64,000 bases of DNA from positions 124,001 through 188,000 of the forward strand of contig NZ_AULZ01000002.1 of NCBI RefSeq assembly GCF_000422545.1, written 5' to 3'. The notes under the pieces are model-generated. The model was given only the letters and a program-made list of their open reading frames with translations, was not told the DNA's origin and ran no database searches. This stretch comes from Desulfocurvibacter africanus subsp. africanus DSM 2603 (lineage in GTDB: Bacteria > Desulfobacterota > Desulfovibrionia > Desulfovibrionales > Desulfovibrionaceae). Of this stretch, positions 1 through 64,000 are shown piece by piece (the first letter of the stretch is position 1; each line of letters begins with the position of its first letter). The position numbers were made by a program, and so were the translations under genes.

Positions 1-182
1 TCAAGATATGTGCCCTTATAGACAAGTCCGAACGGCGCGAGGTGGAATTGCAGGTTGATTTCACCGGCTTTGCCCTGGACAAAGGTTTTGTGGTGGGCTA
101 CGGACTTGACTATGCTGAAAAATATCGCGGCATGCGTAGCATCTACGACCTAATCCCCGATGGCGACGGCCGAAGCGGATAG
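1..182 (+). CDS. hpt: Hypoxanthine phosphoribosyltransferase, C-terminal part (5' end outside window)
   Basis: The window opens inside a gene read in the frame beginning at base 3 and ending with TAG at 180-182. The roughly 59 visible residues contain the Hpt C-terminal block VDFTGFALDKGFVVGYGLDYAEKYR in interrupted form: a conserved FVVGYGLDYAEKYR-type stretch preceded by an IDKSERREVE-like segment, as in purine salvage phosphoribosyltransferases that make IMP or GMP from hypoxanthine or guanine and PRPP. The catalytic loop and PRPP-binding motif lie upstream and are not visible. The next gene starts 45 bp downstream on the same strand. Family assignment is good; the substrate preference cannot be read from this fragment. 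Confidence 0.8.
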   Translation, partial: KICALIDKSERREVELQVDFTGFALDKGFVVGYGLDYAEKYRGMRSIYDLIPDGDGRSG

Positions 183-227
183 GTCTGTGCTGACGCGGCC
201 GTAGTCCGGCCATCGGAGATTACATCC

Positions 228-1823
228 ATGATTGTTCAATGCCCAGAGTGTCAGACTAAATACAACCTCCCCGACAACAAGATTTTGGACAGCGGCACCA
301 AGGTCCGCTGCTCCCGTTGCACACATACCTTCACCGCTTATCCTGAAAGCGTCGAACCCGCATTTGAGCCGGCGCCCAAGCTTCAAACGGAAGTCAAGGC
401 AGCGCCTGTACCCGAACCCTCAGCGTCCAAACCCGAGCCTGTCGCTCCCAATGCCCAGCCTCAAAAGGAAGTCGCTCACACGGCTGATGCCGTTGGCGGC
501 ACGTCCGGCAAGGCCGCTTCCGAGACCGATTTCGACGAGGAGGATTTCCTCGCCAGCCTGGGCGATCTGAGCGACCTGGGCAAGGACCCCTTTGAAGACA
601 AGCAGAAGGAAAGCGACGAGATTTCCTTCTCTGACGATTTCCTCAAGGAGGATGTTCCGGCCAAGGCGGATAGAAAGAAAAAGCCCGCGGTCGAGGACGA
701 GGATATCTTCGGCGGCCTAAGTTCCGAAACGGACCTGGGCGCGCTGCTGGGCGACAAGCCTGCGGCTCGCAAGAAGCCTGCCGATGACTTGGGTCTGGAC
801 GACCTTGATTTGGGCTCTGATTTCGCACCGAGTCCAAGTCGTGAAAGCAAAAAGGCCTCTGAGATGGGGTCCGGTGAGCCGGACGATCTTGGTCTCGGTG
901 AGGATTTGGGCTGGGGCGAATCGACCGAAAATGTAGAGGAGGAAGCTGGCGGCAGGCAAGACAAGCCCGGCGCCGCGGCTCAGGAAGAACTTGGAGACGA
1001 CGAGTTCGAGGCTGCCTTGCGCGGCTTGTCCATGGACCTGGACGAAGGCGATCCCGCCCCTGCCGGACGGTCGGCAGGGCGGCAGCGTTCTCTGGACCAG
1101 TCCGACGATATGGATGACTTGTGGCCGACGGCTAATGACGAGACAGGTTTTGAGGACGAGACCGGATCTGGTTCTAGTGCCTCAGGCCTAGGCTTGAACC
1201 TGGATGGGGACGACGATTTCGACCGTCAGCCCAAGAAGCAGAAAAGGAAGTCCGGCGGCGCAGGCAAGCTTTTGCTCTTTCTGCTCTTGTTCGTGTTCCT
1301 GCTCGCAGGAGGCGGCGTGGCCGCCATCCACTATCTCGGCCTGTGGTCCAGTCTGCCTCCGTGGGTCCAGGATATGGCCCGCACGGCTGGTTTGCCCCAG
1401 AGCGGCAGCATGGCCAAGCCCGCCGAGGAGCAGGTTCGTCTGCTCTCACTGGAGAACATCCGCCAGTACACCGTGCAGAACGAAAAAGCGGGCCAAGTCT
1501 TCGTCATCGAGGGCAAGGTGGTCAATAACTTCCCCAGCTCTAAAGAATTCATCCGCGTGCAGGCGAGCCTATATGATCAGACGGGCAACGTCGTGGTCAG
1601 CAAGGACATGTCCGCCGGCAACACGGTCTCCTTGTTTCAACTTCAGATCATGAGCCCTCAGGAGATCGATGCCGCGCTCAACTCCGACGTGGGCATCCTG
1701 AGCAACAATTCCGACGTGCAGACCGGCGAGTCCGTGCCGTTCATGGCCGTGTTCTTCAATGCGCCCGAGACCGTGGCCGAATTCGGGGTCAAGGTAATAG
1801 AGGCCAAGGACCCAGCGAAGTAG
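228..1823 (+). CDS. Zinc-ribbon (MJ0042-type) and DUF3426 membrane protein
   Basis: This 531-aa protein has three visible parts. Residues 1-38 form a zinc ribbon with Cys5, Cys8, Cys28 and Cys31, as in MJ0042-type ribbons. Residues of about 60-340 are a long, very acidic, Ala/Pro-rich low-complexity linker. A single hydrophobic segment at about 348-368 is followed by a roughly 150-residue C-terminal domain of the DUF3426 type. This arrangement is common in deltaproteobacteria and implies a cytoplasmic ribbon tethered to the inner membrane with a periplasmic domain. No enzymatic motif is visible. The ATG follows a GGAG-like site. The gene ends before a strong terminator hairpin. Function is unknown; a structural or regulatory role is only a guess. 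Confidence 0.75.
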   Translation: MIVQCPECQTKYNLPDNKILDSGTKVRCSRCTHTFTAYPESVEPAFEPAPKLQTEVKAAPVPEPSASKPEPVAPNAQPQKEVAHTADAVGGTSGKAASETDFDEEDFLASLGDLSDLGKDPFEDKQKESDEISFSDDFLKEDVPAKADRKKKPAVEDEDIFGGLSSETDLGALLGDKPAARKKPADDLGLDDLDLGSDFAPSPSRESKKASEMGSGEPDDLGLGEDLGWGESTENVEEEAGGRQDKPGAAAQEELGDDEFEAALRGLSMDLDEGDPAPAGRSAGRQRSLDQSDDMDDLWPTANDETGFEDETGSGSSASGLGLNLDGDDDFDRQPKKQKRKSGGAGKLLLFLLLFVFLLAGGGVAAIHYLGLWSSLPPWVQDMARTAGLPQSGSMAKPAEEQVRLLSLENIRQYTVQNEKAGQVFVIEGKVVNNFPSSKEFIRVQASLYDQTGNVVVSKDMSAGNTVSLFQLQIMSPQEIDAALNSDVGILSNNSDVQTGESVPFMAVFFNAPETVAEFGVKVIEAKDPAK

Positions 1824-1866
1824 ACGAGCGGACTGCTGGCTATAGCTGGAAGAGTGAGTATTTATG

Positions 1867-1902
1867 CAGGGCCGGGAGCTTCGTTCTCCCGGCCCTGTCT
1901 TT
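1867..1902 (+). terminator. Rho-independent terminator of the zinc-ribbon gene
   Basis: A 12-bp GC-rich stem (CAGGGCCGGGAG pairing with CTCCCGGCCCTG) with a 7-base loop is followed by TCTTTTT. Repeat copy 1 is inserted directly at the end of the T-tract. Confidence 0.85.
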
Positions 1903-1903
1903 T

Positions 1904-2037
1904 TAGAGCAGATTGCTTTTAAGACGCCCGCTCCGGCGTTGACGGCGCAAGTGAATTGCGCCTACGCCTACGCCTACGCGACGGCAAGCCATGCCGACGC
2001 ATGGCTTGCAGAGCATTTTCAAAAGCAAAATGCTCTA
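1904..2037 (+). repeat. Dispersed palindromic MITE-like element, copy 1 (orientation A)
   Basis: About 130 bp bounded by TA at both ends (1904-1905 and 2036-2037). The ends are imperfect terminal inverted repeats, GAGCAGATTGCTTTT on the left and the complement of GAGCATTTTGCTTTT on the right. Inside are consecutive hairpins: an 11-bp stem around GCAAGCCATGC, a 7-bp stem around GGCGCAA, and a 9-bp stem at the right end. Near-identical copies lie at 14867-14994 and 45701-45827 in the opposite orientation. This copy carries an extra GCCTAC hexamer unit. It sits directly behind a terminator T-run. No transposase is present, so it would be non-autonomous. Its apparent ORF is not considered real. 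Confidence 0.85.
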
Positions 2038-2072
2038 CATAAAGCGGCAATATGAGCTGCTGAGGAGATGGA

Positions 2073-3431
2073 ATGGCCAAGACGCGTGAAATCTATATCT
2101 GCTCGACTTGCGGCAACCAGAGCCTTGTATGGCAGGGCCAGTGCCCGGCCTGCAAGGAGTGGAACACCTTGGCTGCCGAGATTGTGAGCAAGAAAAGCCC
2201 ATCCGAGTCCAAGCCGGGCGGCAAGAATGCCCCCGTGGCCCTGGAAGAGGTCGGCGGCGAGCTGATGCAGGGCCGACCCACGGGCTTCGAGGAGTTGGAC
2301 CGCGTGCTGGGCAAGGGGCTGACGCCCGGCGCGGCCGTGCTCCTGGGCGGTGAACCGGGCATCGGCAAGTCCACGCTGCTCCTGCAGCTCGCCGGCAGTG
2401 TGGCGACTCGCGGCGGCCGGGCGGTCTACGCCTCGGGCGAGGAGTCCCTGCCGCAACTCAAGGGCCGGGCCGAGCGTCTTGGTCTGTTGGGGCCGGGGCT
2501 GCTGGCCATGGCCACGGCCAATAACGACGACCTGCTGAGCCTGTTTACGTCCGGTCAGCCGCCCGAGCTGCTCATCGTGGATTCGGTGCAAACCATGGCA
2601 TCCTCGCGCGTGGATGGCATACCCGGCAGCGTGAGCCAGGTGCGCGCCGTGTCCACGGAACTCATCGAGCAGGCCAAGAAGTCCGCCACCACGCTCTTCC
2701 TCGTGGGACACGTGACCAAGGAAGGCAGCATCGCCGGCCCCAAGCTCATGGAACACATGGTGGACACGGTGCTCTACCTGGAGGGCGACCGGCGCCACCT
2801 GTACCGCATCCTGCGCGTGCTCAAAAACCGCTTCGGACCCAGCGACGAGTTGCTGGTGCTGGAGATGCTCGAAAAAGGACTGTCCATCGTCAGCGATCCG
2901 TCTACCTTCTTCCTGGGTGAGCGGGACGCCTCTTTATCAGGGACGGCGGTGGTCATGGCCATGGACGGTCAGCGACCCTTCGCAGTGGAGGTGCAGGCCC
3001 TCGTGGGCCGCTCTACGTTGTCCTTCCCCCGGCGGACGGCCCTGGGCTTTGACGTGAACCGTCTGCACCTGCTGTTGGCCGTGCTGGAGAAACACCTGCG
3101 CATCAACCTGGCTACGTCTGATGTGTACTGCAAGATCGGCGGCGGGCTGAAGCTGGCCGAGCCGGGTCTGGACCTGGGCATCGTCGCGGCCGTGCTGTCG
3201 AGCCTCTACGATCGGCCGCTTCCAGAAGGCGCGGTGTTTTGGGGTGAGATTGACCTGAACGGCATGGTCAGGCCCGTCAGCGCTCACGACATACGACGCA
3301 AGCAGGCCAAGCGCTTGGGATACGGCCCCATGTTCTTTTCCAGGCAAGGCAAGGGCCTGCACGGCAGCGGGACGATTGGAGGCTTCCAGAAGGCGCTTTT
3401 CGGTCAGGAGGGCGGACAGGGAGAAGGCTGA
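2073..3431 (+). CDS. radA: DNA repair protein RadA (Sms)
   Basis: The 452-aa length is typical for RadA. The order of motifs is diagnostic: an N-terminal C4 zinc finger (Cys10, Cys13, Cys24, Cys27), a RecA-like ATPase core with Walker A GEPGIGKS at about 93-101, the RadA-specific KNRFG motif at about 251-255, and a C-terminal Lon-protease-like domain. RadA is a DNA-dependent ATPase and branch-migration helicase that helps process recombination intermediates in the cytoplasm. The ATG follows a GAGGAG-type site (AGGAGATGGA). The gene lies between repeat copy 1 and a convergent tRNA gene, so it is probably transcribed alone. No clear terminator follows on its own strand. Confidence 0.95.
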   Translation: MAKTREIYICSTCGNQSLVWQGQCPACKEWNTLAAEIVSKKSPSESKPGGKNAPVALEEVGGELMQGRPTGFEELDRVLGKGLTPGAAVLLGGEPGIGKSTLLLQLAGSVATRGGRAVYASGEESLPQLKGRAERLGLLGPGLLAMATANNDDLLSLFTSGQPPELLIVDSVQTMASSRVDGIPGSVSQVRAVSTELIEQAKKSATTLFLVGHVTKEGSIAGPKLMEHMVDTVLYLEGDRRHLYRILRVLKNRFGPSDELLVLEMLEKGLSIVSDPSTFFLGERDASLSGTAVVMAMDGQRPFAVEVQALVGRSTLSFPRRTALGFDVNRLHLLLAVLEKHLRINLATSDVYCKIGGGLKLAEPGLDLGIVAAVLSSLYDRPLPEGAVFWGEIDLNGMVRPVSAHDIRRKQAKRLGYGPMFFSRQGKGLHGSGTIGGFQKALFGQEGGQGEG

Positions 3432-3489
3432 AATTGATTCCGTCCAACGCAAAGAAAGGCGCTTGTCTACCGAATTTATGTACCGAGAC

Positions 3490-3521
3490 AAAAAAGGGTT
3501 ACGATTGTCTCGTAACCCTTT
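3490..3521 (-). terminator. Terminator downstream of tRNA-Pro
   Basis: Read on the minus strand, a 12-bp perfect stem (AAAGGGTTACGA with TCGTAACCCTTT, 5-base loop) runs into a T6 tract, 6 bp after the tRNA CCA end. Confidence 0.85.
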
Positions 3522-3527
3522 GAAATC

Positions 3528-3604
3528 TGGTCGGGATGAGAGGATTTGAACCTCCGGTCTCCGCGTCCCGAACGCGGCGCTCTACCAGACTGAGCCACAT
3601 CCCG
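3528..3604 (-). tRNA. tRNA-Pro (anticodon CGG)
   Basis: The minus strand folds into a complete 77-nt cloverleaf. The acceptor stem CGGGATG pairs with CATCCCG, the anticodon stem is CCGCG/CGCGG and the loop TTCGGGA places CGG at positions 34-36. The T arm carries GGTTCAAATCC. The A discriminator and an encoded CCA end are present. It reads the CCG proline codon, which should be frequent in this GC-rich genome. Confidence 0.95.
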
Positions 3605-3746
3605 TTGTGCGAGGTGCTGATATAGGTAGTGGAGCTGGTTTTGGCAAGAAAAAAGATAAGCAAAGGAGGATAGGTCTCCATTGACTTGCGGAAGCGGCAG
3701 GGCCATTTTCGGCGTCCTGCTTGGGACCGTTTACAGGGGACAAACA

Positions 3747-4670
3747 ATGATAATGCCTTCGGAGCGTAGTCTGCGTCTGGCCCACGCTTCTCTGTTCACC
3801 TCGACGGTACTCTGGGGCGCTTCGTTCATCGCCATGAAGATAGCCGTAACTGCCTACGGCCCCATGCCGGTGATCTGGGGTCGCATGGCCATCGCCTCGC
3901 TCATATTTATGGCTTGCTCGCGTAGCTTGCGCCGAGTGGTTTTTCAACTCCGCGACATCTGGGCCATCCTGCTCATGGCTTTATTCGAGCCGTGTCTCTA
4001 TTATCTCTTTGAAGGCTACGCCATGCACTATACCACGGCCTCCCAGGCCGGGACTGTTTCGGCGATATTGCCTCTGACCGTGGCGGTGGGCGCACACTTC
4101 ATGCTTGCAGAGAATATTCGGGCAAGCGTGGTCGTCGGCTTTCTTGTTTCGCTTGCGGGCGTGGCTGTGTTGTCCCTGGGCGGCTCTGCCACGGAAGATG
4201 CGCCTAATCCAGTATTGGGCAATTTCCTGGAATTCATGGCCATGGTCAGCGCCACTGGTTACATGCTGCTGGTCAAGCGACTTTCGGCTCGCCACTCTCC
4301 CTGGTATCTGACCGCCATGCAGGCCGTATGCGGCGCGGTGTTCTTTTTGCCAGCGTTTTTGTGGCACGCGCCCGAAATCCCAGCCAATTTTGCCTGGGCG
4401 CCAACCCTGGCCGTGGTTTTCCTTGGCACGATCATTACCGTCGGGGCATATGGCCTTTACAACTACGGTATGAGCATTCTGCCCGCGAGCCAGGCTGCAG
4501 CCTATGTGAACCTGATACCTGTGGTCGCCGTGGCGCTGGGCTGGCTCATGCTCGGTGAACGCTTTACTACCGTCCAATTTCTGGGTGCCGGCTTGGTATT
4601 CATCGGTATTTATTGCAGCCAGGGACGAGGCTTCACGAGGCGGAAAGTTGCTTCGCAGGTGAAGGGATAA
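3747..4670 (+). CDS. EamA/DMT-family transporter
   Basis: The 307-aa protein is hydrophobic throughout and fits the ten-helix EamA (drug/metabolite transporter, RhaT/YdcZ-like) fold. It has two internally similar halves, an early WGASFIAMKI segment and a late PASQAAAYVNLIPVVAVALG segment that are both characteristic of the family. Such proteins usually export metabolites or amino acids through the inner membrane; the substrate cannot be predicted here. I chose the ATG at 3747 because it follows AGGGGA at 6-bp spacing and starts just before the first helix. A longer TTG-initiated frame from 3681 adds an unsupported stretch. It converges on the flagellin gene across a shared terminator. Confidence 0.85.
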   Translation: MIMPSERSLRLAHASLFTSTVLWGASFIAMKIAVTAYGPMPVIWGRMAIASLIFMACSRSLRRVVFQLRDIWAILLMALFEPCLYYLFEGYAMHYTTASQAGTVSAILPLTVAVGAHFMLAENIRASVVVGFLVSLAGVAVLSLGGSATEDAPNPVLGNFLEFMAMVSATGYMLLVKRLSARHSPWYLTAMQAVCGAVFFLPAFLWHAPEIPANFAWAPTLAVVFLGTIITVGAYGLYNYGMSILPASQAAAYVNLIPVVAVALGWLMLGERFTTVQFLGAGLVFIGIYCSQGRGFTRRKVASQVKG

Positions 4671-4783
4671 GGCGTAGCGGATTGGCGTGTTCGACCAGAG
4701 CCCAAAGGCCCTGCTCTGTCACGGCGGAATTTCGACAAAGCCAGGCAGGCTACAACGCAGCTCGGCTTGGTCGGCTGGAAATG

Positions 4784-4811
4784 AAAAAGGCCCGCAAGAG
4801 CGGGCCTTTTT
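4784..4811. terminator. Bidirectional terminator between the EamA exporter and flagellin
   Basis: AAAAAGGCCCGC, a 4-base loop and GCGGGCCTTTTT form a perfect 12-bp stem with A and T tracts on both sides. It can stop transcription from the plus-strand exporter and the minus-strand flagellin gene. Confidence 0.9.
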
Positions 4812-4837
4812 CTTCAACAATATGAAGATGGTCAGAA

Positions 4838-5737
4838 TTAGCCGCCGATGAGCTGCATGGCCATCCTGGGCAGGGAGTTGGCCTGGGACAGCATGGCCAC
4901 CGCGGACTGCGACAGGATCTGCTGGCGCACGAACTCGGTCATCTCGGAGGCGACGTCCACGTCGGAGATGCGCGACTCGGCGGCTTGCAGGTTCTCGGCC
5001 TGGATCTGCAGGTTGGAGACGGTGTTCTCCAGGCGGTTCTGCAGGGCGCCCAGGTTGGCGCGGATCTTGTCCTTGGAGATGATAGCGCTGTTGATGGCTT
5101 CCAGGGCCTTCTGGGCATTCTCCTGCGTGGAGATGGAAGCGCCAGCGGCGGTGGCGCCGGCGCAAAGGCCCACGCCCAGAGCCGAGGCCGTGGAGTTGCC
5201 GATGGCGATGTAGTAGTAGTCCTCGGCCGAGTCGTTGCCCGTGCCGAAGTGGACCTTCAGCGGGCCGGTGGAAGCAAGCGCGGAGCCATCATGCGTGCTG
5301 TTTGCGCCGGACAGGTTGCCGTTCAGCAGATAGACGCCGTTGAAGTCGGTCGCGCTGGCGATACGCGTGATTTCCGAAGCCATGGCCTGGTACTCGGAGT
5401 CGATGATCAGGCGCTGGTCGGAGTTGTAGGTGCCGGTGGAGGCCTGCGTTGCAAGCTCCTTCATGCGGATGAGCTTTTCGTCAATGACCTGCAATCCGCC
5501 GTCAGCCGTCTGGATGAGGCTGATGGCGTCGTTGGCGTTGCGCACGCCCTGGTTGAGGGACGAGATGTCGGCGCGCATGAGCTCGCGGGAAGCCAAACCG
5601 GCCGCGTCATCGGCGGCGGTGCCAACGCGCAGTCCCGAGGACAGGCGGCGGGTGGACACGGACAGGTTGGAGTACGAAGTGCTCAGGTTGCGGGCCGCGT
5701 TCGTCGCCATCAGGTTGTGATTGATCGTAAGAGACAT
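4838..5737 (-). CDS. fliC: Flagellin
   Basis: The 299-aa protein is a compact flagellin. The N-terminal D0/D1 region begins MSLTINHNLMATNAARNL and includes the conserved RLSSGLR motif. The C-terminal D1/D0 region includes AAESRISDVDVASEM and ends in a helix with QANSLPRMAMQLIGG. The variable middle region is short (about 130 residues), so the filament surface domain is small. Flagellin is secreted by the flagellar type III system and polymerises as the filament. The ATG at 5737 follows a strong AAGGAGG; the 13-residue extension of the longer frame is unsupported. A consensus sigma-28 promoter lies upstream. It appears to be a single-gene unit here. Confidence 0.95.
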   Translation of the reverse strand: MSLTINHNLMATNAARNLSTSYSNLSVSTRRLSSGLRVGTAADDAAGLASRELMRADISSLNQGVRNANDAISLIQTADGGLQVIDEKLIRMKELATQASTGTYNSDQRLIIDSEYQAMASEITRIASATDFNGVYLLNGNLSGANSTHDGSALASTGPLKVHFGTGNDSAEDYYYIAIGNSTASALGVGLCAGATAAGASISTQENAQKALEAINSAIISKDKIRANLGALQNRLENTVSNLQIQAENLQAAESRISDVDVASEMTEFVRQQILSQSAVAMLSQANSLPRMAMQLIGG

Positions 5738-5793
5738 AGTTGATTCCTCCTTGAAGTGTGTTGGCGTCCTTGCCAATGTGAACTATGCAACTC

Positions 5794-5820
5794 TTATCGG
5801 CGGCCCCGTTGGAAACTTTA
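5794..5820 (-). promoter_or_regulatory. Sigma-28 (FliA) promoter of flagellin
   Basis: On the minus strand the sequence reads TAAAGTTT, 11 bases, then GCCGATAA. This matches the classical FliA-type consensus with the standard spacing. It lies 56 bp upstream of the flagellin ATG, as expected for a late flagellar gene. Confidence 0.9.
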
Positions 5821-5979
5821 GGGAATTATTCCGGTGCTTCCCGGATGAGGTTCGTCGACCGCCAACCCGCCTGGCACAAGGATTCGCGGCCATGATGTAT
5901 GGACACCGGGCCTGAAAAGCTGTACCAAATCTGAAAAATCGCTCAGGCGAGATCAACCAAACCCACCCGAATCTGCGCA

Positions 5980-7332
5980 ATGACCAATTACTACCGAATG
6001 ACCATCAAGAAGCGTTCAAAGCGGAAGACGATCGTGCTTGTCATGATATGCTTCATGGGTATTCTCAGCCTAATGCCCATGCTCGACCGGGATGACAGGC
6101 AGGAAGGAGCCTCGGACTCTCGTGCTGCAAGCAAGCCCGGAGCCGCAAGGGACGAGTTCACGGAAGCGACTGGACAGGCCGGTAACGAAATCCTTGCAGG
6201 GGACAGTGGCGTGGATGCCCTTCTACTCAAGGAAGGCGTCGTGCAGAAGGGCGATACAGTCATGACGCTGCTCGGTGACTTCTTTTCCCCCGCCGAAATT
6301 ATTTCCCTGGCCCGCGAATGCGAGGAAATTTTTTCTTTGTCGCGCATCTGCGCGGGCCATGCTTTCGCCATCACGACCCAGGGCGATGATTTTCACGGCT
6401 TCGAGTATGAGATCAGCGCGGCGGAGAAGCTCCGGATTCTCAAGGCGGAAGAGGGCTTTCAAGTCGAGCGCGCACCCATCGAGTACGATGTGCGCACGGA
6501 GCGCGTGTCGGGCGTGATCACCAGCAACCTTTACGCTGCTGTGGACGCTGCCGGCGAATCGCCGGAACTCGCCGTGCGGCTAGCGGAAATTTTCGCCTGG
6601 GACATCGATTTCATTCGCGACATTCGCGAGGGCGATACGTTTACCGTATTGGCGGAGAAGCGCTCACGGGATGGCCAACCCGCAGGCTATGGGCGCATTT
6701 TGGCGGCCATGTTCATCAATCAGGGGCAGGTCTACAAGGGCTTTCTCTTCGAAACGGCCGAGGGCCAAGCCCACTTCTATGATGAGAACGGCCGTTCCAT
6801 GCGCAAGGCCTTCCTCAAAACTCCGCTAGACTTCGCCCGCATCACTTCGGGATTTTCACGCAAGCGGTTCCATCCCGTGCTCGGTGTCAACCGCCCTCAT
6901 CTGGGTACCGATTACGCCGCACCCACAGGCACGCCCATCAAGAGCGTGGGGGATGGTGTGATCACGGTCCGGACCAGGAATAACGCATCGGGCAACTACA
7001 TCACCATCCGCCACAACAACAGCTACGAGACATCCTACCTGCACATGAGCCGCTTCGCGTCCGGCCTCAAACGCGGTTCGCGCGTGCGGCAGGGGCAAGT
7101 CATCGGCTACGTGGGCCAAACTGGCTGGGCGACCGGGCCTCACGTCTGCTTTCGCATGAAGAAGAACGGTCAGCATATCAATCCAGTCAAGCTCAAGACG
7201 CCGCCGGCCGAGGGAGTGCCCCAGGACCGCAGAGAGGCCTTCGCCGGATTGGTCAGCCATCTGACCACAACGCTGGAGCAGGATGCGAGTCACACCGCGG
7301 AAGCTCAGCGTCAGACCATTCCCGCGATCTAG
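5980..7332 (+). CDS. M23-family peptidoglycan endopeptidase with membrane anchor
   Basis: This 450-aa protein has an N-terminal basic segment followed by one hydrophobic helix (about 15-33), so it is exported or anchored. The middle has a LysM/OapA-like region. The C-terminal LytM/M23 domain carries His307-Leu-Gly-Thr-Asp311, the HxxxD zinc motif. The second motif is GPHVCF: His388 is kept but the position that is usually the third zinc ligand is Cys390. This GPHxC variant occurs in some M23 proteins as far as I recall. It probably cuts peptide cross-links in the periplasm. It is divergent from flagellin across a 242-bp gap. Start choice is uncertain because a second ATG lies 21 bp downstream and neither has a clear ribosome binding site. 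Confidence 0.85.
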   Translation: MTNYYRMTIKKRSKRKTIVLVMICFMGILSLMPMLDRDDRQEGASDSRAASKPGAARDEFTEATGQAGNEILAGDSGVDALLLKEGVVQKGDTVMTLLGDFFSPAEIISLARECEEIFSLSRICAGHAFAITTQGDDFHGFEYEISAAEKLRILKAEEGFQVERAPIEYDVRTERVSGVITSNLYAAVDAAGESPELAVRLAEIFAWDIDFIRDIREGDTFTVLAEKRSRDGQPAGYGRILAAMFINQGQVYKGFLFETAEGQAHFYDENGRSMRKAFLKTPLDFARITSGFSRKRFHPVLGVNRPHLGTDYAAPTGTPIKSVGDGVITVRTRNNASGNYITIRHNNSYETSYLHMSRFASGLKRGSRVRQGQVIGYVGQTGWATGPHVCFRMKKNGQHINPVKLKTPPAEGVPQDRREAFAGLVSHLTTTLEQDASHTAEAQRQTIPAI

Positions 7333-7533
7333 CCTTGCAGCTTGCCGGGCAGTAGGGGAGGCTTGCGCCTCTCTGGGCATGTGGCGATGATTTTGGTCAG
7401 ATAGCGCCATAAACGCTTGGCTTATGGTCGCATTCGTGACTGCGGGGAATTCCGACAGCTATAATTATTTATACGTACCATGGAGTTTTGCGCACAGTGA
7501 GGGCAAGACTCGTTGCATGAGCCGAGAACACAC

Positions 7534-7566
7534 AAAACCCCGCCGGGAAGTCACCTGACGGGGTTT
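7534..7566 (-). terminator. Terminator-like hairpin after the small zinc-ribbon gene
   Basis: On the minus strand the stem AAACCCCG/CGGGGTTT, with a 16-base loop, ends in TTTT about 65 bp after the stop codon of the 84-aa gene. The loop is longer than usual. Confidence 0.55.
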
Positions 7567-7632
7567 ATGCGCTGGGAGGCTTGCAAGGCCTCCCGTGTGG
7601 CTGTCGCGAAACGTGGATCTCGACGGCTGGAA

Positions 7633-7887
7633 TTAATCCAACGTCGGGCACCAGGACAACAGGTTAAAAGGCTTGAACTCGTTGCCGGGATCGATGGCGT
7701 AGCGGCATCCCAGGCGGGAGTCGTCGCGCTTGTTGGCGATAGTATCGTTGGATCCCTTGTAATACGGGCAATCGTTGTTGTTGCAGACGAGAATTTCGCC
7801 CCACCATGTTTCGGGCGGTGCGATCCAGATTTTAAGCTCGCTGCCGCAATGCGGGCAGGTGTGCGTTCCAAACTTGTTGTCGGACAT
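7633..7887 (-). CDS. Small zinc-ribbon protein, Ogr/Delta-like
   Basis: This 84-aa protein has CPHCG near the N terminus (Cys11, Cys14) and CNNNDCPYY about 20 residues later, a pattern like the Ogr/Delta-type zinc finger of phage late-gene activators. It also resembles conserved small proteins of sulfate reducers. A third region has isolated Cys residues in the C-terminal half. The ATG follows AAAGGAGC at good spacing, supporting real expression. The gene stands alone, with a divergent PilZ-like gene upstream and a hairpin terminator downstream. No phage genes surround it, so a DNA-binding or metal-sensing role is plausible but unproven. Confidence 0.65.
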   Translation of the reverse strand: MSDNKFGTHTCPHCGSELKIWIAPPETWWGEILVCNNNDCPYYKGSNDTIANKRDDSRLGCRYAIDPGNEFKPFNLLSWCPTLD

Positions 7888-8126
7888 TAGCTGCTCCTTT
7901 GGGCAAATCTTGGTATCGGGACGCGAGATCAGCGTCGCGAAACATTAAATAAAGAGCAAACCGAGAACGTCAACACCCTGCGCTACGCTTTTTGATCAAG
8001 CTCCGCGCTGGAGTAGGAGACAAGCAGGTATACCTTACCGCCGTCCGCCAGGGAGTGATCGAGAATTCTCGACGATTGCCGGTTTGCCGAGTATTGATGG
8101 AGATAGATCATTTCGAGGAGCAGTGC

Positions 8127-9230
8127 ATGGTTTTTCAGACATGGTGGATGATGGCTTTCCAGCGTCTCGGTGAGTTCTGCTCCGGTGCCGACAGGGCGCC
8201 CATGGCTGCGAGCTTCGATAAGAGCTATCTCAATCTGGTCCAGAATTCCTTCGCCAGAGTCCAGATGAAGCCTGCCGATACATATTTCCTCGGCAGCATA
8301 CTGGGCATAGTGACGGTTCTGCTCATGGGCTATCTCCTGCGTCATAATTACAAGAAGCTTCATTATCATCTGCTGGCCATGTTCGCCGGCAAGAAGCGCC
8401 TGGAAGACAATCGACGCATTCTAGAACACCTCGCCAAGGCTGAATCACCCTTGGAAGTGCATCAGGGCGACGGCAAGAATGCTCGCTACCTGTCCGAAGG
8501 GAAGATAGAAGAGGTTGGTCCTGCAGGTTTCGTTCTGAAGGTCATGGGCAACTCGGCTAACATGCGGTTTCCCGTGGGCAAGATGCTTATGTTCCTGTTT
8601 CGACCCATTCAGTTCAAGGACCGGCAGTTCAACCACTTCAATACCTATCTTGAACGAGTATCCCAGCCCGGCTCCAGGGAATATCTGCTGCATTTTCAGA
8701 TGCCCATGTCCCTCAACTATCTGCTCCGGCGTAACCATTCCCGCTATGAGGTGGAGCGCCAGAGCTTCATCAAAGGCAAGCTGTGGCTGGAGCGCTGGGA
8801 GGATGGCCGCTCGCGTCTGCGCTTGCTCGGTCCGTCGTTGCGAATCAACATGGACAAAGCCGGCGACGCTTGGGTCCACGACATTTCAGCCGGAGGCATC
8901 CGTCTGGTGCTGCCCGAGGGAGCCCGTCCGCAAGCCTATAAACAAGGCAAGGACATGTGCCTGCAGCTTTTCCTGTTCAATCCCGCCAAGGGCAATTATC
9001 GCTGGATTTGGCTCGGCGTCACGGTGACTAAGGTATTCACCAGCGGCAAGGGTCTTAACCTGTGCATGCGTTTCGCCGCCTTGGGCAGCGTGGTCAATGC
9101 CGAGGAAAGCGAGATGCGTTGGGCCGACATTGGCGTGGCCGAGGGTCTGCCGGGAATGAACCGCGTCATCGATGAGTGGGAGCATTATCTGGCAGGACGT
9201 CAGGAAAAGGATCAAGAGGCTCTGGTCTGA
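8127..9230 (+). CDS. PilZ-domain-like membrane protein
   Basis: From the ATG at 8127 the product is 367 aa. One hydrophobic helix (about residues 52-72, LGSILGIVTVLLMGYLL) is followed by a cytoplasmic region. That region has features of a YcgR/PilZ pair: a flavodoxin-like N-domain segment, then RNHSR (RxxxR type) at about 213-217 and DISAGG (D/NxSxxG type) some 50 residues later. These are the two motifs that bind cyclic di-GMP. The protein may therefore couple c-di-GMP to motility or envelope functions. GAGGAG lies 6 bp before this ATG, whereas the longer frame from 7992 lacks a ribosome binding site. The ligand is inferred from motifs only. Confidence 0.75.
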   Translation: MVFQTWWMMAFQRLGEFCSGADRAPMAASFDKSYLNLVQNSFARVQMKPADTYFLGSILGIVTVLLMGYLLRHNYKKLHYHLLAMFAGKKRLEDNRRILEHLAKAESPLEVHQGDGKNARYLSEGKIEEVGPAGFVLKVMGNSANMRFPVGKMLMFLFRPIQFKDRQFNHFNTYLERVSQPGSREYLLHFQMPMSLNYLLRRNHSRYEVERQSFIKGKLWLERWEDGRSRLRLLGPSLRINMDKAGDAWVHDISAGGIRLVLPEGARPQAYKQGKDMCLQLFLFNPAKGNYRWIWLGVTVTKVFTSGKGLNLCMRFAALGSVVNAEESEMRWADIGVAEGLPGMNRVIDEWEHYLAGRQEKDQEALV

Positions 9231-9297
9231 GTTGTCGGATACCGGGCTTCCTTTCCCTAACGCTTGAGCGTAAGCTTAAGTATTAGATTGGAACCAG

Positions 9298-10869
9298 GTG
9301 CTCCGCATGGCAGCCACGATAATCGTTAGCGATAGCGCGGGCAAGCGGCGTGAAATCGTCGTAAGCCGCGACAGCAGTCTGTCCCAGGCCTTGTTCGCCA
9401 CAGGACTGCGCCCGCCTCTGCCACTTTGCTCGGGCCTGGGCCGTTGCGGCCTGTGCCGTGTGCGCTATCTCACCTCCGCCACCGAATTCCCGCAGCCGAC
9501 GGATACCGAGCTCGAAGTCCTCTCATCCGCTGAATTGGAATCCGGCATGCGCTTGGCCTGCCGCCATTTCCCACGTTCCGGCGATCATATCGAACTGCCC
9601 CCAGTGGCCTCCAGTGTGCCCGTCGAGGTCCACGAGGTGCTGACCTCGCCAGTCGGGCCATTGCACTTGGCCGTGGATCTGGGCACCACCAGCGTGCACT
9701 GGGAAGCATTTTCGGAAGGAGTCGTTGTTGCCCGCGGCCGGGCCTTGAACCCGCAGCTCGGCGCGGGCAGCGAGGTCATGTCCCGCTTGGCCTTGGCGGC
9801 AAGGGGAGAGGCCGGGCTTCTGCGTCAGGTGGTTCTGGATTTGCTCGTGCGCATCGCGCGCGCATTGCCGGGTCCGCTGGAATCCATGTGCGTGGCCGGC
9901 AATTCGGCCATGACCTATCTGTTGCTGGCGCTTTCGCCCGACGGCCTGGCCGCCGCTCCATATAAGCTGGACTTTCGCGGCGGGGTCTGGCATAGCCTGA
10001 CCCCCGACTTGCCGCCTTGTTACATCCCTCCGCTGTTCGGCCCTTTTGCAGGGGGAGACCTGAGCGCCGGCTTAGCTGCTCTGGACGCCCTGGACGCAGG
10101 CGGACCCACGCCCTATCTGTTGGCGGACATGGGCACTAACGGCGAGTTCGCCCTGGTGCTCGATCGGGAACGGGTGCTCGTGGCCAGCGTACCCTTGGGG
10201 CCTGCCCTTGAAGGCATAGGTCTGCGCCACGGTAGCCTGGCGGGCCCTGGAGTGGCCACGCGCTTCGAGCTTGGGCCGCAAGGCTTGACTTGCAGCGTGC
10301 TCGGCGACGGCTCACGGCCTGTGGCTGTGAGCGGAACGGGCTACCTGTCGTTGGTGTCCGTCCTGCTGCGCGTGGGGCTGTTGGATGCGCAGGGTAGGTT
10401 CCGAACCGAGTCCACCACACCCCTGGCGATGAGGTTGGCCCGCGAATTGGGCGCATCGACGCGCGGCGAAGCGCGCCTGCGCATGGCTCCCGGCTTATGG
10501 CTGCACGCCGGCGATGTGGAAGAGCTGCTCAAGGTCAAGGCGGCTTTCAACATGGCCCTCTCGGCGCTGTTGGCCGAAGCGGGCCTGCCGGCTTCGGAAC
10601 TCACGGCCGTGTTCTTGGCCGGCGCTTTGGGCGAGCACACCGCGCCCGGCGACCTGGAGCGGCTCGGCTTCCTCTCCCCGGTGCTGGCCAAACGCGTGCG
10701 CGTGGCCGGCAATACTTCGTTGGCCGGCGCACGCAGGCTCCTGGAAAACACGGCCGCCAGGAAGCAGCTTGAGCAGTTGGCCGATCGGGCCACGGTCCTG
10801 GATTTGACTGCCCGCCCGACATTCGAAAGAGATTATTTAACCCGCATGGTGTTTGAATATGTGCCCTGA
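9298..10869 (+). CDS. DUF4445/RACE-type [2Fe-2S] ASKHA protein (corrinoid protein activator family)
   Basis: The 523-aa protein begins with a ferredoxin-like domain. CSGLGRCGLCRV and a later Cys give the usual four ligands of a plant-type [2Fe-2S] cluster. A DUF4445 ASKHA ATPase domain follows, with DLGTTSVHWE near residue 125 and ADMGTNGEFAL near 277. This is the architecture of RamA/RACE proteins, which use ATP to reduce cob(II)alamin in corrinoid methyltransferases. No methyltransferase or corrinoid protein is encoded nearby, so the partner is unknown. Start is ambiguous: GTG at 9298 (GGAA upstream) or ATG at 9307. Its stop overlaps the next gene by 11 bp, so translation is likely coupled. 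Confidence 0.8.
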   Translation: MLRMAATIIVSDSAGKRREIVVSRDSSLSQALFATGLRPPLPLCSGLGRCGLCRVRYLTSATEFPQPTDTELEVLSSAELESGMRLACRHFPRSGDHIELPPVASSVPVEVHEVLTSPVGPLHLAVDLGTTSVHWEAFSEGVVVARGRALNPQLGAGSEVMSRLALAARGEAGLLRQVVLDLLVRIARALPGPLESMCVAGNSAMTYLLLALSPDGLAAAPYKLDFRGGVWHSLTPDLPPCYIPPLFGPFAGGDLSAGLAALDALDAGGPTPYLLADMGTNGEFALVLDRERVLVASVPLGPALEGIGLRHGSLAGPGVATRFELGPQGLTCSVLGDGSRPVAVSGTGYLSLVSVLLRVGLLDAQGRFRTESTTPLAMRLARELGASTRGEARLRMAPGLWLHAGDVEELLKVKAAFNMALSALLAEAGLPASELTAVFLAGALGEHTAPGDLERLGFLSPVLAKRVRVAGNTSLAGARRLLENTAARKQLEQLADRATVLDLTARPTFERDYLTRMVFEYVP

Positions 10870-13234
10870 ATCGCAAGACCCTCGGTCCGCGGGCAGCCTG
10901 CCCCGGCCCTCCGCCTGCCTCTTTCCTCCATTAACCGCCGAGGCCGCCCGGCTGCTGGAGGGCTACGGCCTGATCGCGGCCAAGGTCCTGGATCTGAAAC
11001 CCAAACATCGCCGCGAGTTGCCGTTCAGTATCCGCCGTCTGTCGCACGAGTTGACCGACGAGCGGGCTCAAGGCTTCGCGCCGAAATACATGAGTGATGC
11101 AGCCAGCTTGGCTGCTTACGTGGCCTTCTTTCTGCCCTGGAACCTTTATCGGCTTACGCGGCTGCTGTCCGGCCTGGAGTTGGACCTGCCCGACAATGCG
11201 GTCTGCGTGGATCTCGGTTCCGGCCCGCTTACCGCCGTGCAGGCGCTGTGGATTGCCAAACCCGAGCTGCGCCAACGCAAGTTGCGCTTCTTCTGCCTGG
11301 ACCGTGCCGCACAGCCCATGCGCGTGGGGCTGAACCTCTTTCGGGCTCTGGTGGGCCAGGACACGCCCTGGCGTATCGAGTTGGTGCAAGGCGCCATGGG
11401 CGCGCGGCTGCCAGCGCGGGCTGATCTGCTCATCGCGGCCAATGTGCTCAACGAGTTTTCAACGCGTACGGGCGAGGGCCGCGAGGAGCGCATGGCCCAA
11501 AGCCTCGCTCGCCAGACAACCGAAAATGCCCGCATGCTGCTGGTGGAGCCCGGCACGCGCACGGGAGGGCGGCTCCTGTCGGCCTTGCGCACCGAGTTGG
11601 CCGAGGAGGGCTTCATGCCCTTGGCGCCCTGCACCCACGTAGCCGAATGCCCCATGCCGGGCACGACCGGCAAGGCCTGGTGCCACTTCCAGTTCGGCGT
11701 GGTCGGCGCTCCCCAATGGCTGCAGCGCATGTCCGAGGACGTGGGCTTCCGCCGGCGCGGCGTGGCGCTGAGCTTTCTCTACACCGGTCGGGGAGAAGCC
11801 GCGCGTTCGCCCGCGGATATATCGGGCGTGCGCATGATTTCAGATGTTTTCGAGCTGACCGGGGTCGGATTTCGCGCTGGCCGCTACGGCTGCGCGGAAG
11901 CCGGACTCGTGATCGCCGCCGGCGACGAGCACGAACTCAAGCGTCTGCCTTCGGGCTGCCTGTGGCGTCCACGCCAGCAGCCCGAGGAACCGCTACGCGA
12001 TGCCAAGACCGATGCGATCATCCTGCCCTTGGAGCCGCTGAATGAGCCGCGGCGTGCGGCGCGTCCCGATATGCGCGAAGAGGCGCAAAAGAGCGCGCGC
12101 GAAGTAGGCGGGCGGCCCAGGCCCGCATATGTGCCCAAGCCGAACAAGGCTCCAGGAATCCTCAAGGTGCGCAACATGGCCCTGCAGGCGTTTCGCGCGG
12201 GGCAATCCGAGGAGCGTGAGACCGGAGAGGGCGTCCGCAAGTCAGGCCATGGCCCGCAGCGGGAACCGGCAGGCACGACCGCCAAGCCCTGGGCCGGCAA
12301 GGTCAGGGATGACAAGTTCAAGGGCGGCAAGCCGTTTCCCGGCAAGCCTGGGCCCCAGAGCCGGCAGGGCAGGCCGGGGGACTTTGAGGCTTCGCCATAC
12401 GCGGGCAAGTCTGAGCGGCCGCGCGAGACGGGTCCAGAGCACAGGGGCAAGTTCAAGCCCAAGCCAGCCTTCGGCGGGTCGAAGAGCAACAAACCGTTTC
12501 CCGGCAAACCTGATTTCAAGGGCCGACAAGGCAGGCCGGAGGATTTCGAAGCCTCTGCATACGCGGGCAAGACTGAGCGTCCGCGCGAGGCGGGGCCAGA
12601 GCGCAGAGGCAAGTTCAAGCCCAAGCCAGCCTTCGGCGGACCGAAGAGCGGCAAGCCGTTTTCCGGCAAGCTTGGCCCCAAGGGCCGACAAGGCAAGCCG
12701 GAGGACTTTGAGGCTTCGCCATATGCGGGCAAGGCTGAGCGTCCACGCGAGGCGGGGCCAGAGCGACGGGGCGAGTTCAAGCCCAGGGCGGCAGCCGGGC
12801 ATTCCGAGCGTGGATATGCCCCGCGTGGACAAGCCGAAGGCCGCCGCTTCGAGAAACGTGGCACCGGGCCGTCCGGTGAAAAGCCCAAGAGCTTTGGCAA
12901 GGGCAAGCCCCACTTCGACCAGCGAAAGCCCTCGACACAACGGCATGGCCAGCCGGCAGGTCAGAAAGCGGACAAGGCTTACGGGCCGCGCGACGGCCGT
13001 CCGTCCGAGCGCGGAGGACGTGCGCCCGAGCGGGAGAGTGGTCGCCCTGAACGCGCTGATCGCCGTGGTGCTCAGAACACCAATGGGCGCCCTGAACAGC
13101 GCCGAGACCTTCGGCCGGACGAGCGCAAAACCAAGAGCAGGCCGGATAGCGACGAGCGGGAATCCCGGGGACGTGATGAGCGCAAGCCGCGCGGCCCCAA
13201 GCGTAGTCGCGGCTCCGGCAAGGGCGGCAGGTGA
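10859..13234 (+). CDS. Rsm22-like small ribosomal subunit methyltransferase with long repetitive basic tail
   Basis: The 791-aa product from ATG 10859 joins two parts. Residues of about 1-370 resemble Rsm22, a SAM-dependent methyltransferase-like assembly factor. They include VCVDLGSGPLTAVQAL as the SAM-binding motif I, and the C-x5-C-x10-C set Cys258, Cys264 and Cys275 in a PCTHVAECPM...WCHF context, plus Cys345; in mitochondrial Rsm22 these residues hold an iron-sulfur cluster. From about 400 on the protein is Gly/Lys/Pro/Arg-rich and highly basic, with about 2.8 copies of a 54-residue repeat. Such a tail suggests RNA binding. It overlaps the upstream gene by 11 bp and lipB by 4 bp. Confidence 0.75.
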   Translation: MCPESQDPRSAGSLPRPSACLFPPLTAEAARLLEGYGLIAAKVLDLKPKHRRELPFSIRRLSHELTDERAQGFAPKYMSDAASLAAYVAFFLPWNLYRLTRLLSGLELDLPDNAVCVDLGSGPLTAVQALWIAKPELRQRKLRFFCLDRAAQPMRVGLNLFRALVGQDTPWRIELVQGAMGARLPARADLLIAANVLNEFSTRTGEGREERMAQSLARQTTENARMLLVEPGTRTGGRLLSALRTELAEEGFMPLAPCTHVAECPMPGTTGKAWCHFQFGVVGAPQWLQRMSEDVGFRRRGVALSFLYTGRGEAARSPADISGVRMISDVFELTGVGFRAGRYGCAEAGLVIAAGDEHELKRLPSGCLWRPRQQPEEPLRDAKTDAIILPLEPLNEPRRAARPDMREEAQKSAREVGGRPRPAYVPKPNKAPGILKVRNMALQAFRAGQSEERETGEGVRKSGHGPQREPAGTTAKPWAGKVRDDKFKGGKPFPGKPGPQSRQGRPGDFEASPYAGKSERPRETGPEHRGKFKPKPAFGGSKSNKPFPGKPDFKGRQGRPEDFEASAYAGKTERPREAGPERRGKFKPKPAFGGPKSGKPFSGKLGPKGRQGKPEDFEASPYAGKAERPREAGPERRGEFKPRAAAGHSERGYAPRGQAEGRRFEKRGTGPSGEKPKSFGKGKPHFDQRKPSTQRHGQPAGQKADKAYGPRDGRPSERGGRAPERESGRPERADRRGAQNTNGRPEQRRDLRPDERKTKSRPDSDERESRGRDERKPRGPKRSRGSGKGGR
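12329..12792 (+). repeat. Tandem 162-bp repeat inside the Rsm22-like gene
   Basis: Units start at 12329, 12491 and 12653, each with KPFPGKP or a variant, and the period is exactly 162 bp (54 codons). The third unit is incomplete. Each unit encodes KP(F)PGKP, GRQGRPEDFEAS, YAGK, ERPRE and GPERRGKFKPKPAFGG blocks, with few substitutions between units. The exact codon-multiple period preserves the reading frame. Confidence 0.9.
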
Positions 13235-13884
13235 TCGTTCGCGATCTGGGACTCGTTCCCTACGTTGAGGCCGAGGTCCTGCAACTTGAACGCCTGGCCG
13301 AAGTGGCTGCCGGCGCGGAAGAGACGCTCTTCCTGCTGGAGCATCCCAAGGTCGTCACCGTGGGCCGCCATGGCGGTGAAGAGCATCTGCACGTGCCCGC
13401 CTCGGCCCTGGCCGGGCTCGGCGTCGGCTACGTGCGCTCGGCCAGGGGCGGCAAGATCACCTGCCATTTCCCCGGCCAGCTCGTGGCCTATCCCATAGTG
13501 CGCCTGGACCGGCGACCCGGCGGCGTGCGCCGCTTCGTGACCTTGCTGGAGGATACGGCCATCGGGCTGCTGGCTGGATACGGCATCACGGCCCGTCGCT
13601 TTGACGACCGACCGGGAGTGTGGACCGAGCGTGGCAAGATCGCCTCGGTAGGCATTGCCGTGCGGCGCTGGACCACCTGGCATGGGCTGTCCCTGAACGT
13701 GGCGGCGGATACCAGCCTGTTCGAGCTCATCACCCTTTGCGGCCTGTCCGGAGTGCGGCCCGCCTCGATGGAAGGCGAGCTGGGCCGGCGGGTGGACATG
13801 GACGAGGTACGGCATGACTTCGGCGAGCGGTTTGTCAGAGGCTTCGCGCAAACCCTTGCGCATCCCGCCCTGGCTCAGGATTGA
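13231..13884 (+). CDS. lipB: Octanoyltransferase LipB
   Basis: The 217-aa protein has the usual LipB length. It shows the HPKVVTVGRHGGEEHL start of the domain, GGKITCHFPGQLVAYPI (the RGGxxTxHxPGQ-type motif that binds the lipoyl/octanoyl group), GVWTERGKIASVGIAVRRW with the catalytic lysine in the K-I-A-S-V-G context, and HG(L)SLNV. LipB transfers octanoate from acyl carrier protein to lipoyl domains such as GcvH or E2 subunits. It starts with GTG inside a GTGA overlap with the Rsm22-like gene. Its end overlaps lipA by 71 bp, so the two lipoylation steps are encoded in a coupled pair. Confidence 0.93.
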   Translation: MIVRDLGLVPYVEAEVLQLERLAEVAAGAEETLFLLEHPKVVTVGRHGGEEHLHVPASALAGLGVGYVRSARGGKITCHFPGQLVAYPIVRLDRRPGGVRRFVTLLEDTAIGLLAGYGITARRFDDRPGVWTERGKIASVGIAVRRWTTWHGLSLNVAADTSLFELITLCGLSGVRPASMEGELGRRVDMDEVRHDFGERFVRGFAQTLAHPALAQD

Positions 13885-14713
13885 GCTGCCGCGGGGCAAG
13901 GGGTTTTCCTGCACCGGCGCTTTGCTGGGCGACCTGCGCTTGAACACGGTGTGCCGCTCGGCGCGCTGCCCCAATATCTTCGAGTGCTACTCGCGCAAGG
14001 TGGCGACCTTTCTGATTCTCGGCGCGCAGTGCACGCGCGGCTGCGCCTTCTGTAACATCGGCCTGGGCAGGCCCGAGCCCGTGGATCCGGACGAGCCGGC
14101 TCGCGTATCCGAAGCCGTGGGTCGCTTGGAGCTCAGGCACGCGGTCATAACTTCCGTGACCCGCGACGATCTGCCCGATGGCGGATCGACGCACTTCGCG
14201 GCCGTGCTGCGGCGAATCCGCGCCGACCATCCGCAAGTCTCCACCGAGGTGCTCATCCCAGATTTCCAGGGAGACCGGCAGGCTCTGGAAACCGTGCTGG
14301 CCGCCGAGCCCGGAATCCTCAACCATAATGTGGAGACCGCGCCCGGCCTTTACCCCCGCATCCGTCCACAAGCCGTGTACGCCCGCAGTCTGGAGCTGCT
14401 GCGCACGGCCAAGGAATTGGCTCCGGAGGCTTCTACCAAAAGTGGGCTCATGGTCGGCCTTGGGGAAACGGACGAGGAAGTGCGCGGGGTCATCCGCGAC
14501 CTGCACGCCGCGGCCTGCGATATCGTCACGGTGGGCCAGTACATGCGGCCTTCGCGCAAACACCCTGAGGTCGAACGCTACGTGCATCCGGACACGTTCG
14601 AGGGATACGCGGCCTACGGCCGCTCCCTGGGCGTTCCGCACATGTTCTGCGCCCCGCTGGTGCGTAGCAGCTATAACGCGGAATTGTTCGCTAGAAAGGA
14701 AACGGGCGCGTAG
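13814..14713 (+). CDS. lipA: Lipoyl synthase LipA
   Basis: The 299-aa radical SAM enzyme inserts two sulfurs into protein-bound octanoate. Both LipA cluster motifs are present: the auxiliary C-x4-C-x5-C (CRSARCPNIFEC) and the radical-SAM CxxxCxxC (CTRGCAFC). The C-terminal RSSYNAE contains the conserved serine that ligates the auxiliary cluster. The ATG at 13814 follows GAGG at 6-bp spacing within lipB. Together with lipB this forms the complete endogenous lipoylation pathway, as expected for an organism with glycine cleavage or 2-oxoacid dehydrogenase complexes. A terminator follows 52 bp after the stop. Confidence 0.95.
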   Translation: MTSASGLSEASRKPLRIPPWLRIELPRGKGFSCTGALLGDLRLNTVCRSARCPNIFECYSRKVATFLILGAQCTRGCAFCNIGLGRPEPVDPDEPARVSEAVGRLELRHAVITSVTRDDLPDGGSTHFAAVLRRIRADHPQVSTEVLIPDFQGDRQALETVLAAEPGILNHNVETAPGLYPRIRPQAVYARSLELLRTAKELAPEASTKSGLMVGLGETDEEVRGVIRDLHAAACDIVTVGQYMRPSRKHPEVERYVHPDTFEGYAAYGRSLGVPHMFCAPLVRSSYNAELFARKETGA

Positions 14714-14764
14714 TCGCCACGACCTTCAGATCCGCTTCTTGAGGTGAACGCAAGTCCTTGAGCG

Positions 14765-14801
14765 CAAAAAAGGCCCGGTTGGCGATTCCACCGGGCCTTT
14801 T
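14765..14801 (+). terminator. Terminator of the RACE-rsm22-lipBA run
   Basis: A 12-bp stem AAAAGGCCCGGT/ACCGGGCCTTTT with a 10-base loop ends in T4, preceded by an A tract. Confidence 0.85.
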
Positions 14802-14866
14802 GGCATCTATTGCGTTGACTGACTTTGTGGGCTCAAGCGGCTAGCTCGTCCCCATGCATCCCGCCT

Positions 14867-14994
14867 TAGAGCATTTTGCTTTTGAAAATGCTCTGCAAGC
14901 CATGCGTCGGCATGGCTTGCCGCCGCATAAGCGTAGGCGCAATTCACTTGCGCCGTCAACGCCGGAGCGGGCGTCTTAAAAGCAATCTGCTCTA
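14867..14994 (-). repeat. Dispersed palindromic MITE-like element, copy 2 (orientation B)
   Basis: This is the inverted counterpart of copy 1, about 124 bp between flanking TA dinucleotides at 14867-14868 and 14993-14994. The terminal inverted repeats and all internal hairpins are kept. The GCCTAC unit region is reduced and diverged (CATAAGCG). The right-hand TA overlaps the stop codon (TAG on the minus strand, 14992-14994) of the SH3 protein gene. Confidence 0.85.
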
Positions 14995-15663
14995 GAAAGA
15001 AATGCGCTCCCTGCGCTTGCCGCCAAAGCGGCCCACGACGGAGCCCAGCAGCCACGGCACGAGCACCGCGGCCGCGCCGGCCAGGAACCAGTTCAGGCTT
15101 TCTGCGCTAAGCAGGGATTCGTTTTCTTTGGTCAGCTTGGCCACCAGATCCGAGATACTCTCCAGACCGACCGAGGCCGTTTGGTATTGCTGCTTGAGTT
15201 CGATAACCTCGCTCGATTCGGCGCGCAGGGTCTCATACTCCTGGCTGACGCGAGCTAATTCGGCCTTTGCGCTTTCCAGGCTGACCTGAAGATCCTTGTT
15301 CTCGACGCCGAGGGCCCTGGCCTGCTCCAGGGCCGTTTTGGAATCCTCCTGGAGCTGGGCATAACGCTTACGCGCCTGGTCCAGAACCATGGCCTTGGGC
15401 ATCTCCTGCATGATGAAGCGCTTTGCCACCCAGCCCTCACGGCCTTTCTCCGTGCGGACCCTGGCCCACTCGTCTCCATCCTCAAGCAGCTCCAGCGAAG
15501 AGCCCGTGGGCAGCATCTGGATGATCTTGTGTGTGGTGTTCGGCCCCGTGCGCAGGGTGAACTCATGTTCATCCGTGACGTAGTAGGCGGACCAAGCAGG
15601 GCTTGCGACAAAAAATATGAAAGCGAATACGATCGCGAAAGAGAGGCGATGCGCAGCAGCCAT
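14992..15663 (-). CDS. SH3b/anchor envelope protein (TIGR04211/YgiM-like)
   Basis: The 223-aa protein has a signal peptide (about 1-25, ending SPAWSA), a bacterial SH3 domain (about 27-85 with LRTGPNTTHKIIQMLPTGS and WVAKRF), a coiled-coil of about 90 residues, and a C-terminal transmembrane helix with a basic tail (FGGKRRER). This is the layout of TIGR04211/YgiM family proteins, periplasmic and anchored through the C terminus. SH3b domains often contact peptidoglycan. Its stop codon TAG shares bases with repeat copy 2, so the element insertion may have set or preserved the present C terminus. The function of the family is not established. Confidence 0.8.
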   Translation of the reverse strand: MAAAHRLSFAIVFAFIFFVASPAWSAYYVTDEHEFTLRTGPNTTHKIIQMLPTGSSLELLEDGDEWARVRTEKGREGWVAKRFIMQEMPKAMVLDQARKRYAQLQEDSKTALEQARALGVENKDLQVSLESAKAELARVSQEYETLRAESSEVIELKQQYQTASVGLESISDLVAKLTKENESLLSAESLNWFLAGAAAVLVPWLLGSVVGRFGGKRRERISF

Positions 15664-16031
15664 GGCGTATCCTGTGCTGGTTACGGTTCCTTGAACTGTT
15701 TCGGTATGCTCAGGCAGTATCCTGACGTGTAAAAATATGCAAGGTGCGAACCATAGTGCGCAAATTTCGTGCGGAAAGCAGCATGTCAGGATGACTCACC
15801 AGGTGGAAACGCCGCATGCGTGCGGATGCGCTGATGGCGCAAGAGAGGTAAGCCGTTGTGGGTAAGCTTAATGGAAACAAGCTGATGGATTTGTGATCGC
15901 AAGGACGCGCCTTATCCAAACAGCTCCTGCTGGCAGGCGCGTGAAGGACAAAGCATCCTGCGCTTGCGCAGGACGGGTTTCAACCGCGGTGAAGATGAAA
16001 AGGCATATGGCAGGAACTTTCTGCAGCCCTG
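15664..16031. other. 368-bp intergenic stretch without a recognisable gene
   Basis: No convincing ORF, tRNA or operator is seen. A perfect 8-bp stem hairpin TCCTGCGC/GCGCAGGA at 15956-15973 could act as a weak terminator for recJ on the minus strand, followed there by GCTTTG rather than a clean T-run. Confidence 0.5.
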
Positions 16032-17756
16032 TCAGGCCGGTTTCCAGTCCTTGATGTGCAACTCGATCTGATCAAGTCCGTTGTAGGAGTTTATCTTGGG
16101 CGTGAAGGCCAGACTGATGGGCTTCCCAAGAACCGCATGCGGCAGGCTTTCGGCCTGGCGCCAGGCCTTGGCCTTGAGGGTTACGCCCGAAGCCTCGTCG
16201 CGCAGGTCCAGACTGACATGCTTGCCGGCAAAGATGCGGTGTGCGCGGACCATGGCCCCGGAATGGAGGAAAACCGGCTCCGGGTTGCCCATGCCGAAGG
16301 GTTGCAGAAGCTCCAGTTCGCGCAGCAGGCGCTGGTCGATGAGACCGAAGGCCAATAGGCCATCCAGTTTCATGCGCGGGGCAAGCGGCGCATCGCCGAC
16401 CTGAGTGCGCACGGCCTGGTCAAAGGCTTCGCGTAAGGCATCCAGCTCCGAGGAGCGCAGCCTGAGCCCGGCGGCCTGGCGGTGACCGCCGAAGCCGGTC
16501 AGCAGCGCGGCGCACGCGCACAGGCCCTGGTGCAGATCGAATTCGTCGATACTGCGGCCCGAGCCCTTGAGCAGACCGTCCTCCTCGCTCAAGATGAGCA
16601 CGGGCCGGTAGAAGGCCTCGACCATGCGCGAGGCCACGATGCCGATGACCCCGTGGTGCCAGCCGGGCGAGGAGAGCACCAATCCGACGCGGTGCAGCTG
16701 CGTCTCTGCTTGGGCAAGGGCCTCGGCCGTGATGCGTTCTTCTTCGTGCTTACGCTCGCTGTTCATGGCGTCGAGCTTGGCGGCCAAAGGCCTGGCTGTC
16801 TCGCGATCCGGGGCCAGCAGCAGCTCCAAAGCCAGATCGGCCTGGCCCAGGCGGCCGGCGGCGTTGATGCGCGGAGCCAGGCCGAAGACCACCTGTCCCG
16901 CGCCCATGGGCGCCGTGGGGTTGTAGCAGGCGGCCTCCTTGAGGGCGAAGATGCCCGGTCTGCGTCCCTCGGCGATGAGCAGCAGTCCGTTCTTGACCAG
17001 GATGCGGTTCTGTCCATTCAGATCCACCACGTCGGCCAAGGTGCCCAGGGCCACGAGATCGAGCACCTCGCGCATGTCGCAGGGAGAACCGGGCAGAAGA
17101 CGATTGACCGCCGCCATGAGCAGGAAGGCCACGCCCACGCCGGCCAGGGATTCGCAGGGGCAGGGAGCCAGGCGCGGGTTGCACATGCCGTGGGCTGCGG
17201 GCAGTTCGCTGCCCGGCAGGTGGTGGTCCGTGACCACCACGGTCATGCCCAGCTCGCGGGCTCGGTCGATCTCGACCGTGCTGGTGATGCCGCAGTCCAC
17301 GGTAAGTAGCAGGCGCACGCCTTCGGCCGCGAGCTGCTCGATGCCTTGCAGGTTGAGGCCGTAGCCTTCCTCCATGCGGTTCGGCAGATAATGGCGCACG
17401 GCGAAGCCGCGGCGGGCCAGCACATCCGTGACCAGTGCCGTGGCCGTGACGCCGTCCACGTCGTAGTCGCCCCACACGGCCATCGGCAGGCCCTGCTCCA
17501 AACCTTGGGCCAGCACACGGGCCGCGTCATCCAATCCTGGGAAATCACCGGGCTTGGCCAGGTGCCGCAAACCCGGACTCAGGAACACGTCCATGTCGCG
17601 CAAGGTGCGCAAGCCGCGTTGCCAGAGCAGGGCTGCCAGAAGCGGCGAGATGCCCAGCTCGTGAGCCCAGCTTTCAGTCTCGGCCGGGGCTTGATCGGAG
17701 TGGCGAAAAATCCAGCGGCGCGCTTGGGAAACGTGCTGCGATTCAGTGCTGCTCAT
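16032..17756 (-). CDS. recJ: Single-stranded-DNA-specific exonuclease RecJ
   Basis: From ATG 17756 the product is 574 aa, typical for RecJ. The DHH-family motifs are in order: WGDYDVDGVTATAL (motif I with Asp-Tyr-Asp), LLTVDCGITS (motif II), VTDHHLPG (DHH motif III), then the DHHA1 domain with GFGGHRQAAGLRL and a C-terminal oligonucleotide-binding region. RecJ degrades single-stranded DNA 5' to 3' in recombination and mismatch repair. An alternative ATG 18 bp upstream lacks a ribosome binding site; the chosen one has only a weak AGGA. It is transcribed alone or with nothing recognisable upstream. Confidence 0.93.
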   Translation of the reverse strand: MSSTESQHVSQARRWIFRHSDQAPAETESWAHELGISPLLAALLWQRGLRTLRDMDVFLSPGLRHLAKPGDFPGLDDAARVLAQGLEQGLPMAVWGDYDVDGVTATALVTDVLARRGFAVRHYLPNRMEEGYGLNLQGIEQLAAEGVRLLLTVDCGITSTVEIDRARELGMTVVVTDHHLPGSELPAAHGMCNPRLAPCPCESLAGVGVAFLLMAAVNRLLPGSPCDMREVLDLVALGTLADVVDLNGQNRILVKNGLLLIAEGRRPGIFALKEAACYNPTAPMGAGQVVFGLAPRINAAGRLGQADLALELLLAPDRETARPLAAKLDAMNSERKHEEERITAEALAQAETQLHRVGLVLSSPGWHHGVIGIVASRMVEAFYRPVLILSEEDGLLKGSGRSIDEFDLHQGLCACAALLTGFGGHRQAAGLRLRSSELDALREAFDQAVRTQVGDAPLAPRMKLDGLLAFGLIDQRLLRELELLQPFGMGNPEPVFLHSGAMVRAHRIFAGKHVSLDLRDEASGVTLKAKAWRQAESLPHAVLGKPISLAFTPKINSYNGLDQIELHIKDWKPA

Positions 17757-18038
17757 GAAAAACGTGTCCTGCATGGCTATGTGTGGCGGGCGATTCCCGT
17801 CTTTTACCGGAACGCGGGGCGGGCTTCGGGGTTATGATGCTGGTTGGCAGGCTCGCCCGCATTGCACAAGGGGTTCCAGGTCCCAGGCAGAAGGGCGGCA
17901 TGATGCCATGGTCCAGCCCCTGGATTCTCTCTTCGTGGCAAGAGTAGCCCATGGCCGTGGAATTGGCCAGAATGTTGGGAGTAGAACGTTGGAAGTGTCT
18001 TTGGTCGTGTTTCGGACTCGCGGAGGCATTGCTCGTAG

Positions 18039-18914
18039 CTACGGAAAATCCGGTTTGTAGACCTTGACGCTGAGGTCCTCGTCGCTTGTATTCTGCTTGC
18101 GTTTCTGTCGCTTGCTTTCGATACGTTGCTTGCGTTCCGTTTTGAGCCTGGCAAGCTCTTTGTTCAAATCCATGTCCTGGAGCGGACCATCCAGCTGTCC
18201 CCGGCGCTGCAGAAAGGACCAGAACTGCCTGGCTTCGTCCTGCTCCGGGTTGAGCTCCAGGGCTTCCTTGAGGTGCAGAATGCATTTGCGGATGTCGCCC
18301 CGCTCGAAGTGCAGGCGGGCGATGTTCACGAGCAGATGATCGTCGCTGTCGCTCAGCTCCTGGGCGCGTTCATAATACTCCAAGGCCTGGCCGAACATGT
18401 GGTTCTTGCGCAGATTGATGCCGAATTCGTTGAACAGGTGCTTATGCCTGGAATCGAAAGCCGCCTCGAGGTTCACCAGACGCCTGAGGATGTCCTCAGC
18501 CTTAAGCGTGTCGCCGCGGTCCATGTAGGTCAGGCCCAAACCGAAGGTGGCGCGTACGTTTTCCTCGTCCACTTTGAGCGCGGAGTTGAACTCGAACTCG
18601 GCGCTGTACGCTTCGCCGCCCTGGCGGTGCGTCTCGCCGCGCCGGAGGGTCTTTTCCAGCTCGCGCATGCGCGGCAGAACCGTGGAAACGTAGAATTCGG
18701 GTTCGGCGTTGAATTGTTCCAGGAACTGGCTCTTGGCAACGTGTTTCTTAGGGCCCGAGGGCACATAGTTCGCATTCAGGGGCTGCACCTCGATGATTTC
18801 TCCATCGAGTTCCAGGGCGCTCCAGTACTGCTTGCGGATGACCTGCCGCGTTGTGCTGCCGGTGCTGGTCCCCTCCATGCCCTGGGTGGAGAAAATTCCT
18901 TTTATCCGTTCCAT
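18039..18914 (-). CDS. Tetratricopeptide repeat protein
   Basis: This 291-aa protein has no signal peptide. A conserved N-terminal segment (GIFSTQ...TTRQVIRKQYW) is followed by about three to four TPR units between residues 95 and 235 (for example FEFNSALKVDEENVRATFGLG and ALEYYERAQEL). A lysine-rich C-terminal tail and KVYKPDFP close it. TPRs mediate protein contacts; the partner is unknown. It overlaps pyrF by 13 bp and ends the yicC-remA-gmk-pyrF unit, so it is co-transcribed with nucleotide-metabolism genes. This linkage recurs in Desulfovibrio-type genomes in my recollection, but no function has been proposed that I know of. Confidence 0.7.
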   Translation of the reverse strand: MERIKGIFSTQGMEGTSTGSTTRQVIRKQYWSALELDGEIIEVQPLNANYVPSGPKKHVAKSQFLEQFNAEPEFYVSTVLPRMRELEKTLRRGETHRQGGEAYSAEFEFNSALKVDEENVRATFGLGLTYMDRGDTLKAEDILRRLVNLEAAFDSRHKHLFNEFGINLRKNHMFGQALEYYERAQELSDSDDHLLVNIARLHFERGDIRKCILHLKEALELNPEQDEARQFWSFLQRRGQLDGPLQDMDLNKELARLKTERKQRIESKRQKRKQNTSDEDLSVKVYKPDFP

Positions 18915-19645
18915 GCCCCGTCCTCTGGCTTTCTCTTGGCCGGGCCGGCCTCGGCCATGGCGCGCTGAAAGGCGCGGATCGCCGCGGCCGGGTCCTGCGC
19001 ACCGGTAATCGGGCGGCCTACCACCAGGTAGTCGGAGCCTTGGGTTACGGCAAAGGCCGGATCGGCCACGCGCTTTTGGTCGTCCGCCCTTGCGCCGTCA
19101 GACGATGTGGCCAGGCGGATGCCGGGCGTCAAACAAGCCAGCTTGCCTCGGGAATCCTCCTTGACGAGCTTGGCCTCCAGCGCCGAGCAGACCACGCCGT
19201 CCAGGCCGGCTTGCCCGCTTGCGTGGGCCAGGTCGCGCACCAGCCCTGGCACGTCGCTTCGGCCGAGCAGGGCCGTGTCCTCGGCCGACATGCTCGTGAG
19301 CACCGTTACGGCGAAGAGCAGCGGTGACTGCCGCGAAGTCAGGCTTGCCTCGCGCGCGGCTTCCAGCATGTCCCGGCCGCCCGAGGCGTGCAGGGTGAGC
19401 ATGTCGACCCCGAGATTGGCGGCGGAACGCACCGCGCCGCGCACGGTATTGGGAATGTCGTGAAACTTGAGGTCCAGGAATACCTTGAGCCCAAGCTCCT
19501 TCATGTCCGTCACCACGCGCGGGCCGGCGGCGGTGAACAGCTCCAGGCCGATCTTGACCCAGTCGGCCTCGCCGCGCACGGTTCGCGCCATGGACAAGGC
19601 TTGCTCCGCGTGCGGGAAGTCCAGAGCGATGATGAGCTCCGCCAC
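18902..19645 (-). CDS. pyrF: Orotidine-5'-phosphate decarboxylase
   Basis: The 247-aa enzyme converts OMP to UMP, the last step of pyrimidine synthesis. It has the beta-barrel motifs IIALDFP at the N terminus, the catalytic DLKFHDIPNTV block containing the Asp-x-Lys-x-x-Asp set, and a C-terminal VVGRPITGAQDPAAAI phosphate-binding block. It begins with GTG at 19645 sharing one base with the gmk stop (TAGTG), and runs into the TPR gene by 13 bp. Translation is probably coupled in the whole operon. Confidence 0.95.
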   Translation of the reverse strand: MAELIIALDFPHAEQALSMARTVRGEADWVKIGLELFTAAGPRVVTDMKELGLKVFLDLKFHDIPNTVRGAVRSAANLGVDMLTLHASGGRDMLEAAREASLTSRQSPLLFAVTVLTSMSAEDTALLGRSDVPGLVRDLAHASGQAGLDGVVCSALEAKLVKEDSRGKLACLTPGIRLATSSDGARADDQKRVADPAFAVTQGSDYLVVGRPITGAQDPAAAIRAFQRAMAEAGPAKRKPEDGAWNG

Positions 19646-20268
19646 TAGTCGGACCAGCCTGCCAGAATGGAGTCCACGAGCCCTGGATTGCGCTCAGGGG
19701 CCAGCTTCTGGGCCACTACCACGGCCCGGAGCTGGGCATAGGCCTGATCCAGGTCGGCATTGACGATAAGGTACTGAAACTCGGGCGCCTGGCGAATTTC
19801 GTTGCGGGCGTTGGCCAACCTGCGGGCGATGACCTCGGGACCGTCGCTGGCGCGTCGGGAGAGGCGCTCCACGAGGGCCTGGCGCGAGGGCGGCAGCAGG
19901 AAGATGAAACAGCCGTCGGGAATGGTCTGCTTGAGTTGCAAGGCGCCCTGCACGTCTATATCGAAGATGATGTCCCGGCCGCTTTCCAGGAGGGCCCGCG
20001 CCTCGGCCAGAGGGGTGCCGTAGAAGTTCCCGTGCACCTCGGCCCATTCCGCGAAATGGCCCAGGCCGCGCATCCGCTCGAATTCGGCGCGGGTGACGAA
20101 GTGATAGTCGCGGCCGTTGACCTCGCCGGCGCGCGGAGCGCGAGTGGTGCAGGACACGGAGAAGGCGAAACCCGGCAGGTCGGAGAGCAGTCGCTTGATG
20201 AGCGTCGACTTGCCTGTGCCGGACGGGGCGCAGATAATGTAGGCTTGGCCCAGGAGACTACTTGTCAT
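19645..20268 (-). CDS. gmk: Guanylate kinase
   Basis: The 207-aa protein has the P-loop [12 protein letters not shown] at about residues 11-22, the conserved [14 protein letters not shown] and DYHFV blocks of the GMP-binding region, and [11 protein letters not shown]. It phosphorylates GMP to GDP using ATP. I chose ATG 20268 (MTSSLLGQ), which overlaps the DUF370 gene by 11 bp. The longer frame is a shadow. The order yicC-remA-gmk is a widely conserved bacterial gene string. Confidence 0.95.
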
Positions 20269-20521
20269 GGTCCTCTTCCTCGGCGCCGAAGCGCTGGGCG
20301 ATGGTCTCCGCCTGGATGGCGGAGAGGATGACGTGGTTGGAGTCGGTGACGATGATGGAGCGCGTCTTGCGGCCCTGGGTGGCGTCGATGAGCCTGCCGC
20401 TGCCTTTGGCGTCCTCGCGCAGCCGGCGCATGGGCGACGAGGACGGGTTGACGATGGACACCACGCGCGAGGCGACCACGAAGTTGCCGAAGCCGATATT
20501 GAGCAGTCTTGATTTCTGCAT
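20258..20521 (-). CDS. remA: RemA-like DUF370 regulatory protein
   Basis: This 87-aa protein carries the DUF370 signature [18 protein letters not shown] near the N terminus and SSPMRRL plus [20 protein letters not shown] in the middle. In Bacillus, RemA is a DNA-binding activator of matrix genes that forms ring-like oligomers. In deltaproteobacteria its targets are not established. Its placement between yicC and gmk is the usual one, and overlap with gmk suggests coupled translation. The family assignment is firm; the regulatory role here is inferred from homologues. Confidence 0.88.
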
Positions 20522-20575
20522 GCGGAGAATCCTGACAGAGAGCGCAGTGCGCGGAGCGTGTTGTTCCGGCGGTCG

Positions 20576-21460
20576 CTACTCGATGTTCTGCACTTGCTCC
20601 CGGCACTTTTCAAGCAAGGTCTTGAAATCCACCGCCAGACGGCTCATCTCGGCATCCTGGCTCTTGGTGCCGCAGGTGTTGATCTCGCGGAAGGTCTCCT
20701 GCAAGAGGAAGTCGAGCTGCCGGCCTACTTCTCCCTTGCTCTGCAAGACCTTGTCCATGCGTGAAAGGTGCATGGACAGGCGAGTCAATTCCTCGGACAC
20801 GTCCAGCTTGTCCGTGAGGATGGCCACTTCCTGGAGCATGCGATCGTCCGAAATCTCCACTCCGGCCTGCTCGACCATGGCACGGATGCGCTCGGCGAGT
20901 GTCGTGGTCTTGTCCTGCAGTACTTGGGGCACGCGTTCGCGGATGCGCTCGAGCAGACTGCCCAACTCGGTGAAACGGGCCTGCAGGTCGGCGAGCAAGG
21001 TCTTGCCTTCCTGACCACGCGTGATGTTCCAAACGCGCAGCGTTTCGCGCAGGCTCTTGTCCAGGTCGGTCACCAACTGCGGGTCCGGCTCGGCCACGGA
21101 CTCCTGCCACAGGACCGAAAGTGACAGCAGGCGGTTGTAGTCGGGTCGGTAGTCCTGGCCCATGTCCTCGGCAAGCTTGGACATCTGGGCCAGCATCTGC
21201 TTGGCCAGCTCGGTGTTGAGCGTGGCGAGCATGGCCGTGCCGCTGCCATGGGGCTGGAAGTGCAGGTAGATGTCCAGGCGGCCTCGCGAGGCTTCCTCGC
21301 GCACAGTGCGTTCCCAGTCGGCTTCAAGGCCGCGCAGGTTGTGCGGAGTGCGCCATTTGATATCCAGGAAGCGGCTGTTGACGCTGCGTATCTCCCAGGT
21401 CAGGGTCCATTGGGGGCTGGTCAGTTCTGATCTGCCATATCCTGTCATGCTGCGCGGCAT
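20576..21460 (-). CDS. yicC: YicC/YloC-family endoribonuclease
   Basis: From ATG 21460 the product is 294 aa, the normal YicC length. It starts with MPRSMTGYGR and has the conserved EIRSVNSRFLDIKWRTP block, and in the C-terminal DUF1732 half RLSMHLSRMDKVLQSKGEVGRQLDFLLQE and EINTCGTKSQDAEM. YicC proteins are stress-induced endoribonucleases that act on RNAs such as RyhB in E. coli. The start is supported by GGAG 8 bp upstream; the 19-residue longer frame is not. It is the first gene of the yicC-remA-gmk-pyrF-TPR run. Confidence 0.92.
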   Translation of the reverse strand: MPRSMTGYGRSELTSPQWTLTWEIRSVNSRFLDIKWRTPHNLRGLEADWERTVREEASRGRLDIYLHFQPHGSGTAMLATLNTELAKQMLAQMSKLAEDMGQDYRPDYNRLLSLSVLWQESVAEPDPQLVTDLDKSLRETLRVWNITRGQEGKTLLADLQARFTELGSLLERIRERVPQVLQDKTTTLAERIRAMVEQAGVEISDDRMLQEVAILTDKLDVSEELTRLSMHLSRMDKVLQSKGEVGRQLDFLLQETFREINTCGTKSQDAEMSRLAVDFKTLLEKCREQVQNIE

Positions 21461-21560
21461 GGTCTGCTCCGTGTCTTGTGTTATACGCACGAATGTCGCG
21501 CTATACAGGAAAACCACCTGGCCGTCAGCCCCGAAGGGACGACGGACCTCGGCTGGAAAG

Positions 21561-22886
21561 TCATGGATGCTCGATGCCGGGAGCGAGTATCATGCGTCCG
21601 TCGGCCACGGCTAAAGGGCGGCCGCAGGCCAGGGCTTTGAATCCGGCTTGGCCTGGCGGACTTGCGAAGCTGCACTCCACATAAAATTCGCAGATACCGG
21701 ACAGCTCGGCCTTGCGACCGGGCTTTTCCATGATCACAGCTAGTTTATCCCTGGTCAGCAGATGACGCATGAAAGCAGCCTTGCGTTTATCGGCCAAAGC
21801 ACGCAACTGCCCGACCCTCTCTTTTTTCTCCCTGGTCGAGACTTGGTTGGCCATGCTTGCCGCGCGAGTGCCGGGCCGTTTGGAATAGGGGAAGACGTGC
21901 GCGTAGGTCAGGGGCAGGCGATCCAGGGCGGTCAATGTCTGCTCGAAATGCCCGTCGGTTTCCCCCGGAAAGCCCACCAGCAGATCGGCGCCCAAGGCGA
22001 ACGTGGGCCATACTCTTTCGAGTTCGCGCAGAAAGCCCTCGATCTCCTCGGGGGCGTAGTGGCCACGGCCCATGGAACGCAGGATCTCCGGCGACAGGCT
22101 CTGCAGGGACAGGTGCAGGTGCGGACAGACCAGCCTTGAGGCGGCCAGCGTATCCAGGGCCTTGCCACCGAGCTGAGCAGGGTCCAGGGAGCTCAGGCGT
22201 AGCCTGGCGCGGCCTGCCCACTCCGGGGCCAGCTCGGAGTCCAGGACGGCCAGCAGATCCCACAGGTCCGGCGCGCCGGGCAGATCGCGACCGAAGTGGC
22301 GCAGATTGATGCCGCCGAGGATTATTTCACGAAAACCAGAGGCCAGCAGCCGACGGGCCTCGGCCAGGATATCGGCCATGGGGCGGCTGCGGCTCGGGCC
22401 GCGGCCTTGCGGCACGATGCAATAGGTGCAGCCGTGGGAACAGCCGTCCTGAATCTTGAGCACCGGCCTGGCACGTTTGAAATCCGAAATGCACAGGGGC
22501 GGAAAGGCGGACTTCGGCAGCGCCGGACCGATGTCGGGGTATGAAGCCAGCCCGGCTTTGCGTGGCTGGTTCACCAGGACCACGCGGGCCATGTCGACCA
22601 GATCCGCCAACTCGGCCGACAAGACTTGGGCCGCACAGCCTGTAATCACGATCTCGGCTTCCTGATTAACACGGTGCACCTGACGGACCTGACCGCGCAG
22701 GGTCCGTACGGCGTCGGCCGTGACCGCACAGGAATTGAACAACACCACCCGAGCCCGGCGCATGTCGACTTCGGACCAGCCCCGGGCCAACCATGCTTCG
22801 CGCAAGGCTTGGCTCTCGTACTGGTTGATCTTGCACCCGAGAGTGCGGATGGCGAAGGTTCGTCTTTGATCCATGTCTGTTATCAT
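21561..22886 (-). CDS. mtaB: tRNA N6-threonylcarbamoyladenosine methylthiotransferase MtaB
   Basis: The 441-aa protein is a MiaB-type radical SAM methylthiotransferase. The N-terminal UPF0004 domain has RTLGCKINQYES, FNSCAVT and ITGCAAQ, giving the three auxiliary-cluster cysteines. The radical-SAM motif is CSHGCTYC (CxxxCxxC). The RTLGCKxNQxE opening and absence of the MiaB-type start point to MtaB, which makes ms2t6A at position 37 of ANN-decoding tRNAs. A TRAM-like tail with LAVIMEKP follows. Start could be ATG 22886 or ATG 22874; neither ribosome binding site is decisive. It is divergent from the TPR gene. Confidence 0.9.
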   Translation of the reverse strand: MITDMDQRRTFAIRTLGCKINQYESQALREAWLARGWSEVDMRRARVVLFNSCAVTADAVRTLRGQVRQVHRVNQEAEIVITGCAAQVLSAELADLVDMARVVLVNQPRKAGLASYPDIGPALPKSAFPPLCISDFKRARPVLKIQDGCSHGCTYCIVPQGRGPSRSRPMADILAEARRLLASGFREIILGGINLRHFGRDLPGAPDLWDLLAVLDSELAPEWAGRARLRLSSLDPAQLGGKALDTLAASRLVCPHLHLSLQSLSPEILRSMGRGHYAPEEIEGFLRELERVWPTFALGADLLVGFPGETDGHFEQTLTALDRLPLTYAHVFPYSKRPGTRAASMANQVSTREKKERVGQLRALADKRKAAFMRHLLTRDKLAVIMEKPGRKAELSGICEFYVECSFASPPGQAGFKALACGRPLAVADGRMILAPGIEHP

Positions 22887-22949
22887 TCGTTCCGGTCGAT
22901 GAGCATGCTAGCTTGGACCACTGATTGGGCACTGACCAAGAGGGGAACC

Positions 22950-23459
22950 ATGTCCAAGCGGCACGTCCGTGAAATCCCTGTCATCCTGGCCTTGTTCCTG
23001 CTCGCTGCCACACATGCCTGCGGATACTACCGGGGCAATCTGGCCCTGAACCGCGGAGACTACCGGGAGGGCGTCAGGCTGCTTGAGCAGGCCGTGGCTG
23101 AACACCCGGACTGGGCCAATGCGCGCATCGATCTGGGCCGGGCCTATCTTTATCTGGGCCGGGACGTGGAAGCCAGGGCGCAGCTTGCGTCCTCGGCCGC
23201 CCTGAGACCATCGGAGTGGCGGGCCATTTATTACCTGGCCGTGGCCGACATCCTCGACGGGCAGGCAGCGAAGGGGTTGGCGCGTTTCGATGCCAGCGTC
23301 TATCCGCTGGAGCTGTTCCTGAAAAAGGACATCCTGTACATGACCGAGGCTCTGATCAGCCGCGGGCTGCCGCGCCAGGAATTCCTGGACGCGGCAAGGA
23401 ACCTGCTCAACGAGGCGGAAAGACGGCAAATGATGCGGGAGATGAGCAGTAACGACTAG
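22950..23459 (+). CDS. TPR protein with N-terminal export signal
   Basis: From ATG 22950 (AGGGGA 4 bp upstream) the product is 169 aa. An N-terminal hydrophobic segment (IPVILALFLLAATHAC) precedes a Cys at position 24, which could be a lipobox although the -2 residue (His) is atypical. Two TPR-like units follow (about 40-110), with NLALNRGDYREGVRLLEQAV and WANARIDLGRAYLYLGRDVEA. The longer frame from 22626 reads into the divergent mtaB gene and is rejected. It converges on the PilZ gene 10 bp downstream. Function is unknown; an envelope scaffold role is likely. Confidence 0.65.
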   Translation: MSKRHVREIPVILALFLLAATHACGYYRGNLALNRGDYREGVRLLEQAVAEHPDWANARIDLGRAYLYLGRDVEARAQLASSAALRPSEWRAIYYLAVADILDGQAAKGLARFDASVYPLELFLKKDILYMTEALISRGLPRQEFLDAARNLLNEAERRQMMREMSSND

Positions 23460-23468
23460 CGTGTCGGT

Positions 23469-23810
23469 TCATAAGGATGTGAACTCCAGATTCATGCCCA
23501 GCCCCTGCAGAGAAACAGCCAGGGGGGCACGAAAGCGCGCGCCCAGGGTTGCGCCCTGTCGCCACCTGACTTCGCAGGCTTTGCCCAGCAGCATGTCCTG
23601 GACGGCTTGGGCGCAACGGGCAACGGTCAGCGCCTGGCAGTGCGCGAAGCGTTCGGCATCCTCGCTGGCGATGAACTCGAGGCGCAGCCCGAAGGGGCTG
23701 ATGTCGAGGATGCGGCATGCTGCCTGGGCGTCGCGGCCGTCGCTTACAACCACTTCCACCAGGCTCGACAGGCTGATTCGCGGCGTTTCCCTGCGTTCGT
23801 GAGTGTTCAT
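23469..23810 (-). CDS. Single-domain PilZ protein
   Basis: This 113-aa protein is almost entirely a PilZ domain. RRETPR near residue 6 gives the RxxxR motif, and DISPFGLRL about 30 residues later gives the D/NxSxxG-type motif that completes the c-di-GMP pocket. Stand-alone PilZ proteins act as adaptors that change motility, biofilm or type IV pilus behaviour. Nearby genes (TPR protein, mnmA) do not reveal the target. c-di-GMP binding is inferred from the motifs. Confidence 0.75.
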   Translation of the reverse strand: MNTHERRETPRISLSSLVEVVVSDGRDAQAACRILDISPFGLRLEFIASEDAERFAHCQALTVARCAQAVQDMLLGKACEVRWRQGATLGARFRAPLAVSLQGLGMNLEFTSL

Positions 23811-23883
23811 GCTGAATGCTTATCCCGGTTGGAGTCCAGGCCCGCAGGGTAGCGCGAAGGGCAAGCGTCTGGCAATGCCATGG

Positions 23884-24957
23884 TCATGCCATCCACAGGC
23901 CGCGCTCGATGATAGCCCCGGCTAGGACTATGCCGGCCTCGTCGTAGGCCACAGCCACCTGACCTGGCGCGGGCCGCTCCTGCGGCTCCAGGAACTCGAA
24001 GGCTAGGCCCGTTTCCGTGCGCCGCGTCAGGGCCGGCGCAGCTCCTTGGCGATAGCGCGTCTTGACCAGCACGACCTCGGGCCATTGCGCCGGAGGCACC
24101 AGATAGTTCACGTCGCGCACCTCGCAGCCCGTCGAGGCCAGACCTGACTTGGGTCCGACCAGCAGCGCATTGCGGCGCACATCCTTGTCCAGCACGTACA
24201 GAGGTTCGGACCAGGCGATGCCCAACCCTCGGCGCTGGCCAAGCGTATACCGCCACAAGCCCTCATGCCGCCCTACAACGGTGCCGTCCTCCATTTCCAT
24301 GGGCCCTGGCCCGGGCAGCTCCACACCGCGCGCTTGCAGGAATGCCTTGTAATCATCGTTGGCGATGAAGCAGACTTCCTGGCTTTCCAGCGGCAAAGGC
24401 GGCTGCAAACCCCGCGCCTCCAGAGCTGTCGCCACGTCGGCCTTGCGCCAGCCGCCCAGCGGAAAGACCGCGCGCTCCAGCCTGTGCCTTGGTACGAGGG
24501 CCAGGAAATAGCTCTGGTCCTTGGTCGCGTCTTCACCCCGGCGCAGGCACAAGCCGAACGCGGGATCATGCTCCAGCCGAGCGTAGTGCCCCGTGGCGAT
24601 GGCTCCCGCGCCGAACTCTTCGGCCGCACGCTCGAAGAGCAGACCGAACTTGAGCCTGGGATTGCACAGGGCGCAAGGGTTGGGAGTGCGCCCGGCCTGG
24701 TATTCGGCTACGAAAGGCGCGACGACCCGCTGCTCGAATTCCGCGCGTAGATCGAGAACTCGCAGTTCCACGCCAAGCTGTGCGGAAATGTCCCGCAACG
24801 GCTTCCCCAAGCGTTCCTCGTCCCATTCCCCTGGCAGGAAGCGTGCGTGCACGGCGACGACCTCGTGGCCTTGCTCTTGGAGAAGCGCCAGGGCCAACAG
24901 GCTGTCGCGGCCGCCGCTTACAGCCACGGCGATGAGGGTGCCGCGTGGGATGGACAT
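23884..24957 (-). CDS. mnmA: tRNA-specific 2-thiouridylase MnmA
   Basis: The 357-aa enzyme adds sulfur to U34 of tRNAs for Lys, Glu and Gln. It starts with the PP-loop SGGRDS; most MnmA have SGGVDS, so Arg replaces Val. The catalytic cysteines are seen in NPCALCN (Cys near 98-101) and EVCFIANDDY (Cys near 196). GHYAR, the ATKDQSYFLA block and YTLGQRRGLGI are family hallmarks. It stands alone with no thiolation relay gene nearby. The assignment is firm. Confidence 0.92.
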   Translation of the reverse strand: MSIPRGTLIAVAVSGGRDSLLALALLQEQGHEVVAVHARFLPGEWDEERLGKPLRDISAQLGVELRVLDLRAEFEQRVVAPFVAEYQAGRTPNPCALCNPRLKFGLLFERAAEEFGAGAIATGHYARLEHDPAFGLCLRRGEDATKDQSYFLALVPRHRLERAVFPLGGWRKADVATALEARGLQPPLPLESQEVCFIANDDYKAFLQARGVELPGPGPMEMEDGTVVGRHEGLWRYTLGQRRGLGIAWSEPLYVLDKDVRRNALLVGPKSGLASTGCEVRDVNYLVPPAQWPEVVLVKTRYRQGAAPALTRRTETGLAFEFLEPQERPAPGQVAVAYDEAGIVLAGAIIERGLWMA

Positions 24958-25089
24958 GCTTGGATGAACGCCTGAAATAACAGTCTCCGGAAGGCTTGGC
25001 TCGTCCCTGGATTCTTGTGCGAAGGCCAGGGAAAGGTTTGCTGGTAGTTATACGAACGTTGAAAAGCCAAACAGCTCATAAACCGCGGT

Positions 25090-26319
25090 CTAGGGGTTCG
25101 CTCCCGTGTTGCCGGCCTTCAACATTGTTCTGCTCTGGGCCAAACGTTGCCGCCAGGATTCGTCATTGATCCCGAAGGTGCCCAAGGAGCGCTCCATGAA
25201 CTGCTGCAGCCGCTCAGCCCTATCCCGGTCGCCCATCTGAAAATGCACGAGAAACAGCTCATAATACACCGTGAGCGAGGGTTCCTGGGCCAGCGCCTTG
25301 ACGACGAGGTTTTTGGCCCGTTCCCAGGCCTTGCGCAGCCTGCAAAGGGACGCGCGGAACAGGAGGCACTCGACGGTCTCCCCATAGCGGAGGCTGGCCG
25401 CGCACATGATGACCTCCGCGGCGTCCAGATCGCCTTTCTCCATGGCCTCGTAGGCTTGCGCAACATATTGGTAAAGTTCCCGCTGGCCCGAGTGGCGATT
25501 GCTCAGCGCAGCCCAGACATGGGCATTACCGCTGCGCGCCAGCAGCTTGATCCTGTGGGCCATGTCCCTTAGCAGGTCTTCCTTCACTTGCGGCTGGTCG
25601 AGATGGGCATGGAAATGGCGCCAGCCTCGCGTGGTCTCGTTGAGCGCTGCGGTATCGGCCCTGCCGCGCTGCAGCTTGGCCGCGAAATCCTGTTGGGATC
25701 TGTACCAGTAATGGTTGAGCTGCACTCGCCTGGTCGCATGATAGCTGATGGAGCTTCCCACGGGCAGGTGCTCCTCGTTCACGCAGCACGAGCCCGGCTT
25801 GTAGTTGAATATGTGGGCATTGACGGTTTCGTTGACATGCGCGGGCTGGACGATGCTCTTCACGTGGAAATCATTCGTCGCAAGGCGCATCGTATAGTTT
25901 TCGATCTGCAATCCGTATGGACTGGTCACGTGCCCCGAGGAGCCGAACATGACCCAATGCACGGCCAGGCCGCCGTGATCCTCGTATTCCGACAGCAATA
26001 TGCGGGCGTCACGTGTGTCCTTGAGCACGAGGAATTCGTCCAGATCGAGGAAGCCGATCCAACGAAAGCGCGGGCCATATTCGCGCAGGCAGTGCGCGTA
26101 GGCGGGTATCTGGCGATCCTTGCCGGAGACGGGAATGACCTCGACGATCCCAGCCTTGACGTACTCGGCCAAGGTCTGGGCTATGGGCGTGGCGCTGTCG
26201 TTGTCGTAGATGATGAAGCGCTCCACGCCGACGAGGATGTGGTAGTGGATCCACTCCAGCAGATAGCGGTCCTCGTCCTTGGCGATGGCGCACAGGGCCA
26301 GGTAATGCATGACGGCCAC
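25090..26319 (-). CDS. Glycosyltransferase, GT92/DUF23-like
   Basis: This 409-aa protein begins LALCAIAKDEDRYLLEWIHYH, the start pattern of GT92/DUF23-like and related family 2 transferases. The FLDLDEFLV segment (about residue 90) supplies the DxD metal/nucleotide-sugar motif. The C-terminal third (about 270-400) has helical, TPR-like repeats with KALAQEPSLTVYYELFLVHFQMGDRDRAE. Substrate is unknown. It is downstream of no other polysaccharide gene here and appears monocistronic. The ATG follows no strong ribosome binding site. Confidence 0.7.
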   Translation of the reverse strand: MAVMHYLALCAIAKDEDRYLLEWIHYHILVGVERFIIYDNDSATPIAQTLAEYVKAGIVEVIPVSGKDRQIPAYAHCLREYGPRFRWIGFLDLDEFLVLKDTRDARILLSEYEDHGGLAVHWVMFGSSGHVTSPYGLQIENYTMRLATNDFHVKSIVQPAHVNETVNAHIFNYKPGSCCVNEEHLPVGSSISYHATRRVQLNHYWYRSQQDFAAKLQRGRADTAALNETTRGWRHFHAHLDQPQVKEDLLRDMAHRIKLLARSGNAHVWAALSNRHSGQRELYQYVAQAYEAMEKGDLDAAEVIMCAASLRYGETVECLLFRASLCRLRKAWERAKNLVVKALAQEPSLTVYYELFLVHFQMGDRDRAERLQQFMERSLGTFGINDESWRQRLAQSRTMLKAGNTGANP

Positions 26320-26473
26320 TCCGGCAGGCTATTGGGCTCGGAAAAGAGATCCATGCGGGCATGTCCTGTTCCAGAATCATGCCAGGGCTGGGGGCTTGCG
26401 GCTGCACGGCTCTGCTACGGCTGCCTGTTTGGGGAGTGACGGAGCCCCAGCGATTGCCCGGGATTGAATTCAT

Positions 26474-26503
26474 AAAAAAGGCGGGGAGGGCAGCGCCCTC
26501 CCC
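26474..26503 (-). terminator. Terminator of the gatCA operon
   Basis: On the minus strand a 9-bp stem GGGGAGGGC/GCCCTCCCC with a 3-base loop leads through GCC into a T6 tract, 14 bp after the gatA stop. Confidence 0.9.
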
Positions 26504-26516
26504 AATTCGCTTACGC

Positions 26517-27998
26517 CTACGCCAGCGCCCGAGGCTCCGGCAGCGGCTCGATCGTCTTTTCCAGGCTCCTGGCCACCGAAAGGATCTTATCTTCGCCCCA
26601 GGCCGGGCCGAGGATCTGCAGGCCCACGGGCATGCCGCTGTCCTTGCCGAGCCCCACGGGCAGGCTCAGGCCGGGCAGGCCCGCCAGGTTCAGGGAAATC
26701 GTGAATATGTCCATCAGGTACATCTGCAGCGGATCGGCGGTCTTGTCTCCCAAGGGGAAGGCCACCGTGGGGCAGGCCGGGCCGCAGATGACGTCGCACT
26801 GACTGTAGGCCTGCTCGAAGTCCTGGCGGATCAGCCGGCGCACCTGGGCGGCCTTGCGGTAGTAAGCATCGTAATAGCCCGAGGAGAGCACATAGGTGCC
26901 GGTGATGATGCGCCGCTGCACCTCGTCGCCGAAGCCCTTGGTGCGCGACTGTTTGTACATGTCCAGCAGGCTGGCGGCCTGCTTGTCGCGGAAGCCGTAG
27001 CGCACGCCGTCGAAGCGGGCCAGGTTGGAGGACGCTTCGGCCATGGCGATTATGTAGTAAGTGGCGATGGCGTATTCCGTGTGCGGCAGGGATACGGGCA
27101 CAAGCTCCGCGCCCAGGCTTTTGGCCGTATCCATGGCTTGCTTGCACAGAGTCTCGACTTCCTGGTCAAGCCCTTGGCCCCAGTACTCTTTGGGCATGCC
27201 TATGCGCAGTCCCTTGAGCCCGTCGGCGGAGTCCACAGCCGCGAGGTAGTCGGGCACGGGCAGATCCATGGACGTGGAGTCGCGCGGGTCATGGCCGGAA
27301 ATGGCCTGCAGCACTGGGGCGGCGTCGGCCACGTTGCGGGTCATGGGGCCGATCTGGTCCAGGGACGAGCCATAGGCCACCAGGCCGTAGCGCGAGACGC
27401 GGCCGTAGGTGGGCTTGATGCCCACGCCGCCGCAGAAGGAGGAGGGCAGGCGGATGGAGCCGCCCGTGTCCGTGCCCAGGGCCGCAAAGGCTTGGCCGGC
27501 GGCAACGCACGCGCCCGAGCCGCCGCTGGAGCCGCCGGGCACGCGGCCCAGATCCCAGGGATTGCGCGTGGGATGGTATGCGGAGTTCTCGGTGGACGAA
27601 CCCATGGCGAACTCGTCCATGTTGGCCTTGGCCAGGATGATTGCGCCGGCGTCCTTGAGCTTGGCCACGGCCGTGGCGTCGAAGGGCGGGACGAAATTCT
27701 CCAGCATGCGCGAGCCGCAGGTCGTGGGCAGGCCCTTGGTGGTCAGCACGTCCTTGACGATGACGGGCACGCCCCACAAGGGTTTGCTCGTGTCGGGCCC
27801 GATCTTGTCCATGGCCTCGGCGGTCGCCAGGGCGCCCTCGGCGTCCACATGCAGCAGGGCCTGCACCTTGGGCTCGGTGGCTTCGATGCGCGCCAGACAG
27901 GCTTGCACTGCCTCTCGGGCAGCGACTTGGCGCGCGGCCAGCAGGCCGCGGATTTCGACGAGCGTTTTGCGGGTCAACTCGGTCATGTTGTCAGCCAT
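26517..27998 (-). CDS. gatA: Aspartyl/glutamyl-tRNA amidotransferase subunit A
   Basis: The 493-aa amidase-signature enzyme releases ammonia from glutamine for transamidation of Glu-tRNA(Gln) and Asp-tRNA(Asn). The Ser-Ser-Lys triad is visible: VIVKDV supplies Lys, GGSSGGSGA the cis-Ser, and [10 protein letters not shown] the nucleophile region. ATG 27998 follows GAGGA. gatC lies 23 bp upstream. gatB is not in the window, so the complex is split in this genome. The terminator after gatA closes the unit. Confidence 0.95.
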
Positions 27999-28021
27999 GT
28001 ATTGGTCCTCGCCTGCACGGG

Positions 28022-28306
28022 CTAGACAATTCGAGGCACAATGAAGAACGCGCCATCGGTCTGCGGGGCGCCCGCGAGCAGATCCTCGCGGGAGAACTCC
28101 TTGACCGTTGTATCCTCGCGCATGGGCGTGGGCTTGTCCACGGGGCTGTAGAGCGGCTCCACCGCGGAGGTATCCAACTCGCCGAGCTTGTCCATGTAGG
28201 CCAACACATCGCCGAGCTGCTCGGCAAAAAGCCCGACCTTGTCCTCGGAAAGTTCAAGTCTGGCCAAGGAGGCCATCTTGGCTACGATTTCAGGGGTTAT
28301 TTTCAT
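28022..28306 (-). CDS. gatC: Aspartyl/glutamyl-tRNA amidotransferase subunit C
   Basis: The 94-aa protein matches GatC in length and pattern: an N-terminal [34 protein letters not shown] helix, read in the interrupted form [14 protein letters not shown] then [11 protein letters not shown], followed by a VEPLYSPVD-like linker and a C-terminal belt ending FFIVPRIV. It tethers GatA to GatB. It overlaps the LpoA-like lipoprotein gene by 4 bp (ATGA), indicating coupled translation with an envelope gene. Confidence 0.92.
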
Positions 28307-30324
28307 TGCGCGGCTCCTTGCAGTACCGGATTGGCGGTCTTGGCCTTCTGCTCCAGCTTCGCACGGTTCAGCTCCATGCGTTCATCGTGACGCTGCTTGA
28401 CCTGCTGCATCTTTGTGAACAGCTCCTGCGCATCCACGGGCACGAGCCCCTTGCGCGAGGGCTGGAAGAGGAACAGATCCTGGCGAGCCTTGCCGCTTTG
28501 GGACCAGCTCATGGGAGCCAGGCTCCAGTCCATGGCGGGCGCGGTGGAGAGGCGCTCGTTGATCGCCTTGCGGTCCCAGCCGCCGGGCAGGTTGCCCAGG
28601 TTTGCGGCAAAGCGCACGAAGTCATAGCCCAGCGCGTGCCAGAAGTCGGGCTGGCCGCGGTTTTCGTCGGCCATGCGTCGGGTCAGCTCGCGCACCGCGG
28701 AGCGTTGGCTTTGGGCCCACCAGGGCCCAGGGCAGACAGCCAATCCGAAATAATTCAAGTCCGCGTCGGTACCGCCGATGATGGCTTGGCTCCATAGCTC
28801 GGAACCCATGAGCAGCGTGTGCTCGGCATCGTAATAGTAGAATTGCGGGGCCAGCAGCTGGGCCTGGGTCCAGCCGTCAGGCAGAAACACGGCCCGGAAA
28901 CCCGGTTCGGGCGGCAACTGGCCGGACTTGCCCGGAGAAGCTGCGCTTTCGAGACCCAGCAGCTCGGCCACCTTGCCGCCCCAGGCCGTGTGCGTCTTGG
29001 GCGGATAGGTTCCGTAAGCGGCCATGGTCAGCCCGCGATCCCAGACTTCCTGGCTGAATATCTCGGTCATGTAGGTGCCGAAAGGCTCCTGCGGCGTGAG
29101 AACGGCGAATTCCGAGAGGCCGAATTTGCCTGCGGCCAAGTCGAGCAGGGCGCGCACCTGGTCCTGGGGGCTGGCGAAGAAACGCCAGGCGTCACGGCCT
29201 TCATCCAACTCGCCCAGGCTCTGCAGAAAGGTCATGAAAACCCGCTCGCGGGTCAGCTTGGAGTCCACGATCTGCTGGAAGTCGCTACGCAAAAGCGGTC
29301 CGCCCACGACGGTGAAGCCGGGGGGCAGTGCGTTCAGGTCGTTCAGCCAACCGGGGCGCGAGGTGTTCACCACGCGCACTTCCACATTCAGGCCCTGCAG
29401 CGCGAGTTGTTTTTGAGCGATGTTAGCGCCGGTAACGATCTTCCAGCCGATGACGCCGATCTTGTCCGACAGGGGCACGGCCAGGGCGATGCCCGTGCGT
29501 GGCGCCCCACGCTGGCTCTCCAGGGCGCGCAGCGTTACGCGGGGCAGACTGTCGTCGGCAAAACGGCCACGGGTGAGCAGGACGCGCAGTTCGCGCCAGG
29601 CGGTGTCCCACTGCTTGGGCTTGGTCTCGGCCAAGCGCTTGGCCGCGGCCAGACGCATGACCGAGTACGGGAAGGTCAGCTCCTGGCCCTCACCGACTTC
29701 CAGGAGCCCGATGGCTTGCTTGTCATCCAGATCCAGCAGCCGCACGAGCAGGGTCTGTTCCAAGCTGGCCTTGGCCTCGCGATTGGGAGCGGTGTCATAT
29801 ACTTCGCGCAGTGCGGGCACGGCGGCCATGGGCCTATCCTTGCGCAGGAAGTGATCGGCTTGGAACAAGGCCGCGTTGCGGCGCACGTCCCATGTGGTCT
29901 GGCGCGAGACGATGAGCCCGGCCAGGAAGTCCTGGAGCTGGTCATCCTGTCCCGAGCCCGCCAGGGCCGTGGCATAGTATTCATTCCAGGGCCAAGTCTG
30001 GCGAACCTTGGCGTCGAAGCCGGCCCAGCCCCTGAGGGATTGCAGAGAACGCTCATATTCCTTCACCGCCAGGGCGCTGCGGGCTGCTCGCTCGTAGCTG
30101 AGGGCGCGTTTCTGTCCGCTCAGGTCCGTGCGATTCTGGGCTTCGCCATAGTAGGTCAGGCTCTGCTGGTAGTCCTCGGCGGTCCAGGCCGCGTCGGCGC
30201 GGTTCAGGATCTCCTGGGTAGGCAAGGCTTGGAGCTGGGGCGCGGGGATGACCGGCGCTTTTTGGCAGGCCGACGAGAGGAGCAGGCCGCAGGCCAGGAG
30301 AAGTAAGGTAACTATACGGGACAT
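28303..30324 (-). CDS. LpoA-like penicillin-binding protein activator lipoprotein
   Basis: From ATG 30324 the product is 673 aa. A lipoprotein signal ends LLLSSACQ, with Cys as the lipidated residue. An N-terminal TPR-like region (about 40-250) is followed by a periplasmic-binding-protein-like domain (about 290-600, with IALAVPLSDKIGVIGWKI and later QLLAPQFYYYD). This is the LppC/LpoA arrangement that activates class A penicillin-binding proteins in gammaproteobacteria. It overlaps gatC by 4 bp. The open frame runs a further 228 codons upstream through the dnaK region, but that part is antisense shadow. Confidence 0.75.
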   Translation of the reverse strand: MSRIVTLLLLACGLLLSSACQKAPVIPAPQLQALPTQEILNRADAAWTAEDYQQSLTYYGEAQNRTDLSGQKRALSYERAARSALAVKEYERSLQSLRGWAGFDAKVRQTWPWNEYYATALAGSGQDDQLQDFLAGLIVSRQTTWDVRRNAALFQADHFLRKDRPMAAVPALREVYDTAPNREAKASLEQTLLVRLLDLDDKQAIGLLEVGEGQELTFPYSVMRLAAAKRLAETKPKQWDTAWRELRVLLTRGRFADDSLPRVTLRALESQRGAPRTGIALAVPLSDKIGVIGWKIVTGANIAQKQLALQGLNVEVRVVNTSRPGWLNDLNALPPGFTVVGGPLLRSDFQQIVDSKLTRERVFMTFLQSLGELDEGRDAWRFFASPQDQVRALLDLAAGKFGLSEFAVLTPQEPFGTYMTEIFSQEVWDRGLTMAAYGTYPPKTHTAWGGKVAELLGLESAASPGKSGQLPPEPGFRAVFLPDGWTQAQLLAPQFYYYDAEHTLLMGSELWSQAIIGGTDADLNYFGLAVCPGPWWAQSQRSAVRELTRRMADENRGQPDFWHALGYDFVRFAANLGNLPGGWDRKAINERLSTAPAMDWSLAPMSWSQSGKARQDLFLFQPSRKGLVPVDAQELFTKMQQVKQRHDERMELNRAKLEQKAKTANPVLQGAAQ

Positions 30325-30397
30325 ACGGTGATTTCCAAGTGCTCTGTTGCGTTGGGTCGTCACGGGTGGCATTGCGGGAACCATTGGCCGCGGGACG

Positions 30398-30431
30398 AAA
30401 AAGGCTTGGCCCGCGCAAGGCGGACCAAGCC
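30398..30431 (-). terminator. Terminator of the hrcA-grpE-dnaK operon
   Basis: On the minus strand, a stem of about 12 bp (GGCTTGGTCCGC pairing with GCGGGCCAAGCC, one mismatch) is followed by TTTTT, 57 bp after dnaK. Confidence 0.85.
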
Positions 30432-30487
30432 AAAGTATACGTCTTTGCGGGTCGAGGCAAGGGCCCAGAGCCGCAACCAGCGCAGCT

Positions 30488-32389
30488 TTACTTGACCTCG
30501 GTGTAGTCGGCGTCCACGACGTCCTCGTCCGGACCCTTGGCCTGGCCTCCGGCCTGTCCCTCGGGACCTGCCTGGCCTTCCTCGCCGCTCTTCTTGGCAT
30601 AGAGCTGCTCGGCCAGCTTGTGGGAGGCCTGGGCCAGCTCGTCGGTGGCGCGCTTGATGGCCTCGGGGTCGTCGCTGTCCTTGACCTTCTTGAGCTCTTC
30701 GAGCTTGGTCTCGATCTGGCCCTTGAGCACGCTGTCCACGGTGTCGCCCAGGTCGCGCAGGGTCTTCTCCGTGGTGTAGATGAGCGTGTCGGCGTGGTTG
30801 CGGACCTCGATGAGCTCCTTCTTGCGCTTGTCCTCATCGGCATGGGACTCGGCATCCTTGATGAGCTTATCGATCTCGGCTTCGGACAAGCCGCTGGAAG
30901 CCGTGATGCGGATGGACTGCTGCTTGCCGGTTCCCAGGTCCTTGGCCGAGACGTTGACCAGGCCGTTGGCGTCGATGTCGAAGCCGACCTCGATCTGCGG
31001 CACGCCACGCGGGGCCGCCGGGATGTCGGTCAGCTCGAAGCGGCCCAGGGTCATGTTGTCGGCGGCCATGGGCCGTTCGCCCTGGAGCACGTGGATGGAC
31101 ACCGAAGGCTGGTTGTCTGCCGCGGTGGTGAAGACCTGGCTCTTGCGCGTGGGAATGGTCGTGTTGCGGTCGATGAGTTTGGTCATGACTCCGCCCAGGG
31201 TCTCGATGCCCAGGGACAGCGGGGTCACATCCAGCAGCAGCACGTCCTTGACCTCGCCGGCCAGGATGCCGCCCTGGATGGCCGCACCCATGGCCACGAC
31301 CTCGTCGGGGTTCACGCTGCGATTGGGCTCCCTGCCGAAGAATTCCTGAACCTTCTTCTGTACGATGGGCATGCGGGTCATGCCGCCCACGAGCACCACC
31401 TCGTCGACATCGCTGGCCTTGAGATTGGCGTCGGCCAGCGCCTTCTTGCACGGGCCCATGGTGCGCTCCACCAGGTCCATGGTCAGCGACTCGAGCTTGG
31501 AGCGGCTGATCTTGACCATCATGTGCTTGGGGCCGTTCTGGTCGGCGGTGATGAAGGGCAGGTTGACCTCGGTCTCCATGGACGAGGAGAGCTCCTTCTT
31601 GGCCTTCTCCCCGGCTTCGCGCAGGCGCTGCAGGGCCATGCGATCCTTGGCCAGGTCGATGCCATTCTCCTTCTTGAACTCCTCGATGAGGTAGTTGACC
31701 ACGCGCTGGTCGAAATCCTCGCCGCCCAGGAAGGTGTCGCCGTTGGTGGCGCGCACTTCCACGACGTTGTCGCCGACTTCGAGGATGGAAATATCGAAGG
31801 TGCCGCCGCCAAGGTCGAAGACAGCGATCTTCTGATTGTGTTTCTTGTCGAAGCCGTAGGCCAGGGAAGCGGCCGTGGGCTCGTTGATGATGCGCTTGAC
31901 CTCAAGGCCGGCGATCTTGCCCGCGTCCTTGGTGGCCTGGCGCTGGGAATCGTTGAAGTAGGCCGGCACTGTGATGACGGCCTCGGTGACCTTTTCGCCC
32001 AGGTAAGCCTCGGCGTCAGCCTTTAGCTTGCCCAGGATCATGGCCGAAATCTCCGCCGGGCTGTACTTCTTGCCCGCGACCTCAACGGTCGCATCGCCGC
32101 CGCTGCCGGAGACGACCTTGTAGGAGCTGTGCTTGACCCACTCCTTGACCTGGGGCGCATCAAACTTGCGGCCCATGAGGCGCTTGACTGCGTATATTGT
32201 CTTCTCGGGGTTGGTCACGGACTGGCGCTTGGCGATCTCGCCCACCAGCCGCTCCTTGTCCGTGAAGGCCACGACCGAGGGAGTCGTGCGGCCGCCCTCG
32301 GGGTTGGTGATGCACTTGGCTTCCTTGCCCTCCATTACGTATACGCAGGAGTTTGTCGTTCCGAGGTCGATTCCGATTATCTTACCCAT
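30488..32389 (-). CDS. dnaK: Chaperone DnaK (Hsp70)
   Basis: The 633-aa chaperone starts [16 protein letters not shown] and has the ATPase motifs [14 protein letters not shown] and [10 protein letters not shown]. The substrate domain includes [17 protein letters not shown], and the acidic C-terminal tail is present. It refolds proteins in an ATP cycle with DnaJ and GrpE. I chose ATG 32389 preceded by AGGAG; the six-residue extension is unsupported. It is the last gene of hrcA-grpE-dnaK. dnaJ is absent from this locus. Confidence 0.98.
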
Positions 32390-32494
32390 GCTATTCTCCT
32401 CGTTCACTGGGAATTTCGCTTGCTTACGCGCTCATGCGATCGCTTTATGTACTAACCACGATCGAAAGGCTGTAAAGGGTTGCAGGCGATTTTT

Positions 32495-33043
32495 TCAGCA
32501 GGGCTTGCTGATGAGCACCTTGGCGGGGCGCAGCAGGCGGCCTTTAAGCTTGTAGCCTTTCTGCAGGAGTTGGCAGACATGGTTCTCGGGGAAGTCTTTA
32601 CTCGGCTCCGCGCCCACGGCCTCGTGCCATTCGGGATTGAACTCCTCGCCCGCGCCGCCCGTGGCCTCCAGGCCGTGGCCTGCCAGGATGTCCAGGAATA
32701 CCTTGCGCGTCATCTCCACGCCCTGGACGAAACCCTTGCAGGCTTCGCTCTTCTCGGCGTAGGCCAAGGCCATATCCAGGTTGTCCAGCACGGGCAGGAG
32801 GTCCGCGAGCACGCCTTCCACGGCGAATTTCTGGAACTCTTCCTTTTCGCGCATCAGGCGGCGCTTGACGTTCTCCGTCTCGGCCAAAGCGCGCAACTTG
32901 TCATCCTTCACGCGGGCCAGCTCTTCATCAAGTTCCTTTACACGCGCCTCCAAGTCGGACGGGGCGGCTGCTTCGGCCTGGCCGACAGCGGTCGCGTCGG
33001 CGGCGGTATCGGGAGTCTGTGCGTTCTTGGCTTTTTCACTCAT
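32495..33043 (-). CDS. grpE: Nucleotide exchange factor GrpE
   Basis: The 182-aa protein has an N-terminal coiled-coil (LEARVKELDEELARVKDDKLRALAETENVKRR in part) and the C-terminal beta domain with LLPVLDNLDMALAYAE and FNPEWHEAVG, the latter close to the usual FDPxxHEAV block. GrpE forms a dimer that releases ADP from DnaK. It lies 18 bp after hrcA and about 105 bp before dnaK, all on one strand. Confidence 0.95.
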   Translation of the reverse strand: MSEKAKNAQTPDTAADATAVGQAEAAAPSDLEARVKELDEELARVKDDKLRALAETENVKRRLMREKEEFQKFAVEGVLADLLPVLDNLDMALAYAEKSEACKGFVQGVEMTRKVFLDILAGHGLEATGGAGEEFNPEWHEAVGAEPSKDFPENHVCQLLQKGYKLKGRLLRPAKVLISKPC

Positions 33044-33061
33044 GTTCGCGCTCCGTGTGTG

Positions 33062-34102
33062 CTACGGCTGGTCCAGCCGTTTTTGCAGGATGTCGGTGAG
33101 AATGCGGGCCATGTAATCAACCATTGGCACGACTTTGGCGTAATCCATGCGCAACGGACCCATGACGCTGATGACGCCGAGGCTCCGCCCCTGGATCGTG
33201 TAGGGCGAAGAGACAAGGCCCATATCCGTGCCTGACTGCAGGGGCGTTTCCTTGCCCAGGGTCACGCACAGGCAGTTCGACTCCATGACCCGGTCGAGTA
33301 TATCCAGAAGCTTGGAGCGATCGTCAAGGACATCGAACATCTCGCGCATGGCCCGCAGGTCGGCGAAATCTGGCTGGCGCAGGATGTAGGCCGTGCCATC
33401 CACGTACAGCTCCTGCGGCCCATCCTTGTCGAATGCCTCCTCAACCAGGCTGAGCGCCCGGCCGCAAAGGTCCGAGAGACGCTCGCGCGCGCCGCGCAAC
33501 TCGCGCAGGATGTGCGCGCGCACCTCGGCCACGGTCCGGTTGCTGAACAGCTCATTGAGGTAGTTGGCATATTTGGTCAGATCGTCGGCCGTGACGATCT
33601 CTTCCAGGGCGATGAGCTTCTGCTGGATGATGCCGCCTTCGAGCACGAGCACCACGAGCACGAGGCCGGTCCTGACCAGCACGAATTCGATCTGCTTCCA
33701 GCGCACGGAACCGTAGCGCGGGGCCAGGATCATGCTTACCTGATGCGATTGGTCCGAAAGAATGCGCCCGGCTTGGCGCAGGATGTCCTTGATCTCCAGG
33801 CCCGCTTCGGAGAGCACGCGCGCGATGCGCTCCTGAACTTCCTTGCTGGGCTCGGGCCTGGGCAGCATGGTGTCGATATAGACACGGAAGGCCTCGCTCG
33901 TGGGCACCCGTCCCGCCGAGGTGTGCGGCTGCTCCAGAAGGCCCTTCTCCGTCAGGTCGGCCATGACGTTGCGCATGCTGGCAGGGGAGAGGTCAAGATG
34001 CGAGCGCTTGGCCACGGCCCTGGAGGCAACCGGCGCGGCCGAGGCGATATAGGCCTCGATGATCGTGGCCAGGATTTCGCGTTCCCTGTCGGTCAATTGC
34101 AT
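33062..34102 (-). CDS. hrcA: Heat-inducible transcription repressor HrcA
   Basis: The 346-aa protein begins with a winged-helix domain (LTDREREILATIIEAYI and VASRAVAKRSHLDLSPASMRNVMADL) followed by the HrcA dimerisation/inserted domains (LEQPHTSAGRVPTSEAFRVYID). HrcA binds CIRCE elements and represses chaperone operons until heat stress. It is the first gene of the chaperone operon and has a CIRCE-like palindrome immediately before it, so it is likely autoregulated. Confidence 0.95.
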   Translation of the reverse strand: MQLTDREREILATIIEAYIASAAPVASRAVAKRSHLDLSPASMRNVMADLTEKGLLEQPHTSAGRVPTSEAFRVYIDTMLPRPEPSKEVQERIARVLSEAGLEIKDILRQAGRILSDQSHQVSMILAPRYGSVRWKQIEFVLVRTGLVLVVLVLEGGIIQQKLIALEEIVTADDLTKYANYLNELFSNRTVAEVRAHILRELRGARERLSDLCGRALSLVEEAFDKDGPQELYVDGTAYILRQPDFADLRAMREMFDVLDDRSKLLDILDRVMESNCLCVTLGKETPLQSGTDMGLVSSPYTIQGRSLGVISVMGPLRMDYAKVVPMVDYMARILTDILQKRLDQP

Positions 34103-34116
34103 GGCTCAGTCCTGTT

Positions 34117-34174
34117 TTGGCAAACTTCCGTCACGAGTGCCAATGCGGGTAACAACGCCATGTCGGGCTGTCAA
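34117..34174 (-). promoter_or_regulatory. Promoter and degenerate CIRCE operator of hrcA-grpE-dnaK
   Basis: The operator at 34117-34143 reads TTGGCAAAC, 9 bases, GAGTGCCAA; 14 of 18 positions match the CIRCE consensus TTAGCACTC-N9-GAGTGCTAA and the spacing is exact. It ends 15 bp from the hrcA ATG. On the minus strand TTGACA (34169-34174) and TACCCG (34146-34151), 17 bp apart, form a candidate promoter, so the operator would cover the transcription start. Confidence 0.7.
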
Positions 34175-34212
34175 GGCAACGCTCAGGAGATCAAGCTATT
34201 CCAGTAGGTTGG

Positions 34213-35094
34213 CTAAGCGTGCAGCTCCGTGGGGTAGTGCAGATCATCGAAAACGTATTCGCGCAGACACTGCACCCAGGGCCTGGGCTTGAGTCCCGTG
34301 ATGCCGGTGAACCTGGAGATGTCCAGCACCGAGTAGGCTGGCCGCTTGGCCTTGGTGGGATACTGATCCGTGGTGATGGGCGTCACGCGGCATTGCAACC
34401 CGGCGGCATTCACGGCCTCGGAGGCCAGTTCGCACCAACTGGCCTGTCCGGCGTTGGCCAAGTGATGTACGCCCGAGCCCCCGGCCTGCATCAGGGCCAA
34501 GGAGTTGCGGGCCAAGTCGGGCGTGTAGGAGGGCGAGCCCACCTGATCGTGGACCACGCCCAGCGTATCGCGGCTTCTGGCCAACTCCAGGATCTTCTGC
34601 ACGAAATTGTTTTTGCCCGGCCCGAAGAGCCAGGACGTGCGGATGATGAGCAGGCTTGGCACATCCTGATTCAGCAAGGCCCTTTCTCCGGCTAGTTTGC
34701 TCTTGCCGTAGACGCTCAAGGGATTGGTGGGCGCATCGGGAGCATAGGGAGTATCGGCCCGGCCGTCGAAGACGAAATCCGTGGAGTAGTGCACGAGGCG
34801 GATGCCGCGAGGTCGGGCCAGCCTGCCGAGCAGTTGCGGGAGCTTCTCATTGAGGCGGTAGGCCTCCTGGGGCTCGTCCTCGGCCTTGTCCACCTGCGTG
34901 TAAGCCACGGTGTTGAAAAGCGCGCTGCATTCCTCGCGGTCGAGGACGCCGGCCAAGGCTTGGGAATCGAAAATGTTCACATCGGCTCGGCCCAAGGGGA
35001 CCACGGCCCAGCCGGCGGCCTCCAGGGCTCTCACCAGACTCCGGCCCAGCAGCCCAGTCCGACCTCCCAATACGACAGCCTTGTTGGCGTTCAT
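34213..35094 (-). CDS. rfbD: dTDP-4-dehydrorhamnose reductase
   Basis: From ATG 35094 the product is 293 aa. It has an N-terminal GGRTGLLGRSLV nucleotide-binding loop and the short-chain-dehydrogenase catalytic Tyr-Lys in VYGKSKLAGE. It contains the family STDFVFDG segment. The enzyme makes dTDP-L-rhamnose for O-antigen or glycans. It overlaps rfbB by 4 bp (ATGA). The 22-residue longer frame runs into rfbB and is unsupported. rfbA and rfbC are not in this window. Confidence 0.9.
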   Translation of the reverse strand: MNANKAVVLGGRTGLLGRSLVRALEAAGWAVVPLGRADVNIFDSQALAGVLDREECSALFNTVAYTQVDKAEDEPQEAYRLNEKLPQLLGRLARPRGIRLVHYSTDFVFDGRADTPYAPDAPTNPLSVYGKSKLAGERALLNQDVPSLLIIRTSWLFGPGKNNFVQKILELARSRDTLGVVHDQVGSPSYTPDLARNSLALMQAGGSGVHHLANAGQASWCELASEAVNAAGLQCRVTPITTDQYPTKAKRPAYSVLDISRFTGITGLKPRPWVQCLREYVFDDLHYPTELHA

Positions 35095-36113
35095 GCCCGT
35101 TCTCCATACCAGTTGGCCATGAACTCCCGATAGGAGCCGTCCTGAACCTGCGTCAGCCACTGGGCGTTGTTTTCGTACCAGCGAACGGTGCGCGCCAGCC
35201 CTTCCTCGAAATCCAGGCTGGGAGCGAAGCCCAACTCGCGGGCAGCCAGAGAGAAATCCATGGCGTAACGCTTGTCATGGCCGGGGCGGTCCTTGACATA
35301 GCGGATGAGATCCTCGCCTTTGCCTAGTATGTTCAGCATGGCCTTGACTACATCGATGTTGGCCCGCTCGGCGGCTCCGCCGAAATTGTAGACCGCGCCC
35401 GGCCGCCCTTTGCGCAGGGCCAGGTCCACGCCGCGGCAATGATCGCCCACGTAGATCCAGTCACGCACGTTGCGGCCGTCTCCGTACACAGGCAGAGGCT
35501 CGTCCCTGGAAGCCTTCAGGTACATGAGCGGGATGAGCTTCTCCGGGAACTGGTAGGGCCCGTAGTTGTTGGAGCAGCGCGTGACCACGACCGGATAGCC
35601 GTAGGTGTGGAAGTAAGCCCGGCAAAGCAGGTCCGCGGAGGCCTTGGATGCGGAGTAAGGGCTGTTGGGCGCAAGCGGCGTCTCCTCGCTGAAGGCCGGG
35701 TCGTTGGGCTCCAGGGAGCCGTAGACCTCGTCCGTGGAGACGTGCACGAAACGCTCGATGCCGGCCTTGCGCGCGCATTCCAGCAGGTTGTGCGCGCCCA
35801 TGATGTTCGTGTTCAGGAAAGGCGCGGAGTCGTGGATGGAGCGATCCACGTGGGTCTCGGCCGCGAAGTTGACTACTGCCTCTATTCGTTTCTCGTCGAA
35901 CACGCGCTGGATCAACTCGGCGTCGCCGATATCTCCGTGCACGAAATGGTAGCGGCGACCGCCGTGGCGCTCCTCGACTTGGGCCAAGTTCAGCCTGTTG
36001 CCCGCATAGGTCAGCTTATCCAGGTTGACGACGACGTCGTCGGTCTCGTTGAGGACCTGCTGGACGTAGTTGGAGCCGATGAAGCCGCAGCCGCCGGTGA
36101 TAAGAAGTCGCAT
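35091..36113 (-). CDS. rfbB: dTDP-glucose 4,6-dehydratase
   Basis: The 340-aa protein starts MRLLITGGCGFIGSNYV (GxxGxxG Rossmann motif). It has FVHVSTDEVYGSL with the catalytic Thr-Asp-Glu, YSASKASADLL with Tyr-x3-Lys, and RVRDW-type substrate block NVRDWIYVGDHCRGV. It converts dTDP-glucose to dTDP-4-keto-6-deoxyglucose, the step before RfbC/RfbD. Together with rfbD it makes a two-gene operon. Confidence 0.95.
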   Translation of the reverse strand: MRLLITGGCGFIGSNYVQQVLNETDDVVVNLDKLTYAGNRLNLAQVEERHGGRRYHFVHGDIGDAELIQRVFDEKRIEAVVNFAAETHVDRSIHDSAPFLNTNIMGAHNLLECARKAGIERFVHVSTDEVYGSLEPNDPAFSEETPLAPNSPYSASKASADLLCRAYFHTYGYPVVVTRCSNNYGPYQFPEKLIPLMYLKASRDEPLPVYGDGRNVRDWIYVGDHCRGVDLALRKGRPGAVYNFGGAAERANIDVVKAMLNILGKGEDLIRYVKDRPGHDKRYAMDFSLAARELGFAPSLDFEEGLARTVRWYENNAQWLTQVQDGSYREFMANWYGERA

Positions 36114-36278
36114 CGGGAATCCTCTTGAGGTGCGTGCCGGCCGTCTAACGAGGTCGCTTGAACCGTTGGCCGGCGGTGCTGTCTTTTACGGAATAGCCCG
36201 GCCCGAGGCAAATTTTATCCCTGTGCAAAAAATTTCTTGCCAAGTACAGGCCGAATGTCTATTTTCCGTCTCCCGCGT

Positions 36279-36354
36279 GGGCGATTAACTCAGCGGTTAG
36301 AGTGCCACCTTCACACGGTGGAAGTCCCGAGTTCAAATCCCGGATCGCCCACCA
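36279..36354 (+). tRNA. tRNA-Val (anticodon CAC)
   Basis: A 76-nt cloverleaf with acceptor stem GGGCGAT/ATCGCCC, anticodon stem CCACC/GGTGG with loop TTCACAC giving anticodon CAC, T arm GAGTTCAAATCC and an encoded CCA end. It reads GTG codons, frequent in GC-rich genomes. Confidence 0.95.
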
Positions 36355-36367
36355 CTCTAGAACCCAC

Positions 36368-36399
36368 AGCCCGAAGCCGCAACACGGTTTCGGGCTTTT
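36368..36399 (+). terminator. Terminator of tRNA-Val
   Basis: AGCCCGAAGCC and GGTTTCGGGCT form an 11-bp stem (one G-T pair) with a short loop, followed by TTTT. It lies 13 bp after the tRNA. Confidence 0.75.
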
Positions 36400-36424
36400 G
36401 CTTTGGGAGTAAGCCGAACCCGCC

Positions 36425-36880
36425 ATGCACATCGTGCTATATCAACCCCAGATTCCGCCCAACACCGGAAGCATAGCCCGGCTGTGCGCCGCCACGGGCA
36501 CGCCGCTGCATCTCATCGAGCCCCTGGGCTTCTCCATCGACGACCGCCACCTCAAACGCGCCGGCCTGGATTACTGGGAGCACGTGCGTGTCAAGGTGTG
36601 GCCCGACTGGCAGGCTTACCTGGACAGTGCGCAACCGACGCGGCTGGTGGCCACTTGCGCGCGTTTCGGCACGCCTCACCATGAGTTTTCCTTCGCGTCC
36701 GATGACGCATTGGTGCTGGGCCCCGAGGCCACGGGCCTGCCCATGCGCATCATCGAATCCATCCCGCAGCTCGTGCGCATCCCCATATGGGGTCAGGTGC
36801 GCAGCCTGAACCTGGCTAACGCGGCAAGTGTCCTGCTCTACGAAGCCTATCGCCAGACCGGCGCACTCCATGGCCGCTAG
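36425..36880 (+). CDS. trmL: tRNA (cytidine/uridine-34-2'-O)-methyltransferase TrmL
   Basis: The 151-aa SPOUT enzyme starts MHIVLYQPQIPPNTGSIARLCAAT, the standard TrmL opening, and has LGPEATGLP and IWGQVRSLNLANAASVLLYEA, the knotted SAM-binding motifs 2 and 3. It methylates the ribose of nucleotide 34 in tRNA-Leu isoacceptors. It follows tRNA-Val directly but with its own ATG and a terminator between, so they are probably separate transcripts. Confidence 0.93.
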   Translation: MHIVLYQPQIPPNTGSIARLCAATGTPLHLIEPLGFSIDDRHLKRAGLDYWEHVRVKVWPDWQAYLDSAQPTRLVATCARFGTPHHEFSFASDDALVLGPEATGLPMRIIESIPQLVRIPIWGQVRSLNLANAASVLLYEAYRQTGALHGR

Positions 36881-36903
36881 GCCGCGCCTCTCCCGCCCAT
36901 AGC

Positions 36904-38073
36904 TCACAATCCTGCTCTCCGCACAAGGTCGCGGACCCCGTAGGCGACCGCACTCAGCTTCGGGGATTTCTTGACGCGCTCCCGAAGCAGCCTGAGACTT
37001 GCGTTCGCCTTGAGCGAAACGAGATTGCCGAGGTAAGGAACAAGTCTTGGGGCGCTTATGATCAGGTTCTGGTAAGGCCTTTTTTGCGCGCCCCAGTTGG
37101 AGTGCCAGGGAAAGTTGGTGATCAGGTCGATTTCATCCGTGGCGCCTTCCTCGTGCACCCTGTGCATGAGTCGCTCCAGGAGTATGTTCCCAGGAGCGTA
37201 GCGGGCGTACTCCTCATCATAGGCAATCTTCCAGAGTGTGAGTTTGCTCTGCGTTCTCACTGCCAAGTGTCCTGCAAGCAGTTTCCCTTCAACCTTGAGG
37301 AAATGGCATTCGAGCATGCCGCGTGCACGCAGTCGCCTGATAAGGTTAGTGAAAAAACCGGTGTGGCGCTTGGAGCTGAGGATCGCGCTGCCGGCACGCC
37401 CTTTCCAGCCCGAGGCTTCGAGGCCGAAGAACTGTTGTATATGCTCCTCTGTGATGTCCTCATTGCTCAGGAACAAAATATCGTTACGGCCGAGGCGGTT
37501 TAGTCGCTTGCCGGCTTTTTTCAGGTTGCTGCGGAAATTCGAGGAGAGCGACGCCACGTAGGCCTCATGACTGCCGTTAATCTTTAGGTATGAACCGTAT
37601 CCATTCGGCTCCTTGAGGATTCGGCAACCGCCGAAGCCGTCCTGCATGACACGGAAGGACGGGGATTCCGGAGGCAGTTTGCTGAGCCTTAGAACTGCAT
37701 GCGCCGGTTCCCTGCGCGCGAACCCGTCAAGCAAGGCGGCTGCGGTTTCTAGCTCTCTTCCACTAGCGACGAGCATATCCCCGGTCCATACGTCCGGATC
37801 CGATGGAGCTTGAAAGCGCTTGCCCCCATACAAGGCTGATTGCTTTTGGCGGATAATGACCGGCAGAACGCCGACAAGCTCCTGGTCTTCGTAGGCGAAC
37901 AAGCAGAACCATTTCTCCCCTGGCTTCAGCAAGTGTTCCAGATAGGAGCGAACCCAGGCATGAGAGAGTACCGGCGACCTCTGCGGGGCAACGCTACTCA
38001 GCCTGTCCCAGGCCTCGGCGTGCATGTCGAGTTCTTCAAATTTGTGTGCGCCATGCACTTCCATCTGGCTCAT
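36904..38073 (-). CDS. CelD/BcsL-type GNAT acyltransferase
   Basis: The 389-aa protein matches the GNAT/FemAB-like acyltransferases often annotated as CelD/BcsL or BioF2-like. The order is an N-terminal FCLFAYEDQELVGVLPVI strand block, a central FRSNLKKAGKRLNRLGRND element, and a C-terminal MLECHFLKVEGKLLAGHLAVRTQSKLTLWKIAYDEEY segment (interrupted here) with the YARYAPGNILLERLM motif. The family is linked to exopolysaccharide and peptidoglycan modification. The substrate is unknown. It converges with trmL and is followed upstream by the TAXI protein gene on the same strand. Confidence 0.7.
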   Translation of the reverse strand: MSQMEVHGAHKFEELDMHAEAWDRLSSVAPQRSPVLSHAWVRSYLEHLLKPGEKWFCLFAYEDQELVGVLPVIIRQKQSALYGGKRFQAPSDPDVWTGDMLVASGRELETAAALLDGFARREPAHAVLRLSKLPPESPSFRVMQDGFGGCRILKEPNGYGSYLKINGSHEAYVASLSSNFRSNLKKAGKRLNRLGRNDILFLSNEDITEEHIQQFFGLEASGWKGRAGSAILSSKRHTGFFTNLIRRLRARGMLECHFLKVEGKLLAGHLAVRTQSKLTLWKIAYDEEYARYAPGNILLERLMHRVHEEGATDEIDLITNFPWHSNWGAQKRPYQNLIISAPRLVPYLGNLVSLKANASLRLLRERVKKSPKLSAVAYGVRDLVRRAGL

Positions 38074-38095
38074 CTAAATCTCCAGTAACAGAACA

Positions 38096-39076
38096 TTAAG
38101 GAGTTGCTCCGGGTATCAAGGCCACCTCGTTGCTGTGCATCACGCCCGGATGCAGTGGCAGCAATGGCTTGGCCTGCGCCAACTTGGCCACTGGCTCGGC
38201 GGTCTGCACCAGGATGGACAGATGCTCCAGGCCCGCAGTCGAGGCAAGGATCGCCAGACAGTCCCGCACGACCTGCGCCGGGAGCATTTCCATGGCGCAA
38301 AGCCAAGCCGTATCCGCGAATGTGGTGATGGGCTTGGTCTGTCCCGGGTACGTTCCGGCCGGGATGTTCACGGGCGCATAGCCCAAGCCCAAGTCATAGA
38401 AGCCTGACACAAGGGCGGATTGGTGCAGGTCGATGAAGCGCACGCCTTGTGTGCTGGCCAGCTCCAGCAGATGCTTGCTGGGCAGGCCGTCCATGAGCAG
38501 CATGGCGTCCGCGCGGCCTTCGCGTAGCGCCTGCGCGGCCTCCGCGTGGCCCAGGTGCAGCTTCTCCATGGAATCCCACCAGCCCAGGGCGGAGAACAAT
38601 CGTTCGGCGACCAGGGCCGTGCTCGATCCAGGGCTGCCCACGCATATGCGCTTATCGCGGAGATCCTGTGCCAGCATGGTGGACGAATCCGCCAGCACGG
38701 CGAGTTGTGCCGGGACTCGGTACAGCCCGGCCACGGCACAGACTTGTCCCGATTCAATGGCCGGGGAATCGATTATTGGCGTCAAGTCGGGCAGGGTGTC
38801 CCCCGCGAGTACGATGCCCAGCTCAAGGCTGCCTTCGCGCAGGCGCTTCAAATTGGCCCTGGAGCCGAGGGTTACCTGGGAGCTGACCTCCAGATCCTTT
38901 ATGCTCCTGGAAAGCAGAATGGCCACGGCGTTGGCCGCGTGGGTCATGGCGCTTCCGCTGGGGCCGCCGCCCAAATTGAGCTGTAGCCCGGTTCCGGCCA
39001 AGGACTCGCTCGGCATTAGCGGCCAGAAAGCCATCACTGCCATCAACAGAAACGCCCCAAGCGTTACGCGCTTCAT
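38096..39076 (-). CDS. TAXI-family TRAP transporter solute-binding protein, orphan
   Basis: From ATG 39076 (AGAGGAA upstream) the product is 326 aa. It has a signal peptide (about 1-25, ending SESLAG) and the TAXI hallmarks: LGGGPSGSAM near the N terminus, ANAVAILLSR, GSRANLKRLREGSLELGIVLAGD, and RDKRICVGSPGSSTA. TAXI proteins deliver organic acids or amino acids to DctM-type permeases, but no TRAP permease gene lies nearby. Compared with typical TAXI proteins the AYAYxG-type segment is changed. It is divergent from the hydrogenase operon across a 366-bp gap. Confidence 0.75.
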   Translation of the reverse strand: MKRVTLGAFLLMAVMAFWPLMPSESLAGTGLQLNLGGGPSGSAMTHAANAVAILLSRSIKDLEVSSQVTLGSRANLKRLREGSLELGIVLAGDTLPDLTPIIDSPAIESGQVCAVAGLYRVPAQLAVLADSSTMLAQDLRDKRICVGSPGSSTALVAERLFSALGWWDSMEKLHLGHAEAAQALREGRADAMLLMDGLPSKHLLELASTQGVRFIDLHQSALVSGFYDLGLGYAPVNIPAGTYPGQTKPITTFADTAWLCAMEMLPAQVVRDCLAILASTAGLEHLSILVQTAEPVAKLAQAKPLLPLHPGVMHSNEVALIPGATP

Positions 39077-39442
39077 GCATTCCTCTCTCTTCGGCAAACC
39101 CTTTGCGACCAATGTCCCGTCATGTTCGGGAAAGGACCCTGATCGTCGCTCAACATGACATAGAGGGCGCATGCGGGCATCATTCTAGAGGAGTATGGCT
39201 GGTTGATTTTTGAGTCATACTATTGTGATATGTTTCACAAATAACCTTAATCCTATTATTTTCTTAGGAATCTTGTAAGGTCGCCGGCTATCGCCGTTTC
39301 GAAATCAGCAAGGATACTGCCTAGTAAGAGACCCAGGCTCGGCGGGACTATCTTCGGCCGTTCTACCCTTAAGAAGATCATTAATCATGACTCCGCGGGC
39401 CTGCCGCTACAGGTCTGCTCGCGCATTCGACAGGAGGATCGC
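39077..39442. promoter_or_regulatory. 366-bp divergent region between the TAXI gene and the hydrogenase operon, with a CRP/FNR-type palindrome
   Basis: No gene is seen. The centre is AT-rich. TTGTGA, 6 bases, TCACAA at 39223-39240 is a perfect palindrome of the CRP/FNR-superfamily type, about 203 bp before the hydB ATG. TATTAT at 39254-39259 is a candidate -10 element downstream of it. In Desulfovibrio the CRP/FNR-family regulator HcpR is recalled to use a similar motif; assignment here is inference. Confidence 0.65.
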
Positions 39443-40486
39443 ATGTCCGCCTATACGGTTTACGCGGACCAGCTTCCCGGGTTGCTTGCCCGCTGGAACG
39501 GAAAATACGCTGTCTACGCTCCCAAGGACATTGGGGAGGGCATCTATGACTTCCGGCCCTGGCGCCAAGGCGATGAGATAGCCTGGGATTACGATCTGGC
39601 CTACAACAGCCTCAAACGTTTCCTGATCCCGCCCAAGGAACCTCTTATCAGCTACGACTTGAGCCGGTGCACGGCCGAGCCGATCTTCGAGGCTCCGGCC
39701 CAGCTTCTGTTTGGAGTACATCCCTACGACCTGCGGGCCATCACCCAACTCGACCAGCTCATGGAGTCCGGCGCGCCGGACAACTACTATCTGCGCCGCC
39801 GCGAGCAGACCATGATCATGGCCCTGGAACCCCTGCGCGTGGCCGAAGGGTCCTTCTGGGGCTCGGTGGGAGCGGAGAGGGTGGACGTGGGCTTTGATCT
39901 CTACTGGACCAAGCTCGGGCCGTCGTCATTCCTTGTGGAGGTGGGCACTCAGCGCGGCGAGGAACTGCTGCTGGACGGCGGTGACTTGGCACAGGCCACG
40001 CCGGGCGAACGCGAAGCCGCGCGCCGGGCCAAGGGCCGCATCCTGTCCAAGGCTCGCAAAGGCATGGCCTTCGACTGGCGGGAAATTCCCAAACTACTGG
40101 GCAAGGCCTGGGACTCGCCCCTGTGGGAGCAGCGGTCGGAGCTTTGCCTGGCTTGCGGCTCGTGCAATATGGTCTGTCCCACCTGCTACTGCTTCGACAT
40201 CCGCGAGGAGGTCGACGACAGCCTCCAGGGCGGCGTGCGTTACCGGGTCTGGGATAGCTGCATGCTGCATTCCTTCGCAGCCGTGGCCGGCAACCACAAC
40301 TTCCGGCGCAAGGCTCTGGAGCGCTACCGCCATCGCACGTACCGCAAGGGCAAGTACATCTTCGACCGGCTCGGAGAGTTGGGTTGCGTGGGCTGCGGCC
40401 GCTGCGTGCGGGCCTGCACAGCGGGCATCGCCAATCCTCTGAGGACATTCAACGACCTGTGGGAGGCAGCCAGAAATGAAGGCTAA
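39443..40486 (+). CDS. hydB: [NiFe] hydrogenase beta subunit (4Fe-4S, HydB/sulfhydrogenase type)
   Basis: The 347-aa protein is the iron-sulfur subunit that hands electrons between the small subunit and the flavoprotein. Two clusters are seen in the C-terminal third: CLACGSCNMVCPTC (CxxCxxCxxxC) near residue 236 and CVGCGRCVRAC near 316. The N-terminal part matches the 4Fe-4S dicluster subunit of sulfhydrogenases and anaerobic sulfite reductase AsrA. The ATG follows AGGAGGAT. It overlaps the gamma-subunit gene by 11 bp. The pattern beta-gamma-delta-alpha is that of archaeal and bacterial group 3b enzymes. Confidence 0.88.
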   Translation: MSAYTVYADQLPGLLARWNGKYAVYAPKDIGEGIYDFRPWRQGDEIAWDYDLAYNSLKRFLIPPKEPLISYDLSRCTAEPIFEAPAQLLFGVHPYDLRAITQLDQLMESGAPDNYYLRRREQTMIMALEPLRVAEGSFWGSVGAERVDVGFDLYWTKLGPSSFLVEVGTQRGEELLLDGGDLAQATPGEREAARRAKGRILSKARKGMAFDWREIPKLLGKAWDSPLWEQRSELCLACGSCNMVCPTCYCFDIREEVDDSLQGGVRYRVWDSCMLHSFAAVAGNHNFRRKALERYRHRTYRKGKYIFDRLGELGCVGCGRCVRACTAGIANPLRTFNDLWEAARNEG

Positions 40487-41309
40487 GCTTTTTTCGGCCT
40501 ATGTGCCCCAACCCGCGACTCTGGTGGCCACGGAACGACTGTCGGATTTCGTGACGCTGTTCCGCTTCGTGCGCGACGACGGCCGGCATTTGGCGCACAA
40601 GCCTGGCCAGTTCATCGTCCTGTCCGCCTATGGTGTAGGCGAAGCGCCCTTTTCCATCAGCTCGGCGCCAAGTCGCGACACTACGGAGTTCGAGTTGGCC
40701 GTGCGCAAGATCGGCACCATGACCACGGCCATGCACAACCTGCGGGTGGGCGACAAGGTCGGCATCCGCGGCCCCTACGGGAGCTTCTTTCCGGTGCAGG
40801 ACTTCGTGGGCAAGGACACGCTCTTCGTGGCCGGCGGCCTGGGCTATATCCCGTTGCGCAGCCTGCTGCACTACCAGCTCAAGCATCGCCAGGAGTTCGG
40901 CCGCATCATCGTGCTCGTGGGCTGCCGCAATCCCCAGGAGCGCATCTTCATCGACCAGATCGAGGAACTGTCCCGTCGCGGCGACGTGGAGATCCAGGAA
41001 ACCGTGGACTGCCCGGACCAGGATTGGAAAGGCAACGTGGGCGTCATCACCACGCTGCTGCCCAAGGTGGCCATCGACCCTGACGTGACCAACGTGGCCA
41101 TGGTAGGGCCGCCGGTCATGTACCGCTTCGTGCTGGCCGAATGCGTCAAGATGGGCATCGATCCAGGGCGCATCTACGTTTCTCTTGAACGCAAGATGAA
41201 ATGCGGATTGGGAAAGTGCGGTCACTGCCAGATCAACCACTTGAACGCGTGCGTGGACGGCCCCGTGTTCCGCTACACGGACATCGCCGCGCTGCCCGAG
41301 GCCATTTAA
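40476..41309 (+). CDS. hydG: [NiFe] hydrogenase gamma subunit, FAD/NAD(P)-binding
   Basis: The 277-aa protein has the ferredoxin-NADP reductase fold. FRFVRDDGRHLAHKPGQFIVL and APFSISSAPS form the FAD-binding region, and GGLGYIPLRSLL the NAD(P) nucleotide loop near residue 112. A C-terminal [2Fe-2S] set CGLGKCGHCQINHLNAC closes it. It moves electrons between NAD(P)H and the hydrogenase clusters. It is the second gene and overlaps hydB. The name follows the sulfhydrogenase convention and is unrelated to the [FeFe]-hydrogenase maturase HydG. Confidence 0.9.
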   Translation: MKAKLFSAYVPQPATLVATERLSDFVTLFRFVRDDGRHLAHKPGQFIVLSAYGVGEAPFSISSAPSRDTTEFELAVRKIGTMTTAMHNLRVGDKVGIRGPYGSFFPVQDFVGKDTLFVAGGLGYIPLRSLLHYQLKHRQEFGRIIVLVGCRNPQERIFIDQIEELSRRGDVEIQETVDCPDQDWKGNVGVITTLLPKVAIDPDVTNVAMVGPPVMYRFVLAECVKMGIDPGRIYVSLERKMKCGLGKCGHCQINHLNACVDGPVFRYTDIAALPEAI

Positions 41310-41342
41310 GCCGAGCGCTGGCCGACCGAAGCAGGAGGATAC

Positions 41343-42089
41343 ATGGGCGCCAAGCCAAAAATAGCATTTTACGATTTCGCGGGCTGCGAGGGCGATCAAC
41401 TGCAGGTGGCCAACCTGGAGGAGCGCCTGTTGGAGCTGCTCTCCCACGTGGAGGTGGTCAGCTTCCGCGAGGTCATGACCGGCGGGGATATCGAACCTTG
41501 CGACGTGGCCTTCGTGGAAGGCTCCGTGACCCGGCCCGAGGACGCGGAGCGCCTGCGGCGCATTCGGGACAACTCGGCCTATCTCGTGGCTTTGGGGGCC
41601 TGCGCGGCCATCGGCGGGGTCAACTGCCTCAAGAACTTCATGGAAGAGGACGTCTACCGCGAGCGCGTATACGGCTCTCAGGGCCGCTGGTTCGCGACCG
41701 GCCCGGCCCGGCCCCTGCGCAGCGTGGTCGCGGTGGACGCCGAGATTCCCGGTTGCCCTATCGACAAGAACGAATTCGCCCGCGTGACCAAGGAGCTGCT
41801 TCTGGGCCGTACGCCATGGCTGCCTGACTATCCCGTCTGCGTGGACTGCAAGGCTGCCGGCAACGTGTGTCGCTTCGATCTCGGCCGCATGTGCCTGGGC
41901 ATCATCACCCGGGCAGGCTGCGGAGCCGCCTGTGTCACCGAAGGCGCGCACTGCTGGGGCTGTCGCGGTATGGCTCCCAAGGCGAATCTGGACGCAGCGC
42001 GCCAGATAATGGATCGGGCCGGCTTTTCCCGCCGAGCTGTCCAGGACCTGTTCCGCTTCTATCTGGGCGACACAAGCGCCGCTCTCTAA
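41343..42089 (+). CDS. hydD: [NiFe] hydrogenase delta (small) subunit
   Basis: The 248-aa protein is the small subunit carrying three iron-sulfur clusters. CEGDQLQ near residue 16, GACAAIGG near 92 and GCPIDKNEF near 138 are the proximal cluster ligands. VDCKAAGNVCRFDLGRMCLGIIT and the GCGAACVTEGAHCWGCRG segment (interrupted) supply the medial and distal cluster cysteines. The ATG follows AGGAGGAT. It lacks a Tat signal, so the enzyme is cytoplasmic. A 129-bp structured gap separates it from the alpha-subunit gene. Confidence 0.9.
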   Translation: MGAKPKIAFYDFAGCEGDQLQVANLEERLLELLSHVEVVSFREVMTGGDIEPCDVAFVEGSVTRPEDAERLRRIRDNSAYLVALGACAAIGGVNCLKNFMEEDVYRERVYGSQGRWFATGPARPLRSVVAVDAEIPGCPIDKNEFARVTKELLLGRTPWLPDYPVCVDCKAAGNVCRFDLGRMCLGIITRAGCGAACVTEGAHCWGCRGMAPKANLDAARQIMDRAGFSRRAVQDLFRFYLGDTSAAL

Positions 42090-42095
42090 CTGACT

Positions 42096-42203
42096 GTTGG
42101 AAAAAATCGTCCTGGCATTTTTCAACGCCGGATGCTTCGCATCCAGCGGGCCATCCTGGCCTGCATAGTCTGTTGAAACAGGTTGCTAACCGGGCTTCGC
42201 CCG
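42096..42203 (+). other. Hairpin-rich intergenic segment between hydD and hydA
   Basis: Five stem-loops lie in a row: GTTGGAAAAA/TTTTTCAAC at 42096-42126, GGATGC-TTC-GCATCC at 42130-42144, GGCC/GGCC at 42149-42161, CTGTT/AACAG at 42170-42181 and CGGGC-TTC-GCCCG at 42191-42203. None has a clean T-run. The segment could be a repeat element or an mRNA processing/stability region. Confidence 0.6.
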
Positions 42204-42218
42204 CACGGTGGATACGCG

Positions 42219-43601
42219 ATGTACAATGACAACGATATCTCCGCACTGGCCACGGCAGCCGAGCCTTCGACCGGCCCCAGGCGCATCGACGTGCATCACC
42301 TGACCAGGGTGGAAGGCCACGGCAACATCGTGGTGCGCATCGCGGCCGACGGAACAGTGGAACAGTGCCGCTGGGAGGTCAGCGAGGCCCCACGCTTTTT
42401 CGAGGCCATGCTGCTGGGTCGCGACTACCAGGATGTGCACCATATCACCTCGCGCATCTGCGGCATATGCTCCATCGGGCACCAAGTCGCCTCCCTGCAG
42501 GCCACGGAGCAGGCCCTGAACATCCGCGTTTCGGAGCAGACCTTGGCCCTGCGCAAGCTGGCCCTGCACGCCGAAAACCTGCAAAGCCATCTGCTGCACA
42601 TAGGCTTCCTGGCACTGCCCGACTATATGGGCGTGCCCTCGACCCTGCACTTGGCCGAGACGCACCGTGAGGAGGTCCTGAACCTCATCGCCTGCCGGCG
42701 CATGTCCAACGAGTTCAGCCGGCTCGTCTGCGGACGTACCACGCACCCGCAACGTTTTGTGCCCGGAGGCTTCGCCAGGCTGCCTAGCATGGATGACTTG
42801 CATCAGTTGCGGGTCCTGCTGGCCGAAAGCCTGCCTGGCTTGGGTCGTGTTATTGATTTATGCGCTTCCCTGCGTGACAGAGTGCCGGCCTTCGAGCGCG
42901 AAACCGAATACATCGCCCTGGTGGCGCCATCCGAGTATCCGCTTTACTGGGGGCACATCGGGTCCAGCATGGACGATCGACGGCCCGTGGATCAATACGA
43001 GCAGATGACCCGCGAGTATCTCGTGCGCCAATCCACGGCCAAGTGGGCCAGGAACAAGGCCGAATCCTTCATGGTCGGCGCTTTGTCCCGCTTCAACCTG
43101 AACCATGCCCAGCTCACGGATGGGGCGCGCAAGGCCGCCGCTACCCTGGGGCTCGCTGCGCCGTGCCACAACCCGTTTCTCATCACCCTGGCTCAGCTCG
43201 TGGAGTGCGTGCACTCGGTGGAGGACTCCCTGCTCCTGGTCGAGGCTTTGCTTTCGCGCGGCCTGCGCCATGAGGCGTCCAGCAAGATCAAGCTGCAGGC
43301 AGGCCGGGGCGCCAGCGCCGTGGAGGTGCCCCGGGGCATCCTCTTCCATGCCTACGAATATGATGAGCAGGGCAGGGTGGTGTCCGCTGACTGCGTCATT
43401 CCCACCAACCAGAACCACGCCAACATTCAGAAGGACATGGAGGCCCTGACGCCGAGATTGTCGGGTCTGCCCGAGTCCGAGATAGAGCGTCTGCTGAGCA
43501 TGCTCGTGCGCGCATACGACCCGTGCATCTCTTGCTCTACACATTTGCTGGAGACCGAGCAGCGTAAAGCCGAACGTCCCGTCCGATTTATCAGGACTTA
43601 A
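42219..43601 (+). CDS. hydA: [NiFe] hydrogenase alpha (large) subunit
   Basis: From ATG 42219 the product is 460 aa. The four nickel-binding cysteines are Cys81 and Cys84 (RICGIC, motif L1) and Cys436 and Cys439 (DPCISC, motif L2). RVEGHG near residue 28 is conserved too. About 18 residues follow the DPCISCSTH motif, consistent with a C-terminal extension removed by a maturation protease. Together with hydB, hydG and hydD this gives a cytoplasmic NAD(P)-coupled group 3b-like enzyme. No maturation genes (hyp or the protease) are in the window. A 12-residue longer frame is less well supported. Confidence 0.93.
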   Translation: MYNDNDISALATAAEPSTGPRRIDVHHLTRVEGHGNIVVRIAADGTVEQCRWEVSEAPRFFEAMLLGRDYQDVHHITSRICGICSIGHQVASLQATEQALNIRVSEQTLALRKLALHAENLQSHLLHIGFLALPDYMGVPSTLHLAETHREEVLNLIACRRMSNEFSRLVCGRTTHPQRFVPGGFARLPSMDDLHQLRVLLAESLPGLGRVIDLCASLRDRVPAFERETEYIALVAPSEYPLYWGHIGSSMDDRRPVDQYEQMTREYLVRQSTAKWARNKAESFMVGALSRFNLNHAQLTDGARKAAATLGLAAPCHNPFLITLAQLVECVHSVEDSLLLVEALLSRGLRHEASSKIKLQAGRGASAVEVPRGILFHAYEYDEQGRVVSADCVIPTNQNHANIQKDMEALTPRLSGLPESEIERLLSMLVRAYDPCISCSTHLLETEQRKAERPVRFIRT

Positions 43602-43627
43602 CTCCGAAGCGCATATAACAACAGTCG

Positions 43628-43660
43628 GCGTCCCGTCGCAGCCAGCGGCAGGACGCTTTT
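43628..43660 (+). terminator. Terminator-like hairpin after the hydrogenase operon
   Basis: GCGTCC and GGACGC pair across a GC-rich, partly self-complementary loop of 17 bases and lead into TTTT. It lies 27 bp after hydA. Confidence 0.55.
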
Positions 43661-43679
43661 CTCTGTTGAAATGTAAATG

Positions 43680-43707
43680 TTGACGCTCTTTCCGCGTCTT
43701 GTGTAAC
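43680..43707 (+). promoter_or_regulatory. Candidate promoter of cobD
   Basis: TTGACG and TGTAAC are separated by 16 bp, about 108 bp before the cobD ATG. Only the -35 is close to consensus. I looked for a cobalamin riboswitch in the same leader and found no convincing one. Confidence 0.35.
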
Positions 43708-43814
43708 ACTGGGAAGTGGATGCTGCAGGCCTAGTGCGCGCTTGATGCTCAGTTCGTGCGCCAAACCCTCCAGCATGGAATGGTGGCGGATAATATCAAG
43801 ACAAGGACAGCGGT

Positions 43815-44753
43815 ATGGATTTCGCGATTGCACTTCTAGCAGTGCTTCTGGATCTGGCTTTGGGCGATCCGCGTCGTCTCTACCATCCGGTGCGGGCCCT
43901 GGGCGCGCTCATGGACAGAGAAGAGGCCATTGTCCGCAGTGCGGGAGGTTTGTCGCTCAAGTGGTGGGGCATCCTTTTCGTGCTGTTCAATGCTCTCGGC
44001 GCATGGTTGGTGGTGCGTCTGCTCACGTCCATTCCCGTGCTCGGCTGGTTGATTGCACTATACTTGGCATACACGGGGCTTGCCCTTGGCCAACTTTGGA
44101 GGGACGGCCGGCGCGTGGCGCGGCTCATCGACGCCGGTGATCTGTCGAACGCACGGCTGGCGCTGGCGCATCTCGTGACGCGCGACACTTCGGCCATGGA
44201 CGAGCAGGCTCTGCGGCGCTCCCTTGCCGAAACCATGAGCGAGAACATGAACGACGGCTTCGTGGCTCCGTTCTTCTACCTGGTCATCGGCGGGCCGGCG
44301 CTTTTGTGGTTATACAAGACCGTGAGCACCATGGATTCCATGTGGGGCTACAAGACCGAGCGTTACCGGGAATTCGGCTGGGCCGCGGCGCGCACGGACG
44401 ACGTGCTGGCTTTCCTGCCTGCACGCATGACCGCCTTCTTCATGCTAGGCGCAGGCTGGTTCATGTCCCTGGACGTGCATCGCGCTTTCGACAACATGCG
44501 TACCGATGCGCTCAAGACCGAGAGTCCAAATGCCGGCTGGCCCATGTCCGCCGCCGCTTGGTTATTGGGCGCATGGGTAGGCGGCCCGGCGGTTTACTTC
44601 GGACGGCTGAAGGACAAACCAGTGCTGGGGCCGACCGAAGGAGCTTGGAGCAGCATTAAGACCAAACGCTTGCTGCGGATGATTTTGGCTACAGGTTTTG
44701 TGTCGACCGCCGCTCTGGCCGCCTATTTCGCCATGCTGTTTGCCGCGGCATAG
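43815..44753 (+). CDS. cobD: Cobalamin biosynthesis protein CobD/CbiB
   Basis: The 312-aa integral membrane protein has the family start FAIALLAVLLDLALGDPRRLYHPVRALGALM (interrupted here), a central SEN(MNDGFVAPFFY) block with ETMSENMNDG, and TMDSMWGYKTERYREFG. These are the CbiB hallmarks. CobD/CbiB attaches aminopropanol (or its phosphate) to adenosylcobyric acid. It is monocistronic here. Corrinoid demand in the cell fits the presence of a RACE protein at 9298-10869. Terminator not seen. Confidence 0.92.
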   Translation: MDFAIALLAVLLDLALGDPRRLYHPVRALGALMDREEAIVRSAGGLSLKWWGILFVLFNALGAWLVVRLLTSIPVLGWLIALYLAYTGLALGQLWRDGRRVARLIDAGDLSNARLALAHLVTRDTSAMDEQALRRSLAETMSENMNDGFVAPFFYLVIGGPALLWLYKTVSTMDSMWGYKTERYREFGWAAARTDDVLAFLPARMTAFFMLGAGWFMSLDVHRAFDNMRTDALKTESPNAGWPMSAAAWLLGAWVGGPAVYFGRLKDKPVLGPTEGAWSSIKTKRLLRMILATGFVSTAALAAYFAMLFAAA

Positions 44754-45298
44754 TAGCCTCTGCGGAGTTACTACAATGTGAAGTCTCCATGCGAATATCC
44801 ATTGATGGATGGTATCCTTCCATTTGTCTGTTGCAGACTCGTGTCTAAAAATAATCGAGTGGTGCGTGTGTCCAGTGTTTCAGGACACGGTGGATTAAGG
44901 GTTTTGCTAGTCCATATTTCTCGGACAAGAAATTTTTACATAGTGTAGTGAACGCTTGTCATCCAGCTTTCCAGGAAAGTGGTTTGCCTTCGTTGCAGGC
45001 GTAGCGTGCTTTTAGTTGCTTCATTAAGGCTGGTTTCCATTCTTTATCTATAGCAATGAAAGCTTACTTTTTAATTATGAAGCAAAAATGCAGCAGAATA
45101 CCCTTGCAATACATGCAAAAGTGTGATTTCTGATTGTCCATCACGCGAATGCGTGACGTGAGTCACGGAGCGGGCGATGTGTCGGCAGCGAGTCCAGACC
45201 TTACGTCACATGAATCGCACCTGCCCCAAAGGACGCTAGGCAGTTTCCGCGAGCGTCCATCGACATACAGACCCTGCGAACGATAAGGAGCGAGCACA
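44754..45298. other. 545-bp AT-richer intergenic stretch between cobD and mucR
   Basis: The base composition is clearly lower in GC than the neighbours. It holds a possible decayed reading frame (44845-45063), a TGTCC/GGACA inverted repeat near 44870 and, near 45140-45165, a nested palindromic stretch around TCACGCGAATGCGTGA and GTGACGTGAGTCAC just upstream of mucR, which may be an operator. No tRNA or complete gene is seen. Confidence 0.5.
44845..45063 (-). pseudogene. Possible decayed ORF remnant
   Basis: On the minus strand 73 codons are open except for one internal TGA. The reading includes EWKPALMKQLKARY, NEGKPLSWKAG, the stop, then KNFLSEKYGLAKPL and HRVLKHWTHAPLDYF before TAG. The composition looks protein-like and AT-rich, suggesting a transferred and decayed gene, but the length is small and no family is recognised. 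Confidence 0.25.
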
Positions 45299-45703
45299 AT
45301 GGACGACTTTCTCAAGGAAGCCTTGGAGATCGTCAAAGCACAGGCGAGCGTGCGCAATATGACCGAGGAGGAGATCATCTCCATGGTCAAGTCGTTGGCT
45401 GGAGGCATTCAAGCCATCGGAGCCAGCGAAGGCGGCGAATCCTTCAATCCGGCCGAGGATCCCAAAAAAGCAGTCAAGGAAAAGACGATCGTCTGCCTCG
45501 ATTGCGGCAAGTCTTTCAAGATCCTGACCAAGAAGCATCTGTCCACTCATGGTCTCACGCCCGACCAGTACAGAGAGAAGTGGGACTATCCCAAGAAGAT
45601 GCCCCTGGTCTGCAAATCCCTGCAGCGCGAGCGCCGCAAGAAGATGAAGGATATGCGCCTGTGGGAGAAACGCACTGGCACGGGCAAAGGCAAGGACAGC
45701 TAG
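45299..45703 (+). CDS. MucR/Ros-family transcriptional regulator
   Basis: The 134-aa protein has a helical N-terminal part, FLKEALEIVKAQASV, and the Ros/MucR zinc finger. Its segment CLDCGKSFKILTKKHLSTH gives Cys-x2-Cys and two His ligands, followed by HGLTPDQYREKWDYP, the family signature. A basic Lys/Arg-rich tail follows. MucR proteins bind AT-rich DNA and regulate many genes. AAGGAG precedes the ATG. The stop TAG (45701-45703) overlaps the first bases of repeat copy 3. The palindromic upstream stretch could be an autoregulatory site. Confidence 0.88.
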   Translation: MDDFLKEALEIVKAQASVRNMTEEEIISMVKSLAGGIQAIGASEGGESFNPAEDPKKAVKEKTIVCLDCGKSFKILTKKHLSTHGLTPDQYREKWDYPKKMPLVCKSLQRERRKKMKDMRLWEKRTGTGKGKDS

Positions 45704-45827
45704 AGCATTTGCTTTTGAAAATGCTCTGCAAGCCATGCGTCGGCATGGCTTGCCACCGCGTAGGCGTAGGCGCAATTCACTTGCGCCGTCAACGCCGGAG
45801 CGGGCGTCTTAAAAGCAATCTGCTCTA
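45701..45827 (-). repeat. Dispersed palindromic MITE-like element, copy 3 (orientation B)
   Basis: About 123 bp between TA dinucleotides at 45701-45702 and 45826-45827, almost identical to copy 2 and inverted relative to copy 1. The first element base completes the mucR stop codon TAG. One T is missing from the left terminal repeat (GAGCATTTGC). Two GCGTAG-type hexamer units are present, compared with three in copy 1. Confidence 0.85.
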
Positions 45828-45911
45828 TGACGGCCCTCTAGGGCGGCGTGTCCCTGGCTTCAGGCTTGTTTATCGGCTGATTGCCAAGGGCGCTCTCTGC
45901 CGCAATGCATG

Positions 45912-45946
45912 AAAAAGCCCCCGAAGCACAAGCTTCGGGGGCTTTT
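45912..45946 (-). terminator. Terminator of ndk-proC
   Basis: A 15-bp perfect stem AAAAGCCCCCGAAGC/GCTTCGGGGGCTTTT with a 4-base loop ends in a T-tract on the minus strand; it may also act on the plus strand. Confidence 0.9.
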
Positions 45947-45973
45947 CGTAAGATCCGCGGCCATGCTGTTGCG

Positions 45974-46774
45974 CTATTTGCCGAGTTCAATGCTGCGTTT
46001 ATAGCTGGCCTCCACGGCGTCGATGATCGCCGCGCGCACGGCCTGGCGGTCCATGTGGACCAGAGCCCGGATGGTCGTGCCCGCGGGCGAGGTGACCATC
46101 TCGCGCAGCACCGAAAGATGTTCGCCGCTCTCGGCGGCCAGCTTGCCAGAGCCGGTCAGCAGGCCGAGCACCATGTCCGTGGCCTGCGTTCTGGGCAGGC
46201 CCAGGTACACGGCCGATTCAACCAGAGCCTCCATGAAATAGAAAACATAGGCCGGACCCGAGCCGACCACGGCCGTGAATGCGTCGAACAATGTCTCGGG
46301 CAGGACATGCACCGCGCCCACGGCTGTGAACAGATCCTGCACCTGACGCTTCTGCGCCTCACTCAAGCGAGGATCGTCCAGGCATATCGCGCTCACGCCC
46401 GCGCCCACCAAGGCCGGCGTATTGGGCATGACGCGCACCACGGGACAAGCATTGCCGCTCCATTCGCGCAGCCGCGCTACGGGTATGCCGGCCGCGATGG
46501 ACACCAGACACTTGGCTTCCGTGAGATGGCCGGACATGTCCTGCAGCACTGGACGCAGGTGCTGCGGTTTGACGGCGAGCACGACGTAGTCCGAGCGTTG
46601 AGCCACATCGTTGGGGGTCGCCAAAGGCTCGAGCCCGCAATCGCGCTTGAGTTCAGCGAGCTTGTCCCTGTTCAGATCCGTCCCGCAGAATTCAAGACTG
46701 CCACGCCCGGTCAGGCCACGGATGATGGCCGTGCCCATGTTGCCGGTGCCAACAAAGCCGATGACCGGGCTCAT
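45974..46774 (-). CDS. proC: Pyrroline-5-carboxylate reductase
   Basis: The 266-aa enzyme makes proline from pyrroline-5-carboxylate with NAD(P)H. IGFVGTGNMGTAIIRGL is the Rossmann loop. The C-terminal signature is VTSPAGTTIRALVHMDRQAVRAAIIDAVEASYKRS in interrupted form. VVRVMPNTPALVGAGVSAI is also characteristic. It lies 3 bp after ndk, so the two are co-transcribed and end at the downstream terminator. Confidence 0.95.
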   Translation of the reverse strand: MSPVIGFVGTGNMGTAIIRGLTGRGSLEFCGTDLNRDKLAELKRDCGLEPLATPNDVAQRSDYVVLAVKPQHLRPVLQDMSGHLTEAKCLVSIAAGIPVARLREWSGNACPVVRVMPNTPALVGAGVSAICLDDPRLSEAQKRQVQDLFTAVGAVHVLPETLFDAFTAVVGSGPAYVFYFMEALVESAVYLGLPRTQATDMVLGLLTGSGKLAAESGEHLSVLREMVTSPAGTTIRALVHMDRQAVRAAIIDAVEASYKRSIELGK

Positions 46775-46777
46775 AGA

Positions 46778-47197
46778 CTAGCCCACCAGTTCGAGATTGC
46801 TGAAGAAGTAGGCGATCTCGATGGCTGCGTTCTCCAGCGAGTCGGAGCCGTGCACCGAGTTACGCTCGATATTCTGGGCGTAGGCCTTGCGGATGGTGCC
46901 CTCGGCGGCATTCGCCGGGTTGGTCGCGCCCATGAGGTCGCGGTAGCGCTTAACGGCATTGTCGGCTTCGAGCACTGCCACCACGATGGGGCCGGAGCAC
47001 ATGAACCTGCACAGATCCTCGAAGAAGGGGCGCGCCTTGTGCACGGCGTAGAAGCCTCCGGCCTGCTGCTCGGACATCTGGAGCATCTTCATGCCCACGA
47101 CCTTGAGCCCGGACTCCTGAACCATCTTGAGCACGGCGCCAGTCAGGTTGCGCTCCACGGCATCGGGCTTGATAATACAAAGGGTTCTTTCGGCCAT
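46778..47197 (-). CDS. ndk: Nucleoside diphosphate kinase
   Basis: The 139-aa protein starts [18 protein letters not shown], and has the catalytic segment [20 protein letters not shown] with the phospho-accepting His. It equilibrates NTPs and NDPs. Its AA region [23 protein letters not shown] is the family nucleotide-binding block. An ATG follows GGAGG-like AGGAACTAG. It precedes proC. Confidence 0.95.
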
Positions 47198-47263
47198 TCT
47201 AGTTCCTCCAATTGGTGGGTGTAGTTGTGAACGCAGTATCAGATAAAGCTAAAAAGCGCATGA

Positions 47264-48103
47264 TTATACAAGGAGCATCTTGTCGGAAGAGAAGGCCTCG
47301 CCTTTGAGGGCGTAGAAGCGAGCCAGCAGATCCTCGACGCGCAGGTTTCGCTTCTCCTCGCCGTCGATGTCGAGAATGATCTCGCCCTGGTGCATCATGA
47401 CCAGCCGATTGCCCAGAGCCAGGGCCTGATTCATGTTATGCGTGACCATGAGCGTTGTCAGCCGTTCTTCGTCCACAACGCGCCGGGTCAGCTCTATGAT
47501 CTGCTGACCTGTCTTGGGGTCCAGGGCCGCGGTGTGTTCGTCCAGCAGGAGCACGTCCGGCCGCTGCATGGTGGCCATGAGCAGGGTCAGGGCCTGGCGT
47601 TGGCCACCTGAGAGCAGGCCCACGAGATCCGTGAGCCGGTCTTCGAGGCCCAGGCCGATTTTGGCCAGCAGTTCGCGGAAGAATATCCGGTCGCGGGACT
47701 TGACCCCACGTCCCAGTCCGCGAGATTTCCCGCGCTTCGCGGCCAGGGCCAGGTTTTGCTCGATGGTGCCACTGGCGCAGGTGCCTTTGAGCGGATCCTG
47801 GAATACGCGGCCGATATGCGCGGCGCGCCGATGCTCGGGCCAGCCAGTCACGTCCTCTCCCGCCAGCAGAATGCGGCCCTCGTCGGGCAGGAAACCGCCG
47901 GCTGTGGCGGTGAGCAGAGTGGACTTACCCGCTCCGTTGGAGCCGATGAGCGTGATGAAGTCGCCGTGGTTCACGTGCAGGTTGACGCGCTTGAGCGCAA
48001 GGACTTCATTGACGCTGCCGCGATGGAAGTACTTGGTCACTCCTTCGAGCACGAGCATATGCGCGCTTCGGGCCGAGCCTTCCGCCTTCTTGGGTGCGAC
48101 CAT
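47264..48103 (-). CDS. ABC transporter ATP-binding protein
   Basis: The 279-aa ATPase has Walker A GSNGAGKST near residue 54, the Q-loop in IGRVFQDPLKGT, signature LSGGQRQALTLL, Walker B DVLLLDEHTAALD and a switch His in MVTHNMNQA. It pairs with the upstream permease (1-bp overlap at 48103) and a solute-binding protein. This gene set is of the PF04392-type uptake system, sometimes linked to tryptophan or tyrosine, but the substrate cannot be read from sequence. Confidence 0.88.
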   Translation of the reverse strand: MVAPKKAEGSARSAHMLVLEGVTKYFHRGSVNEVLALKRVNLHVNHGDFITLIGSNGAGKSTLLTATAGGFLPDEGRILLAGEDVTGWPEHRRAAHIGRVFQDPLKGTCASGTIEQNLALAAKRGKSRGLGRGVKSRDRIFFRELLAKIGLGLEDRLTDLVGLLSGGQRQALTLLMATMQRPDVLLLDEHTAALDPKTGQQIIELTRRVVDEERLTTLMVTHNMNQALALGNRLVMMHQGEIILDIDGEEKRNLRVEDLLARFYALKGEAFSSDKMLLV

Positions 48104-49011
48104 CAGCAGGCCCTCCTGCGCAGGCCGAAGCGGCTCTTGATCTGAGGGGCCGTAAGCGCGAGCACAACGAGCAGGGCGGTGATGAGATTCAGGTCGCTGG
48201 GGGCGAAGGAGAATCCGCCGATATCGAGTCCCAGGGCCAGTGCGATGGCCAGGCGGTAAACCACCGAGCCCAAGATTGCCGCCACGATAGCCCGTTTAAC
48301 CCGTCCAGGCCCGACGCCCAGAAGCGTCTCGCCCACGATGACCGAAGCCAGTCCGGCCACGATGGTTCCCACGCCCATGTTCGCGTCCGCTGCACCCTGG
48401 TTCTGGGCCACAAGCCCGCCGCTGACGGCCACCATTGCGTTGGACAGGCCCACGCCGAAGATGATCATGGAGTGCGTGTTGACACCCAGCGCCGTGACCA
48501 TCTGCGGGTTGTCACCCGTGGCCAGCATGGCCTGGCCGAGTTCGGTGGACAGGAACCACATGAGCAGCCCGGCCGCAGCCACGGCGATGGCCCCGAACAG
48601 GAGCCAGGAGGCCATGTGCGGAGGGATGCCCAGGGCGATGATTGGGTCGATGACCGTGTCTTGACCCAGCAAGGCCATGTTCGGCCGGCCGCCCATGATG
48701 CGGATGTTGATGGAATACAGGGCGATCATGGTCAGGATGGACGCCAACAGGTGCAGAATGCGCAGCTTGGTGTTCAGGATGCCCGTCACCGCGCCGGCCA
48801 GGAAGCCGGCTCCAGCGGCCAAGGCCAGGGCCAGAACCGGATGCAGGCCCGAGGTGATGGCTACCGAGGTCACGGCTGCGCCAAGGGGCAGGCTGCCGTC
48901 CACGGTCAGGTCCGGAAATTCGAGCACACGGAAGGTCAGATAGACCCCGAGCACCATGAGTCCGAAGACAAAGCCCTGTTCCAAAGCGCCGTAGAATGCG
49001 TACCAGGTCAT
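48103..49011 (-). CDS. ABC transporter permease, LivH-like
   Basis: The 302-aa protein has about eight to nine hydrophobic helices and the conserved permease segment AGFLAGAVTGILNTKLRI and VSGGLVAQNQGAADANMGVGTIVAGLASVIVGE (interrupted). This is the BPD_transp_2 family used by branched-chain amino acid and PF04392 systems. It overlaps the ATPase gene by one base and follows the solute-binding protein gene after a terminator-like hairpin. Confidence 0.85.
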   Translation of the reverse strand: MTWYAFYGALEQGFVFGLMVLGVYLTFRVLEFPDLTVDGSLPLGAAVTSVAITSGLHPVLALALAAGAGFLAGAVTGILNTKLRILHLLASILTMIALYSINIRIMGGRPNMALLGQDTVIDPIIALGIPPHMASWLLFGAIAVAAAGLLMWFLSTELGQAMLATGDNPQMVTALGVNTHSMIIFGVGLSNAMVAVSGGLVAQNQGAADANMGVGTIVAGLASVIVGETLLGVGPGRVKRAIVAAILGSVVYRLAIALALGLDIGGFSFAPSDLNLITALLVVLALTAPQIKSRFGLRRRAC

Positions 49012-49031
49012 GCTTTAAGTGGTGCGTCGGT

Positions 49032-49062
49032 AAAAAGAGGGCGCGGCCGAGCGCCGCGCCCT
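49032..49062 (-). terminator. Attenuating terminator between the binding protein and permease genes
   Basis: On the minus strand GGGCGCGGC and GCCGCGCCC pair around a 5-base loop (extended by flanking bases), then CTCTTTTT follows. It lies inside the ABC operon and could lower permease/ATPase expression relative to the binding protein. Confidence 0.8.
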
Positions 49063-49087
49063 GAAAGTCCGACGTCTTGCTTGACGC

Positions 49088-50056
49088 CTACTCGATGATC
49101 TTGTCGGCGCGGGTCAGCACTGCCTGGGGCACGTTGACGCCCATGGCCTTTGCTGCGCCCATGTTCACGTACAATTCCAGCTCCTGCAAGTCTTCAACGG
49201 GCATGGTCGCGGGAGTGGCTCCGTCCACAAGAATCCGCTTGGCCATATGCGCGGTCTGCTTGCCCATGCGGTAGTAATCCACGGCCAGCGCCGCGACTGC
49301 GCCGCGCTTGACCGAGTCGTTATCAGCCGAGAACAGCGGCAGCTTATTCTGCTGGCAGACCTTGATGATGGCTTCGAGGGCTGTGATGACCGTGTTGTCG
49401 GTGCCGACGTAAATTGCATCGGCCTTGCCCACCAGGCTCTTGGCGGCCTGGGTAACGCCGGCGGAGTTGGCCACCGTGGCGGGCATGACGGTCCAGCCGA
49501 GCTTGGCCGCCTCTGCCTTGACCTGACCGAAGGTGGTCACGGAGTTGGCCTCGCCCGCGTTATAGATGATGCCAAGGCGCTTGGCGCCAGGCACGAATTC
49601 CTTGATCAGCGCCAGCTGACGATCCACGGGGCTGCGGTCGGTCATGCCAGTGATGTTTGCGCCCGGAGCTTGCAGGCTCTTGACCAGCCCAGCGCCTACC
49701 GGGTCGGTCACGGCGGTGATGAGAATGGGGATATTCTTGATCTTCTGGGCCGCGGCCTGGGCCGTGGGGGTGGCGATGGCCAGCACGACGTCGGGCTCCT
49801 CGCCGAGCATCTGGCTGGCGATCTGGTTGGCCGTGGCGATGTTGCCCTGGGCGCTGTGCACGTTGTACTTGGCCTCAAGGCCCAAGGTCTTGAATTCATC
49901 CATGAAGCCCTGGCGCACGGCATCCAGCGACGGGTGCTCGACGATCTGGGTCACGGACACGGTGTAGGTTTGCTTGGCCTGGTTTTGGGCCATGGCTGGA
50001 GCGGCCGACAGGAGGCCGAGGACCGGGAGGAGCGTCAGTGCGATGAAGCGTTTCAT
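49088..50056 (-). CDS. ABC transporter substrate-binding protein (PF04392 family)
   Basis: From ATG 50056 (GGAG 7 bp upstream) the product is 322 aa. A signal peptide ends APAMAQ near residue 22. The mature part has VTQIVEHPSLDAVRQGF and later PVDRQLALIKEFVPGAKRLGIIYN, the conserved face of PF04392 (ABC_sub_bind). Related proteins bind aromatic amino acids in Firmicutes. It is the first gene of the three-gene transporter and is separated from the permease by a terminator-like hairpin. Two further ATGs upstream (50062, 50098) lack good spacing. Confidence 0.85.
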   Translation of the reverse strand: MKRFIALTLLPVLGLLSAAPAMAQNQAKQTYTVSVTQIVEHPSLDAVRQGFMDEFKTLGLEAKYNVHSAQGNIATANQIASQMLGEEPDVVLAIATPTAQAAAQKIKNIPILITAVTDPVGAGLVKSLQAPGANITGMTDRSPVDRQLALIKEFVPGAKRLGIIYNAGEANSVTTFGQVKAEAAKLGWTVMPATVANSAGVTQAAKSLVGKADAIYVGTDNTVITALEAIIKVCQQNKLPLFSADNDSVKRGAVAALAVDYYRMGKQTAHMAKRILVDGATPATMPVEDLQELELYVNMGAAKAMGVNVPQAVLTRADKIIE

Positions 50057-50217
50057 GCGCATTCTCCGCGTGCTAGGTTGGGGTGTGGCCAGCGGCAAAG
50101 GTCAGCAGGGCCGGCCCATGCCGGCTCAATGCCGGTAAATGCAAAGGTCAGCATTCATGCCTGCTTGCCGACAGGCAGTCAAGGCACGCCTTGCTATAGG
50201 CTGAAATGGCGGGCCTT

Positions 50218-51735
50218 TCAAGGCAGCGGCGTAATCTCGATGGGTTGCGACTCGGATGGCGGCAGATAAGGCGGTTCACCGATCGGCGTATGGGGCTGTT
50301 GGGCGGGTGGCGTTTTTGCCTGGATCTGCGGGTTCGCGTTGGGGGACACTAGCTGCTTGGCCTGCGGAAGCTTTGTTCCGGAGCGAGATTTGCCGGTGGC
50401 TGTCGCTGCCGTGGGCCGTACGGCAGGATGCAGCAGGCTGCTCAACGTTACTGCCTCCACCCGCGTGTCGCGCTGGGCGACCCAGGTGCGCAGCGCCTGC
50501 AGCGTCTCGGGATAGGGATGGCCGATGGCCACGGCCTTGCCGTGCTTGAGGGCCACGTTTTCGGCCTTGCGCAACTGCAAAAAAATGGCGTCCACGTCAG
50601 CCACGTTGTCCAGGAATACGTCGCGACGCAGCACCGGAGTTCCCGCCTTCTTGCCCACGGAAGTCCCGACGCTCTTGGCCGAGGTCATGCTGTCCAGATA
50701 GAAGAGCCCACGACTGCGCAACTCATCCATCACGACGCTCATGCCCCGTCTGTCCTCGGTGAAGCGTGAGCCCATGTGGTTATTAAGTCCCACGGCCATG
50801 GGAAAGTGCGCCAGATTCTCCATGATCACAGCGCGGATGGCTGCCTCGTTCATGGAAATGAACATGGCTCCCTTGCCGGGGTCATCCTCGGGGTAGCTGC
50901 GCGGCTCCATGGGCTGGTGCAGGAGCACTTCCATGTGGGCTTTGCGGGCCAGGGCGGCAATGCGTTGGCTGTTGCTGGCCGAAGGCCAGATGGCGAAGGC
51001 CACCGGTATGCCCAGCCTGGAAAGGTTGGAGGCGAATTCGACGCTCTCGCCCAGATCGTCGATGACGATGGCCAGCCGCGCCTTAGCACCGGGCAAGGCT
51101 GGTGGAGGGGGCGGGGGAGGCAGGTCGGTCGTAGGCGGGGCTTGCAGCAAAAGGCTGTGCGTCTGCTGGCCATATACTTCGATGCTCAGCCGGTCGTGAT
51201 CCTCGCTCAGAGTCGCTTCAGGCGCGGCTTTGGCAAGCCAGGCGTTCAGTACGCCGAGGAAGCGCGCCCGCTCTCCATCCAGGCGAATGGCCAGGGTTTG
51301 CTGAAGGTATGATTCCCGGCCGGAGTACAGGGTGCGGACTTCCAGGATGCTCACGCTGGACAGGTCCTGACCCACCGCCTTGAGCGTTTCCAGGATGGCC
51401 AGATCGATCATGCGCGCGGCTTCGGCCGGCCCGTCGCGAGCCGGTTCTTCATACAGCCGGGCCTGAACGTTCCGGACGGCCATGCCGTCCGACTCTGACG
51501 CGGAACCTGGGCCCAGGGGAGAACCGGACGCGGGAGAGGCCAGCACCGGCTCGGATGCGAGCGGCCTGGGCGGAGCCGAGAGGATGGTCAGCGCCCAGGC
51601 CAAACCGGCCAGCAGGCCCAGACAGATGAGCGCGGCCAAACGGAAGCTGATGCGCACCGTGCGACCCTGGCGGGCTTCCCCGGAAGATGCCTCCCGGAGG
51701 TCCGGTTGCTCGCGCTCGTCCTGCCCGCCAGCCAT
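50218..51735 (-). CDS. Divergent polysaccharide deacetylase (YibQ-like), membrane anchored
   Basis: The 505-aa protein has one transmembrane helix (about 32-50), a linker, and a YibQ/DUF610 domain from about residue 205: LAIVIDDLG, FAIWPSASNSQ, MEVLLHQPMEP, VGLNNHMGSRFT, and GHPYPETLQALR. These align with the deacetylase fold but the family is divergent and its substrate unknown. The last 70 residues are Pro/Thr-rich and low complexity. ctpA and the envC-like gene follow upstream on the same strand, as in the common envC-ctpA-yibQ envelope cluster, so a role in cell division or wall maintenance is likely. Confidence 0.8.
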   Translation of the reverse strand: MAGGQDEREQPDLREASSGEARQGRTVRISFRLAALICLGLLAGLAWALTILSAPPRPLASEPVLASPASGSPLGPGSASESDGMAVRNVQARLYEEPARDGPAEAARMIDLAILETLKAVGQDLSSVSILEVRTLYSGRESYLQQTLAIRLDGERARFLGVLNAWLAKAAPEATLSEDHDRLSIEVYGQQTHSLLLQAPPTTDLPPPPPPPALPGAKARLAIVIDDLGESVEFASNLSRLGIPVAFAIWPSASNSQRIAALARKAHMEVLLHQPMEPRSYPEDDPGKGAMFISMNEAAIRAVIMENLAHFPMAVGLNNHMGSRFTEDRRGMSVVMDELRSRGLFYLDSMTSAKSVGTSVGKKAGTPVLRRDVFLDNVADVDAIFLQLRKAENVALKHGKAVAIGHPYPETLQALRTWVAQRDTRVEAVTLSSLLHPAVRPTAATATGKSRSGTKLPQAKQLVSPNANPQIQAKTPPAQQPHTPIGEPPYLPPSESQPIEITPLP

Positions 51736-51752
51736 GCGCCGTCCGCCGAGCC

Positions 51753-53036
51753 CTACTGGTGCTGGAGTTGCCTGATGGCAGGCAAACCCTTGACCAGTTC
51801 CACGGCCATCCTGAGTTGATTGTCGTTGGCCAGAAGCTCCACGGCCTTCTGCTCCGTCGTTTTCGGCGCCTTGGAGCCGTTGCCGTTCGCCAGATGCCGG
51901 GACAAGTCGCGCTCGCGGAGAGTAAAGCGATCCGGGGCGTCAGCCTTGTCCGTTATCGGCTGGAAGGGGATGATCAGGTCCGGAACGATACCCTCGGCCT
52001 GAATGGAGCGGCCCTTGGGCGTGTAGTAGAGTGCCGTGGTCAGCTTGATGCCCGAGCCGTCGGGCAGGGGGCCGATGACCGTCTGTACCGAGCCCTTGCC
52101 GAAACTTTGCTCGCCCACGATGAGCGCCCGGCGGTGGTCCTGCAGGGCGCCGGCCACAATCTCCGAGGCAGATGCCGAACCGGCGTTGATGAGCACGACC
52201 ATGGGCACGGTGAGGTCCGAGGACTTGCTCGTGGCGCTGAAGTCGCGGCGGTCGGCCTTGTTCTTGCCCTGGATGTAGGTCACCAGGCCTTCCTTGATGA
52301 ACAGATCGGACAGGCTCACGGCCTGGTCCAGCAGACCGCCCGGATTGTTGCGCAGATCCAGGACGATGCCCTTGATGGGACCGGTCTTGGATGCATCCTT
52401 GATGGCCTTGACCAGCTCGTTGGTGGTGTCCTCGTGGAAGCGGGTCACGCGCGCCAGGAGCACGCCGCCATCGAAGAGTTGTCCTTTGACGCTCAGCAGC
52501 GGTATGATGCCGCGGACAATGGTTACTCTTTCAGGGGCCTGGGACTCCGCGTGCAGGATGGTCAGCACCACTGGAGTACCTTCGGGGCCGCGGATGCGCT
52601 TGACCGCATCGATCATGGACATGTCCTGGGTGGACACGCCGTCGATTTCCAGGATGAGGTCGCCGGAGCGCAGCCCGGCTTTGTAGGCGGGCGTGTCCTC
52701 GATGGGCGAGACGACAATCAGGCGGCTGTTGTCCATGCCGATTTCCACGCCGATGCCCGGAAACTCGCCCATGGTGTTCTCGCGCATCTCCTTGAATTCC
52801 TCGGAGTCCATGTACGCGGAGTGCGGATCAAGCTGCTGGAGCATGCCCTTGATGGCGTCGTCGATGAGCTCCTTGCGGGATATGTCCAGCACATAGTGCT
52901 GCTCCACCAGGTCCAGGATCTGGCTGAAGCGTTTGAAGGGCATGTAATCGGATTGCTCCACGGCCATGGTGTCGCCGCAGAATATGGTAAGGCTCATGAG
53001 CAGAGCCAGACATGCGAAAAGACGTAAACCGCGCAT
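51753..53036 (-). CDS. ctpA: C-terminal processing peptidase CtpA (S41)
   Basis: From ATG 53036 (TTGGAGG upstream) the product is 427 aa. A signal peptide (1-25, LTIFCGDTMA) is followed by a PDZ domain (IGMDNSRLIVVSPIEDTPAYKAG in part) and the S41 catalytic region. The nucleophile lies in GSASASE and the catalytic lysine in SFGKGS, giving the Ser-Lys dyad. It processes periplasmic proteins after exported tails. It lies between the envC-like gene and the yibQ-like gene in the usual order. Confidence 0.93.
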   Translation of the reverse strand: MRGLRLFACLALLMSLTIFCGDTMAVEQSDYMPFKRFSQILDLVEQHYVLDISRKELIDDAIKGMLQQLDPHSAYMDSEEFKEMRENTMGEFPGIGVEIGMDNSRLIVVSPIEDTPAYKAGLRSGDLILEIDGVSTQDMSMIDAVKRIRGPEGTPVVLTILHAESQAPERVTIVRGIIPLLSVKGQLFDGGVLLARVTRFHEDTTNELVKAIKDASKTGPIKGIVLDLRNNPGGLLDQAVSLSDLFIKEGLVTYIQGKNKADRRDFSATSKSSDLTVPMVVLINAGSASASEIVAGALQDHRRALIVGEQSFGKGSVQTVIGPLPDGSGIKLTTALYYTPKGRSIQAEGIVPDLIIPFQPITDKADAPDRFTLRERDLSRHLANGNGSKAPKTTEQKAVELLANDNQLRMAVELVKGLPAIRQLQHQ

Positions 53037-53128
53037 GATTGCCTCCAAGGGCACGTTCTTCAGTGAATGCATGATGGGCATGTGATCAGTCGTTGGCGGG
53101 TTCCGCGGGCGGCCGTATGCCGAGACGC

Positions 53129-54352
53129 CTAGCGGCTTAGCCAGTCCTGGGGGTTAATGGGTTTTTGGCCGAAACGCAATTCGAAATAGAGCCCGTTGCC
53201 TTTGGCGAGGGGATAATAGCCGGCAGTGCCCAGGGCTTGTCCGCGCTCCACCTCCTGTCCCACCTTCACGCGGCTATTCGCAAGGTAGGCGTACAGGCTA
53301 TAGTATTCCTGATCATGAAGTACGATAACCACATGGCCGAAGCCGCGCAAGCGGTCGTTATGCACCACCCTGCCCCAGGACACGGCGTTGATGTCGACTT
53401 CGTGCGGCACCGCCAGTCCTATGCCGCGGCTGGGTGAATCGGCTCGCGGGTCGAAGGCCTGCACCAGTTTGCCCTTGCAGGGCCAGGGCAAGTTGCCCTT
53501 GAAATCGCGTATGGGGGATTTGTCCAGGGTCTTGAGCGTGTAGTTGAGATCCTCGACCGTGGCCAGAATGCGCCGAAGCTCCTCCTGCTCGTCCACCTGC
53601 TCGGCGCGGACCTCCTGGATGGATTTGAGCAAGGTGAGCTTTTTGGTAAGCAGCTCGTCCTTGGCGCTGTTGAGACTCGCCATGCCTTCCTGCAGTTCGC
53701 GCGTAAGGGCGATCTCGGAAGCCAACGTGTCCTCGATGGCCCGGCTTTGATTCAGGATGTCGGCCATGACCTGTTCAGCGCGCTTGTAGATGGCCGCCAG
53801 CCAAGTGAAGTGCCTGTCGGCCTCTTGCCATTCCGTCAATCCCTGCCAATGGTCGCGCGCGCCGCTCATGTGGATGGGCCAGAGCACCTTGAGGATCTCG
53901 CGCAGCTCGGCTTCGGAGCGTTCCCTGCCGGCTTGCAAGGTCACCTGGCGCGCCAGCAGCAAACTCTTCTTGCGCTCCGTGCGCTCCATCTGACGTTCCT
54001 GACGATAGACATCCAGCTCCAGCGTGTTGACCCTGGTTTCCAGCTCGGCGAGATTGGAAAACAACTCGCGCTCGCGTTTGGTCAACTCGCGCACGGCCCC
54101 GCGTTTTTCACGGGCGCGGATCTGGATGCGCTCCAGCTCGCGGCGAATTTCTTCGGCCTTGCGCGACTCGGCCGCGGGAGCGTGAGTGGAAGCCAGCAGG
54201 CAGCTCAGGATCATTAAAAGCGCAAGCAAGAGCACGGGCCACGAACAAGGTCGGGCTGACCATGACCAGGCCGCGTGCAGCCTCGCTGATCCAAGCAACG
54301 CCGGAGCGCGCCAGGCTAATCCAGAAAGATCGCCAGGGGGCAGTCCCGACAC
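53129..54352 (-). CDS. EnvC-like murein hydrolase activator
   Basis: This 407-aa protein has a hydrophobic segment (about 38-58), a long coiled coil (about 65-270) and a C-terminal LytM-like domain. The LytM domain lacks the HxxxD and HxH zinc motifs (GIGLAVP and LYFELRF replace them), as in EnvC/NlpD that activate amidases rather than cut peptidoglycan. A GTG start with AGGAG at 5-bp spacing (in AAAAAGGAGCC) supports 54352, which overlaps the nth-like gene by 37 bp; the N-terminal part before the helix is unusually long. The neighbours ctpA and yibQ-like support an envelope role. Confidence 0.8.
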   Translation of the reverse strand: MSGLPPGDLSGLAWRAPALLGSARLHAAWSWSARPCSWPVLLLALLMILSCLLASTHAPAAESRKAEEIRRELERIQIRAREKRGAVRELTKRERELFSNLAELETRVNTLELDVYRQERQMERTERKKSLLLARQVTLQAGRERSEAELREILKVLWPIHMSGARDHWQGLTEWQEADRHFTWLAAIYKRAEQVMADILNQSRAIEDTLASEIALTRELQEGMASLNSAKDELLTKKLTLLKSIQEVRAEQVDEQEELRRILATVEDLNYTLKTLDKSPIRDFKGNLPWPCKGKLVQAFDPRADSPSRGIGLAVPHEVDINAVSWGRVVHNDRLRGFGHVVIVLHDQEYYSLYAYLANSRVKVGQEVERGQALGTAGYYPLAKGNGLYFELRFGQKPINPQDWLSR

Positions 54353-54999
54353 CTAGGCTCCTTTTTGCGACACCATTCATGGCCCACGCGTACGAGCAGG
54401 GCATGGTACTCGTTGAACAGCGCCGCATCTTCAGGCAGCGCGTCGGTAAAGATTTCCTGCAATTCGTGGTAGCCGGCGTCCTCGAAAGCCAGGCCGTGGC
54501 GCAGGGCTATGCGCGCCGTGTAGGCGTCCACCACGAACATTGGCAGCCCCAGGGCGTAGAGCAGGATGCTGTCGGCCGTTTCCGGACCGATGCCGCGCAC
54601 GGTCAGCAACCGCTCGCGCAGCTCACGGGCGTTGCGGCCCTGCAGCATGGGCAGCGCGGGATCGTGCAGATCGGCTTCGCCATGGCCGAACTCCTCGGCC
54701 TCGGCGCGCAGGAAGCGCAGCACGTTGGCCAGCCGGCCGGCCTTGATCCGGTAGTAGCCGGCAGGGCGTATGGCCTCGGCCAGCGCAGCCTCGGAGATGT
54801 CCAGCATGGCCGCCGGGGTCAGCAGATCGTGCGCGCGCAGGGTGGCCATGGCCTTTTCCACGTTAGCCCAGCTTGTGTTCTGGGTCAGCACCGCGCCCAC
54901 GGCAACCTCGAAGGAGGTTTCGCCCGGCCACCACCCGCTGGGGCCAAGAGCCGCCAGCATGGCCTGGTACATGTCCATGAACCGGTTCGCGCGTGACAT
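54316..54999 (-). CDS. Endonuclease III-like HhH-GPD DNA glycosylase
   Basis: The 227-aa protein has the helix-hairpin-helix VRGIGPETADSILLYAL and the catalytic Asp in MFVVDAYTAR. The residue that is Lys in bifunctional Nth is Glu (GIGPETA), so it is probably a monofunctional glycosylase like the MagIII/3-methyladenine group. The cluster region reads CRKKEPRCRDC, which gives three of the four Nth cysteines (C-x6-C-x2-C); the fourth position is Leu (IFLD then stop). The iron-sulfur site may be altered or lost. It is followed by the envC-like gene. Confidence 0.85.
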   Translation of the reverse strand: MSRANRFMDMYQAMLAALGPSGWWPGETSFEVAVGAVLTQNTSWANVEKAMATLRAHDLLTPAAMLDISEAALAEAIRPAGYYRIKAGRLANVLRFLRAEAEEFGHGEADLHDPALPMLQGRNARELRERLLTVRGIGPETADSILLYALGLPMFVVDAYTARIALRHGLAFEDAGYHELQEIFTDALPEDAALFNEYHALLVRVGHEWCRKKEPRCRDCPLAIFLD

Positions 55000-55017
55000 G
55001 GCAATTTGCCTTGAAGT

Positions 55018-55866
55018 TCAGTTGGCGGGCTTGGCGAAGCGCAGGCAGACCCACTCGCCACGGCTGCGCAACTCGGGCTCGGGCAGGTCCTGAGCCGTGT
55101 AGGCCCGGCGCACTGCCTCGGCCTGGGTATCCAGAATGCCCGAAAGGATCAGCCGGCCGCCAGGGGCCAGCAGGCCCGCAAGGTCGGAAGCCATGCGCTC
55201 CAGGGGACCGGAGAGAATATTGGCCACGACGATCTGGAAAGGGCCGCGCGCCGCGTCCACGGTGCCCACGGACAGTTCCAGCTTGTCGCAGTCGTTCAGG
55301 CTCACGTTCTCCTGCGCGCAGGTGATGGCCTGCGGGTCGATGTCCACGCCCAGGCCCGTGAGGCCGAGCGTGCACAGGGCGATGCCCAGGATGCCCGATC
55401 CCGTGCCCAGATCCAGGAAGCGTTGGTCCGCGCGGATATGGCCGGCATCGCCCAGCTCGGAGATGGCCTCCAGGCACAGGGCCGTGGTGGCATGATGGCC
55501 GGTGCCGAAGGCCATCTTGGGCTCGATGTAGATAGGAGTGCGGCCCTCGGGAGCCTTGTCGCGCATCCAGGGCGGCAGGACCAGGAACCGGCCGGCGTCC
55601 ACGGGCGTGAAATATTGCCGCCAGGCCTCACTCCAATCGCGCTCCTCGACTTCCAGTGATTCGATGCGCGCCTCGGGCCACTGGAGCACAACTTGTTCGG
55701 CCGCGGCCATGGCCAGGGCGGGCTCCTCGAAAAAGACCCGGAAGCGCACGTTCCCGTCGATCTCGTCTTCTTCCCAACCCTGGGGAGTGGCCTGGGCCAG
55801 GAAGGCGCAGACCGCCTCGTACTCGGATGCGGGCAGGCTGAAGCTCAAACCGGGCAGCGTCCTCAC
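55018..55866 (-). CDS. prmA: Ribosomal protein L11 methyltransferase PrmA
   Basis: The 282-aa enzyme has the SAM motif FLDLGTGSGILGIAL near residue 150, a post-I acidic GVDIDPQAI and NILSGPL, matching the PrmA-type NILxGPL. GTGHHATT is the substrate-face signature. It trimethylates L11 lysines and the N terminus. The GTG start at 55866 has AAGGAG 5 bp upstream and overlaps the stop of the 52-aa gene. The much longer frame (401 aa) reads through that gene and is rejected. Confidence 0.9.
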   Translation of the reverse strand: MRTLPGLSFSLPASEYEAVCAFLAQATPQGWEEDEIDGNVRFRVFFEEPALAMAAAEQVVLQWPEARIESLEVEERDWSEAWRQYFTPVDAGRFLVLPPWMRDKAPEGRTPIYIEPKMAFGTGHHATTALCLEAISELGDAGHIRADQRFLDLGTGSGILGIALCTLGLTGLGVDIDPQAITCAQENVSLNDCDKLELSVGTVDAARGPFQIVVANILSGPLERMASDLAGLLAPGGRLILSGILDTQAEAVRRAYTAQDLPEPELRSRGEWVCLRFAKPAN

Positions 55867-56021
55867 TTGTACTCCTTGTCCTTTACGGGCGTTTGCGTGG
55901 CGCACTCCTCGGGCTTGCATATGGGATGCTTGCGCCGGAAGTCCTGCATGGCCTCTTGGCCCTTGGGATGTTCCATATCCAGTCTGCAGCCGGACGCGCA
56001 GCCGCAGTCGCACTTCTTCAT
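55863..56021 (-). CDS. 52-aa Cys-rich small protein, translationally coupled to prmA
   Basis: Too short to be a usual gene call, this frame starts at ATG 56021 (GGAG upstream) and codes for a 52-residue protein. It opens KKCDCGCASGC (four Cys in eight residues), continues RLDMEHPKG and has two more Cys in HPICKPEEC. The spacing looks metal-binding, zinc or copper. Its TGA overlaps the prmA GTG as GTGA, the standard coupling pattern. No family is recognised. The protein may be a metallothionein-like or small zinc-binding factor. Confidence 0.65.
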   Translation of the reverse strand: MKKCDCGCASGCRLDMEHPKGQEAMQDFRRKHPICKPEECATQTPVKDKEYK

Positions 56022-56053
56022 AACGGTTCTCCGGTGGTGTTTTCAGCTCAAGG

Positions 56054-56440
56054 TCAAATAACTTGGTCCATGAACGAACCCCGGACATCCTCGGGGATTG
56101 GAAAAGCTGGCAGGCCGAGCTGTACCCATTCGAGCATGGTTTGCCCGGCCTGGGGTTGCACGGGCTTGGCTGCGGCGTTGTCCAGCATGCCCAGCAACTC
56201 CTGCAGCGGCGACTTGAGCACATCGGCCAGGGTCACGCCGGACAAGTGCTTCGGTCCTGAGCGCGGCAGCTTGTCCTTGGAACCGGAGCCCCACGGGGCT
56301 TGCCAGTCCAAGGGCAGCGGCGGCACTTCGCCGGTCGGCTCCACGGCGTAAGTCGGGGGAGTCGCGGGCAGGGCCAACGTCTCGGGCGGCGTGGCCATCT
56401 CGGCTGGCTGTTGTGCCAAGGGATCATCAACATGGTCCAT
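56054..56440 (-). CDS. Hypothetical protein upstream of the Cys-rich small gene
   Basis: The 128-aa product has no recognised domain. The first 50 residues are Pro/Ala-rich and likely disordered. The C-terminal part has LADVLKSPLQELLGMLDNAA and LEWVQLGLPAFPIPEDV, which look like a short helical domain. It lies 32 bp upstream of the 52-aa gene on the same strand, so the three genes (this, 52-aa, prmA) may form one operon. No signal peptide or transmembrane segment. Confidence 0.5.
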   Translation of the reverse strand: MDHVDDPLAQQPAEMATPPETLALPATPPTYAVEPTGEVPPLPLDWQAPWGSGSKDKLPRSGPKHLSGVTLADVLKSPLQELLGMLDNAAAKPVQPQAGQTMLEWVQLGLPAFPIPEDVRGSFMDQVI

Positions 56441-56627
56441 GGCCTACCGTAGCCCGGCCCGGTCTGAGTATCAAGAGGCGGCTGTCGCGAATGTCGCGAG
56501 CACGGCATGTAACCGATTTGGATAGCACATGAGTCGATCGAGGTCGGGAATTTCCTCGATGGCTTATCAAAGACGAACAAGACGGCCCATATCGGTGGTA
56601 TATGCTCCCTTGATAGGTCGGATTTCA

Positions 56628-56700
56628 GGGCCGGATCGGTCGTCGCCCCCACTTTAATACATCTGTTGGTAGGTAGCGCCGCACATGACCGATCCGGCCC
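56628..56700. repeat. 14-bp perfect inverted repeat downstream of rsgA
   Basis: GGGCCGGATCGGTC (56628-56641) and GACCGATCCGGCCC (56687-56700) are perfect complements separated by 45 bp. It starts 6 bp after the rsgA stop. There is no T-run, so it could be a long-stem RNA structure or a recombination or protein-binding site. Confidence 0.6.
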
Positions 56701-56706
56701 GGTCGT

Positions 56707-57789
56707 TTAGTGCTTCAGGCCCAGCTTATTGTGCAGTTTGTCGCGTTGACGAAGGGATTTGCTCACGGTCTTCCAGCGTTTGTCGTCGTGTCCGGGGCTT
56801 CTCGCTTCCAGGCGCTCACGGCTGCTGGCCAGCTCCGCGCGCAGGCGCAGATAATGCTCAAGACGATCGGGGGCAATCTGTCCCTGTCCTACGGCCCGGA
56901 CCACGGCGCAGCCCGGCTCGTCGCTATGGCTGCAATCCCTGAAACGGCACTTCAGAGCCAGGGCGGCGATGTCCGCGAACACGGCGTCCAGGCCGCCCTC
57001 GGCTTCCCACAATCCCAGTTCGCGCAGGCCGGGCGTATCCACGACGATGGCTCCCGAGGGCGCGACAAACAGCTCGCGGCGCGTGGTCACGTGGCGGCCC
57101 CTGGCATCATCCGCGCGAACCTCGCCCGTAGCCTGGTGTTCCTGACCGAGGATGCGGTTGACCAGAGAGGATTTGCCCGCGCCGGATGCGCCGAGGAGCA
57201 CCACGGTCCTGCCGGGTTGCAGATATGGCCGTAGCGCGTCCAGGCCGTCTTCGGCGCGGGAGCTGGTCGCCAGGACATCGACGCCTAGCAGCCGTGCGCG
57301 CAGTTCGTCGGCGATCTCCTCGGCGTCCGGGGCCAGGTCAGCCTTGGTCAGGACCACGAGCGGCACGGCCCCGCCATCCCAAACCACGGCCAGGGTGCGC
57401 TCCACCCGGTTGGGACTGACCTTGGCGTCCAGGGCCGAAGCTACGATCACGAGGTCAATGTTGGCGCAGAGGGGCTGGGCGCGCTGGGCGCGTCCAGCGG
57501 CCTTGCGCATGAGCGAAGTGCGCCGGGGCAGGACATGCTCGATCATGGCCGAGCCACCCTCCACGCGCGCGGCGACCCAATCGCCCACCACGGGCAGGTC
57601 CTCGGCGTTAAGTGTCTGGTTGGAGAGGCGTCCGCTCAGCGTGGCGGAGACCGCAAGGTCGGGACCAAGCAGCGTCCAGCGGCCGCGGTCCACGGCGGCC
57701 ACCCGCGCGGGGGCGAGCGTGGGATCGTTCAGGGAGAGGAAAAGGCTTTCAAAGACTTGGTTCCAGCCAAGGGAAATGAGGTCGTGCAT
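56707..57789 (-). CDS. rsgA: Ribosome small-subunit-dependent GTPase RsgA
   Basis: The 360-aa protein has an N-terminal OB-fold, then circularly permuted GTPase motifs: G4 VLTKADL, G1 GASGAGKSSLVN near residue 200, G3 DTPGLREL near 255. A C-terminal zinc site with CRFRDCSHSDEPGCAV follows. RsgA checks 30S maturation. The ATG follows GGAGG, but the same GGAGG is part of a CCGGATG/CATCCGG hairpin, so ribosome access could be controlled. A 22-aa leader ORF lies upstream. Confidence 0.95.
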   Translation of the reverse strand: MHDLISLGWNQVFESLFLSLNDPTLAPARVAAVDRGRWTLLGPDLAVSATLSGRLSNQTLNAEDLPVVGDWVAARVEGGSAMIEHVLPRRTSLMRKAAGRAQRAQPLCANIDLVIVASALDAKVSPNRVERTLAVVWDGGAVPLVVLTKADLAPDAEEIADELRARLLGVDVLATSSRAEDGLDALRPYLQPGRTVVLLGASGAGKSSLVNRILGQEHQATGEVRADDARGRHVTTRRELFVAPSGAIVVDTPGLRELGLWEAEGGLDAVFADIAALALKCRFRDCSHSDEPGCAVVRAVGQGQIAPDRLEHYLRLRAELASSRERLEARSPGHDDKRWKTVSKSLRQRDKLHNKLGLKH

Positions 57790-57906
57790 TGCTTGCCTCC
57801 GGATGCCATCCGGTGTCGTCGTTCCGATGTCAGGCGCGACAAAACGCGCCGGTCCTGACGGGCCGGCATCCGGGAAGCGGCGAAGCCTTGATGAGGCGAG
57901 CCCGGC

Positions 57907-57975
57907 CTACTTGGCCAGGGCGGTTGCGCTCTGTCCGGACACCAGCGGGGTCGGATGCGCAATGACGGCAATCAT
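57907..57975 (-). CDS. 22-aa leader ORF upstream of rsgA
   Basis: ATG 57975 is preceded by GGAGG at 7-bp spacing and starts MIAVIAHPTPLVSGQSATAL, ending AK and TAG. It sits within 30 bp of a candidate promoter (TTGACC-N17-TATGAA), so it would be the first thing translated. The strong start and short length suggest a leader peptide or small protein. RNA hairpins lie between it and rsgA. No known leader peptide is recognised. Confidence 0.45.
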   Translation of the reverse strand: MIAVIAHPTPLVSGQSATALAK

Positions 57976-57998
57976 CTACAATCCTCCAATTTTCCAAG

Positions 57999-58027
57999 TT
58001 CATATTCCGGTGGTTCGTGAAGGTCAA
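57999..58027 (-). promoter_or_regulatory. Candidate promoter of the leader ORF and rsgA
   Basis: On the minus strand TTGACC (58022-58027) and TATGAA (57999-58004) are 17 bp apart, a good sigma-70 spacing. It is divergent to the arsR promoter. Confidence 0.5.
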
Positions 58028-58047
58028 TGGAAGGTCGGCAATGCCTC

Positions 58048-58082
58048 TTGACGATTCTTTCTTGTTTGGCTATTTAGCCAAA
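58048..58082 (+). promoter_or_regulatory. arsR promoter overlapped by a palindromic operator
   Basis: TTGACG (58048-58053) and TATTTA (58071-58076) are 17 bp apart. TTTGGCT, 4 bases, AGCCAAA (58065-58082) is a perfect palindrome that covers the -10, the expected place for an ArsR/SmtB repressor site. A related half-site (TTTGCCAAA) occurs near 58470. Confidence 0.7.
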
Positions 58083-58101
58083 TAAGAAATTTGGAGAATG
58101 A

Positions 58102-58440
58102 ATGTCACATAAAAACGAACTTCGTTCCAAGGTATTCAAAGCCTTAGGCCACCGCAGCAGAATAATCCTGGTGGATGCCCTGCTTCAGGGCGAACGGTGC
58201 GTGTGCGAGTTGCGTGAACTCGTGGGGGCGGACATGTCCACGGTCTCCAAGCACCTCTCCGTGCTCAAGGACGCCGGCGTCGTGCAGGACGAGAAACGCG
58301 GCACCAATGTTTACTACTCGCTACGCATGGAGTGCGTGCGCGGCTTTCTGGGCTGCGTGGACCGTTTCCACGCAAAACAAGCCGAAGAGCAGGCCAGGGC
58401 GCTGGGTGTCGAGCCGACAATCCCTTCCATGCAGCGGTAA
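58102..58440 (+). CDS. arsR: ArsR/SmtB-family repressor (first)
   Basis: The 112-aa winged-helix protein has LRSKVFKALGHRSRIILVDAL then ERCVCELRELVGADMSTVSKHLSVLKDAGVV (interrupted) and DEKRGTNVYYSLR. The ERCVCEL segment supplies the CVC pair of arsenic-binding ArsR proteins; a third Cys lies in the C-terminal part (MECVRGFLGCV). It probably leaves DNA when As(III) binds. It is the first gene of the plus-strand island, and an operator overlaps its promoter. GGAG lies 6 bp before the ATG. Confidence 0.9.
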   Translation: MSHKNELRSKVFKALGHRSRIILVDALLQGERCVCELRELVGADMSTVSKHLSVLKDAGVVQDEKRGTNVYYSLRMECVRGFLGCVDRFHAKQAEEQARALGVEPTIPSMQR

Positions 58441-58534
58441 TCTCGCGGCCTAAATTTTCCTACTTTGCCAAACAGGCACAGTGAAACGATGCAGGCATAG
58501 CCATCTGATTGCAACAGCTGAAAAGGAGATGCAT

Positions 58535-58768
58535 ATGATTATCAAGGTCCTGGGCCCCGGTTGCCCCAAGTGCAAGGAAACCGAGAAGATCGTCAGGGAG
58601 GCCGTTGCGGAGTCTGGCGTGGCCGCCGATGTCGAGAAGGTCAGCGACCTGCAGGAGATCATGAAGCACGGCGTGTTCAGCACGCCGGCGGTCATCGTGG
58701 ACGGCAAGGTCAAGGCCATGGGCAAGGTGCCCTCCAAGAAGGACGTCATCGCCTGGATCAAAGGCTAG
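58535..58768 (+). CDS. Small redox-active thioredoxin-like protein (CPKC)
   Basis: From ATG 58535 (AAAGGAGA upstream) the product is 77 aa, the size of MTH895/TM0996-type glutaredoxin-like proteins. The active site is GCPKC (Cys10/Cys13) and the cis-Pro is in STPAVIVDG. It has no export signal, so it is cytoplasmic and can be a donor for membrane electron carriers. It lies between arsR and the DGC gene. The longer frame from 58481 adds 18 unsupported residues. Confidence 0.85.
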   Translation: MIIKVLGPGCPKCKETEKIVREAVAESGVAADVEKVSDLQEIMKHGVFSTPAVIVDGKVKAMGKVPSKKDVIAWIKG

Positions 58769-58795
58769 TAAGCCCCAGGAAAAGGAGAAGCAGCC

Positions 58796-59209
58796 ATGAG
58801 TGACTGTTGTTCGCGTGCGAATGTGCCTTTGATCCTGGCCTGCGCCGGGGCGTCCAATGTGGGGCAGATGAGTAACCGTATCGCAGTGGAGCTGACCGAG
58901 TCCGAGTACGGCAAGCTGTTCTGCCTGGCTGGCATCGGCGGCGGCATCGAGAGCTTCGTCAAGTCGGCTAAGGCTGCCGAAGACATCATCGTGCTCGACG
59001 GCTGCCCCGTGGGCTGCGCCAGAAAGACTCTGGAGAACATCGGCGTCGCGCCGAAGAACGCCTTCGAGCTGACGGCCATGGGCATGCAGAAGAACAAGAC
59101 TTTGCGTCTGGACGAGGCCGAGGTGCAGCGTCTCGTGCAGGAGGTCAAGATGGGCTTTGCCAGGAACAAGATGGCTGTTCGCGGCGCAGGGTGCAGTTGC
59201 TGTGGGTAG
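58796..59209 (+). CDS. DGC-domain putative zinc-binding protein
   Basis: The 137-aa protein contains LDGCPVGCARKTLEN, the DGC (PF08859-type) signature, plus CACAG-type LACAGASNVGQMSN near the N terminus and CSCCG at the very end. Metal binding is assumed for the family from its cysteines but its function is unknown. AAAAGGAGA precedes the ATG. The gene overlaps the start region of the next (thioredoxin) gene frame. DGC genes are often next to thiol-redox and metalloid genes in anaerobes in my recollection. Confidence 0.8.
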   Translation: MSDCCSRANVPLILACAGASNVGQMSNRIAVELTESEYGKLFCLAGIGGGIESFVKSAKAAEDIIVLDGCPVGCARKTLENIGVAPKNAFELTAMGMQKNKTLRLDEAEVQRLVQEVKMGFARNKMAVRGAGCSCCG

Positions 59210-59255
59210 CGGGAGGTTCTCTTTTAAAAAGTACCTGGTGCCGGGGGGCACGCCG

Positions 59256-59627
59256 GTGCGAATGGCGCTCGGACTTGTCCTGCTGCTGGGGAGTCTGATC
59301 ATGGCGAGCCATCCAGCCTTCGCCGAGGAAGTGCCGCAGGTGCCCGTGCCGGGCATGGTCACCATGGTGGATCTGGGCGCCAAGAGCTGCATTCCCTGCA
59401 AAATGATGGAGCCCATCCTGGCCGAGCTTGAGAAGGAGTACGAGGGCCGTGCGGCCATCGTGTTCATCGACGTCTACAAGCACCATGAGCAGGTAGAGCG
59501 TTTCGGTCTGCGCGCCATCCCAACGCAGATTTTCTTCGACAAGAGCGGCAACGAGGTGATGCGTCACACTGGCTTCATGGACAAGCAGAGCATTGAGGCC
59601 GAGCTTGCCAAGCTGGGCGTAAAATAG
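59256..59627 (+). CDS. Exported thioredoxin-like protein (CIPC), copy A
   Basis: With GTG 59256 (GGGGGG 7 bp upstream) the product is 123 aa. A signal peptide-like segment (MALGLVLLLGSLIMASHPAFA) leads to a thioredoxin fold with CIPC in KSCIPCKMMEPILAEL and cis-Pro in IPTQIFFD. CIPC is unlike the usual CGPC and resembles other membrane-linked reductants. Starts at GTG 59202 or ATG 59262 are possible. The mature domain is nearly identical to the one at 61899-62351. It lies 10 bp before the CcdA gene, the probable electron donor to it. Confidence 0.8.
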   Translation: MRMALGLVLLLGSLIMASHPAFAEEVPQVPVPGMVTMVDLGAKSCIPCKMMEPILAELEKEYEGRAAIVFIDVYKHHEQVERFGLRAIPTQIFFDKSGNEVMRHTGFMDKQSIEAELAKLGVK

Positions 59628-59637
59628 GAGACGGCGC

Positions 59638-60351
59638 GTGGACCAGTTCTTCCTGACCATCAACCAGTGGATGACCAGCGGCACGGGCCTGGCCCTGGCG
59701 GGCAGTTTTCTGTGGGGCATGGTCAGCGTGCTCTTCAGCCCCTGCCATTTGGCTTCCATCCCGCTCATCGTGGGCTATGTGGGCGGTCAGAACGAGCCCG
59801 TGCATGGTCGCCGCGCCGCACTCTATGCCGGTATCTTCTCGCTTGGACTGTTCATGACCATTGCCCTGGTCGGCATCCTCTGCGCCCTGCTAGGGCGCAT
59901 GCTCGGCGATATCGGGCCGTGGTGGACCATCCTCGTGGGCGCTGTGCTCATCTGGGTGGCCCTGGACATGCTAGGCGTATCCAGCTGCTCCATGGCCGGT
60001 GGGATCATGGGCAAGCTGAAGGTCAAAGGCCTGACTGGCGCGCTGGTGCTCGGATTGGCCTACGGCGTGCTTTCGGGCTCGTGCACCTTCGGTTTCATTG
60101 CGCCCATTCTGGCCATCATCACCATCCAGCAGCAGCTCGCGACAGGCATCCTGCTCATCGTCCTGTTCGGCATCGGCCACTGCATCCCCATTGTGGTGGC
60201 CGGAAGCTCCACCGCGCTCGTGCGAAGGCTGCTTGAAAGCAACTCCATGGCGCGCGGCGGCCTGTGGTTCAAGCGCGCGGCCGGCACGCTCATCGCTTTG
60301 CTGGGCGTCTACTTCATCGTACTGCCGTTCCTGGACAAGGCAATCTTCTAG
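59638..60351 (+). CDS. CcdA/DsbD-type transmembrane electron transporter
   Basis: The 237-aa protein has about six helices and two conserved Cys, in FSPCHLASIPLIVGYVGG (helix 1) and LSGSCTFGFIAPILA (helix 4), plus SSCSM. This is the CcdA/DsbD membrane domain that carries electrons from cytoplasmic thioredoxin to periplasmic thiols. It starts at GTG 59638 with AGGAGA upstream. Neighbouring exported thioredoxins are its likely acceptors, and the cytoplasmic CPKC protein its donor. Confidence 0.85.
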   Translation: MDQFFLTINQWMTSGTGLALAGSFLWGMVSVLFSPCHLASIPLIVGYVGGQNEPVHGRRAALYAGIFSLGLFMTIALVGILCALLGRMLGDIGPWWTILVGAVLIWVALDMLGVSSCSMAGGIMGKLKVKGLTGALVLGLAYGVLSGSCTFGFIAPILAIITIQQQLATGILLIVLFGIGHCIPIVVAGSSTALVRRLLESNSMARGGLWFKRAAGTLIALLGVYFIVLPFLDKAIF

Positions 60352-60517
60352 CGCATGGCCGCATGCTCCGCGCCAGGATATTCCGCATGCCACTCGTACT
60401 GAGGGAATAAGCCTTGGTGCCGCATCGTCCAGAAGGACCTGACAGCCTATGGGCAGGATTCGTAGCAGCATCCGATCAGTCCATCTCTCTTGCGTATCAA
60501 CTTAATGAGGTTCCGTT

Positions 60518-61813
60518 ATGTTTTGGAAAGACCAATGGAAGCCCCTTGTGGTCATGGTCGGAGTATTTCTTGCCATCTTCTACCTCCCCGTGGGCTGGGC
60601 GCGCTTCGATAACGCGATCATGGAGGCCCTGCATCTGGCCAAGTGGTACGCCCAGGAACACGTGCTGCTGTGCCTGATCCCAGCCTTCCTCATCGCCGGG
60701 GCCATCGGCGTGTTCGTCAGCCAGGCCTCGGTCATGAAATACCTGGGACCCAAGGCCAACAAGATCTGTGCCTATGGCGTGGCTTCCTGCTCCGGGACCA
60801 TCCTGGCCGTGTGCTCGTGCACCATCCTGCCGCTCTTCGCCGGCATCTACCGCATGGGCGCGGGGCTTGGCCCCGCCACGGCCTTTCTTTATTCGGGACC
60901 GGCCATCAACGTGCTGGCGATCATCCTTACGGCAAAGGTGCTCGGGCCGGAACTCGGCATTGCGCGCGCCATTGGAGCCATCGTCTTCAGCGTGGTCATC
61001 GGCCTGGCCATGCACTTCATCTACCGCCGCGAAGAAGCGGAAAAGGCCGAGATGGCCAGCCTTGAAGCTGAAGTAGCGCGTCCGCTGTGGCAGAACGCGA
61101 TCTACTTCGCGGCCATGGTCGGCGTGCTGGTCTTTGCCAACTGGGGTCGTCCGGAAGAGTCCACGGGGTTATGGCATGCCATATATTCCTCCAAGTGGCT
61201 TATCACCGGCCTGTTCGCAGCGCTGCTGGGCTTCACCCTGGCCAAGTGGTTCCGCCTGGGCTGGGGGCGTGTACTGGTCATGGCCCTGCCGGTGCTGGCC
61301 CTGGCTCTGCTCTTTCCCTCCATGCCGCAGCTAGCCTTCGTGGCCGGCGTCATTGCCCTGTCCGCCGTAACCAGCGTGCGCGAGGACGAAACAGGCGAGT
61401 GGTTCCGCGCAAGCTGGACCTTCGCCAAGCAGATCATGCCGCTGCTGCTCTTTGGCGTGCTCGTAGCCGGCCTGCTGCTCGGCCGCCCCGGAAGCGAAGG
61501 GCTGATTCCCTCCGAGTGGGTCAGCCGGGCTGTCGGCGGCAACTCGCTGGCTGCCAACTTCATGGCCTCCTTTGCCGGTGCGTTCATGTACTTCGCCACC
61601 TTGACCGAGGTGCCCATCCTGCAGGGCCTCATCGGCAGCGGCATGGGCAAGGGTCCGGCCCTGGCGCTACTGCTGGCGGGCCCGGCCTTGAGCCTGCCCA
61701 ACATGCTGGTCATCAGAAGCGTCATGGGAACCCAGAAGACGGTCGTTTTCGTGAGCCTTGTCATTGTAATGGCCACGCTGAGTGGCGTTATCTATGGGCA
61801 TTTCTTCGGATAG
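60518..61813 (+). CDS. ArsP/DUF318-family permease
   Basis: The 431-aa protein has eight or more helices in two halves. GTILAVCSCTILPLFAGIYRMGAGLGPATAFLYSGPAIN (interrupted) is the DUF318/ArsP core, with the CSC cysteines conserved in ArsP that exports trivalent organoarsenicals. The second half has LTEVPILQGLIGSGMGKGPALALLLAGPALSLPN. It may export arsenicals or other thiol-reactive compounds. A 166-bp gap separates it from the CcdA gene; the next gene follows after a strong hairpin. Confidence 0.82.
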   Translation: MFWKDQWKPLVVMVGVFLAIFYLPVGWARFDNAIMEALHLAKWYAQEHVLLCLIPAFLIAGAIGVFVSQASVMKYLGPKANKICAYGVASCSGTILAVCSCTILPLFAGIYRMGAGLGPATAFLYSGPAINVLAIILTAKVLGPELGIARAIGAIVFSVVIGLAMHFIYRREEAEKAEMASLEAEVARPLWQNAIYFAAMVGVLVFANWGRPEESTGLWHAIYSSKWLITGLFAALLGFTLAKWFRLGWGRVLVMALPVLALALLFPSMPQLAFVAGVIALSAVTSVREDETGEWFRASWTFAKQIMPLLLFGVLVAGLLLGRPGSEGLIPSEWVSRAVGGNSLAANFMASFAGAFMYFATLTEVPILQGLIGSGMGKGPALALLLAGPALSLPNMLVIRSVMGTQKTVVFVSLVIVMATLSGVIYGHFFG

Positions 61814-61840
61814 GGGTTAGAGGCATTTTTCGGCTTACCT

Positions 61841-61878
61841 GGCTCGGCTTGTCCACGAATTCATGGACAAGCCGAGCC
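61841..61878 (+). other. 15-bp-stem hairpin between the permease and second exported thioredoxin genes
   Basis: GGCTCGGCTTGTCCA and TGGACAAGCCGAGCC are perfectly paired around an 8-base loop containing GAATTC. No T-run follows. It lies just before the thioredoxin ribosome binding site and covers an ATG at 61863, which argues against that start. A role in attenuation or mRNA protection is possible. Confidence 0.7.
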
Positions 61879-61898
61879 ATGCCCCAAAGGAGAACCAG

Positions 61899-62351
61899 GT
61901 GAAAAGAAGTTATATGTATCTTGGCGTGGTTATCGCCGCGGTCGTCGTGGCCCTGGTGCTGAGCAACAGGCCTCGCGTGGACGAGGAGAGCGTGCTGCAG
62001 GAGCCTGCTCCTGCAGCGCAATCCGGCTCGAACACTCTGTCCGGGGCAGCTTCTCCCGCAACGTTGCCTGTACTCGGCATGGTGACCATGGTGGATCTCG
62101 GCGCCAAGAGCTGCATTCCCTGCAAGATGATGGAGCCGATCCTGGCCGAACTTGAGAAGGAGTACGAGGGCCGAGCGGCGATTGCCTTCGTCGATGTCAG
62201 CATCCACCGTAATCAAGCTGACCGCTTCGGCATCCGTGCCATTCCCACGCAGATCTTCTTCGACGCCAAGGGGCGGGAGATCATGCGTCATGAGGGTTTC
62301 ATGGACAAGGGAAGCATCACGGCAGTGCTCAAGGAACTTGGCGTAAGCTAA
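61899..62351 (+). CDS. Membrane-anchored thioredoxin-like protein (CIPC), copy B
   Basis: From GTG 61899 (AAGGAG, 6-bp spacing) the product is 150 aa. A single N-terminal transmembrane anchor (YLGVVIAAVVVALVL) is followed by a linker and a thioredoxin domain with CIPC and IPTQIFFD. From GMVTMVDLGAKSCIPCKMME to YEGRAAI it matches copy A at 59256 residue for residue. The DNA is also almost identical over more than 100 bp, so a recent duplication is likely. The anchor differs from copy A (cleavable signal). Confidence 0.85.
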   Translation: MKRSYMYLGVVIAAVVVALVLSNRPRVDEESVLQEPAPAAQSGSNTLSGAASPATLPVLGMVTMVDLGAKSCIPCKMMEPILAELEKEYEGRAAIAFVDVSIHRNQADRFGIRAIPTQIFFDAKGREIMRHEGFMDKGSITAVLKELGVS

Positions 62352-62390
62352 CTTGCCCGGCCTATGGCCGTCATGCAAACAGGAGCCACG

Positions 62391-63371
62391 ATGAGACGCG
62401 CAGCCGCGATTCTCTTTTCCCTGGCCGGGACCGCATTCTGCATCCTTGCTGCTTTAGGCCTGGCCGACGCGGTCTGCGCCACGGAAGGCTGCGCGCTGTT
62501 CAAGGGCGCAGCGATTTTAGGGCTGGATCTGTACTGGATAGGCGCGGCCTTTTTCTTCGGCATGTCTCTGCTCCTCCTGCTTCAAAGGCGGCGCAGGGAG
62601 TTATCGGCATCCGTCATGCTGCTGCTCGCGGCCGGGCTTGTCGTGGATGCGTTCCTGTTGGCCGTGCAGGCGGTCACGGCGCCATGCCTGAGTTGCCTTG
62701 TCGTCGCTGCTTTGCTCGGAATCACTGTGCTCATGCTGCTGCCCGGATCGACCCTGCTGGCCAGGACGGCTGTTGTGTGGGTCGTGATCTTCGCGGCGGC
62801 CCTTGCCGGCGTCGCGCGTGATCAACTTACTCCGGTACCGGCCTTCGGCAATCCGACGGCAGCCGTTAAGGTTTTCTTCTCACCCAGTTGCTTCGTATGC
62901 CAGATGGAGTTGCAGGAGCTTGCCGGCAAGTCGGATTTGCATAAAGACTTGGCTCTTTATCCCGTCGCCAACGAATCCGGCGACCTGGAGGCCATTCACC
63001 GCTTCCGCCGGGTGGTTGCCGAGTCAGGCTCGCTGCCCATGGCCGTGGATGCCCTGTTTTCCGCAGGGGAGGGCCTGTCCTTGGGCGAGTCCCTGCAGTT
63101 GCAGGCCGTATCCTTTCGAAACAAAGTCTTCCTGGCCAGGGCTGGCGCTCGCAGCATACCCTATGTCTTGACCTCCTCGCCCGCGCTTCTGCAGTCGGCA
63201 TCGGCACGGCAAGCTCCTACTCCCGCCGTGGCAAGCGATATCGGCGCGGCCCCCGGCCTTGCACCGGCCGACGAAGGCTGCGGCTATGCGCGGGAAAGCT
63301 CCTGCGCCGACGAGGCCGCGCGCAATGCGCAGCTGTATAGCCGCAATTCACGCCAGAGCAGCCCGCAGTAA
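62391..63371 (+). CDS. VKOR-like membrane domain fused to a thioredoxin-like domain
   Basis: From ATG 62391 (AGGAGCC upstream) the product is 326 aa. Four to five helices occupy residues 5-155. CATEGC in the first loop and CLSC before helix 4 match the cysteine pairs of vitamin K epoxide reductase-type disulfide makers. A thioredoxin-like domain follows, with CFVC in FFSPSCFVCQME near 170, and a tail with CGYARESSC. Bacterial VKOR fused to thioredoxin oxidises thiols with quinone. In an island with a reductive CcdA this is unexpected. The frame from 62364 adds nine unsupported residues. Confidence 0.65.
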   Translation: MRRAAAILFSLAGTAFCILAALGLADAVCATEGCALFKGAAILGLDLYWIGAAFFFGMSLLLLLQRRRRELSASVMLLLAAGLVVDAFLLAVQAVTAPCLSCLVVAALLGITVLMLLPGSTLLARTAVVWVVIFAAALAGVARDQLTPVPAFGNPTAAVKVFFSPSCFVCQMELQELAGKSDLHKDLALYPVANESGDLEAIHRFRRVVAESGSLPMAVDALFSAGEGLSLGESLQLQAVSFRNKVFLARAGARSIPYVLTSSPALLQSASARQAPTPAVASDIGAAPGLAPADEGCGYARESSCADEAARNAQLYSRNSRQSSPQ

Positions 63372-63489
63372 AAGCCGCACATCATTTTGCCGGCAGCGCA
63401 AGCCCCAGACTCGTCTGACCAGCATAGGGAATAGGCGGCGAAAGGGCCCGAGCTGGCTGGGCTTCGAGTGACGGCCGATGTGATGCTTG

Positions 63490-63507
63490 CATTGTTGCGC
63501 AAACATG
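63490..63507 (+). promoter_or_regulatory. Candidate operator of the second arsR
   Basis: CATTGTTGC and GCAAACATG form an imperfect inverted repeat (7 of 9) ending 14 bp before the ATG of the second arsR. A perfect TTGCGCAA lies at its centre. An ArsR site is plausible but the sequence differs from the first operator. Confidence 0.35.
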
Positions 63508-63520
63508 ATAACGTTAGGTC

Positions 63521-63907
63521 ATGAATTGTTGCTCACTACACCCAGCTTGTCTCGCCGCGTTATCCAAACATCTGCAGCCAGAGCTGTTCAAGAGCCTGTG
63601 CGATCCGAGTCGGTTGGCCGTGCTCACTCGTCTGGCCTGCGCGCCTGGACCGCTCACTGTTTCCGAGGTCGCCTCGTGCTGCGGCGCGCACATCTCCGGA
63701 GCCTCGCGGCACCTGAAGATGTTGCGTGAGGCCGGGCTGGTGCAAGCCGAGAAACGCGGTCGCGAGGTGGTTTACCGTCCATGCTTCAATGAGTTCATCA
63801 AGACTCTGCGCGGGCTGGCCGATGCGCTGGAAGATTGCTGCGCCTCGGGGGAGTGCTGCGTCACCGAGAATACCGAGCAACAAGGAGACGAACATGAGCG
63901 AACGTGA
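63521..63907 (+). CDS. arsR: ArsR/SmtB-family repressor (second), Cys-rich
   Basis: The 128-aa protein has a winged-helix core (LFKSLCDPSRLAVLTRLACA, VSEVASCC, ISGASRHLKMLREAGLV). Cysteines cluster at the N terminus (MNCC), in the recognition region (SCCGAH) and at the C terminus (DCCASGECC). These would give a thiol-rich As(III) site distinct from the first ArsR. It overlaps the next gene (arsM) by 14 bp, so this repressor likely controls arsM. It differs strongly from the 112-aa ArsR at 58102. Confidence 0.88.
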   Translation: MNCCSLHPACLAALSKHLQPELFKSLCDPSRLAVLTRLACAPGPLTVSEVASCCGAHISGASRHLKMLREAGLVQAEKRGREVVYRPCFNEFIKTLRGLADALEDCCASGECCVTENTEQQGDEHERT

Positions 63908-64000
63908 TGTACGCAAGGACGTATCCCGCGCCTACGCGGACGCCTTGCGCAGATCGAAGGCAGGCACTGGCGGCGGATGCTGCGGCGGGTCCGGCTGCTG
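63894..64000 (+). CDS. arsM: Arsenite methyltransferase ArsM, N-terminal part (cut by window end)
   Basis: Only the first 35 codons are seen. ATG 63894 follows CAAGGAGACG. The product begins with SERDVRKDVSRAYADALR and then GGCCGGSGC, the short N-terminal helix and CC-rich segment typical of bacterial ArsM. The SAM-binding domain is outside the window. ArsM methylates As(III) to volatile or exportable forms. It is coupled to the second arsR. Confidence 0.7.
   Translation, partial: MSERDVRKDVSRAYADALRRSKAGTGGGCCGGSGC

Follow-up and report, generated by a model that had tools for sequence, protein, structure and literature searches.

The window (the whole 64,000-nucleotide stretch of DNA that was analyzed) encodes HydBGDA, whose sequence supports a cytosolic group-3b-type [NiFe] hydrogenase that is predicted to exchange electrons between H2 and NAD(P)H, and a perfect TTGTGA-N6-TCACAA palindrome lies upstream of its operon. 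Taking the reading as a whole, we lean slightly towards the palindrome being a Rex operator, so that this 3b hydrogenase would be under the control of the NADH/NAD+-sensing Rex, with hydBGDA rather than the divergent TAXI gene as the presumed target. In this scheme, H2 chemistry would take place at the Ni-Fe site of HydA, and HydD and HydB would relay the electrons through their Fe-S clusters to the FAD in HydG, from which they would reach NAD(P). The operator would most likely cover the −35 region of the hyd promoter, 202 bp before hydB. If NADH/NAD+ is low, Rex would be bound and the operon repressed; if NADH rises, Rex would be released and hydBGDA expressed. The enzyme could then act as a valve that sheds excess reducing power as H2, or it could run in reverse and make NAD(P)H from H2.

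All four genes are on the + strand. hydB (39443..40486) encodes a beta subunit with two [4Fe-4S] clusters (PF17179, 112.9 bits), and a ribosome-binding site (AGGAGG, 39432..39437, +, read from the sequence) precedes its ATG at 39443. hydG (40476..41309) encodes the FAD/NAD(P) and [2Fe-2S] gamma subunit (PF00970, PF00175, and PF10418; top PDB match 9nez_C, E = 1.1e-55). hydD (41343..42089) encodes the hydrogenase small (delta) subunit (PF01058, 77.7 bits), and hydA (42183..43601) encodes the [NiFe] large (alpha) subunit, which matches PDB 9nez_D at E = 2e-64. (The start of hydA is probably the ATG at 42219 rather than the listed TTG at 42183.) The best-scoring families of the subunits (NCBIfam profiles) are 3b families: HydB scores 188 bits against NF040833 (HydB), HydG 234.5 bits against PRK08345, and HydD 151.9 bits against NF040836 (HydD), while HydA scores 261.5 bits against NF040828 (ShyA) and 226.3 bits against NF040832 (HydA), as compared to about 125 bits for FrhA (3a) and VhuA. 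As to membership in SHI or SHII, all four subunits are under the NCBIfam equivalog cut-offs (750 for HydB, 395 for HydG, and 500 for HydD). The operon contains hydB, hydG, hydD, and hydA in the gene order of 3b enzymes, with the FAD/NAD(P) subunit among them, and the HoxFU and HdrA/MvhD partners are absent from it. In a HydA tree of 48 rows (including two HoxH and one MvhA, with 3a absent and long branches flagged), HydA grouped with SHI, the T. kodakarensis enzyme, and two plasmid-borne 3b-type enzymes (support 100/99), and it was split from HoxH (3d) and from this genome's own MvhA (3c). The families, the PDB matches, and the tree, with HydA beside the 3b references and apart from the 3c enzyme, thus bear out the preliminary description of a cytosolic, group 3b-like hydrogenase with an FAD/NAD(P)-binding subunit. 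Its statement that the subunits lack Tat signals and have intact nickel and Fe-S motifs also holds. The Ni-binding motifs of HydA (RICGIC and DPCISC, both CxxC present) align to the solved 3b enzyme 9nez; the rest was judged by eye from the translations, in which the Fe-S cysteine motifs were identified and no Tat signal was seen in HydD.

The closest well-known enzymes are sulfhydrogenase 1 (SHI, PDB 9nez) and SHII of Pyrococcus furiosus, which we take to be group 3b [NiFe] hydrogenases. The four subunit types are the same and the motifs match, and a cytosolic location is judged from the absent signals. However, HydA scores only 226 and 262 bits where the equivalog cut-offs are 880 and 700, and unlike SHI and SHII, it falls in a branch with Thermoplasmatota and other MAGs (~48–55% identity). 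Group 3b hydrogenase is ordinary for this lineage: we found hyd orthologs (60–70% identity) in 29 other genomes among the 199 searched in the order, and with its own genome included, 30 of the 199, or about one in seven, carry the enzyme. The genus itself is represented by one genome in the set.

The palindrome (TTGTGATATGTTTCACAA, 39223..39240, strand not assigned), a predicted Rex (or HcpR-like) operator, is in the 366-bp gap between the divergent TAXI gene and hydBGDA, just as the preliminary description had it, and it is the only perfect copy in the 4.4-Mb genome (genome-wide pattern search). The reversed pattern, as a control, has no perfect match in the genome. Within the window, the palindrome is the sole match with up to two mismatches, a tolerance at which about one is expected by chance; across the genome at this tolerance there are 48 sites versus 32 for the reversed control, which is only a mild excess. 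The perfect motif was found in none of 20,000 dinucleotide-preserving shuffles of the intergenic region. A perfect 6-6-6 inverted repeat of any sequence was found in 1,819 of 20,000 shuffles, so what is significant is the match to a known operator and not the dyad alone. The gap also contains two promoter-like matches (mean in shuffles, 0.3), both on the + strand and pointing towards hydB. One of them, a weak TTCACA-N17-TATTTT (39234..39262, 9/12), has its −35 element within the right arm of the palindrome.

We footprinted the region from −600 to +60 of hydB in 48 relatives (29 from the order, 2 further close relatives, and 17 more distant ones; five have shorter upstream DNA, including L117 with 23 bp and L073 with 263 bp). 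None of the 48 has the perfect palindrome upstream of hydB, and none of the 29 order orthologs has the site at zero or one mismatches, so the conservation at orthologous promoters that would mark a Rex regulon was not found. Matches with two mismatches occur in L071, L133, and L138. L071 is the one order ortholog among these, which does not exceed the level of the reversed control (1) or of shuffles (mean, 0.6), and the matches in L133 and L138, both distant MAGs, overlap or fall inside the hydB start. A relaxed Rex pattern likewise had no match at up to two mismatches upstream of hydB in the 29 order orthologs. Among palindromes of any sequence before hydB (the best three per locus in the window and the 29 order orthologs), none is order-wide; a CCATGTGCATTTTTGAACATGG-like palindrome recurs within a single genus, at four loci (L066, L067, L069, and L074).

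The palindrome looks more like a Rex site than like the site of a nitrosative-stress regulator. It is TTGTGAA-N4-TTCACAA-like and near the putative promoter, with one mismatch to the relaxed Rex pattern (left arm TTGTGAT, not TTGTGAA), a departure that speaks against Rex. The genome has a single match to the Rex family, and it is a clear one (NF003993, 329.8 bits versus a cut-off of 217; nearest solved homolog 5zz5, E = 2e-50). We assigned the gene context of 28 near-match sites in this genome, with gene calls by a simple script, and Rex-like near-matches lie upstream of adk, of the atpF operon (TTGTGACAACTTTCACGA), and of an atpI-like gene that seems to share its operon with rex. As the relaxed Rex pattern is not enriched in the genome (16 sites versus 18 for the reversed control), these three were selected from a set of sites that does not exceed background. 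Counting this genome's own locus, 7 of 30 loci have the atpF site at −149 to −152 with up to three mismatches, and in five of the seven the left arm is GTGAA or GTTAA, which we presume to be of the Rex type. In sister genomes, hndABCD has a perfect site 114 bp upstream and adhE has one 35 bp upstream; of the 20 perfect sites elsewhere in the family, these are the only two at genes we judged to be typical Rex targets. In Calderihabitans maritimus KKC1, according to the available text of PMC7306483, another 3b operon, hyd-3b, is preceded by a TTGTGA-N6-TCACAA-like motif predicted to be of the Rex type. By that published description, C. maritimus differs in being a thermophilic CO-utilizing bacterium and in having a maturation protease gene in its operon, which is absent here. 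For Caldicellulosiruptor bescii, the part of PMC6391272 available reports EMSA results that support Rex at the promoters of [NiFe] and [FeFe] hydrogenases.

If the palindrome were a functionless chance match, hydBGDA would be otherwise regulated or constitutive. The lack of conservation in the 29 order orthologs agrees with this, and one perfect site per genome is within the family's range of 0 to 3, but we consider it very unlikely, given that no shuffle of the intergenic region contained the perfect motif and that, across 44 genomes of the family, perfect sites outnumber the reversed control about tenfold (21 versus 2). It is also unlikely, in our view, that the site, bound by Rex or by another protein, controls the divergent TAXI gene, or both genes, instead of hydBGDA alone. 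This gene (38096..39076, − strand) encodes a TAXI-family solute-binding protein (TIGR02122, 128.8 bits versus a cut-off of 84.35; PF16868). Its open reading frame reaches 39172, but its start is likely at 39076 because a signal-peptide-like stretch begins there, which would put the palindrome nearer to TAXI (146 bp) than to hydB (202 bp). A site with two mismatches precedes 4 of 29 TAXI-relative loci (L247, L254, L256, and L259, two of them from one genus), where the reversed pattern gave 0 and shuffles gave a mean of 0.7 and at most 2; this comparison strengthens the case for TAXI and weakens the case for Rex control of hydBGDA. On the other hand, both promoter-like matches point to hydB, none of the 29 TAXI relatives has the site within one mismatch, and these relatives are at most 40% identical (true orthologs were not found). 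Also, none of the 29 order orthologs has a TAXI match beside hydB (E 1e-5, fetched stretch); those in L070 and L079 stand about 2.5 kb away.

The preliminary description took the palindrome to be of the CRP/FNR type and suggested HcpR. We sought the cognate regulator, and besides Rex, the genome encodes an HcpR1-like CRP/FNR protein (C12, locus L092; family assigned from its PDB match), which might bind the palindrome and activate or repress hydBGDA in response to NO or another signal. We think that this is not likely, although it has some points in its favor. The Desulfovibrio HcpR consensus given in the available part of PMC545781, TTGTGAnnnnnnTCACAA, is the same 18-mer as the hyd site. The recognition helix of L092 has the R-E-x-x-x-R residues (RETLSR, by eye) that are linked to this type of site in the portion of PMC5701242 at hand. 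The L092 gene has CCGTGACCCGCGTCACAA at its own −47, and in 3 of 29 related loci (L219, L221, and L233) a site with three mismatches is located at −41 to −52. But according to the same portion of PMC5701242, Rex also binds sites identical to those of HcpR1; as the bare 18-mer is common to both regulators, assigning it to HcpR requires a check for Rex. Position 7 of the arms, which we infer to discriminate Rex from HcpR, is C in both arms of the L092 own-gene site but T and A at the hyd site. That own-gene site, at up to two mismatches, is in none of the 29 related HcpR-like loci, that is, in this genome only among the 30 loci footprinted (HcpR-like matches are present in 51 of 59 genomes). Beside 9 of the 20 other perfect sites with family-scanned neighbors, hcp, frdX, and nap are absent. 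The HcpR regulon of Desulfovibrio shares the consensus palindrome, but its targets, in the available parts of PMC545781 and PMC5701242, are hcp-frdX, sat, apsAB, coo, nap, and others, with no group 3b hydrogenase among them. The shared consensus and the presence of L092 make the HcpR proposal possible, but both this genome and its relatives offer stronger evidence for Rex, which is the better reading. Of the suggested control by redox state or nitrosative stress, the former fits Rex and the latter lacks support (hcp was outside the search).

A Rex operator before hydBGDA would bear on old questions about NAD(P)H handling and intracellular H2 cycling in sulfate reducers: a cytosolic NAD(P)-linked [NiFe] hydrogenase, here perhaps controlled by NADH, would be a specific and testable link. 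By title, we found no open-licence paper devoted to the group 3b enzyme in Desulfovibrio or in Humidesulfovibrio. HndABCD, which we take to be the NADP-linked [FeFe] hydrogenase of Desulfovibrio-type bacteria, is also a cytosolic NAD(P)-linked hydrogenase, and it is in genome G078 that it has the perfect palindrome upstream; it differs in being an [FeFe] enzyme of unrelated type, whose subunits include NuoE- and NuoF-like ones. A more tentative idea, which we think is rather doubtful, is that Rex was recruited independently, within the Desulfovibrionaceae, to control unrelated cytosolic hydrogenases linked to NAD(P) ([NiFe] 3b in this genome, [FeFe] HndABCD in that of a sister genus), that H2 exchange acts as an NADH-gated overflow valve, and that Rex and an HcpR-like protein possibly compete for one operator.

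The next gene downstream of hydA is cbiB (43815..44753, +; adenosylcobinamide-phosphate synthase; TIGR00380, 193.3 bits versus a cut-off of 165.9), which is probably not part of the hydrogenase enzyme. An Rfam search of 36000–46500 at gathering scores gave tRNA only, with no cobalamin riboswitch between hydA and cbiB. The adjacency of hydA and cbiB recurs in 3 of the 29 order orthologs.

The four genes of the hydrogenase operon hydB-hydG-hydD-hydA (hydBGDA, 39443-43601, + strand) adjoin one another, and their products carry Fer4_22, FAD/NAD/[2Fe-2S], Oxidored_q6, and NiFeSe_Hases domains (Pfam). The top NCBIfam matches are subunits of sulfhydrogenases 1 and 2 (PRK08345 for HydG), with every subunit below the cut-off of its best sulfhydrogenase 1/2 family. 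Among solved proteins, SHI of P. furiosus and the T. kodakarensis enzyme are the closest, and we take both to be group 3b. In a 48-row HydA tree (long branches flagged, 3a sequences left out), the window's HydA lies inside a Desulfovibrionales clade (16 rows, support 100/100). This clade is nested in a 44-row set with Thermoplasmatota, Myxococcota, other MAGs, and the 3b references (100/99), two of these four being plasmid loci (L270 and L271) that we labelled 3b from operon layout. The set is separate from two HoxH (3d) and from the genome's own MvhA (3c). The best family and structure matches and the tree placement point to a group 3b enzyme, as the preliminary description had proposed. The plasmid-borne operons L270 (Burkholderia savannae) and L271 (Rhodococcus qingshengii) each include a gene for a small protein with a cyclic-nucleotide-binding domain and one for a maturation protease; hydBGDA has neither.

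The 366-bp region between the probable start of the divergent TAXI gene (39076) and the hydB ATG (39443, preceded by the ribosome-binding site AGGAGG) contains the palindrome TTGTGATATGTTTCACAA (39223-39240). This earlier observation is confirmed: the site is the only match to TTGTGA-N6-TCACAA in the window at up to 2 mismatches and the only perfect match in the genome (reversed pattern, 0). The perfect motif arose in 0 of 20000 dinucleotide shuffles of the intergenic region and some perfect 6-6-6 dyad in 1819 of 20000, so the palindrome's significance rests on its match to a known operator.

Which regulator would bind there? The CRP/FNR regulator HcpR had been proposed, and with it control by redox state or nitrosative stress. 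The HcpR consensus in Desulfovibrio, TTGTGAnnnnnnTCACAA (PMC545781), does match, and HcpR1 binds TGTGA-N6-TCACA, but Rex binding sites are identical to those of HcpR1 (PMC5701242). Nine proteins in the genome match the cNMP domain; by eye, three have a helix-turn-helix-like C-terminal region, and one of these (L092) has an R-E-x-x-x-R helix, so control of hydBGDA by an HcpR-like protein is possible. There is one Rex match, far above the curated cut-off (best solved homolog 5zz5). The rex gene lies downstream of ATP-synthase-like genes on the same strand, the first of them atpI-like (PF09527; a and c subunits assigned by eye). Judging from sequence, Rex is the better, though unproven, candidate, and it replaces the reading of HcpR and nitrosative stress.

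A weak promoter-like match reads towards hydB with its -35 inside the palindrome's right arm. A protein bound at the palindrome would block hydB transcription, which fits a repressor. As Rex releases DNA on binding NADH (PMC7306483), hydBGDA would go up under reductive load, and NAD(P)H would be discharged as H2. In Calderihabitans maritimus, a Rex-like TTGTGA-N6-TCACAA motif is predicted upstream of hyd-3b, an operon that increases with CO (PMC7306483), and EMSA supports control by Rex of both [NiFe] and [FeFe] hydrogenase genes in Caldicellulosiruptor bescii (PMC6391272). Rex also co-regulates Rnf and many sulfate-reduction genes in Desulfovibrio (PMC4215793).

Perfect sites are more frequent than the control across 44 Desulfovibrionaceae genomes (21 sites in 15 genomes, vs. 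2 reversed sites, both from one genome). Besides the window's there are 20, and neighbours were family-scanned for 9 of these. One (TTGTGAAAATAATCACAA, in G078) lies 114 bp before an hndA-like gene of an NAD(P)-linked hydrogenase operon, which we take to be hndABCD; it also has NuoF-like genes, as well as [FeFe]-hydrogenase genes with the motifs TSCCPGW and MACPGGC. Another adjoins adhE (865-aa frame, G120). Both hndABCD and adhE would be expected targets of an NADH sensor. The other neighbours are DUF169 genes (two genomes) and, in one genome each, a TauE gene, an OadG-like gene, a GrdG-like gene, a Cache-histidine kinase, and an EAL gene; one site (L278) falls within a gene. At arm position 7, the 42 arms have A 22, T 15, C 4, and G 1 times. 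DUF169 genes (L281, L282) and TauE genes (L293 and L161, the latter from DSM 2603) have perfect or 2-mismatch palindromes upstream.

HydA orthologs (60-70% identity) occur in 29 other genomes of the 199 searched in the order, plus a fragment in G069; two genomes have relatives at 34-35% identity, and 191 of 199 have some match. Upstream of hydB, none of the 29 orthologs has the palindrome at 0-1 mismatches, the sole 2-mismatch site is at control level, and none has the relaxed Rex pattern (TTGTGAA-N4-TTCACAA-like) at up to 2 mismatches. Because the site is not kept, Rex wiring would have arisen recently, have been lost in the other genomes, or not exist at all. Another possibility is that the operator's target is the TAXI gene: 4 of 29 loci with TAXI relatives (L247, L254, L256, L259) have a 2-mismatch site upstream (reversed, 0; shuffle mean, 0.7).

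Known Rex targets include ATP synthase and adk. Gene context was determined for 28 near-match sites in the DSM 2603 genome, and these include sites 135 bp upstream of the atpF operon (PF00430), 43 bp upstream of the atpI-like gene (differing from the relaxed Rex pattern at 2 positions and from the bare motif at 3), and 14 bp upstream of adk (adenylate kinase above cut-off). Site TTGTGACCAAGTTCACCG (in L160, C14:54500-64000) lies between an HdrA-like gene and, at 129 bp, a gene for a 318-aa Fe-S protein, which is followed by HydB-like, HydG-like, and SCO4226-like (PF14026) genes. A fumarate-reductase-type gene and a TetR gene also have sites close by; other sites are within genes or beside genes with no redox connection. 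These contexts are no more than suggestive, as the relaxed Rex pattern is at background genome-wide (16 sites vs. 18 for the reversed control). The atpF site is the firmest: 7 of 30 loci, DSM 2603 included, have it at -149 to -152 with no more than 3 mismatches (30 fetched of 56 genomes with a match). A second, conserved element ending in TTCACAA (TTG...ATTCACAA-like) lies 32-51 bp before atpF in 29 of the 30 loci (L180-L209) and at -109 in L182; it may act as a promoter element or form a second operator half.

The genome encodes further [NiFe] large subunits, two of them on one part of the assembly (C10). An Mvh/Hdr-type set (L101, on C28) has in-frame TGA in its HdrA-like, MvhD-like, and MvhA-like genes, which is probably selenocysteine.

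Directly downstream of hydA is cbiB (43601-43815 between them), as in 3 of the 29 orthologs (L068, L070, L076); in L073 it is ~1.2 kb away. This neighbourhood is recurrent. Downstream of cbiB is a gene for a ROS/MucR-type regulator (45299-45703; PF05443, 149.5 bits).
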